This document shows, one piece after another, positions 1 to 64,000 of a stretch of DNA of 64,000 nucleotides. The notes beneath the pieces were generated by a model. It was not told where the DNA came from, searched no databases, and saw only the letters and a program-made list of their open reading frames with translations. Every line of letters begins with the position of its first letter. The stretch's first letter is position 1. The position numbers and the translations under genes are program-made. Source of the DNA: an uncultured Acetatifactor sp. (GTDB lineage Bacteria > Bacillota > Clostridia > Lachnospirales > Lachnospiraceae); assembly GCA_947627535.1 (NCBI GenBank), contig CANQWM010000013.1, positions 1 through 64,000 on the forward strand. Reading direction: 5' to 3'.

Positions 1-128
1 GAGCTTGACCGTCCCACCCTTGTCCGGCTCATTCAGAAAATCGAGGTCGGCGAGAAATATCAGGTGAATGACCACATGGAACGGACATCAACATCTACTA
101 CAATTTCGTAGGCTTTGTGGAACTGTAA
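1..128 (+). pseudogene. 3' end of Tn4451/TnpX-type large serine recombinase (DUF4368-like tail), frameshifted
   Basis: Frame 1 reads ELDRPTLVRLIQKIEVGEKYQVNDHMER; the expected tail DINIYYNFVGFVEL* is in another frame at 84-128, so about 1 nt is missing near nt 80-84. Confidence 0.6.
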
Positions 129-282
129 ACCTGTCATGCTTTATGCAAGGTTGACTAACTCCATGTTCCATATAAAGTTCGCAATTCCCTTTTATACAGA
201 TGCATTGATGTTAGATCCTGTTAATGCTTTCGCATAACTCAAATCCTACCCCTATGCAGAATACGCACAGGTAGAGTTTCTA

Positions 283-2028
283 TTAACCGGCGGTCGGATA
301 GTAAAATGTAATTGCAGCCACAACATGATCTTTTATCAGCAGTCCCAGATAAATTGGCAGCGTATCTACATCATTTAAATTAATATCCGCTGCCATTACA
401 TAATCAAACTGATCCGTCCAGCTGTAATACTCTTTTCCCTCATAGTCCCAAGCACTATCTCTCCCGGCATAACTCAGAGGATACGCGATTCCATTCCACC
501 CCATAAATGAGATACTCTCGTCATAATAAATATAATTATCTTCAAAATCTATAACTGACGTGACCATATTTGGGTATCGTTTTAAAACATCTTCTTCCTT
601 CATTCCTACTTTTAATCCATTGGCAAGTTCATAAGTATCATCTACAATGGACCAGCCAAGTAAAGTATATTCTTCCGGTCTGGAATCGTAATTAGCGTAA
701 TAATATTCCACACCGTCAATCGTAACGGTATACCAGGTTCCAAGGCTGGTGCCCGGCAGATCGCCCACAAGTTTCTGCACCTCTCCTGTCTGCACTGCAT
801 CCTCAAAGCCATACTCCTGAATTTCCGGTTTCATCGTAACCTCTTCCGGTTCAAAAGAATAAAGACCTAATTTAGCATCATAAAAATAAAAGCGATAGTA
901 ATAATTGATCAGTCGTAAAGTCCTCCTAAACACCATATCTCCGTAATCGAAGTATATGGCTGCTGCTTTTTCCTTCGGGTCCGTTATACTATAATAGCTA
1001 TTAGCATTCATATCCTCTTCCATGCTCTGTTCCATATATTCTTCCCAGAGCTGCTGCTTTACTTCCACCATGTCCAGTTCGGCAGCACACAACCGGTATA
1101 TCTTATCCATCTCTTCACGGCATCCGTTATAGTAGCTTTCGGCATCTGCATAATACTGTTCCGGATCTTCCCGCTCCTTCAAACTACTGTCATAAGTCAG
1201 TTCCACCAGGTAATAAAGGGAATCCAGATAACTCTGTCTCTCGCTTATCCCTGATTCTTCCATTGAGATATCCGTAAATAAGGAATTCTCTGTAACCCAT
1301 TCACGGACTGCCTCCTCGGTAAATTCATGCCATTCAACCTCCGGGGTTTCATCAAACGAAGTTTTTATCCCATTCCATACATTTTCCTCCACTGGAATAT
1401 CATTTATAGTATAGGAGACATTCCATGTATCCTCTTTTATATGCACTTTATCATCTGAAACGATAGAATTTCCGATAAAGTACAGCTTCTTAATCCAATT
1501 GTCACCGGCACCCGCGTCACCCCCATGGGAACCATCTTCTTTCAAGTTCTCCAGGGATCTGTAGTCAATTTCGTTTCCGTATATCTCGCCGTCTTTATAT
1601 CTTAAAATAACGTACCCCATATAATCATCTATTTCCAGCACGACTTCCGGCACTTGATCGCCATCCATGTCCACAACGGCAAACCGCGGCGTTACCAGAG
1701 GCGCATTATTGTATATGACCTCATTTAAACATACATAGCTTTCCTGCATGACATCTGCATAAGGTACGTAATTGAATAAATAGAAAAAAGGTCTCTCGCT
1801 CAACAGTACCGCCCGAAAAGTCTCACCGACAGTCAGAGACACATCATCCTCCGGAGAGGGTTCTGCAGAATCTGTCGGTTCAGATTCACTCTCCGCAGAT
1901 TCATCGTCGGTATATTCATTTGTAATATCCGTATTTCCCTCAGCTGCCTTCTGTTTGCCGCAGGCAGTGCATAAAAGCAACAGAAGCGCCATTCCAGTTA
2001 AAAACAGTTTTCTTATTATAGATTTCAT
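283..2028 (-). CDS. Putative lipoprotein, unknown function
   Basis: ORF with internal start MKSIIRKLFLTGMALLLLLCTACGKQ (signal peptide plus lipobox); the upstream 33 aa of the ORF are probably not translated. Confidence 0.7.
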   Translation of the reverse strand: MKSIIRKLFLTGMALLLLLCTACGKQKAAEGNTDITNEYTDDESAESESEPTDSAEPSPEDDVSLTVGETFRAVLLSERPFFYLFNYVPYADVMQESYVCLNEVIYNNAPLVTPRFAVVDMDGDQVPEVVLEIDDYMGYVILRYKDGEIYGNEIDYRSLENLKEDGSHGGDAGAGDNWIKKLYFIGNSIVSDDKVHIKEDTWNVSYTINDIPVEENVWNGIKTSFDETPEVEWHEFTEEAVREWVTENSLFTDISMEESGISERQSYLDSLYYLVELTYDSSLKEREDPEQYYADAESYYNGCREEMDKIYRLCAAELDMVEVKQQLWEEYMEQSMEEDMNANSYYSITDPKEKAAAIYFDYGDMVFRRTLRLINYYYRFYFYDAKLGLYSFEPEEVTMKPEIQEYGFEDAVQTGEVQKLVGDLPGTSLGTWYTVTIDGVEYYYANYDSRPEEYTLLGWSIVDDTYELANGLKVGMKEEDVLKRYPNMVTSVIDFEDNYIYYDESISFMGWNGIAYPLSYAGRDSAWDYEGKEYYSWTDQFDYVMAADINLNDVDTLPIYLGLLIKDHVVAAITFYYPTAG

Positions 2029-2257
2029 TTTGCTTGCTCCCTCATTGTACGGATCGAAGGATATTTTCTCTATCCTTCCGTATTCCTCCATGTCAAGGCT
2101 TAAATCAAACTTGGCTCCGAATTCCACTGGGTTTGATTCAAAAACCTTGCTATTATTGTACTACGAATATGGCGAAAAGTCAGCAAAAATCAAGGATATT
2201 CAGCCTAATCAGCAGACACTAATTAACACTTTAACAGATTTGGAATTTGGTGCTTGA

Positions 2258-2695
2258 TCACATATTTTCTTTGACAATAAGAAAATGAGAAATCCCAAAA
2301 ACCAATGAAGCAGCGATCAAAGCAGGATGACAAAGTAAAATACCATTCAGCAGGAACAAAACGACGGGAACCAATGCTAATCCGTAGAGAACGAACACTC
2401 CGCCATTTGCCTTTTTGAGCCAGAGAAAGCTGTAAATCACCAACAACAGTGTCGTTAAGCATATCCAAATGAACATTTCTGCTACCGAACCAAAACCAAA
2501 TTTCCATTTTCTTGTGAAAATAGGAAGAATCATAAGAGCCATACAACCATATCTTCCGATTTGTTCAAAGATATTGACCACCAAATATTTGCTGTTAAAA
2601 CTATCAGACAACCCTTTTCGTGCAACGATTACATTGATTAAAATAAGCCATACCACCGCCGTCATATTGATCCAGTTAATCCAATTAAAACTCAT
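2258..2695 (-). CDS. Small integral membrane protein, unknown
   Basis: 145-aa ORF with several hydrophobic segments. Confidence 0.55.
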   Translation of the reverse strand: MSFNWINWINMTAVVWLILINVIVARKGLSDSFNSKYLVVNIFEQIGRYGCMALMILPIFTRKWKFGFGSVAEMFIWICLTTLLLVIYSFLWLKKANGGVFVLYGLALVPVVLFLLNGILLCHPALIAASLVFGISHFLIVKENM

Positions 2696-2796
2696 AGTCT
2701 TCCTTCCAATAAATTAAGAATATAGCTAAAAACACTTTTCCATCAAAAAGAATTATACAATTTTAATGCAAATGTGTTATTAGAGAATACATCTAA

Positions 2797-3003
2797 TCAA
2801 ATTACATGAATGCCTTTTTCCTTTAATTGCTTTTCGATATATAATAGTGTAGATTTAGCAGTTCCTTTATTTTGAAAAGCCGGATTCACACAAAGTCTAT
2901 GTACGATATAAAATAGCCCATCTTTATATTTCCATTTGCCGTTTTCATATGCTTTTTCACATTCTTGATTTAAGGTATACATAACCGCTATTTGACCATT
3001 CAC
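2797..3003 (-). pseudogene. GNAT N-acetyltransferase fragment
   Basis: GNAT-like motif HRLCVNPAFQNKGTAKSTLLYIEKQLKEKGI; N-terminal domain and C-terminal end missing. Confidence 0.6.
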
Positions 3004-3032
3004 TAACCTGACATAAAGTTGACAGAATTTAC

Positions 3033-3713
3033 TTAATCCAACAGTTTGCCTTTTATTTTTTGTATTTCTATTTCAGAAACTCCTTTCAACAGCAGATAGT
3101 TTTCAACCGTTTTATACTTCTCTCTTAAATATTTTAACGTATTCACTATATATTCGGTATTCAAATACAATAAATAATCGGGGAGAATACCTTTCGCTGT
3201 TTGAATCATCTCATACAGATAAACATTTGATATTTCATAATCTGCATATATATCAACATCCGACACCCCTGCCAATAAAAGCAATAATGCAGAAATGATT
3301 CCCGTTCTGTCTTTACCTTCCTGACAATGAAATAATATACCGCCATCAGAGTTTGCCATTGTCCCAAAAATATCAGCAATAGCTGTATCATTCTCAATCA
3401 TGCGATAGTAATTTTCAATGACGTCATTTACTGAATTTGGAGCTTTGGCATTTATAGATAAAGGATAGTTACAGCAAGTAAATCTGCTATCAGATACAAA
3501 GGCATTAGGACTCATGTTCGCAATCTTTTCATTCCTTAAATCTATAACTGTTCTTATATTATGCCTTATCAAAAATTCTTTCACATCATCAGGTACAATA
3601 AGTGGTGCATCACTGCGAATAAATCTTTGCGGTTTAACACAGTTCTTGTTTGCCGTTGGCGTATATCCTAAATCTCTTGTATTAAAGGTATTATTCCAGT
3701 TATATCTTTGCAT
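3033..3713 (-). CDS. Tyrosine/serine protein phosphatase
   Basis: HCQEGKDRTG (CX5R) active site and NTRDLG N-terminal motif; start at MQRYNWNNTFNTRDLG. Confidence 0.8.
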   Translation of the reverse strand: MQRYNWNNTFNTRDLGYTPTANKNCVKPQRFIRSDAPLIVPDDVKEFLIRHNIRTVIDLRNEKIANMSPNAFVSDSRFTCCNYPLSINAKAPNSVNDVIENYYRMIENDTAIADIFGTMANSDGGILFHCQEGKDRTGIISALLLLLAGVSDVDIYADYEISNVYLYEMIQTAKGILPDYLLYLNTEYIVNTLKYLREKYKTVENYLLLKGVSEIEIQKIKGKLLD

Positions 3714-3736
3714 TATATTATTCTCCGAAATTTCGA

Positions 3737-3794
3737 TTGAACAAAATCGCTTCGCGATGGCCTGCCCAGGCTGTGGCGCAGCGATTTTGTTCAA
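3737..3794. repeat. Perfect 15-bp inverted repeat with GC-rich centre
   Basis: ttgaacaaaatcgct (3737-3751) and agcgattttgttcaa (3780-3794) with a 28-nt spacer containing gcctgcccaggc. Confidence 0.85.
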
Positions 3795-3801
3795 CTGGGA
3801 G

Positions 3802-4245
3802 TTAGATTTGCCTTTGCAGGTAAACCATATCTATCAGTTGTTTGCCACATTCATATATTGGATGGTCATAGTGTTCGATAAAGAAATTACTAACAATATG
3901 TGATCGGACGAAACCGCATCGCTCATAAAACGGGATCGTCAGCGGACTATCACCCGTCCCGACCTGTAAAACCGAATTCTGTCCCCCGTACTTATCCGCA
4001 ATGAACTCAATCAACGCTTTGCCATATCCCATCCCGTGATATGCAAGCTCTGTTGCTATATTCTTTATCTCCAGAACACCATTTCCCTCATCTGTAACTA
4101 CACATTCAGCCTTTACGCCGTTATCAATAAGAACAAACATTGTTCCCCTGTCAAGATAGCGATCGATCATATCCTCCTGCTCATCCGCCAATAGCAGTAA
4201 AGTAAGATAGTCTTTTTTCTTTGTTTTTATCTCTACAATCTCCAT
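3802..4245 (-). CDS. GNAT family N-acetyltransferase
   Basis: LAYHGMGYGKALIEFIADKYGG acetyl-CoA binding motif; start at MEIVEIKTKKKDYL. Confidence 0.75.
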   Translation of the reverse strand: MEIVEIKTKKKDYLTLLLLADEQEDMIDRYLDRGTMFVLIDNGVKAECVVTDEGNGVLEIKNIATELAYHGMGYGKALIEFIADKYGGQNSVLQVGTGDSPLTIPFYERCGFVRSHIVSNFFIEHYDHPIYECGKQLIDMVYLQRQI

Positions 4246-4520
4246 TTTAAGCCTCAATAACCACCGTTTTTTGAGTATATCAAAAATATCCTTTGCTTTC
4301 AACCACGCAAATGCAATCCTCAACAATGCTATACTTCCCAATCATCCTGCAGATACAGCAGATCCCCGCGCCAGCCGCTCAAAAACCGTTTCCGGCCTTT
4401 CCATAGAAACCGACTCCTAACAGGTATAGTATTTCCTTCCAGTCCACATAGTATCTATGTCGTCCCTTTGTGGAGAATCCTATTTCTACTATAAGCAATA
4501 TTGAAATATTGTCAAAACAC

Positions 4521-4560
4521 TTGACATTGTAAACCAAAACGCTTACTATAAAAGTATAGT
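4521..4560 (+). promoter_or_regulatory. Promoter and operator palindrome of antitoxin gene
   Basis: TTGACA (4521-4526), 17-bp spacer, TACTAT (4544-4549); palindrome ACTATA-aaag-TATAGT at 4545-4560 overlapping the -10. Confidence 0.6.
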
Positions 4561-4577
4561 CGAAGGGAGATGATTAC

Positions 4578-4850
4578 ATGGCTACCACTCCAACACAAAT
4601 TCGTATTGATGCAAATATTAAACGTGAAGCAACAGCCCTATTTTCAAAGCTTGGTTTGGATATGTCAAGCGCAGTAAATCTTTTTCTGCATCAATGTGTC
4701 CTCCGCGGCGGTCTGCCTTTTGCAGTAGAGGTTCCACAATACAGCGACAAAACGCTCAACGCGATGGCCGAAGCCAGAAAAATATCCCGAGATCCTGACA
4801 TCAGGGGGTACAACAGCATGGAAGAATTAAAGGCGGCACTTGACGACTGA
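4578..4850 (+). CDS. RelB/DinJ-family antitoxin
   Basis: Ribbon-helix-helix pattern TQIRIDANIKREATALFSKLGLDMSSAVNLFLHQ. Confidence 0.85.
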   Translation: MATTPTQIRIDANIKREATALFSKLGLDMSSAVNLFLHQCVLRGGLPFAVEVPQYSDKTLNAMAEARKISRDPDIRGYNSMEELKAALDD

Positions 4851-4918
4851 TGTACCAAGTCAAATTTACCGCTGCTTACAAGAAAATGATATTTTTAAAA
4901 AATAAACCACTTCAGTAA
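4850..4918 (+). pseudogene. Truncated RelE/YafQ-family toxin (22 codons)
   Basis: ATG overlaps the antitoxin stop; MYQVKFTAAYKKMIFLKNKPLQ* keeps only the first ~12 residues typical of YafQ-type toxins. Confidence 0.55.
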
Positions 4919-5318
4919 TGGACAAAAGCTTTCACAGCGAATCGCTCCCGCTTGCCGCGGTACTGTATGAAACCTTATACATCACAAGTTTGATACAATT
5001 TCGCGGCAAGCAATTTTCTGCCCATTTTGAAAGGGTGGGTACATCCATTCAATCGCCCCCAATGTTCATAATATCAAGAATTTCCCCGGTCTATGAATCA
5101 TCCCGACGAAGAAATGAAAATGATCCGCCATTTAAGAAATGCCTTATCTTATTGAACATTAGCGGTGCAAATAAGAGTGAAATAAGTCTTTTCCGGCTCC
5201 ATAAAAAAATGTTACGCTGTCGCATCCGAAACAATAAGTTTCCTCCACTTTCTTGTCCGGCTTAACAGATTTCAAAAGGTCGGAAGTCAGGGCAGTGTCC
5301 AACTGTTCCCCGGCGCTT

Positions 5319-6461
5319 TCAGGAAGTTTCACGCCTGCTGCCGTTACCTTCCCCAGACAGGATCGCTTCAACCGCACCCCGCTTTTCATACAAAACACAG
5401 CCGCCAACGTGATCGTCCGCTAATATATCGCCTTCACGCAAAGCGGTGAACAACGGCGACTTTAGCGCCTGTCTCAGAGAGGTATCACGCACATTGATGT
5501 CCGAATACGGAGAAAATGGGCAGGGCTCTGCTCCGCCGTGGGAATTGATATGGAAGAAGCCCCGGCCCGCGGCAATACAGCCGCCGGAGCTTTTCTCGTC
5601 GCCGGGAAATGACACAAATACCATCTCCTGATATTCCTTACGCAGCCGCGCAATTCCCTCTTTCAAGATCGCGCGCTCCGCTTCGCCCGGGGCGAGTTCC
5701 CTGCTTTCCTCTGTTACAGGTACAAATTCTACATAGACCACCAGCTTGCAGCCGCGCTCCGCCAGCGTGTCAAGAAATTCCTGTGAAATGACCTCGTGGA
5801 CATTTCGCGTTGTCACCGTGGCAGAAACACCAAACAGCAATTCCTTATTATGTAGTGCGTCCATGTTGGAGATCAGTTTTTCATAGACGCCTTTTCCGCG
5901 GCGCTCGTCGGTTTCCTCTTTTCCGCCCTCGATGCTCATAACCGGGATCAGATTGCGGCACTTGTCAAACAGCTTAAAGTAAGCGTCATCCATATAGGTG
6001 CCGTTTGTAAAAATCGGGAAGATGATATTCGGCATCTTCCCCGCCGCCTCAATAATGTCCCGGCGCAGCATCGGCTCACCGCCGGCCAGAAGGATATAGC
6101 TCACTCCGATTTCATCCGCTTCCTGAAAGATCGCAAGCCATTCCTCATCGGTAAGCTGGCTGACCGGCGCTGCATCCACGGTGGCGTGGTTGCAGCGGGA
6201 ATAGCAGCCGGCACAGTGGAGGTTGCAGCTGCTGGTGATACTGGCGATCAAAAACGGGGGAATGTGTTCGCCTGCTTTTTCCGCCTCCGCCCGACGCTTT
6301 GACGCTCTTTTGCTGGCTGCCGCAAACCTGACCATGAAAGCGCTCTCACGAGGATTTTTCAGGGTTGCTTTCAGAGACTCGGCAACGATCGTCTCAACAC
6401 CATGCGTCATATATGCCTGAATGTCAAATTTTTCGTCCATAACATGACCTCCTTGCTGCAA
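5319..6461 (-). CDS. Radical SAM protein
   Basis: CNLHCAGC (CxxxCxxC) motif and GGEPMLRRDI; C-terminal Cys residues GGC, EPCPF, GGCVLYEK. Confidence 0.85.
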   Translation of the reverse strand: MQQGGHVMDEKFDIQAYMTHGVETIVAESLKATLKNPRESAFMVRFAAASKRASKRRAEAEKAGEHIPPFLIASITSSCNLHCAGCYSRCNHATVDAAPVSQLTDEEWLAIFQEADEIGVSYILLAGGEPMLRRDIIEAAGKMPNIIFPIFTNGTYMDDAYFKLFDKCRNLIPVMSIEGGKEETDERRGKGVYEKLISNMDALHNKELLFGVSATVTTRNVHEVISQEFLDTLAERGCKLVVYVEFVPVTEESRELAPGEAERAILKEGIARLRKEYQEMVFVSFPGDEKSSGGCIAAGRGFFHINSHGGAEPCPFSPYSDINVRDTSLRQALKSPLFTALREGDILADDHVGGCVLYEKRGAVEAILSGEGNGSRRETS

Positions 6462-6567
6462 ACACTTCCTCTTTGTTCCGGCACAAATGATCAGACTACG
6501 AAAATAAAAGTTACAGCATAAGAAACAAATAAAACTGTACTTTCTTCTTGTTCAAGCAATTTTATAA

Positions 6568-7317
6568 TTAAATTCCATAAAGGCGTCTCAGGTCGTTGGA
6601 AATATGCTCCGGCTCCGGGTAGACAAACCCTTCGGTAATGCCAAACACCCGCAGGCTCTCCAGAAAATACTGCCTTCTGTCCGCCGGGATGATGATCTTA
6701 TACAGTGTCTCCTGATCGCAGATATCCGCCAGCTTGCGGAGAGAATTATGGACCGTGAAGTTTGCCTGCTGGGAATACATACGCATATTGCTTTCCGTGG
6801 AGCGGCAGGCAATAATCTTGTCCGCCAGCTCCGGGTTATGGCCCCTCTCCTTAAACGCCGGCAGAAGCATATCCTGAGACGTATCCGCATCCAGCGGGTA
6901 GATATAGTCCCCGAACCCTTCCCTCTCGTTCAGCCGCGCAGGAGCAAGGACCCAAACGCAGGCGTCCACGCCGGGATTCTTATAATAGGTCTCTGTAGCG
7001 AAAAAAACCGCGATCAGCGGAGACTGGCTCCAGTCCAGAAGCCGGGTGGGAAGGCCGTAATGCTGCATCAGCGACATCCACGCCGCATAATTCTTTTTGT
7101 CGGGGCACTTCTCCAGAATCGGCTTTGTCCTGACATAAAAGTCATTGACCAGCATCCGTTCGCATTGTATCCTCCGCTCACTTCTCTGGATGGAGGGAAG
7201 CAGCACGAGTCCCGCGTCCATAACGCCGCGATACCACAGCCGCAGTCCATGCACCTGATAGATTTTATGGACGAAATTCAACAATTCGTCGATGGTCCTT
7301 ACCTTCTGCTCGATCAT
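6568..7317 (-). CDS. FRG domain-containing protein
   Basis: LWYRGVMDAGLVLLPSIQR and MQHYGLPTRLLDWSQSPLIAVFFATE; start MIEQKVRTIDELL preceded by GGGGAG. Confidence 0.8.
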   Translation of the reverse strand: MIEQKVRTIDELLNFVHKIYQVHGLRLWYRGVMDAGLVLLPSIQRSERRIQCERMLVNDFYVRTKPILEKCPDKKNYAAWMSLMQHYGLPTRLLDWSQSPLIAVFFATETYYKNPGVDACVWVLAPARLNEREGFGDYIYPLDADTSQDMLLPAFKERGHNPELADKIIACRSTESNMRMYSQQANFTVHNSLRKLADICDQETLYKIIIPADRRQYFLESLRVFGITEGFVYPEPEHISNDLRRLYGI

Positions 7318-7351
7318 TTTCTGCTCCCCATTCCGCGATAGGTTTCTTTCC

Positions 7352-7738
7352 TCAATCTCTTTCAAAGATCCTGACATCCACGCCCTTTTCCGTAGGCGTC
7401 ACTTCGGATACCAGCGCAGCCTTCTGCCAGTGGGCCAGCGCCTTGCTGTCCGTTACAAGAATCGGGACACATGCGTCCAGACTCGGGCCGTTGTTCTCAA
7501 TAAAGATCCGGCATTCCGCGCCGGTATAATCTCTTCCCTCCAGCATGTACCTGGCGGAAAGGCGCTTCAGGCTGCCATTCTCCAGCTTCTGGGTGTCCAC
7601 CCCGCTCCCCACGGTTTTTCCCGTAAAGAACTCCCCTTCCGCCGTGCCGGTAAAGGGAAGCATCACAACCGCTTCCGTGCCGTTGTTTACGTCAAAAGAG
7701 CCCGTAAGAGTCACATGTATGGTCAACAATAACCGCAT
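7352..7738 (-). CDS. DUF3237-like protein
   Basis: SARYMLEGRDYTGAECRIFIENNG signature; start MRLLLTIHVTLTGSFDV after AGGAAGGG. Confidence 0.65.
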   Translation of the reverse strand: MRLLLTIHVTLTGSFDVNNGTEAVVMLPFTGTAEGEFFTGKTVGSGVDTQKLENGSLKRLSARYMLEGRDYTGAECRIFIENNGPSLDACVPILVTDSKALAHWQKAALVSEVTPTEKGVDVRIFERD

Positions 7739-7771
7739 TGTCCCTTCCTCTCCAAATACATGCACATGGCA

Positions 7772-8722
7772 TTACAGATATTTTATCAGTTCCTCCCGCA
7801 CGCCGTCCATGCGGCTGTCGGAAAGGCCGAAGCTCATCTCCCGGTAGCTCCAGGCGGCTCTCGCAATGCCGTACTTTTCAAAGACGCTGTTGATCACCCG
7901 ATACCATTTCAGGGCATCCTCCGGCGTCACTTTGTCGATCACGCCGTATTCTCCGCAGTAGACATCCGTGCCGTATTCCTTCGCCTTTTCCAGGGCGGGA
8001 AGAAAGAGCTTTTCAAACATTTCAGGCGTGATCTCAAGATCCTCAAAGCGGTATCGTGCGTTCTGGTCGATCTCTTTTGCCCAGGTTGCGCCCTGATGGG
8101 TAAATTCCAAAGGCGCGTAACAGTGGAAATTGTAGATCACCTTTCCGTCATAAGGCTTTTCCAGATCCTTCACTGCCTCCGGGCTGTTGTTCCAGTAGCT
8201 TCCCACCAGGATCAGCGTATCGGGGGCATAGACCCGGATCCTGCGGATACACTTCCGTATGATCCGGTTCCAGACCGTGATGACACTCTGGTCCGTGACC
8301 TCGTTCAGCAGTTCAAACGCCGCCCGGTCAGAACGGCTTCCAAAACACTTTGCCAGTTCCTCCCAGAGTCTGTAAAAGCGTTCCTGGTATTTTTCACTCT
8401 CGAAAAATCCGCTTTCCTGCTCTCCGAAATCAAAGGAAAAACCCGCCGTCTTATGCAGGTCGATCACGGTGTTCAGTCCATGCTTCTCCGCCAGATCCAG
8501 CGCCCTCTCAATGCGCGCAAAGCCATCCTCCTTATAACTTCCATCCTCATTTTCCAAAATATTGTAGTCAATGGGGAGCCTTACATGATCCAGCCCCCAG
8601 GAAGCAATCTTCTCAAAATCCTGCTCCGTGATAAAATGATCCAGCCGCTCTGTGCTGTAATCGCACTGAGACAGCCATCCCCCCAGATCTACACCCTTGT
8701 AAAATCCTTTTTCCTTTAACAT
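7772..8722 (-). CDS. Glycoside hydrolase family 5 (cellulase-type)
   Basis: GVDLGGWLSQ, HVRLPIDYNILE, FELLNEVTD, YCGEYGVID; start preceded by AGGTGG. Confidence 0.85.
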   Translation of the reverse strand: MLKEKGFYKGVDLGGWLSQCDYSTERLDHFITEQDFEKIASWGLDHVRLPIDYNILENEDGSYKEDGFARIERALDLAEKHGLNTVIDLHKTAGFSFDFGEQESGFFESEKYQERFYRLWEELAKCFGSRSDRAAFELLNEVTDQSVITVWNRIIRKCIRRIRVYAPDTLILVGSYWNNSPEAVKDLEKPYDGKVIYNFHCYAPLEFTHQGATWAKEIDQNARYRFEDLEITPEMFEKLFLPALEKAKEYGTDVYCGEYGVIDKVTPEDALKWYRVINSVFEKYGIARAAWSYREMSFGLSDSRMDGVREELIKYL

Positions 8723-8754
8723 CTGCTGCCACCTTTCTGCTTTGATCTGCACTC

Positions 8755-8995
8755 TTGTTTTTTGTCTTGTTTTTCTTATCTCTGTCTTACTTTTGTCTTA
8801 TCTCTGCCGTATTCCTGTCTTATTCTTGTCTTATCCCTGCCTTATCTCTGTCTCATCTCTCTTATCTCTGTCTTGTCTCTGCCTTATCTCTGCCTTATCT
8901 CTGTCTTATCTTTGTCTTATCTTTGTCTCGTTTCTTATGCCTTATCTTGCTCCTATCTCTGTCCCATCTCTGCCTCATTTCTGTCTCATTTCTTT
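8755..8995. repeat. Degenerate ~11-bp tandem array (minus strand GACAGAGATAA-like)
   Basis: Repeated tcttatctctg / ccttatctctg on the + strand, directly upstream of the GH5 gene. Confidence 0.85.
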
Positions 8996-9063
8996 CCCGC
9001 TCCCGTTTTCTTTCCGTCCCGGGTATCCGCCCGGAATCCCCTGCCCGGCTTGCCTGCCCTTTC

Positions 9064-9275
9064 GCAGCCTGTCTGCATTTCATCCGACCCGAATCTCCCT
9101 GCCGCCCAGCGCTTTCGCAACCTGTCCGCGTTTCATCCGACCCGGACCTCTCCGCCGCCCTGCGCTTTCGCAGCCTGTCTGCGTTTCATCCGACCCGGAT
9201 CTCTCCGCTGCCCTGCCCTTCCGCAGCCTGTCCGCGTTTCATCCGATTCGGATCTCTCCGCCGCCCTGCGCTGCG
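9064..9275. repeat. 53-bp tandem repeat, four copies, last one covering the oxidoreductase 3' end
   Basis: gcagcct/gcaacct units start at 9064, 9117, 9170 and 9223, exactly 53 bp apart; each contains an ATCCG-NNN-CGGAT-type dyad. Confidence 0.85.
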
Positions 9276-10216
9276 CTTCTGTACACGGCAAACAGCGTCC
9301 GCATGGTATTTTCCGCGTCCCGGGGAGAAAAATACTTTCCCTCATCGTAATACCGCCGGATCAGCCTTTCGTGACTGCTGCCCCAGTAGGCCTTCCCTGT
9401 TTTCGGCGGCTCGTCCTCGGCCAGCAGCGTATCCCCGCACCAAAGCTGGTTGTCCCTGTAGCGCACCGTCCCCTTTTCAAAGACAGTTTCCAGAAAAGGC
9501 GCGGAGTTTTCGCCATAGCCGTTGGTGGCATAAAACACACCGCTGACGCCGCCCGGAAGGCCAAGATGCGCCATGCAGGTATCTTCTACCTCGATCACAT
9601 CCTCCAGCGAAAAATTCGCCGTCAAGGCCCTTACGGTCTCTGCCCCTCCGAAAAGATAACTGAAATAATCCAGCGTATGGATGGCCTGATTGATCATAAG
9701 TCCCCCGCCTTCCGTGGCATAACGGCCTCTCCATCCGCCCTGTTCATAATAGGCTCTGTCCCGATGCCAGGTGAGAACCGCTTTGACCGCCTTGACCTTT
9801 CCCAGACCGCCCTCCCGGATCAGTTCCCGCAGTTTTACGATACCGGGATTCAGCCGGTTCTGAAATACCACGCAGACCCGCTCTGCACCGTCCATCTTGA
9901 GCAGGGCGTCCAGCTCCTCTTCCGTCCTGGTCAGCGGCTTTTCCGCGACCACGTCCTTTCCCGCTTCCAGCGCTCTGCGTATCATCTCATAATGAAGGTA
10001 ATGCGGCGTACAGATATGAACACTTTGGATATCCGGATCCTGCAGCATCCTGTCAAAATCCTCATACGCCACGGCGCCGTACTGTGCCCGGCAGGCTTCC
10101 CTTCGCCCGGAATCCACATCACAGACCGCATACAGCCTCGCCCGGTCCGTCGTCTCCAGCGCTTTGGCGTGAACAGGTCCTATCGCGCCGTAGCCCACAA
10201 TACATACATTTTTCAT
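9239..10216 (-). CDS. Gfo/Idh/MocA family oxidoreductase
   Basis: CIVGYGAIGPVHAKAL Rossmann motif; DVVAEKPLTRTEEEL; GGLMINQAIHTLD. Confidence 0.9.
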   Translation of the reverse strand: MKNVCIVGYGAIGPVHAKALETTDRARLYAVCDVDSGRREACRAQYGAVAYEDFDRMLQDPDIQSVHICTPHYLHYEMIRRALEAGKDVVAEKPLTRTEEELDALLKMDGAERVCVVFQNRLNPGIVKLRELIREGGLGKVKAVKAVLTWHRDRAYYEQGGWRGRYATEGGGLMINQAIHTLDYFSYLFGGAETVRALTANFSLEDVIEVEDTCMAHLGLPGGVSGVFYATNGYGENSAPFLETVFEKGTVRYRDNQLWCGDTLLAEDEPPKTGKAYWGSSHERLIRRYYDEGKYFSPRDAENTMRTLFAVYRSAAQGGGEIRIG

Positions 10217-10232
10217 GGAAAGTCTCTCCCTT

Positions 10233-10997
10233 TTACCGGAATCCCTTTGTCTGAAGGAACTTGTAACTCATCTTCATGGACTCGAAGGGATCCCGTCTGC
10301 AGGTATCCTGCTCCACCAGCGCCCATCTTACCCCCGCCATGTCGCAGGCTTTGATGATCCCGTCCCAGTCCAGACTTCCCTCTCCCACCTCCGCCATCTC
10401 CGTGGTATTGTCCGCGTTGGCCTTCAGGTCCTTGAAGTGAACCGCCATGGCCCGCTCTCCAAGACATTCGATAAACCCGGCGGGATCCATGCCGCCCACC
10501 TGAAGCCAGTAGGTATCTGCAATAAATCTTACCCTGTCCGGATCCGTCTCCCGGATCAGGCGATCCATGATAAATACGCCGTCCTGTTTTGCGAACTCCA
10601 GCACGTGGTTGTGGTATCCGAGGTACAGTCCTTCTTTTTCCAGCGCATCCGCCGCCCGGTTCATGCCCTTTATAAACTCCGTGACTCCCTCGCTGCTTTT
10701 GCTGTATGAGAACGGCATCATCCCAATACCGCAGAGAGTGCAGCCCAGCGTCCGGTTGTACTCTATGATCTCTTCGATATGGTTTACAAAATCCTCATAC
10801 GCCCTGTGGGTTACGACCGTCTCCAGTCCATAGCGGTCGAGGATCGGCCGCATCTCTGCCGCCGCCAGAGACGTTCCCGAGATCTGGACCACCTTGTATC
10901 CGATCTCGCTTACTCTTCTGCAGGTCTCTTCAAAACCTTCTATGGTGCCGATATGTTCTCTCAGTGTGTAAAACTGAGCGCCAATGCGTCTGTCCAT
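10233..10997 (-). CDS. Sugar phosphate isomerase/epimerase, TIM barrel (AP endonuclease 2-like)
   Basis: GAQFYTLREHIG, YLGYHNHVLEF, MAVHFKDLK; start MDRRIGAQFY. Confidence 0.85.
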   Translation of the reverse strand: MDRRIGAQFYTLREHIGTIEGFEETCRRVSEIGYKVVQISGTSLAAAEMRPILDRYGLETVVTHRAYEDFVNHIEEIIEYNRTLGCTLCGIGMMPFSYSKSSEGVTEFIKGMNRAADALEKEGLYLGYHNHVLEFAKQDGVFIMDRLIRETDPDRVRFIADTYWLQVGGMDPAGFIECLGERAMAVHFKDLKANADNTTEMAEVGEGSLDWDGIIKACDMAGVRWALVEQDTCRRDPFESMKMSYKFLQTKGFR

Positions 10998-11039
10998 TTT
11001 TACTCCGTTTCTGCGTTTTTCACTCCGCATTTCAGGTTT

Positions 11040-11235
11040 TGCTTTTCAGTTCAAGCTTTTCATTTCACATTTTTCGGTTCATGCTTTTCGGTTCACACTT
11101 TTCATTTCATGCTTTTCATTTCACGCTTTTCATTTCATGCTTTTCATTTCACGCTTTTCATTTCATGCTTTTCATTTCATGCTTTTCGGTTCACATTTTT
11201 CGGTTCACATTTTTCATTTCACGCTTTCCCTTCCG
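11040..11235. repeat. 14-bp tandem array (minus strand GAAAAGCATGAAAT)
   Basis: Repeated gcttttcatttcat / gcttttcatttcac on the + strand, with cggttcac variants at the edges. Confidence 0.9.
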
Positions 11236-11303
11236 GGTTTCGCTCCTTCAACCACGCCGTCTCCGGCGGCGCGAACGATCATTGGAAACTGCCCGGCCTC
11301 CAA

Positions 11304-12464
11304 TCAATATGTGCCCTTTGTATCCGCGATCACCTGCGACGCCTTCTTCACTACCCTGGACGCCCGGATCTTTTCCTGCAGCAGCTCATAAAATCTGTCG
11401 TCCGGGAAGTGCCCTACATCCACCGTCTCCCCCGTCCATCCGCTTAAGTGGATGGCGTTTGAGATGGTGAGCCCCAGGATTCCTTCCTCCCCCGGCGCAA
11501 GCAGGGGCGTTCCTTTCCGCACGGCATCCGCAAAATTATTCAGGATTCCAACATGCTGCGCCCCGCCGGAAAAGTCAGCCGGCACGTTGCACTCCCAGCA
11601 CTCCGGCCTTCCAAAGGGCTGTGTGTTTGTTCTGTTAAACTCCCGCTCCGAAATCACGTTGCGCAGAAACGTCAGTTTATTGTTCTCCACCACGATCTTA
11701 CCCATGTCGCAGGCGATCTCAAGGCGGTTGGTTCCCGGCGCTTCTCCCGTGGAAGTGATGTATTCCCCCGTGGTGCCATTGTCATACTCAAAAAACGCCA
11801 TCACGTCGTCTTCCACTTCAATGTCGTAATATTTCCCAAAGCTCACCTTGGCAAAAATCCTGTCCGGCATGCCGAACATCCACTGCCAGAGGTCCAGCTG
11901 ATGGGGGTTCTGGTTGATCAGGGCGCCGCCTCCTTCCTCCCTCCAGGTGGAACGCCAGCTGCTGCTGTCATGATACGCCTGCGGCCTGTACCAGTCCGTG
12001 ACGATCCATGTGATGCGCTTGATATGGCCCAGATCGCCTCTGCGGATCATCTCCCGCAGCTTCTGATAGACCGGATTTGTCCTCTGGTTGTACATAATGC
12101 CAAACACCTTCCCGGACTTCGCGGCAGTCTCATTCATCTCCTTTACCTGCTTCGTATAAACCCCTGCAGGTTTTTCCGTGAGCACATGCAGACCGTTTTG
12201 AAAAGCCTCGATTGCCAGCCCGGGGTGGCTGTAGTGAGGCACGGCGATCAGCACCGCGTCGCAAAGCCCGCTTTTGTACAGATCCGCTGCTTTCTCAAAT
12301 ACGGCAAGCTGCGGATGAGCGGCTGCCGCCGCTTCCCGCCTTGCCGGCGCGATATCACAGACGGCGGTCAGTTCCATGTCCGGCACCTTCCCCGCCGTGA
12401 GGTTCGCCACATGTCCCGTTCCCATGTTTCCGTACCCGATAATGCCGATCCTCAGTTTTTCCAT
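11304..12464 (-). CDS. Gfo/Idh/MocA family oxidoreductase
   Basis: RIGIIGYGNMGTGHVANL; LTEKPAGVYTKQVKEM; GGALINQNPHQLDLWQW. Confidence 0.9.
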   Translation of the reverse strand: MEKLRIGIIGYGNMGTGHVANLTAGKVPDMELTAVCDIAPARREAAAAAHPQLAVFEKAADLYKSGLCDAVLIAVPHYSHPGLAIEAFQNGLHVLTEKPAGVYTKQVKEMNETAAKSGKVFGIMYNQRTNPVYQKLREMIRRGDLGHIKRITWIVTDWYRPQAYHDSSSWRSTWREEGGGALINQNPHQLDLWQWMFGMPDRIFAKVSFGKYYDIEVEDDVMAFFEYDNGTTGEYITSTGEAPGTNRLEIACDMGKIVVENNKLTFLRNVISEREFNRTNTQPFGRPECWECNVPADFSGGAQHVGILNNFADAVRKGTPLLAPGEEGILGLTISNAIHLSGWTGETVDVGHFPDDRFYELLQEKIRASRVVKKASQVIADTKGTY

Positions 12465-12477
12465 CCTTATAACATTC

Positions 12478-12594
12478 TCCCTTTTCCTATTTTCCTTTTT
12501 CTTTTTTCTATTTTCTGTTTCCTATTTTTGTTTTTCCTATTTTTCTATTTTCTGTTTCCTATTTTTCTTTTTCTGCCTCTCTTTATTTCCTTCT
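12478..12594. repeat. A/G-rich (coding strand) degenerate repeat spacer
   Basis: ctattttctgtttcctattttt occurs at 12508 and 12545 (37 bp apart) inside a C/T-only tract. Confidence 0.75.
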
Positions 12595-13444
12595 ACAGAA
12601 CCCTGTCCAATATCTCGCACAGCGCCCGGTAGGCCAGCGTAAAGGTTCCCTCGCCGCCCTCCGGAAGATCCAGCATCTTTCCGCCCAGTTCCAGACCTGC
12701 CAGACCCTCGAAGCTGCCAAGGTGGGGCTCCAGACTTAAGTACCCGTCATACCCGTCCGCAAACAGCTGCCTCAGAATGCTCTCCACATTGCCGTCCCCG
12801 GCGCCGGAGGGCACTACCCTGCCGTCCTCCATGCAGGCGTCCTTAATGTGCACATAAGCAATGTATTTTCCCAGCCGCCTGTAAGCATACTCCGTATCCT
12901 GTCTGCACTGGACAAAATTTGCCGGGTCAAAGACCGCCCGGAAGGAATCGCAGCCCAGTTCCTCCATCAGGTCGGCGCATCTGTCCGCCGTATCGCCGTA
13001 AATTCCCTTCTCATTTTCATGCAGCAGCACCACGCCCTTTTCCCGGGCATAGCCGATCATTTCCCTCAGTCTTGCGAGAACCTCCCTGCGCTCCTGCGGC
13101 GTCCAGACATCGCCCCCGTCGTGATAAAAGCTGAACATCCTGATATATGCCGCATCCAACTGTTTTGCGATCTCTACTACCCGTTGAAAGAGAGCGAAAT
13201 GCCCGGAAAACGGTTCTTTCAGATTCACCTTCCCTATGGGAGATCCGATAGAAGAGACCCGTATCCCGTTTCTTTCCATCTTATCCCGAAGCGTCGATAC
13301 CTCCGCATCCGTTAGCTCAGAAATGCTCTTGCCGTCGATTCCTCTGGGCGCAAAATAATTGATTCCAAGCTTGCGCAAAACCTGAAACTGAACATCCACC
13401 GACGGGTGGATCTCATCCGAAAAACCGCTCAGCTTTTCATACAT
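12593..13444 (-). CDS. Sugar phosphate isomerase/epimerase, TIM barrel
   Basis: GFSDEIHPSVDVQFQVLRKLG, LLHENEKGIYGDTADRC, AYVHIKDA. Confidence 0.85.
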   Translation of the reverse strand: MYEKLSGFSDEIHPSVDVQFQVLRKLGINYFAPRGIDGKSISELTDAEVSTLRDKMERNGIRVSSIGSPIGKVNLKEPFSGHFALFQRVVEIAKQLDAAYIRMFSFYHDGGDVWTPQERREVLARLREMIGYAREKGVVLLHENEKGIYGDTADRCADLMEELGCDSFRAVFDPANFVQCRQDTEYAYRRLGKYIAYVHIKDACMEDGRVVPSGAGDGNVESILRQLFADGYDGYLSLEPHLGSFEGLAGLELGGKMLDLPEGGEGTFTLAYRALCEILDRVL

Positions 13445-13553
13445 TTCCATTCCCTCCCACTTCACGCCTTTGCGCAGAAAGATTCCGATTCACTACTTCC
13501 ACGTTACCACAGAATGGGGAAAAAAGCCATCCGAAATTTTCCTTTTTTCTCCG

Positions 13554-13616
13554 CTTTTGCAACAGTTCAGCCTGCGCCATTCGCAAAGCCGCTCAGGCGC
13601 GCTATCCGGCGCTGCG
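13554..13616. repeat. Partial copy of the dispersed structured repeat at 45773-45936
   Basis: 63-nt ungapped alignment, 56 identities, to the reverse complement of 45874-45936 (aligned by hand). Confidence 0.85.
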
Positions 13617-13634
13617 AACAATCAATATCTTCCG

Positions 13635-15302
13635 TCACAGCTCCAGACAGATATACTCCCCAAGGTGCTTCAGGGATTCCCTTCTGTGTGTGATGATCAG
13701 GAGAATACCGGACTCCATGGCCGAGCGGATATTCTGCAGGATCCGCTTCTCATGGTCCGCATCCAAAGCGGAGAGCGCCTCGTCCAGGATCAGAATCTGA
13801 GGACGATGAAGAAGCATCCTGGCAAGCACCAGACGCTGCCTCTGACCCCCGGAAAGGCGAATCCCATTCTCACCGATCACGGTTTCCATTCCCTGCGGCA
13901 GGGTGCGGATAAAGTCGGCGATACATGTCTGCCCGCAGGCATTCCACATCTCTTCCTCCGTGGCGTTCGGATTTCCGATCCGCAGATTTTCCCTGACGGA
14001 TAAATGAAACAGACAGGAATCCTGCATCACGATGCCCGCCTTCCGGAAAAAATCCCGGTCAGAATAGCCGGATCTGGCCAGGCCGTTGTACCGGATCTCC
14101 CCCTGTCCCGGCGAAAGCAGCCCTGCCAGCAGGCGGGCCAGGGTACTTTTCCCGCTGCCGCTTTTTCCCAGAATCGCAAGGCATTGACCTGTCTGCAGCT
14201 GCAGGCTGACGTTTTGCAGCAGGGGCGTCCCCTCGTAGGAAAAGGATACGTCCGATACCGTAAGCTCCGTAAAGCGCCGGCACCTCTCTGATTCGCAGCC
14301 AACATTCGACGCCTTTTTCAGATCGGAATCGAATTCCGCGGCCAGCCGTCCCTCCATCCGCTGCAAGGCCGGTTCCAGCTCCCCCTGTCTGACATAACCG
14401 TCCATCATTGCCAGTAATGTATTCATTGCCGTCCCAAAATACTCCATGAACGCCAGCAGAACGGCCACCGAGGAATATCCGTACAGCGCCAGCACGCCGC
14501 CGAACAGATACAGTCCCATTTTTGTGAGAAATTCATCCTTAAACGCAATCAGCGTGCGGTTTGCAAACCAGAATAAATGCGTATGCAAAAAAGCTTTTCC
14601 CATACGCTCCTGATGCTCTGCCAGCTGCCGCTGCGTCTGCTCTTCCAGATTTTCCGCCCGTATTTCCTTCCAGCATTGGAGACTGCGGAACAGAAATCCG
14701 TCTGAATCCGATTGTTCCTTTAAAAGAATCTGATGATAACGGCTATTCTTTTTTCTGACATTCCTGGTAATGGCCAGGGAGACCGGCGCCATACACAGGC
14801 TTGGGACCGCCAGACGTACATCCAAAAAGAGCATGACCGCCACAGTGGGCACCATGCCCAGAAACTGCAGGCAAAGATGCATCCTTCCCATAACCCACTC
14901 TGCGGCTGCCTGTGGATCATCCCAGACCATGCGCTTGCGCTCACCGTTTTCCAGTGCCTTCAGGTCGGGAAAAGACATCTCCGACATCTCTCTCATCATA
15001 CGTCTTCTCCACCCTGCAGCAGCGCCGAGAGCGATCCGATGATACTGCTTTCTTTCCAGATATCCCGCCAATGTCTGAAGCAGATAAACCGCCAGGTATC
15101 CACCAAAGATCGCCGGGACCCATCCAAGCCTCCCACCAGTGATCACCTTCTCAAGAAAGAGCAGATAACAGTACGGCGGAACCAACGCCAGCAACTGTTT
15201 AAAAAGGTATACCACGCCGTATAAGCAGACAGAACGCCTCTGGTCCTTTTTCCAAAGTTCCCATACCGGCCGCCTCGACAACCGGAAACAAAATTTTTTC
15301 AT
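13635..15302 (-). CDS. ABC transporter ATP-binding/permease (exporter half)
   Basis: Walker A GKSGSGKST, signature LSGGQRQR, Walker B ILILDEALSALD. Confidence 0.9.
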   Translation of the reverse strand: MKKFCFRLSRRPVWELWKKDQRRSVCLYGVVYLFKQLLALVPPYCYLLFLEKVITGGRLGWVPAIFGGYLAVYLLQTLAGYLERKQYHRIALGAAAGWRRRMMREMSEMSFPDLKALENGERKRMVWDDPQAAAEWVMGRMHLCLQFLGMVPTVAVMLFLDVRLAVPSLCMAPVSLAITRNVRKKNSRYHQILLKEQSDSDGFLFRSLQCWKEIRAENLEEQTQRQLAEHQERMGKAFLHTHLFWFANRTLIAFKDEFLTKMGLYLFGGVLALYGYSSVAVLLAFMEYFGTAMNTLLAMMDGYVRQGELEPALQRMEGRLAAEFDSDLKKASNVGCESERCRRFTELTVSDVSFSYEGTPLLQNVSLQLQTGQCLAILGKSGSGKSTLARLLAGLLSPGQGEIRYNGLARSGYSDRDFFRKAGIVMQDSCLFHLSVRENLRIGNPNATEEEMWNACGQTCIADFIRTLPQGMETVIGENGIRLSGGQRQRLVLARMLLHRPQILILDEALSALDADHEKRILQNIRSAMESGILLIITHRRESLKHLGEYICLEL

Positions 15303-15373
15303 TCAGATTTTTCCTTCCATGGCACTTTCTCCAAGATCAGGTAACAAATCTGCAGAATAGTAACTATTCCGCA

Positions 15374-17143
15374 TTATGTAGCCGCCGCATACAGGGCACG
15401 ATATTCCTCACATTCCCGGAGCAGTTCCTCATGCCGTCCGATGCCTGCCACCGTTCCCGCTTTCAATACTACGATGCGGTCGGCCTCCAGAATCGTGGCA
15501 AAGCGATGGGCGGCGGAAACAACGCAGGCATCCGCCGCCCATTTCCGGATCGTGCAGTTGACGGATTCCTCTGTGGCGGCGTCCAGAGCGCTTGTGGCTT
15601 CATCCAGCAGCAGCACCGCCGGCCGTTTCCACAGGGCCCTGGCCACCGCAAGTCTCTGGCGCTCCCCTCCGGAGAGTTCATCCTCCTTCAGGTCCCGCCC
15701 CAAAACCGTATCCAGACCACCGGGCAGCTTTTCGATCCGTTCCCGGAGACACAGATCCTCCAGCAGTTCCCACAGAGCGGCGTCCTGAAAGGGTTCCTCT
15801 TTCAGACAGATGTTTCGACGAATGCTTTCCCGAAACAGCACGGGATGCTGCAGTACAATTCCCATCTGCCTGCGCAGCTCCTGTCGTTGAAAGTCCCTGA
15901 TCTCATGCGCTCCAAACAGGATTTCTCCCTGCCGGGCATCATACAGCCGAAACAGCAGCTGCAGCAGCGTACTCTTCCCGTCTCCGCTTTGTCCGACTAG
16001 GGCAATGCGTTCCCCCGCATTTACCCTAAAGTCCACATCCCGCAGGATCCAATCTTCCCGGATCTTTGCCTCTTCCAAATAAGAAAAGCTTACCTTCCGC
16101 ACCACGATACCTTCTTTTGGGAGTTGCGGCGAGACGGCCTTCTTTTCCGCTTCCTCCGGCTCCATGTCAAAAATCTCTTTTACACGCTCCGCACCGGCCA
16201 GGTTGCCCGCCATACCCTGCAGCTTTATGTTGATACCCTTCAAATAGGTCACGCTTCTTTCATAATACGCCGCGCACGCCACAAAATCGCCCACACTGAT
16301 CTTTCCGGAAGCCGTCAGCCAGGCGCTGCAGCCGAAAACCGCCAGCCGACCCGCCAGCAGCAGAAACGTGTTGACCCGGTCAGCCAGAAATTCCAGCCAG
16401 CTGACAGAGATCTCCTGCCCCAATAACGCTTCCGTCCTGTTTTCCTGTTCGCCGTACAGGTACTCTCCCGCGCCCAGCAGCTTCACTTCCTCCATGCCGT
16501 TCAGCATCTCTGTCTGCCAGGCATTCAGATTGCCTCTTTCATCCGCAAGCCTTCTGTTCTGCGCTTTCAGCCGCGCCGTAAAGTACAGATTTCCCCATAC
16601 CACCGCAGGTGCAATGACAAGAGCCGCCGCCCCCAGCAGCAGGCTCTTGCCGGTGAGATAGAAAAAAGCCGCGAACATCTGGATTGCGTTTTCCAGCGTA
16701 TAGAAACAACTTCGGTGGATCAGTTCCAGAATACATTCCACATCCCCGTCCAGACGCTGCAGGATGTCTCCGCTTTTGATGTCGTTCCACCTTTCGGCGC
16801 GAATTTTCATCAGATGGCAAAAGGCTTTTTTGCGAATATTGACAAGATAAGTGATTTTCAGCTTTGCCCACAGGTAGTTTAAACCGCCGTGAAAAGCCTG
16901 ATTGACCAGATACAACCCTGCGTAAACGGCAAAGTAAGAAAAGAAAAGCATAAAATCACGCCGGTACAGCACGGCATCCACCAGAAGACCGATTACCCTG
17001 TTATAACAGGAGGCAGTAATCGCCGTGACCAGCACCGTTCCCAAAAGCCCCGTCAGGCGAAGACGGTATCCGCGTGTTGTTTCATAGACAAAAGCCCTTA
17101 AACCGGAATTAAAAATATCCCGTGAACATTTTCGCACAGGCAT
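15374..17143 (-). CDS. ABC transporter ATP-binding/permease (exporter half)
   Basis: GQSGDGKST, LSGGERQR, VLLLDEATSALD. Confidence 0.9.
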   Translation of the reverse strand: MPVRKCSRDIFNSGLRAFVYETTRGYRLRLTGLLGTVLVTAITASCYNRVIGLLVDAVLYRRDFMLFFSYFAVYAGLYLVNQAFHGGLNYLWAKLKITYLVNIRKKAFCHLMKIRAERWNDIKSGDILQRLDGDVECILELIHRSCFYTLENAIQMFAAFFYLTGKSLLLGAAALVIAPAVVWGNLYFTARLKAQNRRLADERGNLNAWQTEMLNGMEEVKLLGAGEYLYGEQENRTEALLGQEISVSWLEFLADRVNTFLLLAGRLAVFGCSAWLTASGKISVGDFVACAAYYERSVTYLKGINIKLQGMAGNLAGAERVKEIFDMEPEEAEKKAVSPQLPKEGIVVRKVSFSYLEEAKIREDWILRDVDFRVNAGERIALVGQSGDGKSTLLQLLFRLYDARQGEILFGAHEIRDFQRQELRRQMGIVLQHPVLFRESIRRNICLKEEPFQDAALWELLEDLCLRERIEKLPGGLDTVLGRDLKEDELSGGERQRLAVARALWKRPAVLLLDEATSALDAATEESVNCTIRKWAADACVVSAAHRFATILEADRIVVLKAGTVAGIGRHEELLRECEEYRALYAAAT

Positions 17144-18272
17144 GGACCACCACCTCTCCCTCCCTTTTCAAATAATCCGACAGATACCGTACAAAATCGC
17201 TGCCCGCTTTCTGAATCTTCTCTCCCAGAGCCGTATCCTTTTCCACAAGAAAGCGGTATAACGAATCTAAATCGTCAATGTGCAATTCATTTTCATAAAT
17301 CTGACAGGTCAAAGAACTGCAGGCCGCCTGAAGATTCCGCTCCACACTCATGTAACGCCTCCTCTGTCTCTCCATTACCGCTTCCATACTGAAATCCTGA
17401 GAAAACCCTTTCAGGAGTCCGTCCAGATCCGTCACAAGGTCCTGACGGTTAAAGTTGGTACACAGCCGCCCTTCTTTCTTTAAAGCCCTCTTTACACGCT
17501 CTAAAAAGACCTGCGGCTCATCGATGTAGTGCCACATATGCAGCGCAATCACACAATCGTACCGTTCCTCTCCGAAATCCGTATGGTTCGCATCCATCTG
17601 CTGATACGAAAAACTTACATTCTTTTCAAGAAATCCCCGGTTCTGCCGTTCAAAGGACTGCATCCAGTTTAGTCCCCCTTCAAACTTATCCGCCAGATGG
17701 ATATGAACATCTGCGGGAATCTTGTTCCAGCTTTGCTGCCATATCAGCCCTCCGCCGGCTCCCACATCCAATACGTTCTCTCCCTTCCGCAGCTTTAGCT
17801 GGCGGAACAGCCAGGGGTACCAATCCCTCTGACGAACGCCGAACCGTTCCCATACATCATAGATCCTTTGCATCTTGTTATTGCTGGTGACCAGCCTGAT
17901 CAACCCGGAAAGCTCGGAGAGTTCGATATCCCGGTCCGCACAATTGTCGGCCACTTCATCCAGCGTGCGGACGACCTGATCCAGCTGTTCCTTCTTTTGC
18001 AGCAAAAGCCTTTTCTGCTCCCACAGCAGTTCGCGGATGGAAATATTCCTCTCCTTCTTCATGATGGTGCCGATCTCTTCCAGAGACAATCCAAGATATT
18101 TCAGCATCACGATCTCCTGCAGCTGGATCAGGGAATTCTTGTCATACAAACGATATTTCCCCTCCGAATATCCAATCGGCGTCAGTAAGTTTTTCTGGTC
18201 ATAAAACCGGATCGTCCGTGGAGATACCCTGGCCAAAACGGCAAGCTCGCCCGCGGTATAATATTCTTCCAT
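17109..18272 (-). CDS. MerR family regulator fused to SAM-dependent methyltransferase
   Basis: N-term YTAGELAVLARVSPRTIRFYDQKNLLTP (MerR HTH); C-term ENVLDVGAGGGLIWQQ and YDCVIALHMWHYIDEP; start preceded by AGGAGG. Confidence 0.85.
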   Translation of the reverse strand: MEEYYTAGELAVLARVSPRTIRFYDQKNLLTPIGYSEGKYRLYDKNSLIQLQEIVMLKYLGLSLEEIGTIMKKERNISIRELLWEQKRLLLQKKEQLDQVVRTLDEVADNCADRDIELSELSGLIRLVTSNNKMQRIYDVWERFGVRQRDWYPWLFRQLKLRKGENVLDVGAGGGLIWQQSWNKIPADVHIHLADKFEGGLNWMQSFERQNRGFLEKNVSFSYQQMDANHTDFGEERYDCVIALHMWHYIDEPQVFLERVKRALKKEGRLCTNFNRQDLVTDLDGLLKGFSQDFSMEAVMERQRRRYMSVERNLQAACSSLTCQIYENELHIDDLDSLYRFLVEKDTALGEKIQKAGSDFVRYLSDYLKREGEVVVHACAKMFTGYF

Positions 18273-18313
18273 TTCACACCTCCTGAAACGTCTCAATGGG
18301 CCCTTGTTGTTTT

Positions 18314-18344
18314 AGTATAAGGGTTTACGCTGCGGCAATGTCAA
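18314..18344 (-). promoter_or_regulatory. MerR-type promoter with 19-bp spacer and internal dyad
   Basis: Minus strand TTGACA-[TTGCCGCAGCGTAAACCCT, 19 bp]-TATACT; imperfect dyad TTnnCGCnGCGnnAA at 18324-18338. Confidence 0.7.
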
Positions 18345-18380
18345 TAGATAAATTTCATCATGCGTAAAACCTGCAGAAAT

Positions 18381-18434
18381 AAAAAAGGGACATCACAAAT
18401 AACCGATTTCCGGTTATTGTGACACTCCCTTTTC
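18381..18434 (-). terminator. Rho-independent terminator downstream of the MCP gene
   Basis: Minus strand AAAAGGGAGTGTCACAATAACCGG-aaat-CGGTTATTTGTGATGTCCCTTTTTT. Confidence 0.85.
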
Positions 18435-18469
18435 TCATTCTGTCCCGAAAATATGCCGCAGGCGCGGGA

Positions 18470-20467
18470 TTACACCTTGAAAGATGCAACCGTCCTGTTC
18501 AGAGACTCGCTGAGTCTCTCCAGTTCCTCCATCTGGGAAAGCACATCCTTTGAATTTACGTTGGAGTTTTCCACAGTCTGCTTCATTTTCTCCATATAAT
18601 CCGCGATCTCACCTACCAATTCCGTAATGGCGCTGAGAGATTCGTTGATTCCGGTCATGCTGGCGCTCATCTCCTGAGAGGAAGCGCCGAGATCGCTGGA
18701 GATATCGCTGTAGAACGCGGCGTCCTTCTCATACATCTGCGCCAGACCGGTCATTCCCTTATAGTCTTCCATCACTCTTTGGTTCATAAATTCCAGCAGT
18801 TTGGAAGAGCTCTCGGACAGGAAGGACACATTCTCCGTCACGCTTTCCGTCACCTGCCGGATCTTGTCAACAGCCAGCCTGGAATTATCCGCCAGCTGCC
18901 GGATCTCCTCCGCCACAACGGCAAAGCCTTTTCCGGCCTCTCCTGCCCTCGCCGCCTCGATGGAAGCATTCAGGGCCAGCAGGTTGGTCTGGGAACTGAT
19001 GGAGAGGATCTCCTCTGTCAGGGTATCGATCTCCTTTACCCTCTGGCTGTCTGCAATGGCCTTCTCAAGCTCTCCCTTGCTGCCTTCATAGAGCGCCATA
19101 GCCGCACTTGCCGACTTTTCGGAATTTTCATGCTGTCTGCCGGCGCGTTCCATAATATCGCTGGACTGCGCCGCGGCCTCGCTTGCCTTTCTTGCCACAT
19201 TGTCTATGGCCTCTCCCAGCTCCCGGGCCGTCTGACGGATGCTCTCCGCCAGCTCCTTCGCTTCTTCGGTCTGGCTCATAACCCGGCCCGCGGAATCCGC
19301 AATGCTTACAATATCCCGGTTCAGCCCCGTCATTTTCGTGGAGGTTCCCTCCGCGATGGCGCCGATGCTGCCCGCCTCCTGCTTGGTGTTCAGAATAATG
19401 CCACGGATCTGTTGCTTCACCTCTACGGTGGCAGTCTTGATCTGTTCCGTCTCGTCTTTATACTGGCTGGGAATTCCCCGCTCCATCACAGTGTTTTCCG
19501 AAAAGTCTCCGGACGCAAACTGCTTCAGCATCTGAACCGGCGCCAGCAGCTTTCCGATCAGGCTTGCCATGAATACGGCCACCAGCACAATAACCAGCAC
19601 CACCACGATCATGGGAAGCATGCTCATGGCGATCAGGGATCCTGCAACGTTCGCCCTGGGTTCCGCCACGCCCAGACGCCATCCGCAGCCTGAGATCTCC
19701 GCCAGCGCAAAATAACATTTCGTGCCGTCATAGTCCTTCAGGAGAATTTGATCCCCGCCCGCGTCCGCCAGCAGGCTTTCCAGCCCCGGCATCACGTCCG
19801 TCACCGAAACCGCGGAATCCTTTGTGGGTTCAAAGTCCTTGTTCCTGTGGGCCACGTAATTGCCTGCGCTGTCCACAAGGAACCCGTAAACGCCGTCGGC
19901 GTAATTGATATTGTTGGTCAGGTCCGTCACCGTACCCAGCGAGACGTCCAGGCCGATCACCGACGCCACCTCGCCTTCTATCACCACCGGCACGGCAATC
20001 GTCATGCACATCTGGCCCGTTATCGCGTCCAGATAGGGGTCCATCACAATGATCCGCCTCTCCGAAGAAGCCTGTATGTACCAGCCTCTCTGCACCGGAT
20101 CGTAATCGGGGGCCACTTCCGCCTCGTGGTTTGACTGAATAAATCTGCTGTCAGGCGTTCCGCAGTAAAGGTTCAAAAGCTCATCCCGGCCGGCCGCATG
20201 GGTATCCACCACTGTCTGGAGGAAATCCGTCTCCAGGCTTCCCACAGCCTCTATGCTTGCCGCCGTTCCTTCCGCAAGCATCTTCTCGCTCTCGATCCAT
20301 GCGTTGATCTCCTCCGCATACCGGTCCGCATACAGCTGCAGTTCCTGTGCCTGATCGTTCATCAGGCGGTTCGCCGCTATTGTCACGACGCCGACCGTCG
20401 TAAGAAGAATGCTCACGACCACGATACAGATCACGCTGAAGGTCAATTTTCCCTTGATTGTCCTCAT
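18470..20467 (-). CDS. Methyl-accepting chemotaxis protein (Cache sensor, HAMP, MCP signalling domain)
   Basis: N-terminal TM, extracellular sensor [20 protein letters not shown]; signalling hairpin [43 protein letters not shown]. Confidence 0.92.
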
Positions 20468-20528
20468 AGGCGAGTGCCCCTTTCTCACGGTAATTCGATA
20501 AAGTTTTCTCTTACACGTTCCCCAACTC

Positions 20529-20625
20529 ATTATACCACATGCGCAGAAAAGGAAGCGCCGCGCATGCGGCATCATGGCTATGTAATAGCCATGGATTCTG
20601 CACCAGCAGAATTATTATACCACAT
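20529..20625 (-). promoter_or_regulatory. Tandem extended -10 promoter elements flanking three hairpins
   Basis: ATTATACCACAT at 20529-20540 and 20614-20625 (minus strand TGTGGTATAAT); between them GCCGCgcatGCGGC, CATGGCTATgtaATAGCCATG and ATTCTGCaccaGCAGAAT. Confidence 0.55.
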
Positions 20626-20684
20626 TCCGTGAAAAACAGAAAGCATGATTTGAGTAAAAATCATACGCTTTTAAGTTTTCCGGT

Positions 20685-22460
20685 TCAAAGGCCAACCCCC
20701 TTTTCCCCGCTCACGATAAAACCAACATCCTCCACGCTGCCGCCTGCGGCAATCTCCCCGTTATAATCCACGGAAGAAATGGTAAGCCTGCTGCCCGAGA
20801 CCTGATAGCTTCCGTTCCAGCCGTCCGACAGCGTGATGTCACAGCCAAAATCCAGCTCCACCGTCCAGCCGCTGCAGGCCGTATCCCCCGTATTTGTGAT
20901 CGTCAGCGTATACTGAAGACAGTCCCGTCCGTCCTGCTCCCAGGAATTGGCAAGCACGGCGGAGATCTGCAGACCGTTCCCACCGTTTAAGACCACCGCC
21001 GTCCGATCCTGCGCGCCGCCTTCCTCCGTCCGGCTGTTCTCGCCCTGGTCCTGTCCCTCATCCTGTCTGCCGCTCTGTTTCCGGCCGTCGTCCGCACCTT
21101 TGGTATCTCCGCCTCCCTCCGGCTTTTCCATCCGGGAATTTCCCGCCCCATCGGCGCTTTCTCCGGTGAGAAGTTCATACAGCCATTTCCCCGTCTCGCT
21201 CAGGTCCTCCGCTCCGAAGCCGCTTGTCCTGCTGCAACTGCTCTTTAAGAGCGCGGACGTCTCCGCCTTGTTGGACAGGTTCCAGGCCACATAGCTGATC
21301 CCGTACTGTTCCAGCGTGTCAATCCACTGATCCGCCTCATCCCGGTCGATCCCGCCGTTTCCGCTGGCATCACAGATACCGTACTCCGACACAAAAACGG
21401 GAAGCCCGGCATCGACAGCGTCCGCCAGGGTCTTCCGCAGGGACTCCCTGTGGGTGGCGGCGTAAAAATGAAGGGTGTACATGATATTCTCTCTGTCCGT
21501 GATGGGGTCTGCCGCGGCCTGATCCAGATACTGACACCAGTTGGGCGTTCCCACCAGGATCACCCCGTCGCTGTCATTCTCCCGGATGACGTCGATCACC
21601 TGTTCGGCATAGGACTTCACATCGCTCCAGGAGGTGCCGCCGTTGGGCTCGTTGCATACCTCATAAATCACGTTGGTGGAATCCGCATATTCCTCAGACA
21701 TCTCATCAAAAAAGGCTTTTGCTTCCTCCAGATGTGCATTGGGATTTCCGTCTGATAAAATGTGCCAGTCGATGATCACATACAGACCGCATTCCGTTGC
21801 GTATGCCACGCCGTCCCGGATAAGCGCCTTCAGATTCTCTTTGTCGCCGTCCGTGCAGTAACCGCCGCTCTCCGCGGTGTACATGGCAAGACGGATCACG
21901 TCAGCTCCCCATTCTTCCTTCAGCTGGGCAAAACAGTCCTCATTCACATACTCTGGATACCATGCAAGGCCATGGGTACTGATTCCCCGAAGCACAACGG
22001 GATTCCCGTCCGAGTCCACAAGACCGGTCCCCTTCACGGAAAGCGCCGGCAATCCGCCTTCGCCTTCTTCCCGGTCCCGTCCGTTTTGGGGTGTTTCCAG
22101 CTCCGGGTTGTCCTTCCCTTGGGCATTCTGCCCTGAAATCCCCTTCTGCGGGATATCCTCCTCCGGGTTTTCCTTCCCTGAAATGCCCTCCGGGGTATCC
22201 TCTTCCGAAATCTCCTTCCCTGAAATATCCTCCTCAGATATATCCTGCTCCAAGATGCCCTGCCCCGGAATCTCCTTCTTGGAAAGGTCCTGAAAAAGGG
22301 ACCAGATTTTCTCTGCCTTCTCTCTTTCCCGCCTCGACGTTACGGTCTCTTCCTGGCCGCATCCCACAGCCGTCACGTTCAGAAATAATAACAGAACCAG
22401 AAAAAATACTGACCGTCTCTTCCAACGCCGACGATTCCTTTTTTCTCCCTCGCTTCTCAT
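20685..22460 (-). CDS. GH5 lipoprotein with C-terminal CBM2-like domain
   Basis: Lipobox LNVTAVGCGQ; GISTHGLAWYPEYV, YEVCNEPNG, FVSEYGICD; C-term LTITNTGDTACSGWTVELDF; repetitive Glu/Pro linker. Confidence 0.85.
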   Translation of the reverse strand: MRSEGEKRNRRRWKRRSVFFLVLLLFLNVTAVGCGQEETVTSRREREKAEKIWSLFQDLSKKEIPGQGILEQDISEEDISGKEISEEDTPEGISGKENPEEDIPQKGISGQNAQGKDNPELETPQNGRDREEGEGGLPALSVKGTGLVDSDGNPVVLRGISTHGLAWYPEYVNEDCFAQLKEEWGADVIRLAMYTAESGGYCTDGDKENLKALIRDGVAYATECGLYVIIDWHILSDGNPNAHLEEAKAFFDEMSEEYADSTNVIYEVCNEPNGGTSWSDVKSYAEQVIDVIRENDSDGVILVGTPNWCQYLDQAAADPITDRENIMYTLHFYAATHRESLRKTLADAVDAGLPVFVSEYGICDASGNGGIDRDEADQWIDTLEQYGISYVAWNLSNKAETSALLKSSCSRTSGFGAEDLSETGKWLYELLTGESADGAGNSRMEKPEGGGDTKGADDGRKQSGRQDEGQDQGENSRTEEGGAQDRTAVVLNGGNGLQISAVLANSWEQDGRDCLQYTLTITNTGDTACSGWTVELDFGCDITLSDGWNGSYQVSGSRLTISSVDYNGEIAAGGSVEDVGFIVSGEKGVGL

Positions 22461-22533
22461 TTTGACTCCATTTCCGCGCTGTTTTCCGCGCTTGTCCGGC
22501 CTGTTTCCTGCGATCCGCAGGATCCTCTTTTTT

Positions 22534-23886
22534 TCACAATGCCGGCAGATATTTTTCGTACAGCATGTTCTGGTCATCAATGCACTGCCAGCTGCTGCTG
22601 GAGCCCGCGGTAACGCACAGATACTCTCTGCCGTTTCCGTCTACAGACAGACTGGCCGCGCAGCTGCCGGACTGATTGACAAATCCGGTCTTGCCGCAGA
22701 GAACCTCTCCATGGGTATCCCTGTCCTCGATTCTGCGGAGAAACCAATTGGACAGCAGGATGCCTTCCGGATGCTGTGTCGTCTGCGCCGTGGTATAGGT
22801 ATGCGCGGACAGCACCTGCCTGCAGAACGGATTGTCAGCCGCCTCCTTCAGAATGACAGCAATATCATACACGGTACTGTAGTGAGCCTCGTCATAAATT
22901 CCCACACAGTTTGTAAAATGGGTGGTTTCAGCAAGCCCCATTTCTTCCAGCTTTTTATTCATCAGCTCCACAAAGGCTTCCTGCGAGCCGGCGGTATAAA
23001 CGGCAAGCCCTACCGCCGCGTCTGCACCGGAGGGAAGCACCGTGCCGTAAAACAGGTCTCTGACCGGAATCTGCTCATCTATCTGAAATCCAGCGATGCT
23101 GCAGTCGTTTACATAGCTGTAATCGGTAATATCTATGGTCATGGTAAAGAGATCATCCAGGATCGCCTCTGTACCGTCCCGGATTCCCAGCGTGTCCGCC
23201 GCGGTAAGGACCGTTAAAATCTTGGTCATGGAAGCAGGACTGATTCCCGCATGGTACTCCTTCCCTGCCAGAACCGTCTGAGACGCCACATCGATCAGAA
23301 TCCCATACTGGCTGACGATCTCTTCCCCAAAGCCTTCCGTTGCCGATGTGGGAGAAGCTTCAAAGACAACGGGCCGGTCTTCTTCCGGCTGTGCTGTGAC
23401 TTCTCCACTGCCGTCTCCCGGCTGCCCTGTGACTTCTCCATCACCGTCTCCCGGCTGTCCTGTGATCTCTCCACCGCCGGTTTCCTGCGCGCCGTCCGGG
23501 CTGCCTGTTTTTTCTCCCTCCCCGGACAGGACTGCGCTCTTTTGGCCTGCCGCAGCATCCTTCCGGAATCCGGCGCCCACTGTTCGGAATGTTTCCTTTA
23601 CCTTTTCCAGACAGCGCTCCATACCGGCGCTGTTTTCAGGAGCAGACTGTACCTCCCCGCCGGAAACTGCGGCGCGGATCAGAGCGCACACACCGATCCC
23701 CGCCGCGGCAAGCAGCGCTGCCGCCGCGCCAAGTATGCACCGATGCAGGATCTGTACCCTGTGCTTTTGACGTCTCATTTCCTCCATATGCTGTTTCCGT
23801 TTCAGAACCCGCTGCCGCTCCGCTTCCTCCTCTTCCTCTGCGTCCCGCACTGTATCTGTTTTTTCTTCTCTTCGTACCTGTTCCAT
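22534..23886 (-). CDS. Serine-type D-Ala-D-Ala carboxypeptidase (DacF/PBP5-like)
   Basis: SMTK (SxxK), SGAD motif, CGKTG (KTG) motif; N-terminal TM. Confidence 0.9.
   Translation of the reverse strand: MEQVRREEKTDTVRDAEEEEEAERQRVLKRKQHMEEMRRQKHRVQILHRCILGAAAALLAAAGIGVCALIRAAVSGGEVQSAPENSAGMERCLEKVKETFRTVGAGFRKDAAAGQKSAVLSGEGEKTGSPDGAQETGGGEITGQPGDGDGEVTGQPGDGSGEVTAQPEEDRPVVFEASPTSATEGFGEEIVSQYGILIDVASQTVLAGKEYHAGISPASMTKILTVLTAADTLGIRDGTEAILDDLFTMTIDITDYSYVNDCSIAGFQIDEQIPVRDLFYGTVLPSGADAAVGLAVYTAGSQEAFVELMNKKLEEMGLAETTHFTNCVGIYDEAHYSTVYDIAVILKEAADNPFCRQVLSAHTYTTAQTTQHPEGILLSNWFLRRIEDRDTHGEVLCGKTGFVNQSGSCAASLSVDGNGREYLCVTAGSSSSWQCIDDQNMLYEKYLPAL
23385..23480. repeat. 33-bp intragenic tandem repeat (11-aa GDGxGEVTGQP)
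   Basis: ccggctg...gtctc units start at 23385, 23418 and 23451. Confidence 0.8.
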
Positions 23887-23991
23887 TAATCCGCGCCTTT
23901 CCGTATTCTTTCGGTCCCGGTACTCCCTGTCCCGCTTCCCTGTTCCCTCTCCTGTCCAGCCTTCCGGTTACGTTCTTCTGGCCTGTATCCG

Positions 23992-24495
23992 TCAGGCCAT
24001 CCTTACCGTCTGATGCCTTATGATATCCGCAAATTCCGCTCCCGCGGCCCTGGCCAGATCCTTCGGCGCCAGAACAAGCTGGGAGCCGATTCGCCCGCCG
24101 CTGACAACGATCTCCGGCAGGGTCTCCGCCGAGCTGTCGATTCTGGTCACATACTGCTTTTTCATCCCCACCGCGGTACAGCCGCCTCGGATGTAGCCCG
24201 TAACGCTGTTGATCTCTTTTACAGGGATCATCTCCACGCTCTTTTCTCCCACGCTTCTGGCCGCCGCCTTCAGATCCAGTTCCTCCGCAATGGGAATCAC
24301 AAAAACAAAGTAATTTCTGCTGCTTCCCACGGTCACCAGTGTCTTATAAACCTTTTCATGGGGCAGGGAAAGCATGTCCGCAACCTGGATGCCGTCCACA
24401 AATTCGCCGCACTCGTAAGTCAGGTGGCGGAAGGGAATCTTCATCGTCTCCAGAATCCGCATTGCATTGGTCTTTATTTCCTTTTGTTTCGCCAT
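23992..24495 (-). CDS. ybaK: Cys-tRNA(Pro)/Cys-tRNA(Cys) deacylase, YbaK family
   Basis: VYKTLVTVGSSRNYFVFVIPIAEELDLKAAARSVGEKSVEMIP; GYIRGGCTAVGMKK. Confidence 0.85.
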   Translation of the reverse strand: MAKQKEIKTNAMRILETMKIPFRHLTYECGEFVDGIQVADMLSLPHEKVYKTLVTVGSSRNYFVFVIPIAEELDLKAAARSVGEKSVEMIPVKEINSVTGYIRGGCTAVGMKKQYVTRIDSSAETLPEIVVSGGRIGSQLVLAPKDLARAAGAEFADIIRHQTVRMA

Positions 24496-24520
24496 ATCCG
24501 CCTCCATCGTTCCATAAATG

Positions 24521-25762
24521 TCATTTCAGGGTATGATAAACCGCCCTGTCATACTCGTACAGCATCAGCGCCGCCGCCACAGCAATATTCAGGGAAGACT
24601 GTCCTTCCGCCATGGGAATCTTGACAAAATCCGTACACCGGTCCAGAATCTCTTTTCTGACGCCGCTGCTCTCGTTCCCCACCACAATCGCAAGATTGGG
24701 AACGTCATACCTCGTGTCATACAGATTCGCGGATTGAAAGCGTGCACTAGTACCCAAAATCTTAAAGTTTTGCCCCCGCAGAAGCTCCATGAGTTCAAAA
24801 TCGTCCGTACAGTAATAGAGCGGGATCCTTCCCACCGCGCCTCTTGCGCCCCTGATGGCGTTTTTGTTAAAGGGATGGACCGACCCGCTTAACAGGATGA
24901 CAGCGTCCGCGCCGGAAGCGTCGGCCGTCCGCAGGACCATTCCCAGATTATCCGGGTTTGATATCCCGTCCAGAATCAGGAAAAAATTTCTGCGGTCCGA
25001 GAGGATCAGTTCGCGCTGGTCATGCATCTTCAGCCTGACACTGCACAGAACCTCCGGCACAGGATTCGTATTTGTCATCGCCGCCATAATGCCCTGACCT
25101 GTCCTGTAGGGCGTCACGTTGTTCTTTTCACACAGCTCCAGAAGACCATTGATACTGTCGCTGTCAAGACTGTCACAGTAAATCAGCTTTTCCACCTGCA
25201 GGCTGTCTTCCAACGCTCGTTTGACCAGGAGCATACCTTCCATCACAATGTGCCCCGTATCAATTCGGTTTTTCAGAGTTGTATACTGCCGGAACTCGGA
25301 TACGATCTCCTCTTTTTTAGAGGCAATGACCCGGACGGTCTTTTTTCTACCGTTTGCATGAATATCACTTAGTTCGGCCAGTCTTCTGCCCCTGACATGA
25401 TAGGAGACCTCCGCCGGTTCCGTTCCGGACAAATATTCCGCCGCCACACGGTAATAAACGGCGTCAAAATAACAGGTAACTTCCTTTTGCACGGGCAGGC
25501 GCCTGAAAAGGTCCCGTACCGCTCTCTCACAGTCTGCCGCAATCAGATATGCCCCGCCGTCCGGATCATAAATCCCGACGCCCCGCAGGACGTTGATTAC
25601 ACTGACATGACAGACAAGTCCCTTATCTGCCTGTCTCAGGCGGTCAAGATAGTTTTCCGCCTGTCTGAGATATTCTTCGGATCCCTCCTGCCGCTTAAAT
25701 CCCTCAAGATAGGAGGCCAGAAATTGTATGCTCTCTTCGTATTGTTCCAATCTGTCTGCCAT
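24521..25762 (-). CDS. TrmH/SpoU-family RNA methyltransferase with long N-terminal domain
   Basis: FFLILDGISNPDNLGMVLRTADASGADAVIL, NLAIVVGNESSGV, IPMAEGQSSLNIAVAAALMLYE. Confidence 0.88.
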   Translation of the reverse strand: MADRLEQYEESIQFLASYLEGFKRQEGSEEYLRQAENYLDRLRQADKGLVCHVSVINVLRGVGIYDPDGGAYLIAADCERAVRDLFRRLPVQKEVTCYFDAVYYRVAAEYLSGTEPAEVSYHVRGRRLAELSDIHANGRKKTVRVIASKKEEIVSEFRQYTTLKNRIDTGHIVMEGMLLVKRALEDSLQVEKLIYCDSLDSDSINGLLELCEKNNVTPYRTGQGIMAAMTNTNPVPEVLCSVRLKMHDQRELILSDRRNFFLILDGISNPDNLGMVLRTADASGADAVILLSGSVHPFNKNAIRGARGAVGRIPLYYCTDDFELMELLRGQNFKILGTSARFQSANLYDTRYDVPNLAIVVGNESSGVRKEILDRCTDFVKIPMAEGQSSLNIAVAAALMLYEYDRAVYHTLK

Positions 25763-25829
25763 ACTTTCATGACGGGGCTGCGCCCTCTTCCCTCCATGGT
25801 CTAATAAAATCAGACACCCCAGCTTTATC

Positions 25830-26363
25830 CTAAACAAAGCAGGATGTAGAGAGGATCTCTCCGTACTCAATCGCCCGATCTATACCGAGCGCAGCCTGCA
25901 TCATCATGGCATGTCCGCTTACGACAACGCAGGAACAGCTCCTGTATTTCTCCAGACACTTCCATACCCTCCTGCGCACCATCTCTGTACTCTCCCATTT
26001 TCTGGGAACTTCATCGGGATAAATGCCTCCATATTTATCATGCTCTTTACACAGCGCCAGGAAATCTTTTTCCTCCGTGACAGTGTGCGTTAAATCCACT
26101 TCCCACTCATGCAGGTCATTCTCGACCGCCACGTCCACGCCCAGGAACCTGGACAGAATGGCCGCGCCCTGCATCGTCCTTGTATAGGGAGAGGAGACAA
26201 TGATATCCACCTTTCGATCAGCCAGCTTCCGGCAGCTTTCCTCTATCTGTCTTTTTCCCCTCTCCGTTAGGCCCGCGTAATCTTTCCCAAAAGGAAATCT
26301 GCTCCAGGAGCCCACACTGTCATAATCCGGTTCGCCATGCCGGACAAATAAAAAAGTCGTCAT
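25830..26363 (-). CDS. Histidine phosphatase (phosphoglycerate mutase-like)
   Basis: FLFVRHGEPDYDS and VVVSGHAMMMQA. Confidence 0.88.
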   Translation of the reverse strand: MTTFLFVRHGEPDYDSVGSWSRFPFGKDYAGLTERGKRQIEESCRKLADRKVDIIVSSPYTRTMQGAAILSRFLGVDVAVENDLHEWEVDLTHTVTEEKDFLALCKEHDKYGGIYPDEVPRKWESTEMVRRRVWKCLEKYRSCSCVVVSGHAMMMQAALGIDRAIEYGEILSTSCFV

Positions 26364-26597
26364 ATTATGACCTTTCTTTGTCAATCGGTTTATGTATGAT
26401 ATCGGTTCAGTTTAACATCGCCCCTTCGGCCTGTCAAGATTTTTCACTGTATTTTTAGCGTTGATCATTCGCCTGAAACATAATAATAATCTGAAATTGA
26501 CGAAACTAAATAGCAGGGAAAGACTTCCCCCGATACAGTTCATCTACGGCGTCCGACAAAACCATTCATTAGATTTTAGTTGCCCTGCTAACAGATC

Positions 26598-27158
26598 CTA
26601 CAGATAATGAATGGCAATCGCAAGATTTAAGTATCCCGCAAAGGTCACCCAGACCAGATACGGCACAAGCAAAAGCCCCGCCCTGCGGTCAATGGGCAGA
26701 AACTGGCGTATGGTCAGGTAGATCAAAAGCCACAGCAGAAGCAGCCAGGCGAAGGCAAAGAAATAGACCTTCAGTTCAAAGAAGAGCAGGGGCCATACCA
26801 TGTTCAAAAGCAGCTGATTCCCGTACAGGGAAAGGGCAAGTCTCCTGTCGCTGCCCTGGGATTCATAGACCCTCCAGGCCGCAACGCCCATCAGTATGTA
26901 GAGAATCGTCCAGACAATGGGAAACAGCCAGCCTGGCGGCGCCAGAGGCGGCTTATAAAGATCCGCATACTGCCGCATTCCCCCTCCTGTGAGCAGTGCG
27001 CTCAGGATGCCGGTGCCCAGACTGATGAAAAGGCTGACCGTCAGCGACTTTATCTCTCCGGCATTCAGGTCCGGTTTCCGGATCACGGGTTTCGTGAGGA
27101 CGGGTTTTCTGAAGACAGGTTTCCGAAAGACAGGTTTTGTTAACACAGGTTTTTTCAT
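26598..27158 (-). CDS. TspO/MBR family protein with repetitive N-terminal extension
   Basis: YKPPLAPPGWLFPIVWTILYILMGVAAWRVY; N-term MKKPVLTKPVFRKPVFRKPVLTKPVIRKPD. Confidence 0.82.
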   Translation of the reverse strand: MKKPVLTKPVFRKPVFRKPVLTKPVIRKPDLNAGEIKSLTVSLFISLGTGILSALLTGGGMRQYADLYKPPLAPPGWLFPIVWTILYILMGVAAWRVYESQGSDRRLALSLYGNQLLLNMVWPLLFFELKVYFFAFAWLLLLWLLIYLTIRQFLPIDRRAGLLLVPYLVWVTFAGYLNLAIAIHYL

Positions 27159-27275
27159 AACAGATTTTATCGTTGCTTTCCATGTTTTCCTTACAGTATA
27201 TGCGGAAACAACCCCAAAAAGTCCCGGGCTGTCAATCCTATACCGGATCGCGCATCCCCCGGACAGGCAAAAGCA

Positions 27276-27303
27276 GGGCGGCATAACCGAAATCATGCCG
27301 CCC
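27276..27303 (-). terminator. Hairpin downstream of etfA (probable end of butyrate operon)
   Basis: GGGCGGCAT/ATGCCGCCC 9-bp stem with weak T run on the minus strand. Confidence 0.5.
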
Positions 27304-27375
27304 CGCAAAATCCTATCTTTCTTATAACGCCCCCGGTTCCCCGGAGCCTTCTTTCTCTGACCGGTCTTTTGAAGG

Positions 27376-28422
27376 TCAATCCTTCTTTGCCAGTTCTGCG
27401 CGCAGCTTCTCGGTGAGGGCGGGAACGATCTTATTCAGGTCGCCTACCACGCCGTAATCCGCAACGTCAAAAATGGGAGCGGTCTCATCCTTGTTGATGG
27501 CAACGATGATGTCGGATTCCTCCATTCCTGCCAGATGCTGGATCGCGCCGGAGATACCGATCGCGAAGTATACGTTGGGCCGGACAGTCTTACCGGTCTG
27601 GCCAACCTGAAGATCCTTGGGCTTCCAGCCGGCGTCAACCACGGCACGGGAACAGCTCACCTGGCCGCCGAGAACCTCCGCCAGATCCTCCAGCATCTTA
27701 AAGTTCTCGGGGCCGCCCATTCCGCGTCCGCCGGACACCAGAATCTTGGCATCCATAATGTCAACGGTATTTGTCACGGCCTTTACCACGTCCATGATCT
27801 CCACATACTTGTGGTCAGGGGTAAATCCGGGATTGAACTCTTCCACATTGGCCTTTACGCCAGGCTTTCTCTCTCTCTTCTGCATCACGCCGGGACGCAC
27901 GGTAGCCATCTGAGGTCTGAAGTCAGGGCACGCGATGGTGGCAATGGTATTGCCGCCAAATGCGGGACGGGTCATCAGAAGCTGGTTATGCTTCTGCTCC
28001 TTGCCGGGAACGGGCGCCAGCGGGAAATCCCCGATCTCAAGCTGGGTGCAGTCGGCGGTCAGGCCGGTATGGATCCTGGCGGATACGCGGGGACCAAGGT
28101 CACGGCCGATAGCGGTTGCGCCGACCAGAAAGATCTCAGGCTTATATTTTCTGATCACGGAAGCCAGCGCATGCGCATAGGGCTCGGTTCTGTATTCCTT
28201 CAGCTCGGGATCATCCACAACGATCACCCTGTCAGCGCCGTACTCCGCAAGCTGGTCCGCCAGATCCCTTACGTTGCTTCCCACCAGAACAGCAGTTACC
28301 TCGGTGCCAAGAGCCTCGGCCAGATCCTTGCCCTTGCCGATCAGCTCGAAGGCGATATTATTTACACAATTGTCTACCTGCTGTGCGAAGACATATACAC
28401 CTTTATATTCTTCTAAATTCAT
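27376..28422 (-). CDS. etfA: Electron transfer flavoprotein subunit alpha
   Basis: [42 protein letters not shown]. Confidence 0.93.
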
Positions 28423-28461
28423 TGTTCTTCCTCCATGTTATATTTTACATCTTTGCGCCCA

Positions 28462-29244
28462 TCAAATGACATGCTTCTCTTTCAGCTTGCCTACAATATA
28501 ATCAACGGACTCTGTGGGATCCAGGTTTACTTTCTCGCCTGCTCCCTTTCTCACCTTGTCGGAAGCCTTTGCAATCTGGGTAGGAGAGCCCTTCAGACCC
28601 AGGTTGGAATCGTCAACGTCCTTCAAATCTGCTCTGCCCCATACGGTGATCTCAGCCTTGCATGCGTCGAAGATTCCGCCGGGAGTCATATATCTGGGCT
28701 CGTTCAGCTCTGCCAGCGCGGTAATCAGGCAGGGCATTTTTGCCTTCAGCACATGGTATCTGTCGTCAAACTGACGCTCCACGATCACGCTGTCTCCCTC
28801 AATCTTCAGGTTCTGCGCATAGGAGATAACGGGGATGTCAAGGTGCTCGGAAATCTGGGGTCCGACCTGCGCGGTGTCACCGTCGATGGCCTGACGGCCA
28901 GTGATGATCAGATCATACTCCATATTTCTCAGCGCGCCAGCCAGGGTCTGGGAAGTAGCCCAGGTATCTGCGCCGCCCAGCACTCTGTCAGTCACAAGAA
29001 CGCCCTTGTCCGCGCCCATTGCCATCGCCTCGCGCAGCACATCCTCCGCCTTGGGAAGGCCCATGGTAAGAACGGTTACCTCCGCGCCGTACTGATCCTT
29101 TAACCTCAGCGCAGCCTCCAGACCGGCCTTGTCGTCGGGATTCATAATCGTCATCATGGCAGCTCTGTCCAGAGTACCGTCGGGATTGAATTTCACGCCG
29201 CCCTTGGTATCGGGGACCTGCTTGATACAAACAACAACTTTCAT
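28462..29244 (-). CDS. etfB: Electron transfer flavoprotein subunit beta
   Basis: MKVVVCIKQVPDT, ITGRQAIDGDTAQVGPQISEHL. Confidence 0.93.
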   Translation of the reverse strand: MKVVVCIKQVPDTKGGVKFNPDGTLDRAAMMTIMNPDDKAGLEAALRLKDQYGAEVTVLTMGLPKAEDVLREAMAMGADKGVLVTDRVLGGADTWATSQTLAGALRNMEYDLIITGRQAIDGDTAQVGPQISEHLDIPVISYAQNLKIEGDSVIVERQFDDRYHVLKAKMPCLITALAELNEPRYMTPGGIFDACKAEITVWGRADLKDVDDSNLGLKGSPTQIAKASDKVRKGAGEKVNLDPTESVDYIVGKLKEKHVI

Positions 29245-29291
29245 TGTATTTTCTCTCCTTCTATATTAGTTTGAATTGACCGTCTGTGGTT

Positions 29292-30452
29292 TTATTTCAG
29301 CAGCGCGGCGCTGATGACCATTTTCTGAACCTCGCTGGTTCCCTCATAGATCTCGGTGATCTTTGCGTCACGCATCATGCGCTCCACATCATACTCTCTG
29401 GTGTAGCCGTAACCGCCGTGAAGCTGAACCGCCTTGGTGGTAACCTCCATTGCAGTCTCCGCCGCATAAAGCTTTGCCTGAGCCGCCTCGAAGCCGTACT
29501 CCTTCTGGTTTGCCTTTGCCATTGCTGCCTTGTAGACCAGAAGCTGTGCGGCCTGCACCTTGGTTGCCATGTCAGCCAGCTGGAACTGGGTATTCTGCTG
29601 TGCGGCAATGGACTTGCCGAACTGCTTTCTCTCCTTGGTGTACGCGATGGTTCTGTCCAGCGCGCCTTCCGCGATGCCCAGAGCCTGCGCAGCGATACCG
29701 ATACGGCCGCCGTCCAGCGTATGCATTGCGATCTTGAAGCCCTGGCCCGGCTTGCCCAGCATGTTTTCCTGAGGCACCCTGCAGTCGGTAAAGATCAGCT
29801 CATAAGTGGATGAACCGCGGATTCCCATCTTCTTCTCCTTGGTTCCGAAGGAGAAACCAGGCATTCCCTTTTCCACAATGAAAGCGGAAATTTCTTTCAT
29901 CATCCTGCCGCGCTTCTCGATCATGCCGGTAACGGCGAAGATCACATAGACATCCGCTTCCTTACCGTTTGTGATAAAGATCTTGGAGCCGTTGATCACA
30001 TACTCGTTTCCGTCCAGTACAGCCTTGGTCTGCTGCCCCTGGGCGTCAGTGCCCGCGCCGGGCTCGGTCAGGCCGAATGCGCCCAGCTTCTCGCCCTTTG
30101 CCAGAGGAACAAGATATTTCTGCTTCTGTTCCTCGGTGCCGAACGTCATGATGGGATCACAGCACAGAGAGGTGTGAGCGGATACAATAACGCCCGTGGT
30201 GCCGCAGACCTTGGACAGCTCTTCCACACACATCACATATGTAAGAGGATCGCAGCCCTGTCCGCCGTACTCCTTGGGAACGGGAATTCCCAGAAAACCG
30301 TTCTTCGCCATCTTTTCAACGGTTCCTCTGGGGAAAACCTCGGTCTCATCCACTTCCTGAGCCAGAGGCTTGACTTCCTTTTCGGCAAACTCCTTAAACA
30401 GGGCGCGTGCCATTTCATGTTCTTTGCGCAACGTAAAATCCATGATTACCAT
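29292..30452 (-). CDS. bcd: Butyryl-CoA (short-chain acyl-CoA) dehydrogenase
   Basis: FGLTEPGAGTDAQGQQTKA, QLHGGYGYTREYDVERMMRDAKITEIYEGTSEVQ. Confidence 0.93.
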   Translation of the reverse strand: MVIMDFTLRKEHEMARALFKEFAEKEVKPLAQEVDETEVFPRGTVEKMAKNGFLGIPVPKEYGGQGCDPLTYVMCVEELSKVCGTTGVIVSAHTSLCCDPIMTFGTEEQKQKYLVPLAKGEKLGAFGLTEPGAGTDAQGQQTKAVLDGNEYVINGSKIFITNGKEADVYVIFAVTGMIEKRGRMMKEISAFIVEKGMPGFSFGTKEKKMGIRGSSTYELIFTDCRVPQENMLGKPGQGFKIAMHTLDGGRIGIAAQALGIAEGALDRTIAYTKERKQFGKSIAAQQNTQFQLADMATKVQAAQLLVYKAAMAKANQKEYGFEAAQAKLYAAETAMEVTTKAVQLHGGYGYTREYDVERMMRDAKITEIYEGTSEVQKMVISAALLK

Positions 30453-30534
30453 TCCTCCATTTATTTATGTTGAATTTCGGCGGAACCGGCAGCATTCTCC
30501 GGAGTCCGCCGTTTTTTCTTTTCTTACAGACGTC

Positions 30535-31377
30535 TTACTTCTTGCTGTAGTCATAGAAACCAACGCCGGTCTTCTTGCCCAGCTTGCCCGCGCGCACCAT
30601 CTTGCGGAGCAGGGGATGAGGACGATACTTGGGATCGCCGGTCTCGCTCTGCAGTACCTCCATGATAGCCAGCACGATATCAAGCCCTACCAGATCGCCC
30701 AGAGCCAGCGGTCCCATGGGATGGGATGCGCCCAGCTGCATTGCCGTATCGATATCCTGTACGCTGGCAATGCCTTCTGCGTAGATCCCAATGGCTTCGT
30801 TGATCATGGGGATCAGGATCCTGTTCACTACAAATCCCGGCGCTTCCTTTACTTCTACCGGAGTCTTGCCAATCTGTGTGGCGATGTCCTTTATCTTCTC
30901 CACAAGCTCTGCGGGGGTGTTTGCACCTGCGATCACCTCCACCAGCTTCATCCTGTCTGCGGGATTAAAGAAGTGCATGCCGATCATGGGTCTGTCAAGG
31001 CCTGCCCCGATCTCCGTGATGGAAAGGGACGATGTATTGGTGGCAAAAATGCACTCGGGCTTTACAATGGACTGCAGCTCCTGGAACGTGGTCTTTTTAA
31101 TCTGCATATTTTCGGGCGCAACCTCGATCACAAGATCACAGTCCGTGCAGATGTCCTTTAAACCGGTCACAATCTTTGCCGCGATGGCATCCGCCTTCTC
31201 CTGTGTGATCTTCTCCTTGCCCACAAGGAAATTCAGATTTTTCAGGATTCTTGCCTTGCCGCCGTCTGCGAACTCCTGCTTGATGTCGCAAAGACAAACG
31301 TCATAGCCGTCCGTCATGGCAAACGCCTGAGCGATTCCGGCACCCATGGTGCCCGCGCCGATAATACCTACTTTCAT
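30535..31377 (-). CDS. hbd: 3-hydroxybutyryl-CoA dehydrogenase
   Basis: [51 protein letters not shown]. Confidence 0.93.
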
Positions 31378-31487
31378 TGAAAGAACCTCCTTTTACAATC
31401 TCTTTTTAACTACAATTTAAACTGTATTTTTCATACAGCTTTTCCCACTATGTCTGAAAACGCTTTTTCCAATCTTTCCTGTTTTCG

Positions 31488-32273
31488 TCAGCAGTTCTTG
31501 AACGGCTCCTTTACCTTCTCCTTGTTCTTGTCAAGGAAGAACGCCATGCCATACTTCTGGTCCTCGGTCTCGAAGCAGTCGCCGAACAGCTTCTCTTCGA
31601 TTTCAATCGCCCTGTCCATGTCCGCTTCCAATCCCTCGTTGATGGCCTTCTTGCAGTTGCGGACCGCGATGGGCGCGTTCTTTGCAATGCCTGCCGCCAT
31701 CTTCTCCGCAGCGGGGAGCAGTTCCTCCTGAGGATAAACGGCGTTCACAAGGCCGATCCGGTACGCTTCGTCCGCCTTGATATTGCGGGCGGTGTAGATC
31801 ATCTGCTTTGCCATGCCTGCGCCCACGAGACGGGCCAGCCTCTGGGTCCCGCCGAAGCCGGGCGTAATGCCAAGCCCTGTCTCAGGCTGTCCGAACACTG
31901 CGTTATCGGAACAGATACGGATGTCGCAGCTCATGGAAATCTCACAGCCGCCGCCCAGCGCAAAGCCGTTGACCGCCGCGATCACAGGGATGGGGAATGT
32001 CTCCAGCCTGCGGAACACGTCGTTTCCCTTCTTTCCGAAGGCTTCGCCCTGCGCCTTGGTCAGGGTGCTCATCTCCGCGATATCAGCCCCTGCCACAAAG
32101 GATTTCTGTCCTGCGCCGGTGAGGATCAGGCAGCGCACAACGTCAAGATCCACGCTGTCCAGAGTGGCATCCAGTTCCTCAAGCACCTGGGAGTTCAGGG
32201 CGTTAAGCGCCTTCTCCCGGTTGATGGTAATGATGGCGTAATTGCCTTTTTGTTCATACAGTATAAACTCCAT
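31488..32273 (-). CDS. crt: Crotonase / 3-hydroxybutyryl-CoA dehydratase
   Basis: INREKALNALNSQVL, VAGADIAEM, NGFALGGGCEISMSCDIRI. Confidence 0.92.
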   Translation of the reverse strand: MEFILYEQKGNYAIITINREKALNALNSQVLEELDATLDSVDLDVVRCLILTGAGQKSFVAGADIAEMSTLTKAQGEAFGKKGNDVFRRLETFPIPVIAAVNGFALGGGCEISMSCDIRICSDNAVFGQPETGLGITPGFGGTQRLARLVGAGMAKQMIYTARNIKADEAYRIGLVNAVYPQEELLPAAEKMAAGIAKNAPIAVRNCKKAINEGLEADMDRAIEIEEKLFGDCFETEDQKYGMAFFLDKNKEKVKEPFKNC

Positions 32274-32353
32274 TTTATTCCTCCACGTTGATCGTTGATC
32301 TGTTTGATCTGTTTTTCAGGGCTGCAGAGCCGCCCCGGTTCTTTTCGCAACAA

Positions 32354-32392
32354 AGAGAATACCCTCCCGCCGTGCGCGGTTTGGTATTCTCT
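32354..32392 (-). other. Intercistronic hairpin between thl and crt
   Basis: Perfect 10-bp arms AGAGAATACC/GGTATTCTCT. Confidence 0.6.
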
Positions 32393-32408
32393 CCTGTTAT
32401 GCTGCAGG

Positions 32409-33593
32409 TTAATCCTCGATCTTTACGATCGTCGCGCAGCCCATACCGCCGCCGATGCACAGGGTGGCAAGTCCGGTCTTCGCACCTCTCGCCTGCATCT
32501 CATAGAGCAGGGTCACAAGGATACGGCATCCGGATGCGCCCACGGGATGGCCAAGTGCGATGGCGCCGCCGTTGGGGTTCAACTGCTTATCTACGTCGAT
32601 GCCCAGATCCTTGCCTACGGCAACGGACTGCGCCGCAAACGCCTCGTTGGCTTCGATGATGTCAAAGTCTTCGATCTTCATGCCGGTCTTTGCCATTACC
32701 TTTCTGGTCGCGGCAACGGGGCCGATTCCCATCACTTCGGGGCGGACGCCTGCCAGAGCGCCTGCGACATAAGTCGCCATAGGCTTCACGCCAAGCTCTT
32801 TCGCCTTTTCCTCGCTCATCACCACAATGGCAGCCGCACCGTCATTGATACCGGAAGCGTTTCCGGCAGTCACGAATCCGCCCGGGTTAATGGGACGGAG
32901 TTTTGCAAGACCTTCCATGGTGGAACCGGGTCTGGGACCTTCGTCCGTGTCGAAAATGACGGTCTCCTTCTTTTTCTTTACCTCTACGGGAACGATCTCC
33001 GCCTTGAACGCGCCGGACTTCTGCGCCGCTTCCGTCTTCTGCTGGCTCTTTAATGCGAACTCATCCAGTTCTTCTCTGGTAAGTCCCCACTCCTCACAGA
33101 TATTGTCGGCGGTCTTGATCATGTGGTAATCATTGAAGGCATCCCACAGGGCATCCTTAATCATGGTATCCACCAGTACGCCGTTGTTCATTCTGTATCC
33201 GTAACGGCCCTGAGGGATCGCATAGGGAGCCATGGACATGTTCTCCATACCGCCTGCCACAACGATGTCGGCATCCCCTGCCAGAATCATCTGAGCGGCC
33301 TGGTTTACGCAGTTTAAGCCCGAACCGCAGACGACATTCATGGTCACAGCGGGAACCTCCACGGGAAGTCCTGCCTTGATGGACGCCTGACGCGCTACAT
33401 TCTGGCCCTGGCCTGCCTGGATCACACAGCCCATGTAGACCTGATCAACGGCCTCGGGCGCAACACCGGCCCTCTTCAGCGCTTCCTTGATAACGATTGC
33501 ACCCAGATCCGCGGCGGGAGTGGTGCTCAGGGAGCCGCCCATAGTACCGATAGCGGTACGGCAGGCTCCGGCTAAAACTACTTTTTTTGCCAT
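32409..33593 (-). CDS. thl: Acetyl-CoA acetyltransferase (thiolase)
   Basis: [57 protein letters not shown]. Confidence 0.94.
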
Positions 33594-33623
33594 TTGATTT
33601 TCCTCCGATTGCTTTTAATAGTG

Positions 33624-33717
33624 ATTGTTATTTTTTTGTCATTTCTGTAAGCTTTAGTTTATCATAGTCGGGGCTTATTTGCAACGGCTTTTCTCAAATT
33701 GATAAAAAAATAACAAT
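33624..33717 (-). promoter_or_regulatory. Promoter of butyrate operon flanked by Rex-like inverted sites
   Basis: Minus strand TTGCAA (33679-33684), 17 bp, TAAACT (33656-33661); perfect 14-bp inverted repeat ATTGTTATTTTTTT (33624-33637)/AAAAAAATAACAAT (33704-33717). Confidence 0.65.
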
Positions 33718-33798
33718 TTCCTGCCGACCCTCAAATACAGCATCCGCCGCACCCCATTCCTTGTGTCAGCCAGCCCCACTCTTTGTTGCGGCGTCCGG

Positions 33799-35055
33799 TT
33801 AATCAAAATGCTCTTCCAACCACCGGGAAATGTCCGCCTCTTCCGGGCCGCAGACCGCAATCGCTTCGCAGATCCGGCGAATCTGCGCTTCGTCCGCCAG
33901 AAGATCCTCCGCGATCTTCTCCGGTTTTTCTCCCTTCTGAAGCTTGCCCCAGACCTGATGGATCAGAAGACGGCGTTCCCCCTGGGTACGGCCCTGTTCC
34001 AGACCCTGAGCCAAACCTTGTGTCAGTCCGCGCTCAAGACCCTGTTCCAGACCCTTCGCCATACCACGTTTCAGCCCCTGTTTTCTGCCCTGCTCCAGAC
34101 CGCGTTCCATGCCATCCTCCACGCCCTCTTCGTACCTCACCTCCAGAGCGTCATCCATGTTAAACTGCGTAAACAGCATATTCTCCACCTCCGACCCATG
34201 CTTCGTCACGAAGTCTGAAAAGATCCCTTCCCGCACACTGTCCTTCACCGCAAGGGTAACCGCACTGTCACGGTCCTCACCTTCCTTTATGTATGTCCTC
34301 ACCCGTTCGATAAACCAGGAATACTCATACAGCGGCACGCAGTCCCGAAGCAGCCTGTGTCCCGCCGGAAGATTAATGTTGATCATCTTTACCTTCAATT
34401 CTAACATAGGATCTTTGGTTTTGACAATATACCCGTCCGAAAGTTTTAATACTTTTTCACCGGGTACGTCCCTTGTCCCGTTGTAAAACAGATAAAACTC
34501 CGGCGTCGGGATCGGGACACGCTTCTCCCGATACAGATTTCGGTCCTGCAGAAGCTTTTCCATGGTACGGCCGTAATAGAGTATGCTCCGCAGGGGCATA
34601 TTCTCATTGATCGTGGACTGGTGCTCGCTGATGACCAGCATCCGCTCCTTTACGGTAAAGCCCAGATCGTTTTTGCGGGCCAAAAACAGCACGCCCTCCA
34701 GCGTGGTGATCCGGATATCCTCTGGGGCGGTCTTTTCGCCGGAAAGGGCCGTATAGAGTTTGGCGGCATTTTCCGGCTCGCTGAAAAGAGCCGTGAACAC
34801 GTCGGACTTTAACTCCCGGTTGGACACTTTGGGGATTCTTTCTCTGGCTCTGCCTTGGGTTTTAGTTTGGGTTTCGTTTTTGTTTCCGTTCCTGGTTTTG
34901 TTTTTATTTCTGTTTGTTGTTCCGTCTTTTGCCCGGTTCTTCGTTCTGTCCTTTTTTTCGTCTTTTGTCTGGCTTTTTATTCCGTCCTTTTTTCCGTTTT
35001 TCGTTCTGTCCTTTCCCTCGTCTTTTGTTTCGTTTTTCGTTTTGTCCTCTGTCAT
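33799..35055 (-). CDS. Rpn family recombination-promoting nuclease/putative transposase
   Basis: NRELKSDVFTALFSEPENAAKLYTALSG, ISEHQSTINENMPLRSILYYGR, FYNGTRDVP; C-terminal EQGLERGL repeats; low-complexity K/N/D N-terminus. Confidence 0.82.
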   Translation of the reverse strand: MTEDKTKNETKDEGKDRTKNGKKDGIKSQTKDEKKDRTKNRAKDGTTNRNKNKTRNGNKNETQTKTQGRARERIPKVSNRELKSDVFTALFSEPENAAKLYTALSGEKTAPEDIRITTLEGVLFLARKNDLGFTVKERMLVISEHQSTINENMPLRSILYYGRTMEKLLQDRNLYREKRVPIPTPEFYLFYNGTRDVPGEKVLKLSDGYIVKTKDPMLELKVKMININLPAGHRLLRDCVPLYEYSWFIERVRTYIKEGEDRDSAVTLAVKDSVREGIFSDFVTKHGSEVENMLFTQFNMDDALEVRYEEGVEDGMERGLEQGRKQGLKRGMAKGLEQGLERGLTQGLAQGLEQGRTQGERRLLIHQVWGKLQKGEKPEKIAEDLLADEAQIRRICEAIAVCGPEEADISRWLEEHFD

Positions 35056-35245
35056 AGGCAGACTCCTCCTGTGAGATGAATTGTTGTCTTGAAAAATGCC
35101 GCAGAAATTGCGTGAAAAAAGAAGATTTGATTTTTCAAGGATAGGTTGATTGTAACAGGGAAAGAAGATTTTGTAAAGAACTTAATTTCTCCCGGATAAC
35201 ACCGGATAAAACCGCTGGACGCGCAGGAAGATTCCGAACCCGCCG

Positions 35246-37027
35246 TTATTGTGCGATCCAGCAAAAAGCCGCCATGGGAACACCACTGCCGCTGCACACA
35301 TTGACCTTTTCCGGGTAACAGCTTCCCGTTTTTCCAAAATAACGAACGCCGCAGATTGTCTCATCGCTGGTCACAGTGACGGTATCTCCTGCGAGCACAA
35401 CGCTTTCCGGCGCCTTCCATTTGTCGTCACAGGAAAGGATTTCAAATCCGGCCGGTTCGCCGCCACCGCTTGTCTTCAAACCGTCTCCGGTAAAATGAAA
35501 CTGCAGCACCACCTCGTTGTCCGCAGCCGAAAGACAGGCGCTGTAAGTGGGCGCACCCGTATTCTGCAGTTCCTCGTCTGTGTAGGAACTGTACAGAACC
35601 GGCATGGCAATTTCCACAGCCCGCTTTGCCATGGGCCATTTGCAGTACGGGTGAAGCTGGTTTGTGTACTGACGGTTTTTCCACAGATCGGAAGATACGG
35701 CGATAAACGTATTGGGGACCAGAGATGGAATGTTTCCCATATAGGAACGAACACGCCCAACGTTGATATAGGCCCAGTCGTCTCCGGTATAAGAATCAGG
35801 TTTGGAATATTCCGTGGTAAGCTCCATCACAAATATGGGAAAATCATGATAATTCTGATCAATTCTGTCCCTGTAATCCTGAACCATGGCCGCAAAACGC
35901 TCCGGATATAACTCCGGCAGATTTCTCGACGCATCACTTTCGCCCTGATACCAGATCATCCCGCTGACGGTAAAGTTTAAAAAAGGCGAAATATACTGAT
36001 TAAAGATAAAACGTGATCGCTGCAGACCGCTGACGCTGTCCCCATAATACCCGTTTCTCTTCTCGTTGTATTCATCCGCCCCGCACTTTTGAGCTGTCTT
36101 AGCAGACATAAAAGCAGACAGCTGAAATCCCGAATCGCTGCATTCTATAATTCCCACAGGAATTTCATTGTCCGTGCGCTCAATAATCTGTTTTGCAAAG
36201 AAATAGCCCACGGCACTGGTTTCCATGGCCGCGGTCTCGGGTTTCTGCCAGCCACGGCCGTGCATCACGTCCTCCGCCACGACGGAAGTGATGTCCCCGC
36301 CCATGGTGGGATCGCCCATCATATTGCGGATCACCCGGATATTATCGGCATTCGAGATATCCGAGCGGGTAAAGTCCTTATTATATGCGTCGTCATTCCG
36401 GGCGTCCTCCAGATAATTTGCCACCATATATGCGGCGTTGGACTGACCGATGCACAGGTACACATCGCCCACCAGCACATTTTCAAATACCGTTTCGGAG
36501 GAAGCGCCGTATACCCGAAGAGAATGTCCCTGTTCCGCGGACGCTTCCAGTGTCCCGTCCAATGTGATCAGCCACTTTCCGTCTCTCACCACGGCGGAAC
36601 CCTTAAGCCCTTTAAATTCGGCGCATATCGTATTGCCGTCCTCTCCCGGCGCTTCCCCCCATATCCGGATATAGTCGTCGCGCTGCAGTATCATATCGTC
36701 GCTGAAAGCGCGGGAGACGCTGAAGGTGCCCACGGTGGGGGACACATCTTCCGACTTCTCCATGACAGGCGCCGTCCTGCAGATAAAAAGGGGAGCTTCA
36801 GCCGCCGGAGATTCTTCCGGCAGCGGAGTCTCCGCCTGCCCGGACGGCGGCTCTGTTGCCGTTGTGTCCTCCTGAACAGGCTACTCCGACAACGCCGGAG
36901 GCACCGGCGTTACCGGGAACTGCCGGAAGCTCTCCAACCCTTCCGGCGCGGAGGCGCATCCGGCAAACGCCATACCCACAAAACAAAAGGTCAGGATCCA
37001 TCTGACAATTCCCGCATAAGATTTCAT
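35246..37027 (-). pseudogene. Sialate O-acetylesterase-like lipoprotein with in-frame TAG
   Basis: 35246-36763 encodes the SGNH esterase (VLVGDVYLCIGQSNAAYM, WYQGESDA); in the same frame upstream MKSYAGIVRWILTFCFVGMAFAGCASAPEG...PPALSE*PVQEDTT, with TAG at 36883-36881. Confidence 0.75.
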
Positions 37028-37342
37028 TTTCCTCTCCCCGTGCCTTAACGCATACTATTCCCTGATCCGTTCAAAAGCTCCTGCGCGCTGACCTGACGGT
37101 ACGGGCAAAAGGGGACGCCGGAAAACCAGAGGGCGGGCTCCTTCTGTACCTGTCAGGGCATCTGACATGCTATTATAGTACGCACAGAAAAAAACTGCAA
37201 GAAAAATTCTCCTGCTGCAAATTCCCCATTACATATTTTCCCGCCTTTTACCGCCTGTCCGCACTTATGTCCAGCGGATGCACTTAGGTTCAGCGGAACT
37301 CTTTTCGTTCCCCAAAAAATATGCTATCATATCTGTAGCTGC

Positions 37343-37368
37343 ATACCCTGTATGCCATACAGCGGTAT
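37343..37368. promoter_or_regulatory. Near-perfect palindrome upstream of rarA
   Basis: ATACC-CTGTATG-c-CATACAG-(c)-GGTAT. Confidence 0.5.
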
Positions 37369-37428
37369 AGAATAAATATTTGAAGATTTGAAAAACGCCG
37401 GATCCCGGCAGAAAGAGTACCGACTTCC

Positions 37429-38775
37429 ATGGAACAGTTATCCTTCTTTGATTCAGAAACCGAAAACACCCTCTCCCCCGTCACCGCTCCCCTTGCGGAC
37501 CGGATGCGCCCCCGGGACCTTGAAGACTATATCGGGCAGGAGCATCTTCTGGGAAAGGGCAGGATCCTGCGGCAGATGCTGGAACGGGACCAGATCTGCT
37601 CCATGATCTTCTGGGGGCCTCCCGGCGTGGGGAAAACCACTCTGGCGAAAATCATCGCCCGCCGGACAAAGTCCTCCTTCGTAAACTTCAGCGCAGTCAC
37701 CAGCGGGATCAAAGAGATCAAGGAGATCATGAAGCAGGCGGAAGACAACCGTGCCTACGGCGTCCGAACCCTCTGCTTTGTGGACGAGATCCATCGTTTC
37801 AACAAGGCCCAGCAGGACGCCTTCCTCCCTTATGTGGAGCGGGGCAGCATCACCCTCATCGGCGCCACCACGGAGAACCCTTCCTTTGAGATCAACGCGG
37901 CACTCCTGTCCCGGTGCAAGGTGTTCGTGCTCAAGGAACTGACCACGGAAAATCTGACGGAGCTTTTGCGCCGGACGCTGCAGGACGAGCGCGGCTTCGG
38001 CAAAACGGAAATCCATCTGGAGGAAGACCTGCTTCGCACCATCGCCGCCTTTGCAAACGGCGACGCCCGCACTGCGTTAAACACTCTGGAAATGGCGGTT
38101 CTAAATGGGGAGATTTCCCCGGAGGGCGCTATCACCGTCACCCCGGAAACTCTGGAACAGTGTCTCGGAAAGAAAACGCTTTTATATGACAAAAAAGGCG
38201 AAGAACATTACAACCTGATCTCCGCCCTGCACAAATCCATGCGCAATTCCGATCCCGACGCCGCGGTCTACTGGCTGGCAAGGATGCTGGAGGCCGGAGA
38301 GGATCCCCTCTTTATCGCCCGCAGGCTGATCCGGTTCGCCAGCGAGGACATCGGTCTCGCGGACAGCCAGGCCCTTCCTCTGGCAGTAGCGGCTTATCAG
38401 GCCTGCCACTTCAACGGCATGCCGGAATGCAACCTGAATCTGGCCCAGACCGTGATCTATCTTTCCCTGGCGCCCCGTTCCAACGCCGTATACCGGGCCT
38501 ATGAGACGGCCAAAGCTGACGCTGTAAGCAGGCTGGCGGAGCCTGTTCCCCTCAACATCCGAAACGCGCCTACAAAGCTGATGTCAGATCTTCATTACGG
38601 CGAGGGCTATACCTACGCCCACGACACGGAGGAAAAGATCGCGCGGATGACCTGTCTGCCGGAAGGTTTGAAAGACAGACGTTACTATCTTCCCACGGAG
38701 GAAGGCGCGGAACGCGAGTGGAAAAAACGGCTGGAGAAAAGCCGGGAATTCCGCCTGGGAGAAAATGCCGAATAA
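37429..38775 (+). CDS. rarA: Replication-associated recombination protein A (MgsA/RarA AAA ATPase)
   Basis: DRMRPRDLEDYIGQEHLLG, FWGPPGVGKTTLAKIIA, ATTENPSFEINAALLSRC. Confidence 0.94.
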   Translation: MEQLSFFDSETENTLSPVTAPLADRMRPRDLEDYIGQEHLLGKGRILRQMLERDQICSMIFWGPPGVGKTTLAKIIARRTKSSFVNFSAVTSGIKEIKEIMKQAEDNRAYGVRTLCFVDEIHRFNKAQQDAFLPYVERGSITLIGATTENPSFEINAALLSRCKVFVLKELTTENLTELLRRTLQDERGFGKTEIHLEEDLLRTIAAFANGDARTALNTLEMAVLNGEISPEGAITVTPETLEQCLGKKTLLYDKKGEEHYNLISALHKSMRNSDPDAAVYWLARMLEAGEDPLFIARRLIRFASEDIGLADSQALPLAVAAYQACHFNGMPECNLNLAQTVIYLSLAPRSNAVYRAYETAKADAVSRLAEPVPLNIRNAPTKLMSDLHYGEGYTYAHDTEEKIARMTCLPEGLKDRRYYLPTEEGAEREWKKRLEKSREFRLGENAE

Positions 38776-38805
38776 CCTTGTATGGTCTTTTCTTTATCCC
38801 TGCCC

Positions 38806-39936
38806 TTAAGGAGTTTCCGTGTCCTCCGTATGGTTGCCGGATGCCGCCTTGTATTCCTCCACCGCCGGATCCACGATTCTGCCGGTCCGCACCCACTCTC
38901 TGGTGTCGCCCACCTTCTCTGTCTCCTGCGTATGCTTTGCCAGAAAACGGGTCAGGGCGTAAAGATCAATCCAGATCTCATTGTCGCTCTCTTTCTGGGA
39001 CTCGTCAAAGATCAGCTCCAGTCCCCAGTGCAGATGCGTTACTTCTATATTATTGACATTTTCTTCGGTGCTGTAGCCCGTATGTCCCATATATCCGATG
39101 ACATCTCCGGCAGTGACCACGCTTCCCTCCTCCAGGCCCTCCGCGTAAGGATAGTTCTGCCGCAGATGCGCATAGTAATAATATCGCCTGCCATCAAAGC
39201 TGCGGATTCCGATGCGCCAGCCCCCGTACTGGTTCCAGCCCAGAGCCTCCACCACGCCGGATTCCACACAGATGATGGGTGTGCCGATCCGGCCCATCAT
39301 ATCATGTCCCAGATGCCGCCTTTGATATCCATAGCTTCTTCCCGCGCCGAAATCATCGTAATGGCTGTACTCAAACCCCCTGGCCAGAGGAAAATATCCC
39401 TTTAGTCCATAGCAGTCCCGATAGGTCACATTGCCGGCCCCATCCACGCATTCCTCCTTAAATTCTCCCACCAGGCCTCCCAGCGCCGCATCGTAAGCGT
39501 CCTGATAATAGGGAAAATACTTCAGATCCGCCGTCAGCTCCTCAAAGGTCTTCTCTCCTTCAAAGACGTCCTGTGCTGCCTTTTCCATGATTTTCAGAGC
39601 CTGCTTGTCAAAGGTGCCGCCGGTTCTGGCCGCCGTGTAGGCCAACAGATCCACCCAGCCGATCTCATGCTCCGTTCCGTGGGTCTTTACATCCCACTCA
39701 TAGGCACAACACAAAGCTTCGTAAGAAACCGTGAAATCCACCCACTTTATGTAATCCTGTTCTATGGAGAGGGCATTCGTGCCAAAACTCTGTTCCGCCC
39801 GGCTCTGCGCTCTCCCCGCGACCAACACCGCAAGCAGCGCCACCACGCCGCATTCTACCAGAATGCCCTTCCTCAGCCGGTCAATATATCCGTTCCTCCG
39901 TTCTCCGCCCATATTCGGCTCCGTCACATTTATCAC
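38806..39936 (-). CDS. M23 family metallopeptidase
   Basis: GHDMMGRIGTPIICVESGVVEALGWN, YYYAHL, GYMGHTGYS, THLHWGLE. Confidence 0.88.
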   Translation of the reverse strand: MINVTEPNMGGERRNGYIDRLRKGILVECGVVALLAVLVAGRAQSRAEQSFGTNALSIEQDYIKWVDFTVSYEALCCAYEWDVKTHGTEHEIGWVDLLAYTAARTGGTFDKQALKIMEKAAQDVFEGEKTFEELTADLKYFPYYQDAYDAALGGLVGEFKEECVDGAGNVTYRDCYGLKGYFPLARGFEYSHYDDFGAGRSYGYQRRHLGHDMMGRIGTPIICVESGVVEALGWNQYGGWRIGIRSFDGRRYYYYAHLRQNYPYAEGLEEGSVVTAGDVIGYMGHTGYSTEENVNNIEVTHLHWGLELIFDESQKESDNEIWIDLYALTRFLAKHTQETEKVGDTREWVRTGRIVDPAVEEYKAASGNHTEDTETP

Positions 39937-40009
39937 TGAAAATATATGTGCTGCGCCGCTTTGTCATGCCTGAAGGAATCAAATCCCAGTCGCGGGTACA
40001 ACAGCCCCC

Positions 40010-40052
40010 GCAAAATAAAACCGTCCCTTCCTTTCTGGAAAGAGACGGTCTC
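40010..40052 (-). terminator. Terminator downstream of hpf
   Basis: Minus strand GACCGTCTCTTTCCAGAAAGGAAGGGACGGTTTTATTTT. Confidence 0.8.
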
Positions 40053-40078
40053 TCATGGCTTACGCCCCTGGTTCGTTT

Positions 40079-40606
40079 TTACATCTCCGGCTCGATCAGT
40101 CCGTAGGTATCTCCCTTCCTCTTATAAACCACGTTCACTTGATCCGTCTCCGCATTGATAAACACAAAGAAATTATGGCCAAGCAGTTCCATCTGAATGC
40201 AGGCGTCCTCCGGATACATGGGTTTGATGCCAAACTTCTTGGTGCGGACGATTCTGATCTCCTCCTCGTCCATGTAATCGTTCTCTACATACATCTGGCT
40301 GAACGAACCTGCTGCCTGCTGCCTGTCCACGATTTTGGTCTTATATTTCTTAAGCTGCCTCTCGATGATCTCCTCCACAAGATCGATGGATACATACATA
40401 TCGTTGCTGACCTGCTCGGAACGGATAATATTTCCCTTTACAGGGATCGTCACCTCGATCTTCTGACGGTCCTTCTCCACACTCAGTGTCACATGTACTT
40501 CGGTGTCAGGACGAAAGTATTTTTCCAGCTTCCCGATTTTCTCCTCCACAGCCGATCTCAATCCGGGTGTAACCTCAATGTTTCTTCCCACAATAACGAA
40601 TTTCAT
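40079..40606 (-). CDS. hpf: Ribosome hibernation promoting factor, long form
   Basis: MKFVIVGRNIEVTPGLRSAVEEKIGKLEKYF; C-term LLGHNFFVFINAETDQVNVVYKRKGDTYGLIEP. Confidence 0.93.
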   Translation of the reverse strand: MKFVIVGRNIEVTPGLRSAVEEKIGKLEKYFRPDTEVHVTLSVEKDRQKIEVTIPVKGNIIRSEQVSNDMYVSIDLVEEIIERQLKKYKTKIVDRQQAAGSFSQMYVENDYMDEEEIRIVRTKKFGIKPMYPEDACIQMELLGHNFFVFINAETDQVNVVYKRKGDTYGLIEPEM

Positions 40607-40639
40607 TTAAATCACCCCTTTGTTGTTTATTGTGTAGTC

Positions 40640-40669
40640 ATTATATCATATTGACACGGCTTCTTGCAA
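40640..40669 (-). promoter_or_regulatory. hpf promoter
   Basis: Minus strand TTGCAA, 18-bp spacer, TATAAT. Confidence 0.6.
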
Positions 40670-40820
40670 CAATTTCACTGATTATTTACTTGTTTTTGAC
40701 ATTACATAAGTCAACCTCAAATTCGATTTTTTTGGACAAAAAAAATTTTTTATCACATCTTCACAAAACAAATGTTCCAATAGTAAGCGTTATTTTATTC
40801 CCCAAAACAAGGGCAAAATG

Positions 40821-40891
40821 TGTGGATAATGTGTATAACTTGGTGTATAAGTCACTTTTATCGTGTTTTCGGTGCTTTTGTCTGTGGATAA
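40821..40891 (+). promoter_or_regulatory. Cluster of four DnaA-box-like 9-mers
   Basis: TGTGGATAA 40821-40829; TGTGTATAA 40830-40838; GGTGTATAA 40842-40850; TGTGGATAA 40883-40891. Confidence 0.65.
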
Positions 40892-41022
40892 CTTTTTATT
40901 CAATCGCATTAAACTTATGGCCGTTATTTCGTTTGTTCTTGCTTTTTTGTGCAAGTTGTACATCATCAAAAAAACCTTCCCATTTCCGCGCCCCAGAATA
41001 TTTTGACAACTCCCTTTGTTTT

Positions 41023-41060
41023 GTGAAAAAGAAAAGGCCGCACCCTTTGGATGCGGCCTG
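41023..41060 (-). terminator. Terminator downstream of NlpC/P60 gene
   Basis: Minus strand GGCCGCATCCAAAGGGTGCGGCCTTTTCTTTTT. Confidence 0.88.
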
Positions 41061-41071
41061 CAGACCCTGTC

Positions 41072-42247
41072 TCAGAAAATTCTGCGGATAGCAAGAATCT
41101 TTCTATAATCTACGTTAGATACGATGATGCCTGTCTTCTTATTGGAAGCGTGAACAATCTGTCCGTTTCCTATGTAAAGAGCCACATGACCGGAATAGCA
41201 GATCAGATCCCCTGGCTGGGCGTTCTCCAATCCATCCACCGCATATCCCTGGGAGCGGTCAGATGCCGAAGAGTGCGGCAGGCTTACGCCGAAATGCGCA
41301 TATACGCTCATCACAAACCCAGAACAATCCGCTCCCTTGGTCAGGCTTGTACCACCATACACATAAGGATTTCCCACAAACTGAAGGGCATACTCCGCAA
41401 CAGCGACACCCTCCTCGCTTCCGCTGCCTACAGAATAATCTGCGGCGGGTGCGGTATTAACATTCGCCTCTTCCGTTTCCCGATTGGTCTTCCTGGACGC
41501 CGCAGCAGCTGCCTGCGCCTTTTTACGCTCCTCTTCTTCCTTCTTCAGACGCGCTTCTTCCTCTTCTCTGGACTCGGCTTGAACAAACTCACTGTGCAGT
41601 TCCGTATAATCGGTAGAAATCCAGCCGGTTCCTTCCTCCACGTCTACCTGTACCCATCCTTCTACCTCGTCAAGAACCAGCAGTTCGTCTCCCTCCGGCA
41701 CCATACTCAGTATCGAAGCCTCAATACTGGGCTCCTTACGGACAAACAGCGTCTGAGTAGTTACCTTTGCAAACCGCTTGCCTACCTGCTTTGCGATTTC
41801 CACCGCCGCATCGCCGGTAACACAATAATCCGCCTTTACATAACCTGTCACGCTGCCGGAGCTGATCTTATACCAGCCGTTTTCCTCGCCGAGGAAGGTT
41901 CCCACAGAATTATCATACAGCTTTCCGAGGATCTCACCCTCTTCGCTGGGAATGCTTCTGACATTGACATATCGCTTGACCTGAGCGATCACCAGATTGC
42001 GGAACATGTCTTCTTCTGTAGGTTCGTCGCTCTGCGTCTTATCCAGCCCGGTAAGTTCCGCTATGGAATCCAGTTGCCACGAGAAATCCGTGTTTTCCAT
42101 CCTGTTTCCCTGTGCAAGGGCATATCCCACGCCGCCGCTCATAAAAACGGAAGAAGATTCCGCTGCCTGCGCCGTAACTGCGGGGCAGGAGAAAGCAAAT
42201 AATACTGCCGCCGCGCCCAATATCACTCTTTGAGTCCTCCGGATCAT
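41072..42247 (-). CDS. SH3-domain NlpC/P60 endopeptidase
   Basis: Signal peptide; SH3 repeats VNVRSIPSEEGEILGKLYD; GGTSLTKGADCSGFVMSVYAHFGVSLPHSSA, HVALYIGNGQIVHA. Confidence 0.92.
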   Translation of the reverse strand: MIRRTQRVILGAAAVLFAFSCPAVTAQAAESSSVFMSGGVGYALAQGNRMENTDFSWQLDSIAELTGLDKTQSDEPTEEDMFRNLVIAQVKRYVNVRSIPSEEGEILGKLYDNSVGTFLGEENGWYKISSGSVTGYVKADYCVTGDAAVEIAKQVGKRFAKVTTQTLFVRKEPSIEASILSMVPEGDELLVLDEVEGWVQVDVEEGTGWISTDYTELHSEFVQAESREEEEARLKKEEEERKKAQAAAAASRKTNRETEEANVNTAPAADYSVGSGSEEGVAVAEYALQFVGNPYVYGGTSLTKGADCSGFVMSVYAHFGVSLPHSSASDRSQGYAVDGLENAQPGDLICYSGHVALYIGNGQIVHASNKKTGIIVSNVDYRKILAIRRIF

Positions 42248-42643
42248 TTCGACTCCTTTCTTCCGAATCGTAAACTTTTATATGTAAGTAACTTCTTTGA
42301 AACAAATTTATTACAAAATTGTTAAGTGCATTAATAAATATAGCACCGTTCCCTGCATTTGTCAACAGCAGGATTTTACTTTTTCTCTGCATTCATCTAC
42401 CGGCCAAATTGTTACATTTCTGAGAAATTTGAATTAGGGCAGCTGCCAGACAGGGACAGAGAAAGACGAGTGGAACGCGATTGCGCTCTCCTGGCGGCTT
42501 TTCCTGTCTCTGCTTCCACCAGCTGTTAATCTTTTAAACTGGCATGATGAAAAATATCTATATTGTCACTTTCTGCCATGCCATTTTTGTGTATAATACA
42601 AAACACGCCGGCAATAAAACATTTTTGATAGGAGTAGTAGGAA

Positions 42644-43078
42644 ATGAATGGTCAGCAAAAAAACAGATACGAACTGCTGGGGCATGCGCCGTCATGGCGC
42701 TGGAACGTATCCCGGCAGACATCCGTGCCGCAGGCGGAGTATCCCGCATGAGTGATCCAAAAATGATGAAAGGAATCCAGGAGGCAGTCTCAATTCCCGT
42801 CATGGCCAAATGCCGCATTGGCCATTTTGTGGAGGCGCAGATACTGGAAGCCATTGAAATCGACTATATAGCTGAAAGCGAAGTGCTTTCCCCAGCCGAT
42901 GACAAATACCATATCGACAAGACGCGCTTCCAGGTCCCCTTTGTTTGCGGAGCCAGAGATCTGGGGGAAGCATTAAGAAAAATTGCCGAAGGCGCGTCCA
43001 TGATCCGCACCAAGGGAGAACCCGGTACTGGAGATGTGGTTCAGGCTGTCCGCCACATGAGAGCTATGAACGCGGAGC
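42644..43078 (+). pseudogene. pdxS: pdxS remnant with internal deletion/frameshift and 3' truncation
   Basis: [11 protein letters not shown] in one frame, then [34 protein letters not shown]...[21 protein letters not shown] in another; ~27 codons missing at the junction and the C-terminal third absent. Confidence 0.8.
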
Positions 43079-43150
43079 GGCGATGCTCGGCTGGGAACTG
43101 GATGATCTGATCAGCCGGACGATTCTTGCCATGAGAAGCTGTGAAAAAGA

Positions 43151-43357
43151 CTAACCACGCTGATACCGCGCGTAATACTCTGCATTAATCTGTTCGATTT
43201 CTTTGTTTCCATCTATATAATCCTGATACATGTCAAAAGGATTCCCTCCACCAAGCCAGCAGGAAGAACAGTTTTCACATCCCCCTCCGCAATCAAGTGA
43301 CTGTCTGATAATCTGCTCCCGCTCTTCTCTCGTTGTATCCTTAATCAGTAAACTCAT
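43151..43357 (-). CDS. Small Cys-rich protein
   Basis: CGGGCENCSSCWLGGG motif; start MSLLIKDTTREERE. Confidence 0.6.
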   Translation of the reverse strand: MSLLIKDTTREEREQIIRQSLDCGGGCENCSSCWLGGGNPFDMYQDYIDGNKEIEQINAEYYARYQRG

Positions 43358-43423
43358 AAATAACCTCCTCCAGAATACCACTAATACCACTCACTCATAT
43401 AACACGATTCCTTTTCCCGCTGC

Positions 43424-44554
43424 TCATTCCGTATCATATCCTTCCAAGAAGGTATGTTTCTTCCCATTTTGCTTATAGGCAACCACTGTGTCCAGATTCA
43501 CATTTTCCACACTCTTAAATATGTTTCCTTCTACATATGGATTGCTCTGTTTCAACGTCCTGATCAGTTCTTTTATCTCCACCCGTTTGGAACGATTTTC
43601 CTCATTATTACAAGTGCTGCAGGTATCGGTGAACTTGCAGGCACATTGTATAAAATGGAGTCCGTTGTAATCCCTCCACGCCTTGATAGCCTCTTCCCTG
43701 ACCAGATACAAAGGACGTATCAGTTCCATGCCCTCAAAATTTGTACTGTGAAGCTTCGGCATCATTGTCTGTACCTGCGCGCCGTAAAGCATGCCCATAA
43801 GAATTGTTTCAATCACATCATCATAGTGATGTCCCAGCGCAATTTTATTGCATCCCAGCTCCTTTGCAAAATGATACAAATGCCCGCGCCTCATTCTGGC
43901 ACATAAATAACAGGGGGATTTTTCCACATGGTACACTGAGTCAAAAATATCCGATTCAAAGACAGTAATAGGTATCTTTAGATTCCGTGCATTTTCTTCG
44001 ATTACCCTGCGGTTTGCTGCGCTGTATCCCGGATCCATCACAAGGAACTTTACGGTAAAGTCAAATTTATTATGTAACTTCAATTCCTGAAAACATTTCG
44101 CCATCAGCATGGAATCTTTTCCCCCGGAAATACATACCGCTATCGCATCTCCCGGCTTTACCAGTTCATAAGTTGTAATCGCTTTTGTAAACTTAGACCA
44201 GATTGTTTTTTTGAATTTTTTACGCAGGCTCTGCTCTACATCCTTTGCCTTATCCTGTTTCTGCGGTTCGCTCATCCTGTCCATAAGCCACGCAATATAT
44301 CCGCCATCAAGGCTTTCCGCATCCAGTCCCTTTTCCCTTAAATTTTCCGCCACCTCATTACTGACTATGCCTCTGCTGCAGCAGATAATCAGTTTTTTTG
44401 AAACATCTGTTTTTTCACTGTTTTCAATTTCCTCCGGCTTTATTGCAACAGCTCCCGCTATCCCTCCATGATCGATCTCTATCTGGCTGCGAATATCTAT
44501 AATCTGATAGGTGCTTTCATCCATCTTTTTCATTTCTTCCACCGAAATACCCAT
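43424..44554 (-). CDS. Rhodanese domain fused to TtcA-like PP-loop tRNA thiolase
   Basis: Rhodanese YQIIDIRSQIEIDHGGIAGA...LIICCSRGI; PP-loop SGGKDSML; CYLCARMRRGHLYHFAKELGCNKIALGHHYDD. Confidence 0.85.
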   Translation of the reverse strand: MGISVEEMKKMDESTYQIIDIRSQIEIDHGGIAGAVAIKPEEIENSEKTDVSKKLIICCSRGIVSNEVAENLREKGLDAESLDGGYIAWLMDRMSEPQKQDKAKDVEQSLRKKFKKTIWSKFTKAITTYELVKPGDAIAVCISGGKDSMLMAKCFQELKLHNKFDFTVKFLVMDPGYSAANRRVIEENARNLKIPITVFESDIFDSVYHVEKSPCYLCARMRRGHLYHFAKELGCNKIALGHHYDDVIETILMGMLYGAQVQTMMPKLHSTNFEGMELIRPLYLVREEAIKAWRDYNGLHFIQCACKFTDTCSTCNNEENRSKRVEIKELIRTLKQSNPYVEGNIFKSVENVNLDTVVAYKQNGKKHTFLEGYDTE

Positions 44555-44555
44555 A

Positions 44556-44666
44556 TCAATCCTGCCTCATTTCTTCGCTGCACAAATTTTTTACTACTTC
44601 GCCCGCAATGATCAATCCTGCCACAGAGAGTACAAATACTGCTGATAATAGACGGGAGGCGCCCAT
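44556..44666 (-). pseudogene. Possible ThiF/HesA-family (E1-like) C-terminal tail remnant
   Basis: 36-aa ORF MGASRLLSAVFVLSVAGLIIAGEVVKNLCSEEMRQD*; VLSVAGLIIAGEVVKNL resembles ThiF-family C-termini. Confidence 0.4.
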
Positions 44667-44734
44667 TTTCGGACGCCAGCAGGCATACCAAAGGTCATGT
44701 CAGCAGTAACCTTTTGATCGGGCTTGGAAAGGCT

Positions 44735-45697
44735 TCATCCTGTCACAGTTTCATCCTTTTCATCCCTATTGCAATGATTACAAGAATTGCGGCAGTACGC
44801 ATCCGCCGCCATGGCCGCGTTGGCGCCGTCGGACACGGCGGTGACGATCTGCCGAATCGGCTTCTTCCGCACATCTCCCGCCGCAAAGAGACCGGGCATC
44901 TGTGTGGCACAGTCTTCTCCCGCCAGCACATAGCCTCCCTCGTCGCAAGCCGTCAGATCCCTTACCAGCTCTGTGCCCGGCCGGATTCCCACGGCGATAA
45001 AAAGGCCCGCCACCGGAAGATGGAACGTCTCGTTGGTCTTGAGATTTCTGATCCGCAGCCCTTCCACCGCATCCGTCCCGCAGATTTCCTCCACCACGTG
45101 ACTGTAGAGAATTTCCACGTTGGGCAGCGATTTCAGCTGTTCCTGCAAAACCGCCGCGCCCCGCAGTTCGTCCCGCCTGTGGATCAGATAAACCTTCTCA
45201 CAGGCGCGGGCGAGAAAGATCGCATCCTCCAGCGCGACATCCCCGCCGCCTGCCACCGCTACCGTCTTTCCCCGGAAAAACGCGCCGTCACAGGTAGCGC
45301 AGTAGGATACTCCCATGCCGGAAAGCTCTTCCTCCCCCGGCACTCCCAGATGGGCGTGGACGGCGCCTGTGGCAAGGATCACGGTCTTTGCCTCCAGCTC
45401 CTCCGTCTGCGTGCGCACCACCTTTACGCCGCCCCTGTCTTCTATGGCAAGGACCTCCGCTTCTTTAAATTCCACGCCCAGCTTGTCCGCATGCTGGCGG
45501 AACTGTACGCCCATATCGAATCCGTTTATGCCGGGCAGGCCGAGATAATTGTCCACTTCGTAAGTATTCAGCACCTGCCCGCCGCTCATGGAATTTTTTT
45601 CAAGCACCAGCAGATTCAGACCCGCTCTTTTTCCATACACGGCTGCCGAAAGCCCCGCGGGGCCGGAGCCAATAATAATCAGATCGTACATAAACAA
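44735..45697 (-). CDS. trxB: Thioredoxin reductase-like FAD/NAD(P) oxidoreductase
   Basis: IIGSGPAGLSAAVYGKRAG, SYCATCDGAFFRGKTVAVAGGGDVALEDA, GLFAAGDVR. Confidence 0.88.
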   Translation of the reverse strand: MFMYDLIIIGSGPAGLSAAVYGKRAGLNLLVLEKNSMSGGQVLNTYEVDNYLGLPGINGFDMGVQFRQHADKLGVEFKEAEVLAIEDRGGVKVVRTQTEELEAKTVILATGAVHAHLGVPGEEELSGMGVSYCATCDGAFFRGKTVAVAGGGDVALEDAIFLARACEKVYLIHRRDELRGAAVLQEQLKSLPNVEILYSHVVEEICGTDAVEGLRIRNLKTNETFHLPVAGLFIAVGIRPGTELVRDLTACDEGGYVLAGEDCATQMPGLFAAGDVRKKPIRQIVTAVSDGANAAMAADAYCRNSCNHCNRDEKDETVTG

Positions 45698-45772
45698 CCT
45701 CCTCTTTCCTTCTTATCAGTGTATCAGTTTCGGGGTGGAAAAGCAAGGCGGGAATGTGATATACTAGAGGAG

Positions 45773-45936
45773 AGTTCAGCCGGCAGTCATGTTGGGCGAA
45801 AAATTGTGCTCGCACAAATTTTTCGCCTAACATGGCTGTCGAGGGAGCGCCATTTCATGAGCAAAGGCAGGCGCGCAGCGCCGGACAGCGCGGCAGCGCG
45901 GCTTTACGAATGGCGCGGGCTGAACTGTTACAAAAG
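45773..45936. repeat. Dispersed structured repeat, predicted three-way junction
   Basis: Outer stem 45773-45781/45918-45926; hairpin 45782-45840 (~27 bp, 3 G-U wobbles, 1 bulge); second stem 45847-45855/45908-45916; partial copy at 13554-13616. Confidence 0.8.
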
Positions 45937-45972
45937 AACAGCAAAACGAATCCTGACAGAAAGGCACATTCC

Positions 45973-46704
45973 ATGACAGCTTCTTTTTTACCCGCCGCAC
46001 TGATCACCGGCGCCTCCCGGGGCATCGGACGCGCGGCCGCGGAGGTTTTCGCCGCCGCAGGCTACCGTCTGACGCTCACCTGCCAAAAGTCCACAGAAGA
46101 GCTGGAATCGCTGGCCAACGACCTGGCTTCCCGCTTTCGGATTCCCTGCCGCGCGGTCCGCTCCGACGCCGCAGACCCGGATTCCGTCTCGGAGCTCTTT
46201 GCGTCTTTGGACCGTCTGGACGTGCTGGTAAACAACGCCGGCATCTCCCATTTCGGCCTGCTCACGGAAATGACCGTGGAGGAATGGCGCTGGGTCATGG
46301 CGGTAAACCTGGATTCCTGCTTTTACGCCTGCCGGGCAGCCATCCCTCTGATGCTGAAAAACCACAGGGGCCGGATCGTCAATGTTTCCTCCGTCTGGGG
46401 CGCCCAGGGCGCTTCCATGGAGGTGGCCTACTCCGCTTCCAAGGGCGGGGTCAACGCCTTCACCAAAGCGCTGGCCAAAGAGCTGGCCCCCAGCAACATA
46501 CAGGTAAATGCCGTGGCCTGCGGCGTTATCGACACCGCCATGAACGCCCGTCTTTCCGCGTCGGAACGAAAAGCCCTGCAGGATGAGATCCCTGCGGACC
46601 GGTTCGGCTCCCCGCAGGAAGCCGCAGAACTGATCCTTCAGGTCGCTCAGGCTCCCGCCTATATGACCGGCCAGATCATCACCATGGACGGGGGCTGGTA
46701 CTGA
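45973..46704 (+). CDS. SDR family oxidoreductase (FabG-like)
   Basis: ALITGASRGIGRAAAEVF, VLVNNAGIS, YSASKGGVNAFTKALAKEL; start MTASFLPAALITG. Confidence 0.9.
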   Translation: MTASFLPAALITGASRGIGRAAAEVFAAAGYRLTLTCQKSTEELESLANDLASRFRIPCRAVRSDAADPDSVSELFASLDRLDVLVNNAGISHFGLLTEMTVEEWRWVMAVNLDSCFYACRAAIPLMLKNHRGRIVNVSSVWGAQGASMEVAYSASKGGVNAFTKALAKELAPSNIQVNAVACGVIDTAMNARLSASERKALQDEIPADRFGSPQEAAELILQVAQAPAYMTGQIITMDGGWY

Positions 46705-46721
46705 CATAAACCGCGCCGCGC

Positions 46722-46919
46722 TTACCTTGTCTGATTCCGCTCCTCCTCAAACATGTCCGTCTCCGCAGCCAGCGCCTTAAAATCCATGGCGGGCACCAGC
46801 TCGTCCATGGTCTTCTGTCTCTCTGCCGGATTTTTTGCGTCCTTGCAGCGCAGGATCAGATGCTCCTTTTCTGTTTCCGTCATATCGTTATAATTCTGAA
46901 CATTAGGATTGATCTCCAT
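46722..46919 (-). CDS. Small hypothetical protein
   Basis: 65-aa ORF MEINPNVQNYNDMTETEKEHLILRCKDAK. Confidence 0.45.
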   Translation of the reverse strand: MEINPNVQNYNDMTETEKEHLILRCKDAKNPAERQKTMDELVPAMDFKALAAETDMFEEERNQTR

Positions 46920-46948
46920 CTACACACACTCCTTCTTTCAAGATCGTG

Positions 46949-46978
46949 AAAAAAGGGCGGCCATACATCAGCCGCCCT
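46949..46978 (-). terminator. Terminator downstream of bile salt hydrolase-like gene
   Basis: Minus strand GGGCGGCTGATGTATGGCCGCCCTTTTTT. Confidence 0.88.
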
Positions 46979-47059
46979 GACGACACTATCAGTGTGTGCA
47001 GAAACCTCAAAACAATACCCTGCGCCTTCTGGCAGATATCTCCTTCTTTCGTGCGCAAA

Positions 47060-48034
47060 TTAATTTGAAAAACAGATATCCTGCTCTTTCCGCAGTTCGT
47101 AACAGATCACTTCACTGCCTTCCAGATTTTCCCGGTGCATATCCACGGCAGTGATCCGCCGGTTGCCGTAGGTAATATAATAGTAGATTCCCCGGTCCAC
47201 ATTACAGCAGGAGCTGTAGAGAGTGTACTCAAATTTTCCGTTTTCCACCCGGACGCAGCCCTTCGGCATTTCCACCGCTCCCAGAATATGGAAAAACTGA
47301 CCCACGCTTTCCGCCTCGTCGTCGGAAGATGGAGAATTCAGCTTGGTAAACACAGCCCTCACAAAGCGGGAGGAAGAAGACGCATCGCCCGGCATTCCCA
47401 TCGCACCCATGCCCCGGCTGTAGAGGGAAAGATCCAGAGTGTCGGAAAAGCGGTTCTGCGGCTGATCGGGGGACAGATTTCTGTAATTGTTCAGCGTGAA
47501 CAGCTGCATGTCAAAGGACGGATTGTTGGTCAGCACTCCCACCGGATTTTCGTGGACCTTCAGTCCGTCTTTTACGGATTCCACCGTAAGCGATCCCTCC
47601 CGGTCCGAAAGGATCCAGTGCAGGGGCGTCAGCGGAAATTCCGGGCTGAAGGGAATCTGCACAAGATTCAGATTCGCAAGCAGCCGTCTGGCCTCTTTTA
47701 AGTCCGCACACTGTCCAAGAATCCACGGAATGAACTCAAAGGGCGTGATGTTGTCCTGGTCCGGCGCTTCCGGCTTGTAATCGGCGTTTCCCGGGAAATT
47801 CAGCCCCGCCATGCTGAGTCCCTTTTCGTTGGTGGCGTCATAGTAGAGCGGATACCCTCCCATCACCGTAGCCATGCCGATGATGGCGTAATGGCTGTCA
47901 AGACAGGGGGCCTTGCGAAACTGCAGCGGATAATTCCGCGGCGTCACCGTCACGGTCTCCCTGTAGGATATCTCAAGATCGAGATTCCTTCCGAAATAAT
48001 GATCCTTTGCCGCGTAAGCAACTGCTGTACACAT
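47060..48034 (-). CDS. bsh: Choloylglycine hydrolase family (bile salt hydrolase-like)
   Basis: Start MCTAVAYAAKDHYFGRNLDLE (Cys2 nucleophile); SMAGLNFPG, VGVLTNNPSFDMQ, GDASSSSRFVRAVF. Confidence 0.85.
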   Translation of the reverse strand: MCTAVAYAAKDHYFGRNLDLEISYRETVTVTPRNYPLQFRKAPCLDSHYAIIGMATVMGGYPLYYDATNEKGLSMAGLNFPGNADYKPEAPDQDNITPFEFIPWILGQCADLKEARRLLANLNLVQIPFSPEFPLTPLHWILSDREGSLTVESVKDGLKVHENPVGVLTNNPSFDMQLFTLNNYRNLSPDQPQNRFSDTLDLSLYSRGMGAMGMPGDASSSSRFVRAVFTKLNSPSSDDEAESVGQFFHILGAVEMPKGCVRVENGKFEYTLYSSCCNVDRGIYYYITYGNRRITAVDMHRENLEGSEVICYELRKEQDICFSN

Positions 48035-48102
48035 CTTTTGCTCCTCCTTCCATTTTGTAAAACCTGTTGTCTGCGTCAAACAATCCTGCAGTCAGTATCC
48101 TT

Positions 48103-50433
48103 TTACTGTTGGGCGGCAGCCGTCTTCCGCTCCGCCTCCTCTATGCTCTCATAGCCGTACATCCGCACGCTGTTTCCCATGATATCACGCGCCAGATTCT
48201 TTCCCTCTCTGGCATATCTCACAATATATCTGCCATAAAGCTCCAGCATCTTGTCGGAATATGTTCCCAGCTCCCCCCGAAGATACGTCTCATAGGAGGT
48301 GTCAAAGGGATTGTCCTCATAGCTGTGGATACTTCTGGCATTGTCAGCAAGCGCAGGATACTCTCCGGCAAATTCCTCCATCCAGCCCACCTGTATCCCG
48401 CAGATCTGCCTGATAATAGCCTTCTTTTCCTCCGACAGTTCAGGGAAATGATCTCGGAACTGTTCGTATTGTTCCGGCGCAGTGCTCTCCATCATTCTGC
48501 CGTATTTTTCCTCGATCAGATTATGGCCTCTGGTATATTCTCTCCGAAAATCATAGAGATATTGCATCAGCATTGTCTTGTCCCAGGTCAGATACTGGCT
48601 CCTTCGCATAATGGAAAAGGTTGGCCAGTCATTCTGGCAGCTTGCCCTGCCGCCCTCGTTCTTTACCTTGTCAAAGGCATCAAACTCCAGCTTCGCGATG
48701 TCCATCGCAAGCTCCTCCCGGCTCTTTGCCGCAAGGGACGCCTTGAAAACCAGTTCTTTGGAGTGCGCGTCCAGATAGGATTCGATATCACTGATCAGAT
48801 CCCGGCTGTACAACTCCCTGGCAAAACGCTCTCCCAATTTTTCAATGGCAAGAAACGCCGCCTTGTCATCTTTTCCCACGTTTCGCCCGATCTCTTCCAA
48901 AAGCGCCGCCGTCTCTCTGCCGGCCTCGGATTCTTTCAGACTGCGGAACAGCCATTTGTCATGGGGCGGATACTTTCCTTCGATATAATGCTGCAGCTTC
49001 ATGGCTGCCCTGATGCCGTCCCACACCATCATCCCGGCGGTAAGTTTATCGCCCCTCCTGTACATCCGGAGAGAATTATACTGGGCGGCCTGGGAAAAGC
49101 CCGCCGCCGCTTCCGCCAGCTTCAGGTATCGGATCTGTTCCGGATATCCCTCCTTCAGCCGGTCGCGGAACGCGCAAAAGATACCCTCGTCGTCCCGGAA
49201 AACCTCCCCGTTCACGGCGGCGGCCAGCGCGTAATCCGGCACATTCCGCCAGTCAATGGCCTCATAGCGGTCCGCTCCCGTAAGAGACCTGTAAAAATCT
49301 GAGATCCGCCATACGCCCCGCCGGCCCTGTCCGTTTACCGCCGGCGCTCTCCGGTATCCCTGAAATTCCACCGGCAGCGCAAGATATGCCTTCTCCAGCG
49401 CTTTCCCAATCTCTTCATACGTTTCGTCCGTCACCCACAGACAGAAATCCGGACCCCAGTCGTGATCCCGGGAAGCCTCATCGTCATATCCGAAGCAGTC
49501 CGACCCTCTTCCCACCAGTCCCACCGCGATCCGGCTCTCATAGGCACCGAACTGCTCCCTGATCATGGGTCTGCCGCACGCCTCATAGTACGCCCTGCAC
49601 AGGGAAAGTCCGTCGGCCCATATTCCATCCCGGCCGTCACTTTCCGTCAGCGCCTGCCTGCAGGCCGTCACGTGCTCCCGCAGTCTGTTGTATGATTCGT
49701 TCTGTCCGAGAGCGCGCTCCACGATCTCCATGGCCCGGGTGTAAAACTCCAGCGCGCTCTGAAATTCTTTTTTCTGATAATGGTAAGCCCCCAGAGAAGC
49801 AAGCGCCGCCGCAAAATGGCTGTCCTCCACGCCGAGACTGCCAAAGATCTTTACCGACTTTTGCGCGTAGTCTCTGGCTTCCTCCTGTTCTCCCAGCTGT
49901 ATGCAGGTAGCCGCAAGATTGGCGTTTGTAACACCCGTCTCATATGCGGCGTTGTTGGCTTCCGCGATCTTAAGCGCCCGCAGCTGACAGGCTTTCGCCT
50001 TTTCGTATTCCCCCATCTCCTGATAGAGCAGGCTGAAATTATTCTGCAGTCCCGCCACCAGCATATTGTCCCCGTCAAACAGCCGGCCATACAGCTCCTG
50101 TACCTCAAGGTAATATTTCAGGGACTCCTGCAGTCTCCCGCCTGCCCGGCAGGCGTTCGCAACATTCAGTAAGGTCGTGGCATAGGGAACCGTCCCCGCA
50201 AGCCCCATCCGCTCCGCCAGCAAAATCGCCTGCTCGCCAATCTTCCCCGCATCTTCGGTCCGGCCTGCTTCCCGGTAATACCCCAGCAGTTCATTCAAAA
50301 GCTGGAGCAGGCTGGCATCATCCTGTTCCCGCGCCGCCTGTTCGGCGCTTTCCGTCATCAGCCTTTCGGCCTCCTCCCCTCTGTTTTCCTCCAAAAGGGC
50401 ATCCACTTCTTTTAAAATGTTCTGAATTTCCAT
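48103..50433 (-). CDS. TPR protein with nucleotidyltransferase-like (DUF4037) C-terminal region
   Basis: N-terminal TPR-like repeats; VGLVGRGSDCFGYDDEASRDHDWGPDFCLWV. Confidence 0.7.
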   Translation of the reverse strand: MEIQNILKEVDALLEENRGEEAERLMTESAEQAAREQDDASLLQLLNELLGYYREAGRTEDAGKIGEQAILLAERMGLAGTVPYATTLLNVANACRAGGRLQESLKYYLEVQELYGRLFDGDNMLVAGLQNNFSLLYQEMGEYEKAKACQLRALKIAEANNAAYETGVTNANLAATCIQLGEQEEARDYAQKSVKIFGSLGVEDSHFAAALASLGAYHYQKKEFQSALEFYTRAMEIVERALGQNESYNRLREHVTACRQALTESDGRDGIWADGLSLCRAYYEACGRPMIREQFGAYESRIAVGLVGRGSDCFGYDDEASRDHDWGPDFCLWVTDETYEEIGKALEKAYLALPVEFQGYRRAPAVNGQGRRGVWRISDFYRSLTGADRYEAIDWRNVPDYALAAAVNGEVFRDDEGIFCAFRDRLKEGYPEQIRYLKLAEAAAGFSQAAQYNSLRMYRRGDKLTAGMMVWDGIRAAMKLQHYIEGKYPPHDKWLFRSLKESEAGRETAALLEEIGRNVGKDDKAAFLAIEKLGERFARELYSRDLISDIESYLDAHSKELVFKASLAAKSREELAMDIAKLEFDAFDKVKNEGGRASCQNDWPTFSIMRRSQYLTWDKTMLMQYLYDFRREYTRGHNLIEEKYGRMMESTAPEQYEQFRDHFPELSEEKKAIIRQICGIQVGWMEEFAGEYPALADNARSIHSYEDNPFDTSYETYLRGELGTYSDKMLELYGRYIVRYAREGKNLARDIMGNSVRMYGYESIEEAERKTAAAQQ

Positions 50434-50472
50434 GCTGTCTCTGTTCTTCCCCCGTCCTGTCCGCCCTGGCTT

Positions 50473-51249
50473 TCACGCCTGTTCCATCTTTTCAAGGTAC
50501 GCAAGGCTTTCCCTGATTTTTTCCGGCCCGTTTACCTCCAGAAGGCGGCTCACGCCCTGTAAATTGTTCTGGCTTACCTGGTCAAACACATACCGCCATT
50601 CGATCTTTCCCCTGCCCAGCGCAAGGTGGTCGTCTGTCTGAAGGCAATTGTCATTTAAGTGAAAATGTTTGATATATGGGCGAAGCGTCCCGAACCATTC
50701 CCCCGGGTCTCCCTTGCAGAGCATCAGGTGCGCCACATCCACACAGATTCCGAAATTCGGTTCACCTTCCAGTCTCCTGGCAAGATCCAGCATTGACTTC
50801 GGGGATCTTTCCTGCACATTTTCACAGTAGACAGCAAGACCGGGATTACAGGCCAGCAGATCTTTTATCACATCCGCCGTTTTGTCCAGCCAGTTTTCAT
50901 AGTACCCCGCCCCGTTAAGGAATTTCGGCTCCAGTCCGGAATGAAACACCACCGCCCTGCAGCCGAGCCGTCCTGCGATCTGCGCCGACTGCTGCATCCT
51001 CCTGACACTATGGCTTCTGATCCCCTCGTCTCTGCTGAAAGGAACCAGGTCAAAAAAGGCCCCGTGCATAGTATCCAATCCAGGCGGCCGACCCAGGCTC
51101 CGGTACAGACATATCCTCTCCTCCAGCGCCTGTTCGTCGTCCAAAAGCTGTGGATCAAAAAAATCGTTATACTCAAAACCCAGGGAATGACGCTCTGCAA
51201 AATCCACATAAGTTTCCAATTCCCGGATGTCCGGTATGATCTCAATCAT
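50473..51249 (-). CDS. Xylose isomerase-like TIM barrel protein
   Basis: AVYCENVQERSPKSMLDLARRL, GICVDVAHLML, KHFHLNDN. Confidence 0.75.
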   Translation of the reverse strand: MIEIIPDIRELETYVDFAERHSLGFEYNDFFDPQLLDDEQALEERICLYRSLGRPPGLDTMHGAFFDLVPFSRDEGIRSHSVRRMQQSAQIAGRLGCRAVVFHSGLEPKFLNGAGYYENWLDKTADVIKDLLACNPGLAVYCENVQERSPKSMLDLARRLEGEPNFGICVDVAHLMLCKGDPGEWFGTLRPYIKHFHLNDNCLQTDDHLALGRGKIEWRYVFDQVSQNNLQGVSRLLEVNGPEKIRESLAYLEKMEQA

Positions 51250-51289
51250 CGCGTTTCTTCACTACCTTCCCGCAGCACCCCGGAGCCTG

Positions 51290-52765
51290 TCAATGAATCA
51301 GCTGGGTCCGGCCGTTGTCCTCCGCCAGCGCTTCTCTGAAAAGCCCCAGAACCTCTCTGTCTATCTTTCCCTTGTCCGCCATTTCATCCAGAACCTCCAG
51401 CGCCTTATCCCTCTCCATGGAGGTCTTGTAAGGCCGGTCCGAACTGGTCAGCGCCTCAAACACGTCCACGACAGCCAATATTCTGGCTTCAAACGGTATC
51501 TCCTCCCCCTTCAGGCCCTTTGGATAACCGCTTCCGTCCAGCAGTTCATGATGGGCGCCCGCCCATTGGATGATATGTGGATAGCGCTTATCGTAGTTCA
51601 TCTTTTCCAGGTATCTGACCGTATATTCCACATGGGACCTGATCACTTCCCGTTCCCCATTCGTCAGGTTCCCGGATGGAACAGAGAGGCATTCCCTCTC
51701 CTCCGAGGTCAGATAAGGAATGTCCTGACCGTCGGCGCCATGATATACCCAGCCTCCCAGCTCCTTCACATAAGCTGCCTCGTCCTCGGAAAGCCGGTTC
51801 CTGCGGTTTAACTCCTCCACCCTGTCCTGCGCATCCCCGATCCGCCTTGTCATTTTCTCCCACTCTTCCCGGTCGATTCTGCCCTCCAGATAATCAATGC
51901 GGTACAGCGCGCTCAGGCGGGCAAAACGCTCCTGCACCAGAGGCAGCCTGTTCCCCAGACGTGTCTTTTTGTCAAGGATCTCGTTTGGAATCACAAGCTT
52001 GCCAATATCATGCAGCAGCGCCGCCATCAGGATTTCATCCCGTTCCACAGAATGAAAAAAATGATCCGTTCTCCCCGCGTCATGCTGTCGGTTGATATAA
52101 TCCACCAGCATCCTCACATAGAGATGTACGTTTCTGGAATGATAATAATTATAGGGAATGCGGGCGTCAATGGCGTCTGTAAAAACCTGGGTGACGGACA
52201 GCATAAGCTGTTCAATTTCCTGCACAAACCTCATATTGGAAACCGCTACCGCCGCCTGGGAGCCAAGGGACTGCACCACCCGTTCGCAGGATTCGTCAAA
52301 GGGGATGACTCTTCCCTGTCCGTCCGCAGCGTTGATCAGCTGCACCACGCCGATCAGCTGATCCTCATGGTTCACAAGCGGAAACACAAGCATGGAAACA
52401 GTCCGATACCCTGTCAGCTCGTCGTACTCCCTGGGGCCGCTGAAGTCAAACTCATCGCAGTCGTAAGCGTCCGGAATATTCAGAAGCCTTCTGTGGATCG
52501 CTGCATAAGCGCAGACCTTCGTCTCATCCATGGGAACCGGCGGAAACTGCTCCCCGCTCTTGCCATTCCGGTCAATGCCAATGGACTGGGTCTTCATCAC
52601 ACAGAAATTCAGCCGTTCCCCGTCATAAAGATAGAGAGTTCCGCCGTCGCAGCAGGTCAGCTCCATGGCACAGTCAATGATCTTTGACAGAAGCTTGTCA
52701 TAATCGTGCTCCGCCGTAAGCTGGATCCCTATTTCCAGTATCTTATCCGCCTGTAGCTTCTCCAT
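51290..52765 (-). CDS. GAF and HD-GYP domain protein
   Basis: GAF N-term LTCCDGGTLYLYDGERLNF; ALLHDIGKL and HHELLDGSGYPKGLKGEEIP. Confidence 0.88.
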   Translation of the reverse strand: MEKLQADKILEIGIQLTAEHDYDKLLSKIIDCAMELTCCDGGTLYLYDGERLNFCVMKTQSIGIDRNGKSGEQFPPVPMDETKVCAYAAIHRRLLNIPDAYDCDEFDFSGPREYDELTGYRTVSMLVFPLVNHEDQLIGVVQLINAADGQGRVIPFDESCERVVQSLGSQAAVAVSNMRFVQEIEQLMLSVTQVFTDAIDARIPYNYYHSRNVHLYVRMLVDYINRQHDAGRTDHFFHSVERDEILMAALLHDIGKLVIPNEILDKKTRLGNRLPLVQERFARLSALYRIDYLEGRIDREEWEKMTRRIGDAQDRVEELNRRNRLSEDEAAYVKELGGWVYHGADGQDIPYLTSEERECLSVPSGNLTNGEREVIRSHVEYTVRYLEKMNYDKRYPHIIQWAGAHHELLDGSGYPKGLKGEEIPFEARILAVVDVFEALTSSDRPYKTSMERDKALEVLDEMADKGKIDREVLGLFREALAEDNGRTQLIH

Positions 52766-52801
52766 ACCATTTCCTTTTCCGCCGCCTGCGCAGCTCTTCC
52801 C

Positions 52802-54610
52802 CTAAAATTTCAACGCATATGCCTCTACCCGGTCCTGACGTCCCTTCAGGGAAAGTTCACCGATATTCTCTGCCTGGAACCTGTCTTTTACCTGTTCGTA
52901 AAGCTGTCGGCTGATCAGCACCTGTCCCGGCTTTGCCTGGCTCTCCAGACGCTCGGCCACATTGACCGTATCTCCGATGGCGGTGTAATCCATCCGGAAA
53001 TCGCACCCGATGTTTCCCACCACCGCCCGGCCGCAGTGAACGCCTACGCCGCAGGCAATACGCCTTCCAAAATCCCTCTCCAGCCCGTCGTTGAGTTCCT
53101 CCACAAAATGAACGATGTCGATCCCGGTCTGAACGGCCTTCGCAAGATAGTCGTCCACATCCAGCGGGGCATTGTACACTGCCATCACGGCATCCCCGAT
53201 AAATTTATCCAGCGTCCCCTCATTTTGAAAGATGGCTTCCGTCACCCGGCCAAGGTATCGGTTCAATATACCCACCACCTGATCGGGCGGCAGCCCCTCC
53301 GACAGGGAAGTAAACCCTCTGATATCCACAAACAGAACCGCGATCTGGCAGTTTCTTCCGCCCAGCTCTATCTGGAAGCTTCCGCTCCTGCTCAGTTCAT
53401 CCACTACCTGAGGCGCCATGTAGGTCCGGAACATCTGAAGGATCCTTCGTTTCCGGAACCGCTCCGTCAAATAACCAAACGCCAGCCTGGTCAGAAAAAT
53501 GACCGCCACCGCCGCCACAGGCGTCAGGCACCTCCAGTAAAGACCGCCGTCGTAAAGACGCTTCGCTGCAAACGGCACCGCCAGTTCCAGCAAAGCGGCC
53601 CCCGCCAGATTTACGGCAAACCTGCCGCTGCAGGCAAGCAGCGTATATCCCCCCGCGATCACAGCGGCAAGCAGCGCGCAGGTCCAAACAGGAAGATCCG
53701 TATAGGTCCGGCCGTCCAGAAGCGCATTGACGTGGTTGGCCTGCACCTCCACACCGTTCATCACCCTGCTTCTCGCAATCGGCACCATGTACTGGTCCAT
53801 CATGCCGGAGGAATAGGCCCCCACCAGCACAATGCTGTCTTGAAAGACCTTTCCGTCCAGCCGTCCCTCCGCCACGTCGGCAAAGGAGTAAAGCTCATAC
53901 ATGCCGGGCTCCGCCGTATAGTCAAACCCGTAAAGCCCTCTTTCGTCCGTCTTCGGAAGGACTGCCTGCTCCCCTCTGCTCTCCTGGTAATTTTCATATA
54001 CGGCCCAGGCAAAGTTATACTCTCTGGAATCCCCCGCATCCGCCCAGAGCATGGATCTGCGCACATAATTATCGCTGTCCGGCATCGTGTCGGTAAACCC
54101 GTGCCGTGTCACCTCCCGCAGCGCTTCATAGGGCTGTTCGATCTGCTCCACGTACAGGGTATTCATGCGCAGCGTCCCGTCCGTCTGCCGCTCCAGGCGC
54201 GTCCCGTAATCCACGTACGAGGCCATCACCACATGCTCATATTCTGCTGCCGCCCGGGCAAGGGCATCGTCCCCCTCCGGATCCAGTCCGCCGAAATAGT
54301 TGATATCGAAAGCAATCACCGCCGGCGCATGTTCCGGATCAAAAGCATTGAGCAGATCGGCTGCCCGCTGCCTGGTCCAGCCGGAAAACGGCCCGTACTC
54401 CTCCAGGGTCTTCTCATCGATGCCGATGATCTTGATCCGGTTATCCACCGGCTGTTTACGGAGAAAGATACTGTCCGCAAAGGAATATTCCAGCCGCCCC
54501 AGGGGCGCCCAGAAGGTCAGGAAAGCGGCTGCCAGCGCGACGGCAGCCGCCAGAAGGACTCTTTGAAGCCCCGGTATTTTCTTCTCTTTCCGCTGTCTGT
54601 TTCCGTTCAT
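52802..54610 (-). CDS. CHASE2 domain class III adenylate/guanylate cyclase
   Basis: CHASE2-type IKIIGIDEKTLEEYGPFSGWTRQRAADLL; cyclase VLFVDIRGFTSLSEGL, LDKFIGDAVMAVYNAP, DYTAIGDTVNVAERLE. Confidence 0.9.
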   Translation of the reverse strand: MNGNRQRKEKKIPGLQRVLLAAAVALAAAFLTFWAPLGRLEYSFADSIFLRKQPVDNRIKIIGIDEKTLEEYGPFSGWTRQRAADLLNAFDPEHAPAVIAFDINYFGGLDPEGDDALARAAAEYEHVVMASYVDYGTRLERQTDGTLRMNTLYVEQIEQPYEALREVTRHGFTDTMPDSDNYVRRSMLWADAGDSREYNFAWAVYENYQESRGEQAVLPKTDERGLYGFDYTAEPGMYELYSFADVAEGRLDGKVFQDSIVLVGAYSSGMMDQYMVPIARSRVMNGVEVQANHVNALLDGRTYTDLPVWTCALLAAVIAGGYTLLACSGRFAVNLAGAALLELAVPFAAKRLYDGGLYWRCLTPVAAVAVIFLTRLAFGYLTERFRKRRILQMFRTYMAPQVVDELSRSGSFQIELGGRNCQIAVLFVDIRGFTSLSEGLPPDQVVGILNRYLGRVTEAIFQNEGTLDKFIGDAVMAVYNAPLDVDDYLAKAVQTGIDIVHFVEELNDGLERDFGRRIACGVGVHCGRAVVGNIGCDFRMDYTAIGDTVNVAERLESQAKPGQVLISRQLYEQVKDRFQAENIGELSLKGRQDRVEAYALKF

Positions 54611-54617
54611 ATTGATA

Positions 54618-56696
54618 TCACAGATCTTCTGCAATCCCTTTGATTACGGCGTGGAAAATATAGACCTTTCCCGTTTCCAGCTCCGTTACCCCGCTGATAG
54701 AGGTTCCGTCATCCAGCTGCCAGTCGATGCTTCCCTCTTTTAACGTCTCCGGAAGCATGTTTTCTGCGGGTCCGTTCAGGGTCTGCGCTCCGGGCGCCAT
54801 CTCTTCCATATCGATCAGGTCGCCGTATCCGTTTTCTTTGGTGTCGGTAACATACAGCACCTGACAGCCGCCCGATACCTCCTGCCAGGATGCACGCAGC
54901 GCGGTGACGCCTTTTACCGTACCTGTCCTTGTCCCCCAAAGCGGACCGGTTCCCCAGCCCTTCAGCAGATATCCCGGCCTGGAAGGCTGATTGTAGCCCC
55001 TGTATTCCGTTTCGGCGCTGATTATGGGAATCTCGTTAATATGGCTTCCCTCTTTTACGCTTCCGCAGTAGTAATTGGAAGTGGCGGAATCTCTTAAAAT
55101 CACAGGATAATAATATTTATTCTCTTTCCCATCTATCCAGACAGGGAAAAGATACACATTTTTCTCTTCTATGGTCTGCCGGGAAAAATCCCACTTTTCT
55201 CCCCTTTCCGTGTACCAGCCCTCAAATACGAACTGATCCGTGGCGCCGGGAACATCATTCATCGCCGGAGCCTGGGGCTCCACGACGGACGCGCCTGCAG
55301 CCAGAAGCTGTAGATCATAGACGCCGGGTGACTGAGACGAGATGTGGGCAACCGCCCCTTCCGTTTCCGCGGAAGAGGAAATGATATCCGGCAGGTAAAA
55401 AATAACTTTCCTCCGCATTTCACCGCTTTCGGTCTGGGTTCCCACCGTTTCGTTCAGTCCCGCTTCCTTCCAGGCGTCCCTGTCCTCCTGCGCCACCTCT
55501 GGCTTCTGTGTCGGCTCTGCATCAGGTCTCTGCGTGGGCGCTGGCGTCGGTGTGGACGCTGCGCCGGGTTCCTGGGTAGGCGCGGGCGTCGGTGTGGGCG
55601 CTGCGACGGGTTCCTGTGTGGGCACGGGTGTCGGTGTGGGCGCTGCAGTAGGAGCAGGCGTCGGCGCCGATTCCTGCGCCGGCTGCCGGACAGGCTGGGA
55701 CGTTGGTGTCACGACAGACTGCTCTGCAGAATTTTCCGCCATTGCAGGCAATTCCGGGTCGACCGGTTCCGCCGTGGGAAGAGGAGTCGCTTTTGTCTTA
55801 GGCTTTGCCGTCGCGGCAGGTTTTGGCGTACCGGCAGTCTCAGGAGAAGGGGTGGGAACAGGCTCTGCCGTTTCCGCCGGTTCAGGAGACGCTTCTTCCC
55901 TTGCCGCGGCGTTTTCCTCTGCCTTACTGCCATCTAAAGCCGCATCCCTGTCCGTCCCGTCGTTTCCTGCGGCAAGCTCCTCCAGAACGGCGTCGCCCAG
56001 ATCCAGTTCTCTGCCGCTTTCGTTGATTTTTAACAGCCGCTGGATCATCTGAGAATCTATCTTATCCGCCGTGATTTTTTCCCTTTCCACAATAAACCGG
56101 GGCACATCATCCGCCGTAAACTGCATGTACTCACCGCCGCCATACAAAACAGGCTCCTGCCCTTCCAGACTTGCCTCCACCTTTCCTTCATAGACCAGCA
56201 CTTCGATATTTCCCTGGCCGCCGGAGCCGTTCGCCCTGGTCTCAAACACCGTTCCGCGGACCGACATGGTGGCGCTGGGCGTCACGATTTCATAAGAAGC
56301 ATTCTCTCCGAGGGGATTCTGGATTTCGTTCAGCACGCTGCCTGCCTCCAGATGGATCGTTGTCCTTCCGTCCGCCGCGCTGCCCTCGGCGTCCACCTGT
56401 ATGGAACCGCTCTCCCCCAGCATCACATACTTGTCGTCGTCCAGGCGAAGCACTACATAGGAATCCGCCGAGGTACTCACATGGTCACCGGAGATCAAGT
56501 TCATATTGACCGATGCGTCCAGGCTGCCGACGCTCTCCCGCAAAATGGTGACACTGCCTTCCAACTCCACCACACGTATGGACCGATAGGACTTTTCTCC
56601 GCCTCTTAAGATCAGTACCACTGCCAGTATCACCACAGCCGCCCCGGCGGCGGATGCCGCAATGATCCGTTTCTTTTGCTTTCCCTTTGCGTCCAT
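54618..56696 (-). CDS. FecR domain protein with Pro/Thr repeats and InlB B-repeat-like segment
   Basis: N-terminal TM; MLGESGSIQVDAEG...IVTPSATMSVRGTVFE; PTPAPTQEP repeats; FEGWYTERGEKWDFS. Confidence 0.85.
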   Translation of the reverse strand: MDAKGKQKKRIIAASAAGAAVVILAVVLILRGGEKSYRSIRVVELEGSVTILRESVGSLDASVNMNLISGDHVSTSADSYVVLRLDDDKYVMLGESGSIQVDAEGSAADGRTTIHLEAGSVLNEIQNPLGENASYEIVTPSATMSVRGTVFETRANGSGGQGNIEVLVYEGKVEASLEGQEPVLYGGGEYMQFTADDVPRFIVEREKITADKIDSQMIQRLLKINESGRELDLGDAVLEELAAGNDGTDRDAALDGSKAEENAAAREEASPEPAETAEPVPTPSPETAGTPKPAATAKPKTKATPLPTAEPVDPELPAMAENSAEQSVVTPTSQPVRQPAQESAPTPAPTAAPTPTPVPTQEPVAAPTPTPAPTQEPGAASTPTPAPTQRPDAEPTQKPEVAQEDRDAWKEAGLNETVGTQTESGEMRRKVIFYLPDIISSSAETEGAVAHISSQSPGVYDLQLLAAGASVVEPQAPAMNDVPGATDQFVFEGWYTERGEKWDFSRQTIEEKNVYLFPVWIDGKENKYYYPVILRDSATSNYYCGSVKEGSHINEIPIISAETEYRGYNQPSRPGYLLKGWGTGPLWGTRTGTVKGVTALRASWQEVSGGCQVLYVTDTKENGYGDLIDMEEMAPGAQTLNGPAENMLPETLKEGSIDWQLDDGTSISGVTELETGKVYIFHAVIKGIAEDL

Positions 56697-56819
56697 TTAT
56701 GTTTCCTCACCAAACATTTCAGCCAATATCTATGCCGTTATTATCATACTCCATCTTGCATTTTTCTGTCAACGTAAGAATCCGCCCGCCCCGCACAGAG
56801 GGATAACTTTTTGCTATTC

Positions 56820-59800
56820 CTAAGAAAGCAATTCCAGGAAATCCTCCCTGCTCATGGCGCCAAGGCTGTCGGCATCCCCCCTGACTACCTGCTCCGCCAG
56901 CAGCCGCTTGCTCTCCTGAAGCTCCTGGATCTTTTTTTCCACCGTCTCCATCGCGATCAGTTTATAGACCACGACCTTCTTTGTCTGTCCGATACGATGG
57001 GTTCTGTCAGTGGCCTGATTCTGGGCCGCAAGGTTCCACCAGGGATCGTAATGTATGACCACGTCCGCCCCGGTCAGATTCAGCCCCACGCCGCCGGCCT
57101 TTAAAGAGATCAGGAATACGGGAACGTCTCCCCCGTTAAATTCCTTCACCAGCTGCAGCCGCTTTTCCTTCGGGGTCGAACCGGTTATGGTGTAATAGGC
57201 AAAGCCGGCTTCCTCCAGTCTCCGTCCGATCCTCTCCAGCATCGACGTAAACTGGGAAAACAGCAGGATCCTGTGGCCGCCTTCCGCCGCGTTCCTCACC
57301 AGATCCAGACAGGCCTCCAGCTTTGCGGAGCCTCCCTCATAATTTTCAAAGCAAAGCGCCGGATCACAACAGATCTGCCGCAGCCTTGTGAGCTCCGCCA
57401 GAACCTGTATCTTATTCTGCCGAAATTCCTCCGCCCCCTGAGAAAAAAGAGTCTGCCTGATATGTACCACCTGAGCGTCATACAGCTGTCTCTGAGCGTC
57501 CTCCAGTCTGACATACCTGCTTTCCTCCAGCTTTTCCGGAAGGTCCTTCAGCACATCTTCCTTCAGCCTCCGCAGAATAAAGGGCGCCGTCATCCGCTGC
57601 AGACGAAGAAGCGCGGCGTCGTCCTCCTTCCGCACGATCGGAGCCTCCAGCTCCTTCTTGAACACCTCATATCCATACAGGTAGCCCGGCATCAAAAAGT
57701 CGAAAATGCTCCAAAGCTCGCTGAGTCCGTTCTCCACAGGCGTTCCCGTCAGAGCATACCGGGTGCTGCTCTTTATCACCTTTACTGCCTTTGCGGCCGC
57801 TGTAGTATGATTCTTAATGTACTGGGCCTCATCTATGATGTGACAGAAAAATTCCTTATCTTCGTAAGCTTCGATGTCCCTCTTTAACAGATCATAGGAA
57901 GTCACGATCACGTCATACTTCTGACAGCCTTTCAGCTTCTCCGCTCTCTCCTCCTGCGTTCCGGCAATGATCTCCCAGGACAGCGCCGGAGCGAAACGCC
58001 GCAGCTCCTCTCCCCAGTTGTACACAAGGGAAGCCGGGGCCACTATCAGCGACGTTCCCTGCTTTCCCTCCTGTTTTGCGGCAAGAAGCACAGCGATGGC
58101 CTGAACCGTTTTGCCAAGCCCCATATCGTCTGCCAGAATGCCGCCAAAGCCGTAAGCAGCCAGCATACGCAGCCAGCGGTATCCCGTTTTCTGGTATCCC
58201 CTGAGTACCTTTTCCAGAGACGCCGGCACCTCAAAATCCGCATCCTTCACCGTGTTAAAATTCCGTGCCAGCTCCCGGAATCGGCTGTCCCTTTCGGCGT
58301 AGACCTCTTCGTTCTTCTCCAAAAGCCGGTCCAGGTAAAGCGCCCTGTACAAGGGCAGTTTTATCTTCCCCCGGATCAGATCCTTCGGCGACATTCTCAG
58401 AGCGTCCGTCATCTCCTGAAGCGTCTCCAGGGAAGCGTCCTCCATACTGATAAAATCGCCGTTCTTCAGCCGATGGTATTTCTTCTTCATCCTGTAGCTC
58501 TTCAGAATGTCAAGCAGCTCTTCCGGCGGAATATCCTCGGTGGATATGTCGAGATCCAGCAGGTTGCGCGACACCGATATTCCCACACGCACCTGCAGCC
58601 TGCGGTTGACATGCATACCCCCGAACCGTTTTGTGCACTGTACCTCCCCTAGGCCAAGCAGCGTGTCCACACCCCCGTTTAAGACCTGATACATCCGTTC
58701 TTCCTCGCCGCCGCAGTGAAGCTCCTTCTTTTCCGGATCATAACAGGGAAACCACTGTTGTGTCAGGAACAGGATTTCCCTCTCCCGCATTCCGTCGCGG
58801 AAATGCTCCGGTTCCTTTTCCTCCTCCATCAGATCCAGAACGGACACCTGGCGTTCTCCGTATCTTGCGGCAATGCGGCAGCTCATGTTCCCCTGCTCCG
58901 CATCCAGATAAAACACAAACTCTGCCTGCGGGAGCAGATAGCTTTCTATGTCCTCCAGCTGTTCTTCGACAATGTCGACGACACCCTCCAGCTGCGGAAG
59001 CACATTGTGATAAAACTCCGTCAGGGCGTTTCTCCCCACCTGAAAAGAGAGAGAATCAACATTTCCCATCCCCGCCAGCAGTCTGATCCGGCCAAGAAAT
59101 TCTTCCTGTATCCGGCACAAGGCACCTTCCCCTATATAATAAGCGGTCCGCACCCCATGATAAAAAAACGGCATATTGCAGTCCACGGTGACACCGTGGA
59201 AAACGTGCCTGCTGCTGATCGCATTTTTCCGTATTGTCATGGTAACGCGGGGATTCTGTTCTTTTCCATGCAGGATCCCTTTTTCGCCGGTTTCCTTATT
59301 TTCAAACTCGATCCCGTCATCTCCAAGCAGGTCATACACTTCGTCCAGTCTCCAGCCGGATACCGAAAACTCACCTGTTTTAGACAGGGCCCGCCTGTTG
59401 TAATTTCCGGAATTGATCAGCCTCGTCTCAAAGGCCTGCTCCTCACGGACAATCCTGCCGACATAGTCGATCCATTTCCTGCTATCCTCCGCAAAATTAG
59501 ACCGGCTGAGATTGAGTTCCGTGCCGCTTCCGAATGTCATAATGGAAGATTCCTGCACGCCGTTGTAAAATTCAAACAGATTTTTAATAACGAACAGCCT
59601 GCCCGCTCCCACCCGGAAGGAAACGACAAGTTCCCCCTTCCTGACGGTCATTCTCGGCTGAAGCGACAGAGTTTCCTTCGATCCCCTGGAATTGGAGACC
59701 ATGAAATTCGCGCGCTGTTCCGCAAAAGTCTGGAGCAGAAGCATGGCACGCTTATCCGTTGCGTCCCCCAGATTCTTTCCTTTCATGTACCTTTGTGTCA

Positions 59801-60368
59801 GGAGCATCAGCGCGGTCAGATAGGCGCAGTATTCCTTTCTGTAATAAAAAGAATAATAATGCTTTCTGCACGCGCTGCATCCGCATTCTCCGTACAGGAC
59901 CTTATCTCTGGATAACATAAGGCGCATCGGGAATGTCCTCTTTACTTCCCGTCCTTCCCCTGAAACCTCCGCAACAGGTTCGTTCCGCCCGTCCATATAC
60001 CCGACCTGCACGTTTTCAAGTTTTACCTGGCCGCTTTCCGCCAGCTCCCCGCCGCTGCGGACAGCAGCCTGCAGCGCATGCATGGATTTAAACAGCGCAT
60101 CCCCGTCAAAATACTCGTAGCTGTCCAGTCCGGCATAATTTGTCTCTTTCTTTACGCCCCCAGCCGTTTGTCCCTCCGCTGTTGTCCTGTCCTCCAAAGC
60201 AGACTCTTCCTCCCGCCTGTTCAGCACGATATATTCTCCGTCGTCTGCCATCGCCTGAACCGCCGGCATCTCTTTTTTGGTCCCTTTGTCACCCTTTTCG
60301 TCGTGTATCATGATATCCTTCCCGTCTAAAATGCTCACACTCTGCTCATTGCAAACCGCTTTTATCAT
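56820..60368 (-). CDS. SNF2-family DEAD/DEAH helicase
   Basis: GFGGILADDMGLGKTVQAIAVLLA, IIDEAQYIKN, LTGTPVENGLSELWSIFDF, DRTHRIGQTKKVVVYKLIA. Confidence 0.93.
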   Translation of the reverse strand: MIKAVCNEQSVSILDGKDIMIHDEKGDKGTKKEMPAVQAMADDGEYIVLNRREEESALEDRTTAEGQTAGGVKKETNYAGLDSYEYFDGDALFKSMHALQAAVRSGGELAESGQVKLENVQVGYMDGRNEPVAEVSGEGREVKRTFPMRLMLSRDKVLYGECGCSACRKHYYSFYYRKEYCAYLTALMLLTQRYMKGKNLGDATDKRAMLLLQTFAEQRANFMVSNSRGSKETLSLQPRMTVRKGELVVSFRVGAGRLFVIKNLFEFYNGVQESSIMTFGSGTELNLSRSNFAEDSRKWIDYVGRIVREEQAFETRLINSGNYNRRALSKTGEFSVSGWRLDEVYDLLGDDGIEFENKETGEKGILHGKEQNPRVTMTIRKNAISSRHVFHGVTVDCNMPFFYHGVRTAYYIGEGALCRIQEEFLGRIRLLAGMGNVDSLSFQVGRNALTEFYHNVLPQLEGVVDIVEEQLEDIESYLLPQAEFVFYLDAEQGNMSCRIAARYGERQVSVLDLMEEEKEPEHFRDGMREREILFLTQQWFPCYDPEKKELHCGGEEERMYQVLNGGVDTLLGLGEVQCTKRFGGMHVNRRLQVRVGISVSRNLLDLDISTEDIPPEELLDILKSYRMKKKYHRLKNGDFISMEDASLETLQEMTDALRMSPKDLIRGKIKLPLYRALYLDRLLEKNEEVYAERDSRFRELARNFNTVKDADFEVPASLEKVLRGYQKTGYRWLRMLAAYGFGGILADDMGLGKTVQAIAVLLAAKQEGKQGTSLIVAPASLVYNWGEELRRFAPALSWEIIAGTQEERAEKLKGCQKYDVIVTSYDLLKRDIEAYEDKEFFCHIIDEAQYIKNHTTAAAKAVKVIKSSTRYALTGTPVENGLSELWSIFDFLMPGYLYGYEVFKKELEAPIVRKEDDAALLRLQRMTAPFILRRLKEDVLKDLPEKLEESRYVRLEDAQRQLYDAQVVHIRQTLFSQGAEEFRQNKIQVLAELTRLRQICCDPALCFENYEGGSAKLEACLDLVRNAAEGGHRILLFSQFTSMLERIGRRLEEAGFAYYTITGSTPKEKRLQLVKEFNGGDVPVFLISLKAGGVGLNLTGADVVIHYDPWWNLAAQNQATDRTHRIGQTKKVVVYKLIAMETVEKKIQELQESKRLLAEQVVRGDADSLGAMSREDFLELLS

Positions 60369-60442
60369 ACCCCATAGCGTTTATCCTGTCAATGAGCGCT
60401 TTGTCCCCAGTCAGGAGATCATGCCGCGAAAATGGGCGCTTT

Positions 60443-61939
60443 TCAGAACTGAAAATAAATGAAGGTAGACGCATCATATTCCGGTCCATAAAATCCGAAA
60501 ATCAAAATGGCAAAAATCAGGCCATAATATACCAGCCATCGGAACCAGACATTCTGCGCCGCCAGCGTTCCCTTGATATCTGCCTTTTTTCGTCTCCGGC
60601 CGTCTGCCAGCATCAGCACAAACAGCCCCGCCAGCATCACCACAAAATCTTTTTCCGGCAGAATGATCGTGTTGATGCAGAGCAGGCTGTTGGGATTAAA
60701 GAAGGTAAACAATCCGATATTTGTCACACTGTGCCAGAGCATCTGCAGGGCCGTTCCCAGACTGTCCGCACGGAAAAAGAGCCATGCAAAATCCACAAAT
60801 CCAAACGTGATTCCCCTCTGCAGCAGGCGATAGCTGCCGCAGTCTGTACGGATGTGCAGCCGTTTCTGCAGGCTGGCGCGAAACCGCCCGGTCAGATCAC
60901 CCGCCACCTGATAGAGGCCGTTCAGCAGTCCCCAGACAATATAGTTCCAGCCGGCCCCATGCCAGAGACCGCTTAAAGAAAAGGTCAATAAAATATTGCG
61001 GTATTTTCTCCATCTGCCCCGGCGGTTTCCTCCCAGGGGAATATAAATATAGTCCCGGAACCATGAGGTCAGGGAAATGTGCCAATTTCGCCAGAATTCG
61101 CTGACCGAAACCGCATGGTATGGGCTGTTGAAATTTTTGGTGAGGGTAAATCCCATGACCCTGGCCGCTCCCACGGCAATGTCAGAATACCCCCCGAAAT
61201 CGCAATAGATCTGAAACGCAAAAAGAATGGTGGCAAGGCCAATCTGCATCCCCGAATAAATGGTGTAATGGTCATACACTTCCGTGACCAGAATGGCGAT
61301 TCGGTCAGCAATCACAAGCTTCTGAAAGAACCCCCAGCCCATCAAAAGCAGACCGCTTTTGACCCTCTCCAGATCAAAGGGATGCTCTTCCTTCAGCTGA
61401 TGCATCAGATTCCCGCTTCGTTCAATGGGCCCGGCCACTAATTGCGGGAAAAAAGAAAGGAACAAAGCATACTGCAGAAAATTTCGTTCCGCCGAAATTT
61501 TTTTCCGATAAACGTCAAGCAGGTATCCCATCGCCTGAAAGGTATAAAAGGAGATCCCTACCGGCAGCAGAACATCGAAAGCAGGCATTTTTACGGAAAG
61601 CCCAAACAGCTGCAAGCCTTTCACGAGGCTGTCCGCTATAAAGACAGCATATTTGAAAAACAATAAAACACCGAGATTCCACAGCACCCCAACAGCCAGG
61701 TGCCATCTTTTCCAGGTGTCTTTTTTCTTCCGCCTGTCATCCCTGTCCATCAGAATTGCGATCACCCACGAAACCACGGTAGTCCCAAGGATCAACAGAA
61801 GATAGGCCGGATTCCAGCTGGCATAAAAATAATAGCTGGCCCCCAAAAGCCACAGGTTTTTATATCGCCGCGGGATCCAGAAATACCCTGCTGCCACTAT
61901 GGGAAAAAAGATCAGAAAACCGGTTGAATTGAACAGCAC
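60443..61939 (-). CDS. MBOAT family O-acyltransferase (AlgI-like)
   Basis: FLIFFPIVAAGYFWIPRRYKNLWLLGASYYFYASW, FWRNWHISLTSWFRDYIYIPLGGNRRG, SGLWHGAGWNYIVWG. Confidence 0.92.
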   Translation of the reverse strand: MLFNSTGFLIFFPIVAAGYFWIPRRYKNLWLLGASYYFYASWNPAYLLLILGTTVVSWVIAILMDRDDRRKKKDTWKRWHLAVGVLWNLGVLLFFKYAVFIADSLVKGLQLFGLSVKMPAFDVLLPVGISFYTFQAMGYLLDVYRKKISAERNFLQYALFLSFFPQLVAGPIERSGNLMHQLKEEHPFDLERVKSGLLLMGWGFFQKLVIADRIAILVTEVYDHYTIYSGMQIGLATILFAFQIYCDFGGYSDIAVGAARVMGFTLTKNFNSPYHAVSVSEFWRNWHISLTSWFRDYIYIPLGGNRRGRWRKYRNILLTFSLSGLWHGAGWNYIVWGLLNGLYQVAGDLTGRFRASLQKRLHIRTDCGSYRLLQRGITFGFVDFAWLFFRADSLGTALQMLWHSVTNIGLFTFFNPNSLLCINTIILPEKDFVVMLAGLFVLMLADGRRRKKADIKGTLAAQNVWFRWLVYYGLIFAILIFGFYGPEYDASTFIYFQF

Positions 61940-61963
61940 AAGTATACCTCCCCGCGGTCTTAG

Positions 61964-62947
61964 TCATTGTAAATTTTCAAACACAAATTTTGTCACTTTA
62001 TCCGCTCCGTCTTTATTCAGATGATGATACCCGTTATAAATATCCTCAAAATCCTGGCTTGACAAACCGATTTCCTCATAATGCTCATTGCAGTCCAGGT
62101 AAAACAGCTTTTCGCTTTCCGCCAGATCTTCCATCTTCCCTTTCCAGTCCTCATAGTTGATGGATTTGATATACCCGTCATACATGGGCGCCATGACAAG
62201 ATACAGCGTAATATCCTCCTCCCTGCAAAGCTGCGCCAGCTTATGAAAGTACTCGATATTGATCGCTGAAATTACTTTGGGCGCAGAATTATACGCTGCC
62301 GTATCATACAAAGCCTTTGTCTCTTCCGTCATTTTTGTTTCGCTTGGATGAAAAGAGGAATACTGCCAGATTTCCTTTGTATAAAAGGCCAGATTAGAAC
62401 CGACAGTCCAAATATCCGCCCAGTTGCCATGACAGCGCAGGATCGGAAATACGGCATAGCTCCAGTTCTCCGGAAGATACTGTTTGGTAATCGCTTCCAG
62501 TTTGGTCAGGCCGAAACGCATTCCATCTATATTGGATTCTTTCTTCCAGTCCCGATCCGGCGTTTCTGTCCCGTAAAGCCAGTTATTGTTGTCATCCAAT
62601 GCAAAGGCTTCCAGGACGATCCTATCCGGATGCTGATAATGCAGCGCTTCCTTTACGTTAAAATATGTCTGGACCACATTTTGAGAATTGGAGGCCAGGA
62701 TGTAACTGTCCTGTCCCGTCATTTCGGAAATGATCTCCGGGTCAAAGGAAGAATAAGCGTGGCTGTTCCCCACGATCAAAATATCAACCTCTCCTCTCCG
62801 GAGGCGGTAGAAACGCTGCCACGTGCGGAAAATTGCATTGGAAGGGTACAGCAATAATACCGCTGTGCGCAGGAGGACAAAGAACAGCAGCAGAAACAGG
62901 AGTACCTTTCCATACTTTTTTCCATGCAGCTGCCGTCTCCCCGGCAT
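61964..62947 (-). CDS. SGNH-like acyl-esterase/transferase partner of MBOAT
   Basis: N-terminal TM; VDILIVGNSHAYSSFDPEII; DIYNGYHHLNKDGADKVTKF. Confidence 0.7.
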   Translation of the reverse strand: MPGRRQLHGKKYGKVLLFLLLFFVLLRTAVLLLYPSNAIFRTWQRFYRLRRGEVDILIVGNSHAYSSFDPEIISEMTGQDSYILASNSQNVVQTYFNVKEALHYQHPDRIVLEAFALDDNNNWLYGTETPDRDWKKESNIDGMRFGLTKLEAITKQYLPENWSYAVFPILRCHGNWADIWTVGSNLAFYTKEIWQYSSFHPSETKMTEETKALYDTAAYNSAPKVISAINIEYFHKLAQLCREEDITLYLVMAPMYDGYIKSINYEDWKGKMEDLAESEKLFYLDCNEHYEEIGLSSQDFEDIYNGYHHLNKDGADKVTKFVFENLQ

Positions 62948-63072
62948 AAGATACCACGCCCCTTTCCTGGCACATTATATCACCGGATACCCCGTACAGT
63001 CAATATTAATACCCCTTACAGATGTTTTTTCTTGTCACCCACAGAATATAAAATATAAGGAGAGGTGTATTT

Positions 63073-63420
63073 ATGGATTATAAATTTTTGGGAAAACGAA
63101 TACGGGAAGAACGTCTGAGATTACATCTGACACAAGCCGAGCTTGCGGAAGCCGTCGACATCTCAGACACTTATATGGGGGCCATTGAACGCGGGGAACG
63201 CAGTCTTACGCTGGACACGCTTGTGAGATTAGTCAACCGGCTGGGAGTGACCGTTGATTACATACTGGCGGATTCCGTATCCGACAGCGATTCCAACGTT
63301 CTGGAACAATTCCGGCAGATTACGGACGGACAGCCCCTGGGCCGAAAGCAGATGGCCATCAATGTGCTGCGCACACTTTTTTCCTATTTTGAAAATTTTG
63401 AAAACGACGGGGAAGTATGA
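63073..63420 (+). CDS. XRE-family HTH transcriptional regulator
   Basis: RIREERLRLHLTQAELAEAVDISDTYMGAIERGERSLTLDTLVRLVNRLGVTVDYIL. Confidence 0.9.
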   Translation: MDYKFLGKRIREERLRLHLTQAELAEAVDISDTYMGAIERGERSLTLDTLVRLVNRLGVTVDYILADSVSDSDSNVLEQFRQITDGQPLGRKQMAINVLRTLFSYFENFENDGEV

Positions 63421-63628
63421 TCCGGAGATTTCCGGAAAAACAGATCTGCTTAATCCTCCATGGCGACAAACAGGTTTCCATTCCGGGAAAACCATGCTAT
63501 ATTTTATAGTGTCAGATTGCATCCAAAGCCCGTTGGCATTATCTGACGCTTTTGCTGTTTTCATTTGACGGCATTGCATTTCCTGCCGCCATCCTAAGCT
63601 TTATCCACCGCAACAGAGGTATCCGCCC

Positions 63629-64000
63629 ATGACAGAACGCGCAACAGAAACCTCTCCCCTGTACTGGGGAGACCTGCCATATCATTCTCTTAACTATCAC
63701 CTGAAGCAGACTTTCGGAGAAAAAGTCTACCGGCTGTCTTTAAACGGCGGTATGACCTGTCCCAACCGGGACGGCACGATCGGGACCGGCGGCTGTATCT
63801 TCTGCAGCGCCGGCGGCTCCGGGGATTTTGCCGCCTCTGCCTCCCTGCCGATCAGGGAACAGATCGCACAGGCCAGGGCGCAAATTGCTTCAAAGACAGA
63901 CTGCCGCAGATTTATCGCTTACTTTCAGGCCTACACCAACACTTACGCGCCTGTCGAACGGCTGCGAAGCCTCTTTTCAGAAGCGATTTCCCATCCCGAC
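63629..64000 (+). CDS. YhcC-type radical SAM protein, partial at window edge
   Basis: Own translation: MTERATETSPLYWGDLPYHSLNYHLKQTFGEKVYRLSLNGGMTCPNRDGTIGTGGCIFCSAGGSGDF. Confidence 0.85.
   Translation, partial: MTERATETSPLYWGDLPYHSLNYHLKQTFGEKVYRLSLNGGMTCPNRDGTIGTGGCIFCSAGGSGDFAASASLPIREQIAQARAQIASKTDCRRFIAYFQAYTNTYAPVERLRSLFSEAISHPD

Follow-up and report, generated by a model that had tools for sequence, protein, structure and literature searches.

What is the folded repeat that separates two divergent genes in this uncultured Acetatifactor genome, and does it owe its copies to DNA mobility or to a function as RNA? The original prediction, drawn from the 64,000 nucleotides of the window (the whole stretch of DNA analysed here), described a structured dispersed repeat with a three-way junction that could be a MITE- or REPIN-like element or a multicopy ncRNA.

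The locus and the extent of the element

A Pfam scan identified the neighbours as a thioredoxin-reductase-like gene (Pyr_redox_2) and a short-chain dehydrogenase (SDR) gene (PF00106), in agreement with the divergent trxB-like and SDR genes named beforehand. The features of the locus, together with a partial copy elsewhere in the window, are as follows.

44735..45697, minus strand: thioredoxin-reductase-like gene (Pyr_redox_2; Pfam scan)
45768..45931, plus strand (best-folding strand): full copy, 164 bp, of the probable MITE (R1 match, fold, boundaries from the duplications of other copies)
45768..45781, plus strand: left terminal inverted repeat, here AGGAGAGTTCAGCC, consensus GTAACAGTTCAGCC, outer 5 bases decayed (sequence, alignment A1)
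45782..45840, plus strand: arm 1, hairpin of ~27 bp with CTCG loop at 45809-45812, fast-changing yet paired (fold, pair counts)
45847..45916, plus strand: arm 2, with a GCGCC/GGCGC stem and a GCAAAG/CTTTAC stem (alignment, pair counts)
45857-45860 and 45908-45911, plus strand: conserved internal motif of arm 2, ATGA/GAAT (alignment, pair counts)
45870-45882 and 45888-45899, plus strand: two small hairpins of arm 2 (alignment, pair counts)
45918..45931, plus strand: right terminal inverted repeat, GGCTGAACTGTTAC; genomes G357 and G440 have exactly this sequence as an IS66-type end
45973..46704, plus strand: short-chain dehydrogenase gene (PF00106; Pfam scan, ORF list)
13554..13616, minus strand: 5'-truncated copy, 89% identical to positions 110-172 of the query element, ending at the right terminal repeat

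The element is 164 bp long, and its copy at 45768-45931 on the plus strand scores 162 bits with R1, the model derived from this family. We placed the boundaries there because other copies end in GTAAC...GTTAC and carry 8-bp duplications just outside; the earlier extent of 45773-45936 did hold the folded repeat, but its limits had to be moved to take in the whole element. The left outer end of the window copy is degraded to AGGAG, and no 8-bp duplication is visible at the flanks of this copy with its decayed left end. The SDR open reading frame as called (290 aa) begins at 45832, inside the element, and the PF00106 protein runs from 45973, bearing out the suspected spurious N-terminal extension; the true start is most likely the ATG at 45973, not 45832. 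A promoter-like site (TGGAAA-18-TATACT, extended TG) occupies 45736-45765 on the plus strand, directly upstream of the element; transcription from it could place the window copy in the 5' leader of the SDR gene.

The surrounding genome (G000; 2.85 Mb, 53 contigs) contains element-related DNA at 35 places, of which some 20 are full-length and 15 partial, so that the repeat is dispersed as proposed; some copies stand in tandem with a period of 171 bp (C40, C4). The partial copy expected at 13554-13616 was present as well, on the minus strand, and corresponds to the last third of the element. R1 matched 95 of the 138 genomes of the same genus (as defined by kinship labels), some of which carry at least 21 copies, but only 6 of 292 genomes of the class. 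Named contigs bearing the core pattern belong chiefly to uncultured Acetatifactor and other Lachnospiraceae and come largely from animal-gut sources. The element is thus short, without coding capacity, dispersed and multicopy, in the manner of a MITE. The window also contains pyrimidine-rich tandem repeats at 8730-9264 and 10998-11249 (periods of 11, 53 and 14 bp) and, at 3737-3794, a 28-bp near-perfect inverted repeat with a 2-nt gap, whose sequence is unrelated to the element.

A covarying three-way fold and its relation to Clostridiales-1

The plus strand from 45760 to 45950 has a folding energy of -90.8 kcal/mol compared with -59.7 kcal/mol for shuffled sequence (z -8.1; none of 200 shuffles folded as stably), and the minus strand folds less stably, at -75. 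All parts of the predicted structure were found: a 9-bp outer stem, AGTTCAGCC/GGCTGAACT, which pairs 45773-45781 with 45918-45926, the hairpin of about 27 bp with its CTCG loop (arm 1), and the GC-rich second arm closed by GCGCC/GGCGC (arm 2). In an alignment of 58 full copies from the genus, both sides had changed in 36 of the 55 pairs and standard pairs occupied 90% of cells; compensatory cells numbered 371 (shuffles, mean 128; slid controls, 65-156), although these counts overstate independence and significance because the copies are related. The three-way fold is real.

The two arms behave differently. Arm 1 is highly variable and still largely paired across copies, whereas arm 2 is almost invariant around ATGAG...CGAAT, a motif that would form tandem G-A mismatches within a helix. 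The G-U-compatible mismatches of the long hairpin, which had initially hinted at RNA, hold family-wide: when arm 1 is read on the plus strand in 133 copies, its mismatches are G-U in 160 cases versus A-C in 51, and when copies are grouped by similar arm 1, the groups number 32 and 10, respectively. Copies lying between co-directional genes show no preferred orientation (27 versus 31), which makes transcription-linked mutation bias an unlikely cause of the G-U excess. The bias suggests that the plus strand is the folded form, probably as RNA.

No Rfam family matched the element in a scan at gathering cut-offs. In a permissive scan the nearest family was RF01699 (Clostridiales-1), which aligned over its full length to the window copy with 36.6 bits (E=1e-6; cut-off 48) and gave 42.2 bits with the best copy of the genome, likewise under the gathering cut-off. 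The statement that the element matches no RNA family has to be corrected in view of this end-to-end alignment, even though the score stays below the gathering threshold. MicroRNA matches in the same permissive scan were taken as hairpin artefacts. One copy from another genus (G172:C5) is recognised well by both models (R1, 64 bits; RF01699, 66 bits) and so bridges the two families, which, together with the full-length alignment, points to a common core architecture. As judged from these alignments, the element family and RF01699 look distantly related, the element not being a formal member of RF01699.

Both families share the outer stem, a long hairpin with a CUUG/CUCG-type loop, the ATGAG...CGAAT motif and an AG-hairpin-CGGA segment, and both are dispersed and multicopy. 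Specific to the element are a further small hairpin in arm 2, IS66-like ends and 8-bp duplications. In contrast, RF01699 copies have different ends, show no 8-bp duplication and start at the stop codons of same-strand genes: in most of 30 copies the 5' end lies within approximately 10 bases of such a stop codon, often supplying the stop itself, and the 3' ends never show this association (copies from L141-L171, in G052, G086, G146, G172, G239, G281 and G337). RF01699 therefore looks like a stop-codon-associated repeat. Clostridiales-1 is named in the main text of its source publication only in a table, which lists it as probably RNA and not cis-regulatory (Weinberg et al., 2010; PMC2864571). 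Within the collection of papers that we searched, nothing relevant turned up on IS66 MITEs, Lachnospiraceae MITEs or the function of Clostridiales-1.

Terminal repeats, target duplications and a candidate IS66 partner

Intact copies carry the 14-bp terminal inverted repeat GTAACAGTTCAGCC at both ends. We searched for target-site duplications around 136 copies from many genomes, 35 of which have both ends intact. Direct repeats of 8 bp with no more than one mismatch flank 22 of these 35 copies and are perfect in 13, against 0.35 expected from mispaired flanks; repeats of other lengths were not in excess at the same flanks, and the 8-bp duplication was also seen in an independent smaller set of copies. 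Such duplications are a signature of DNA transposition. The element is transposable DNA, and its mobility is well supported; the guess of a MITE gains from the duplications, from terminal inverted repeats shared with IS66 elements and from the lack of orientation preference. Clean empty sites were not seen among the shared loci read between G000 and its close relative G429, and in one distant ortholog pair (L325 versus L240) the element is absent from one member, without a duplication.

The alternative guess of a REPIN/REP-like element moved by a RAYT (Y1) transposase has become highly improbable. The element does resemble REPINs as a paired palindromic repeat dispersed between genes, multicopy and in places tandem, but the RAYT domain PF01797 has no match in this 99%-complete genome, whereas control genomes matched, and 8-bp target duplications are, to our knowledge, not expected of Y1 enzymes or REPINs.

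The duplications also bear on whether the element is primarily a functional ncRNA, a subfamily of Clostridiales-1 that became multicopy by chance and for which the IS66-like ends are a vehicle or incidental. Its copy number, insertion in either orientation and 8-bp duplications are transposon traits and, apart from the single consensus match just upstream, neither a shared promoter nor an intrinsic terminator was found for the window copy. On the other hand, the strong covariation of all helices, the invariant ATGAG/CGAAT motif, the strand specificity of the G-U excess, the kinship to RF01699 and the promoter-like site directly upstream of the window copy speak for a functional RNA. We consider it rather unlikely that RNA function is primary, and note that the ncRNA and MITE readings can be true together.

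A source of the ends was sought among the insertion sequences of the genus. Genome G006 carries a single-ORF IS66-family element (485-aa TnpC, PF03050) that ends in GTAACTATTCAG and is flanked at two sites by perfect 8-bp duplications. Searches of the genus with this TnpC and a second TnpC as queries revealed related elements whose ends read GTAACTGTTCAG, GTAACTATTCAG and GTTACAGTTCAGC. In G357 (L200) and G440 (L215) an IS66-family TnpC gene is followed, about 46 bp on, by exactly GGCTGAACTGTTAC; both contigs break inside the IS, and the exact end is read on one side only. G440 holds 10 copies of the small element, and G357, which bears the exact IS end, has no R1 match. In G356, an element of 1,831 bp whose tnpC is broken (L205) has GTTACAGTTCAGC at both ends. 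The larger IS66 elements of the genus (2.6-2.8 kb) were rejected as a source, as their ends read GTAAGCG or GTAAACG and not GTAAC..TTCAG. An autonomous copy in G000 itself was likewise rejected: the exact end matches checked there were copies of the element, fragments or lone ends.

With GTAA-type ends and an 8-bp duplication, the small element bears the marks of IS66 derivation. Single-ORF (tnpC only) IS66 elements share with it the GTAAC..TTCAG ends, the 8-bp duplications and, in G357 and G440, the exact 14-bp end beside TnpC; the small element differs in having no transposase gene, and its interior is unrelated save for the ends. An IS66-family transposase is thus a probable partner on sequence grounds. 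Complete elements carry near-identical ends; since no complete autonomous IS with exact ends on both sides was seen among the same-genus elements examined, mobilisation by TnpC is a step that we infer. IS66 transposase gave no match in G000, and a close TnpC was not found in most element-carrying genomes; assemblies of metagenome-derived genomes (MAGs) often lose insertion sequences. Because of this lack of a match, and because the window copy occupies the same place in a close relative, the copies in G000 look like an old population whose mobiliser has been lost.

We therefore favour, with reasonable confidence, an IS66-type MITE with a Clostridiales-1-like structured core. The element, having no gene of its own, would rely for its movement on an IS66-family DDE transposase supplied in trans (single-ORF TnpC type), which would recognise the GTAACAGTTCAGCC ends and make the 8-bp target duplications. 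Between the ends, the conserved folded core, putatively related to Clostridiales-1, would be kept as a plus-strand structure. It is tempting to speculate that the fold works in RNA form: it might, for instance, stabilise transcripts that read through it or direct their processing, or it might serve the element itself.

Replacement of arm 1 and tandem units

The close relative G429 has the window copy at the corresponding position, and the sequences differ at only a few points where they align. At other loci shared by G000 and G429, arm 1 differs in blocks that are mostly paired, while the flanks and arm 2 barely change. In one pair of orthologs (L013/L400), 7 pairs of arm 1 are altered at both positions and 1 at a single position; in another (L017/L383), the counts are 6 and 5, two of the 5 being unpaired. 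Hairpin breakage followed by repair from another copy is a plausible origin of these block changes.

Such changes raise the question of whether pairing in arm 1 reflects selection on RNA at all, or is instead maintained by a process at the DNA level, in which palindromes undergo template switching or gene conversion. Block replacement with pairing mostly kept (7 of the 8 changed pairs in L013/L400 being both-sided) would fit this explanation, as would the deletion of arm 1 in one member of the ortholog pair L022/L400 and the case of L402 (ortholog of L008), in which the arm of the second tandem unit resembles that of the first. However, it leaves unexplained the strand-specific G-U excess and accounts neither for the invariant mismatched ATGA/GAAT motif nor for covariation in hairpins of 4-5 bp, and no exact donor for the new L400 and L383 arms was present in the part of G429 read, the tandem unit of L402 being the only case of a likely donor. 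We give a DNA-level origin of the pairing clearly less than an even chance. A fuller form of the favoured IS66-type MITE, in which the element is a transposon-borne structured RNA with IS66-type ends, a plus-strand RNA core under selection and an arm 1 that diversifies rapidly within resident copies by an exchange that keeps self-complementarity, is offered only tentatively.

Arm 2 can also multiply by itself. Arm-2-only units with a period of ~99-104 bp form arrays after full copies (L014/L422, L070, L071, L057), and the number of units differs between close relatives (L014/L422). BOX elements of Streptococcus pneumoniae are modular small elements whose tandem internal modules vary in number, and the arrays of arm 2 beside full copies are reminiscent of them; the hosts differ, and the likeness is one of modular layout, with no sequence relation apparent.

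Altogether, these results assign relatives of an Rfam 'RNA' motif that has lacked an explanation to the mobile DNA of a major group of gut bacteria, and they name a likely transposase for the element. Near-identical relatives also provide a natural system for following concerted changes in hairpin arms, and annotators should be aware that such elements yield false ORF starts and multicopy 'ncRNA' calls.
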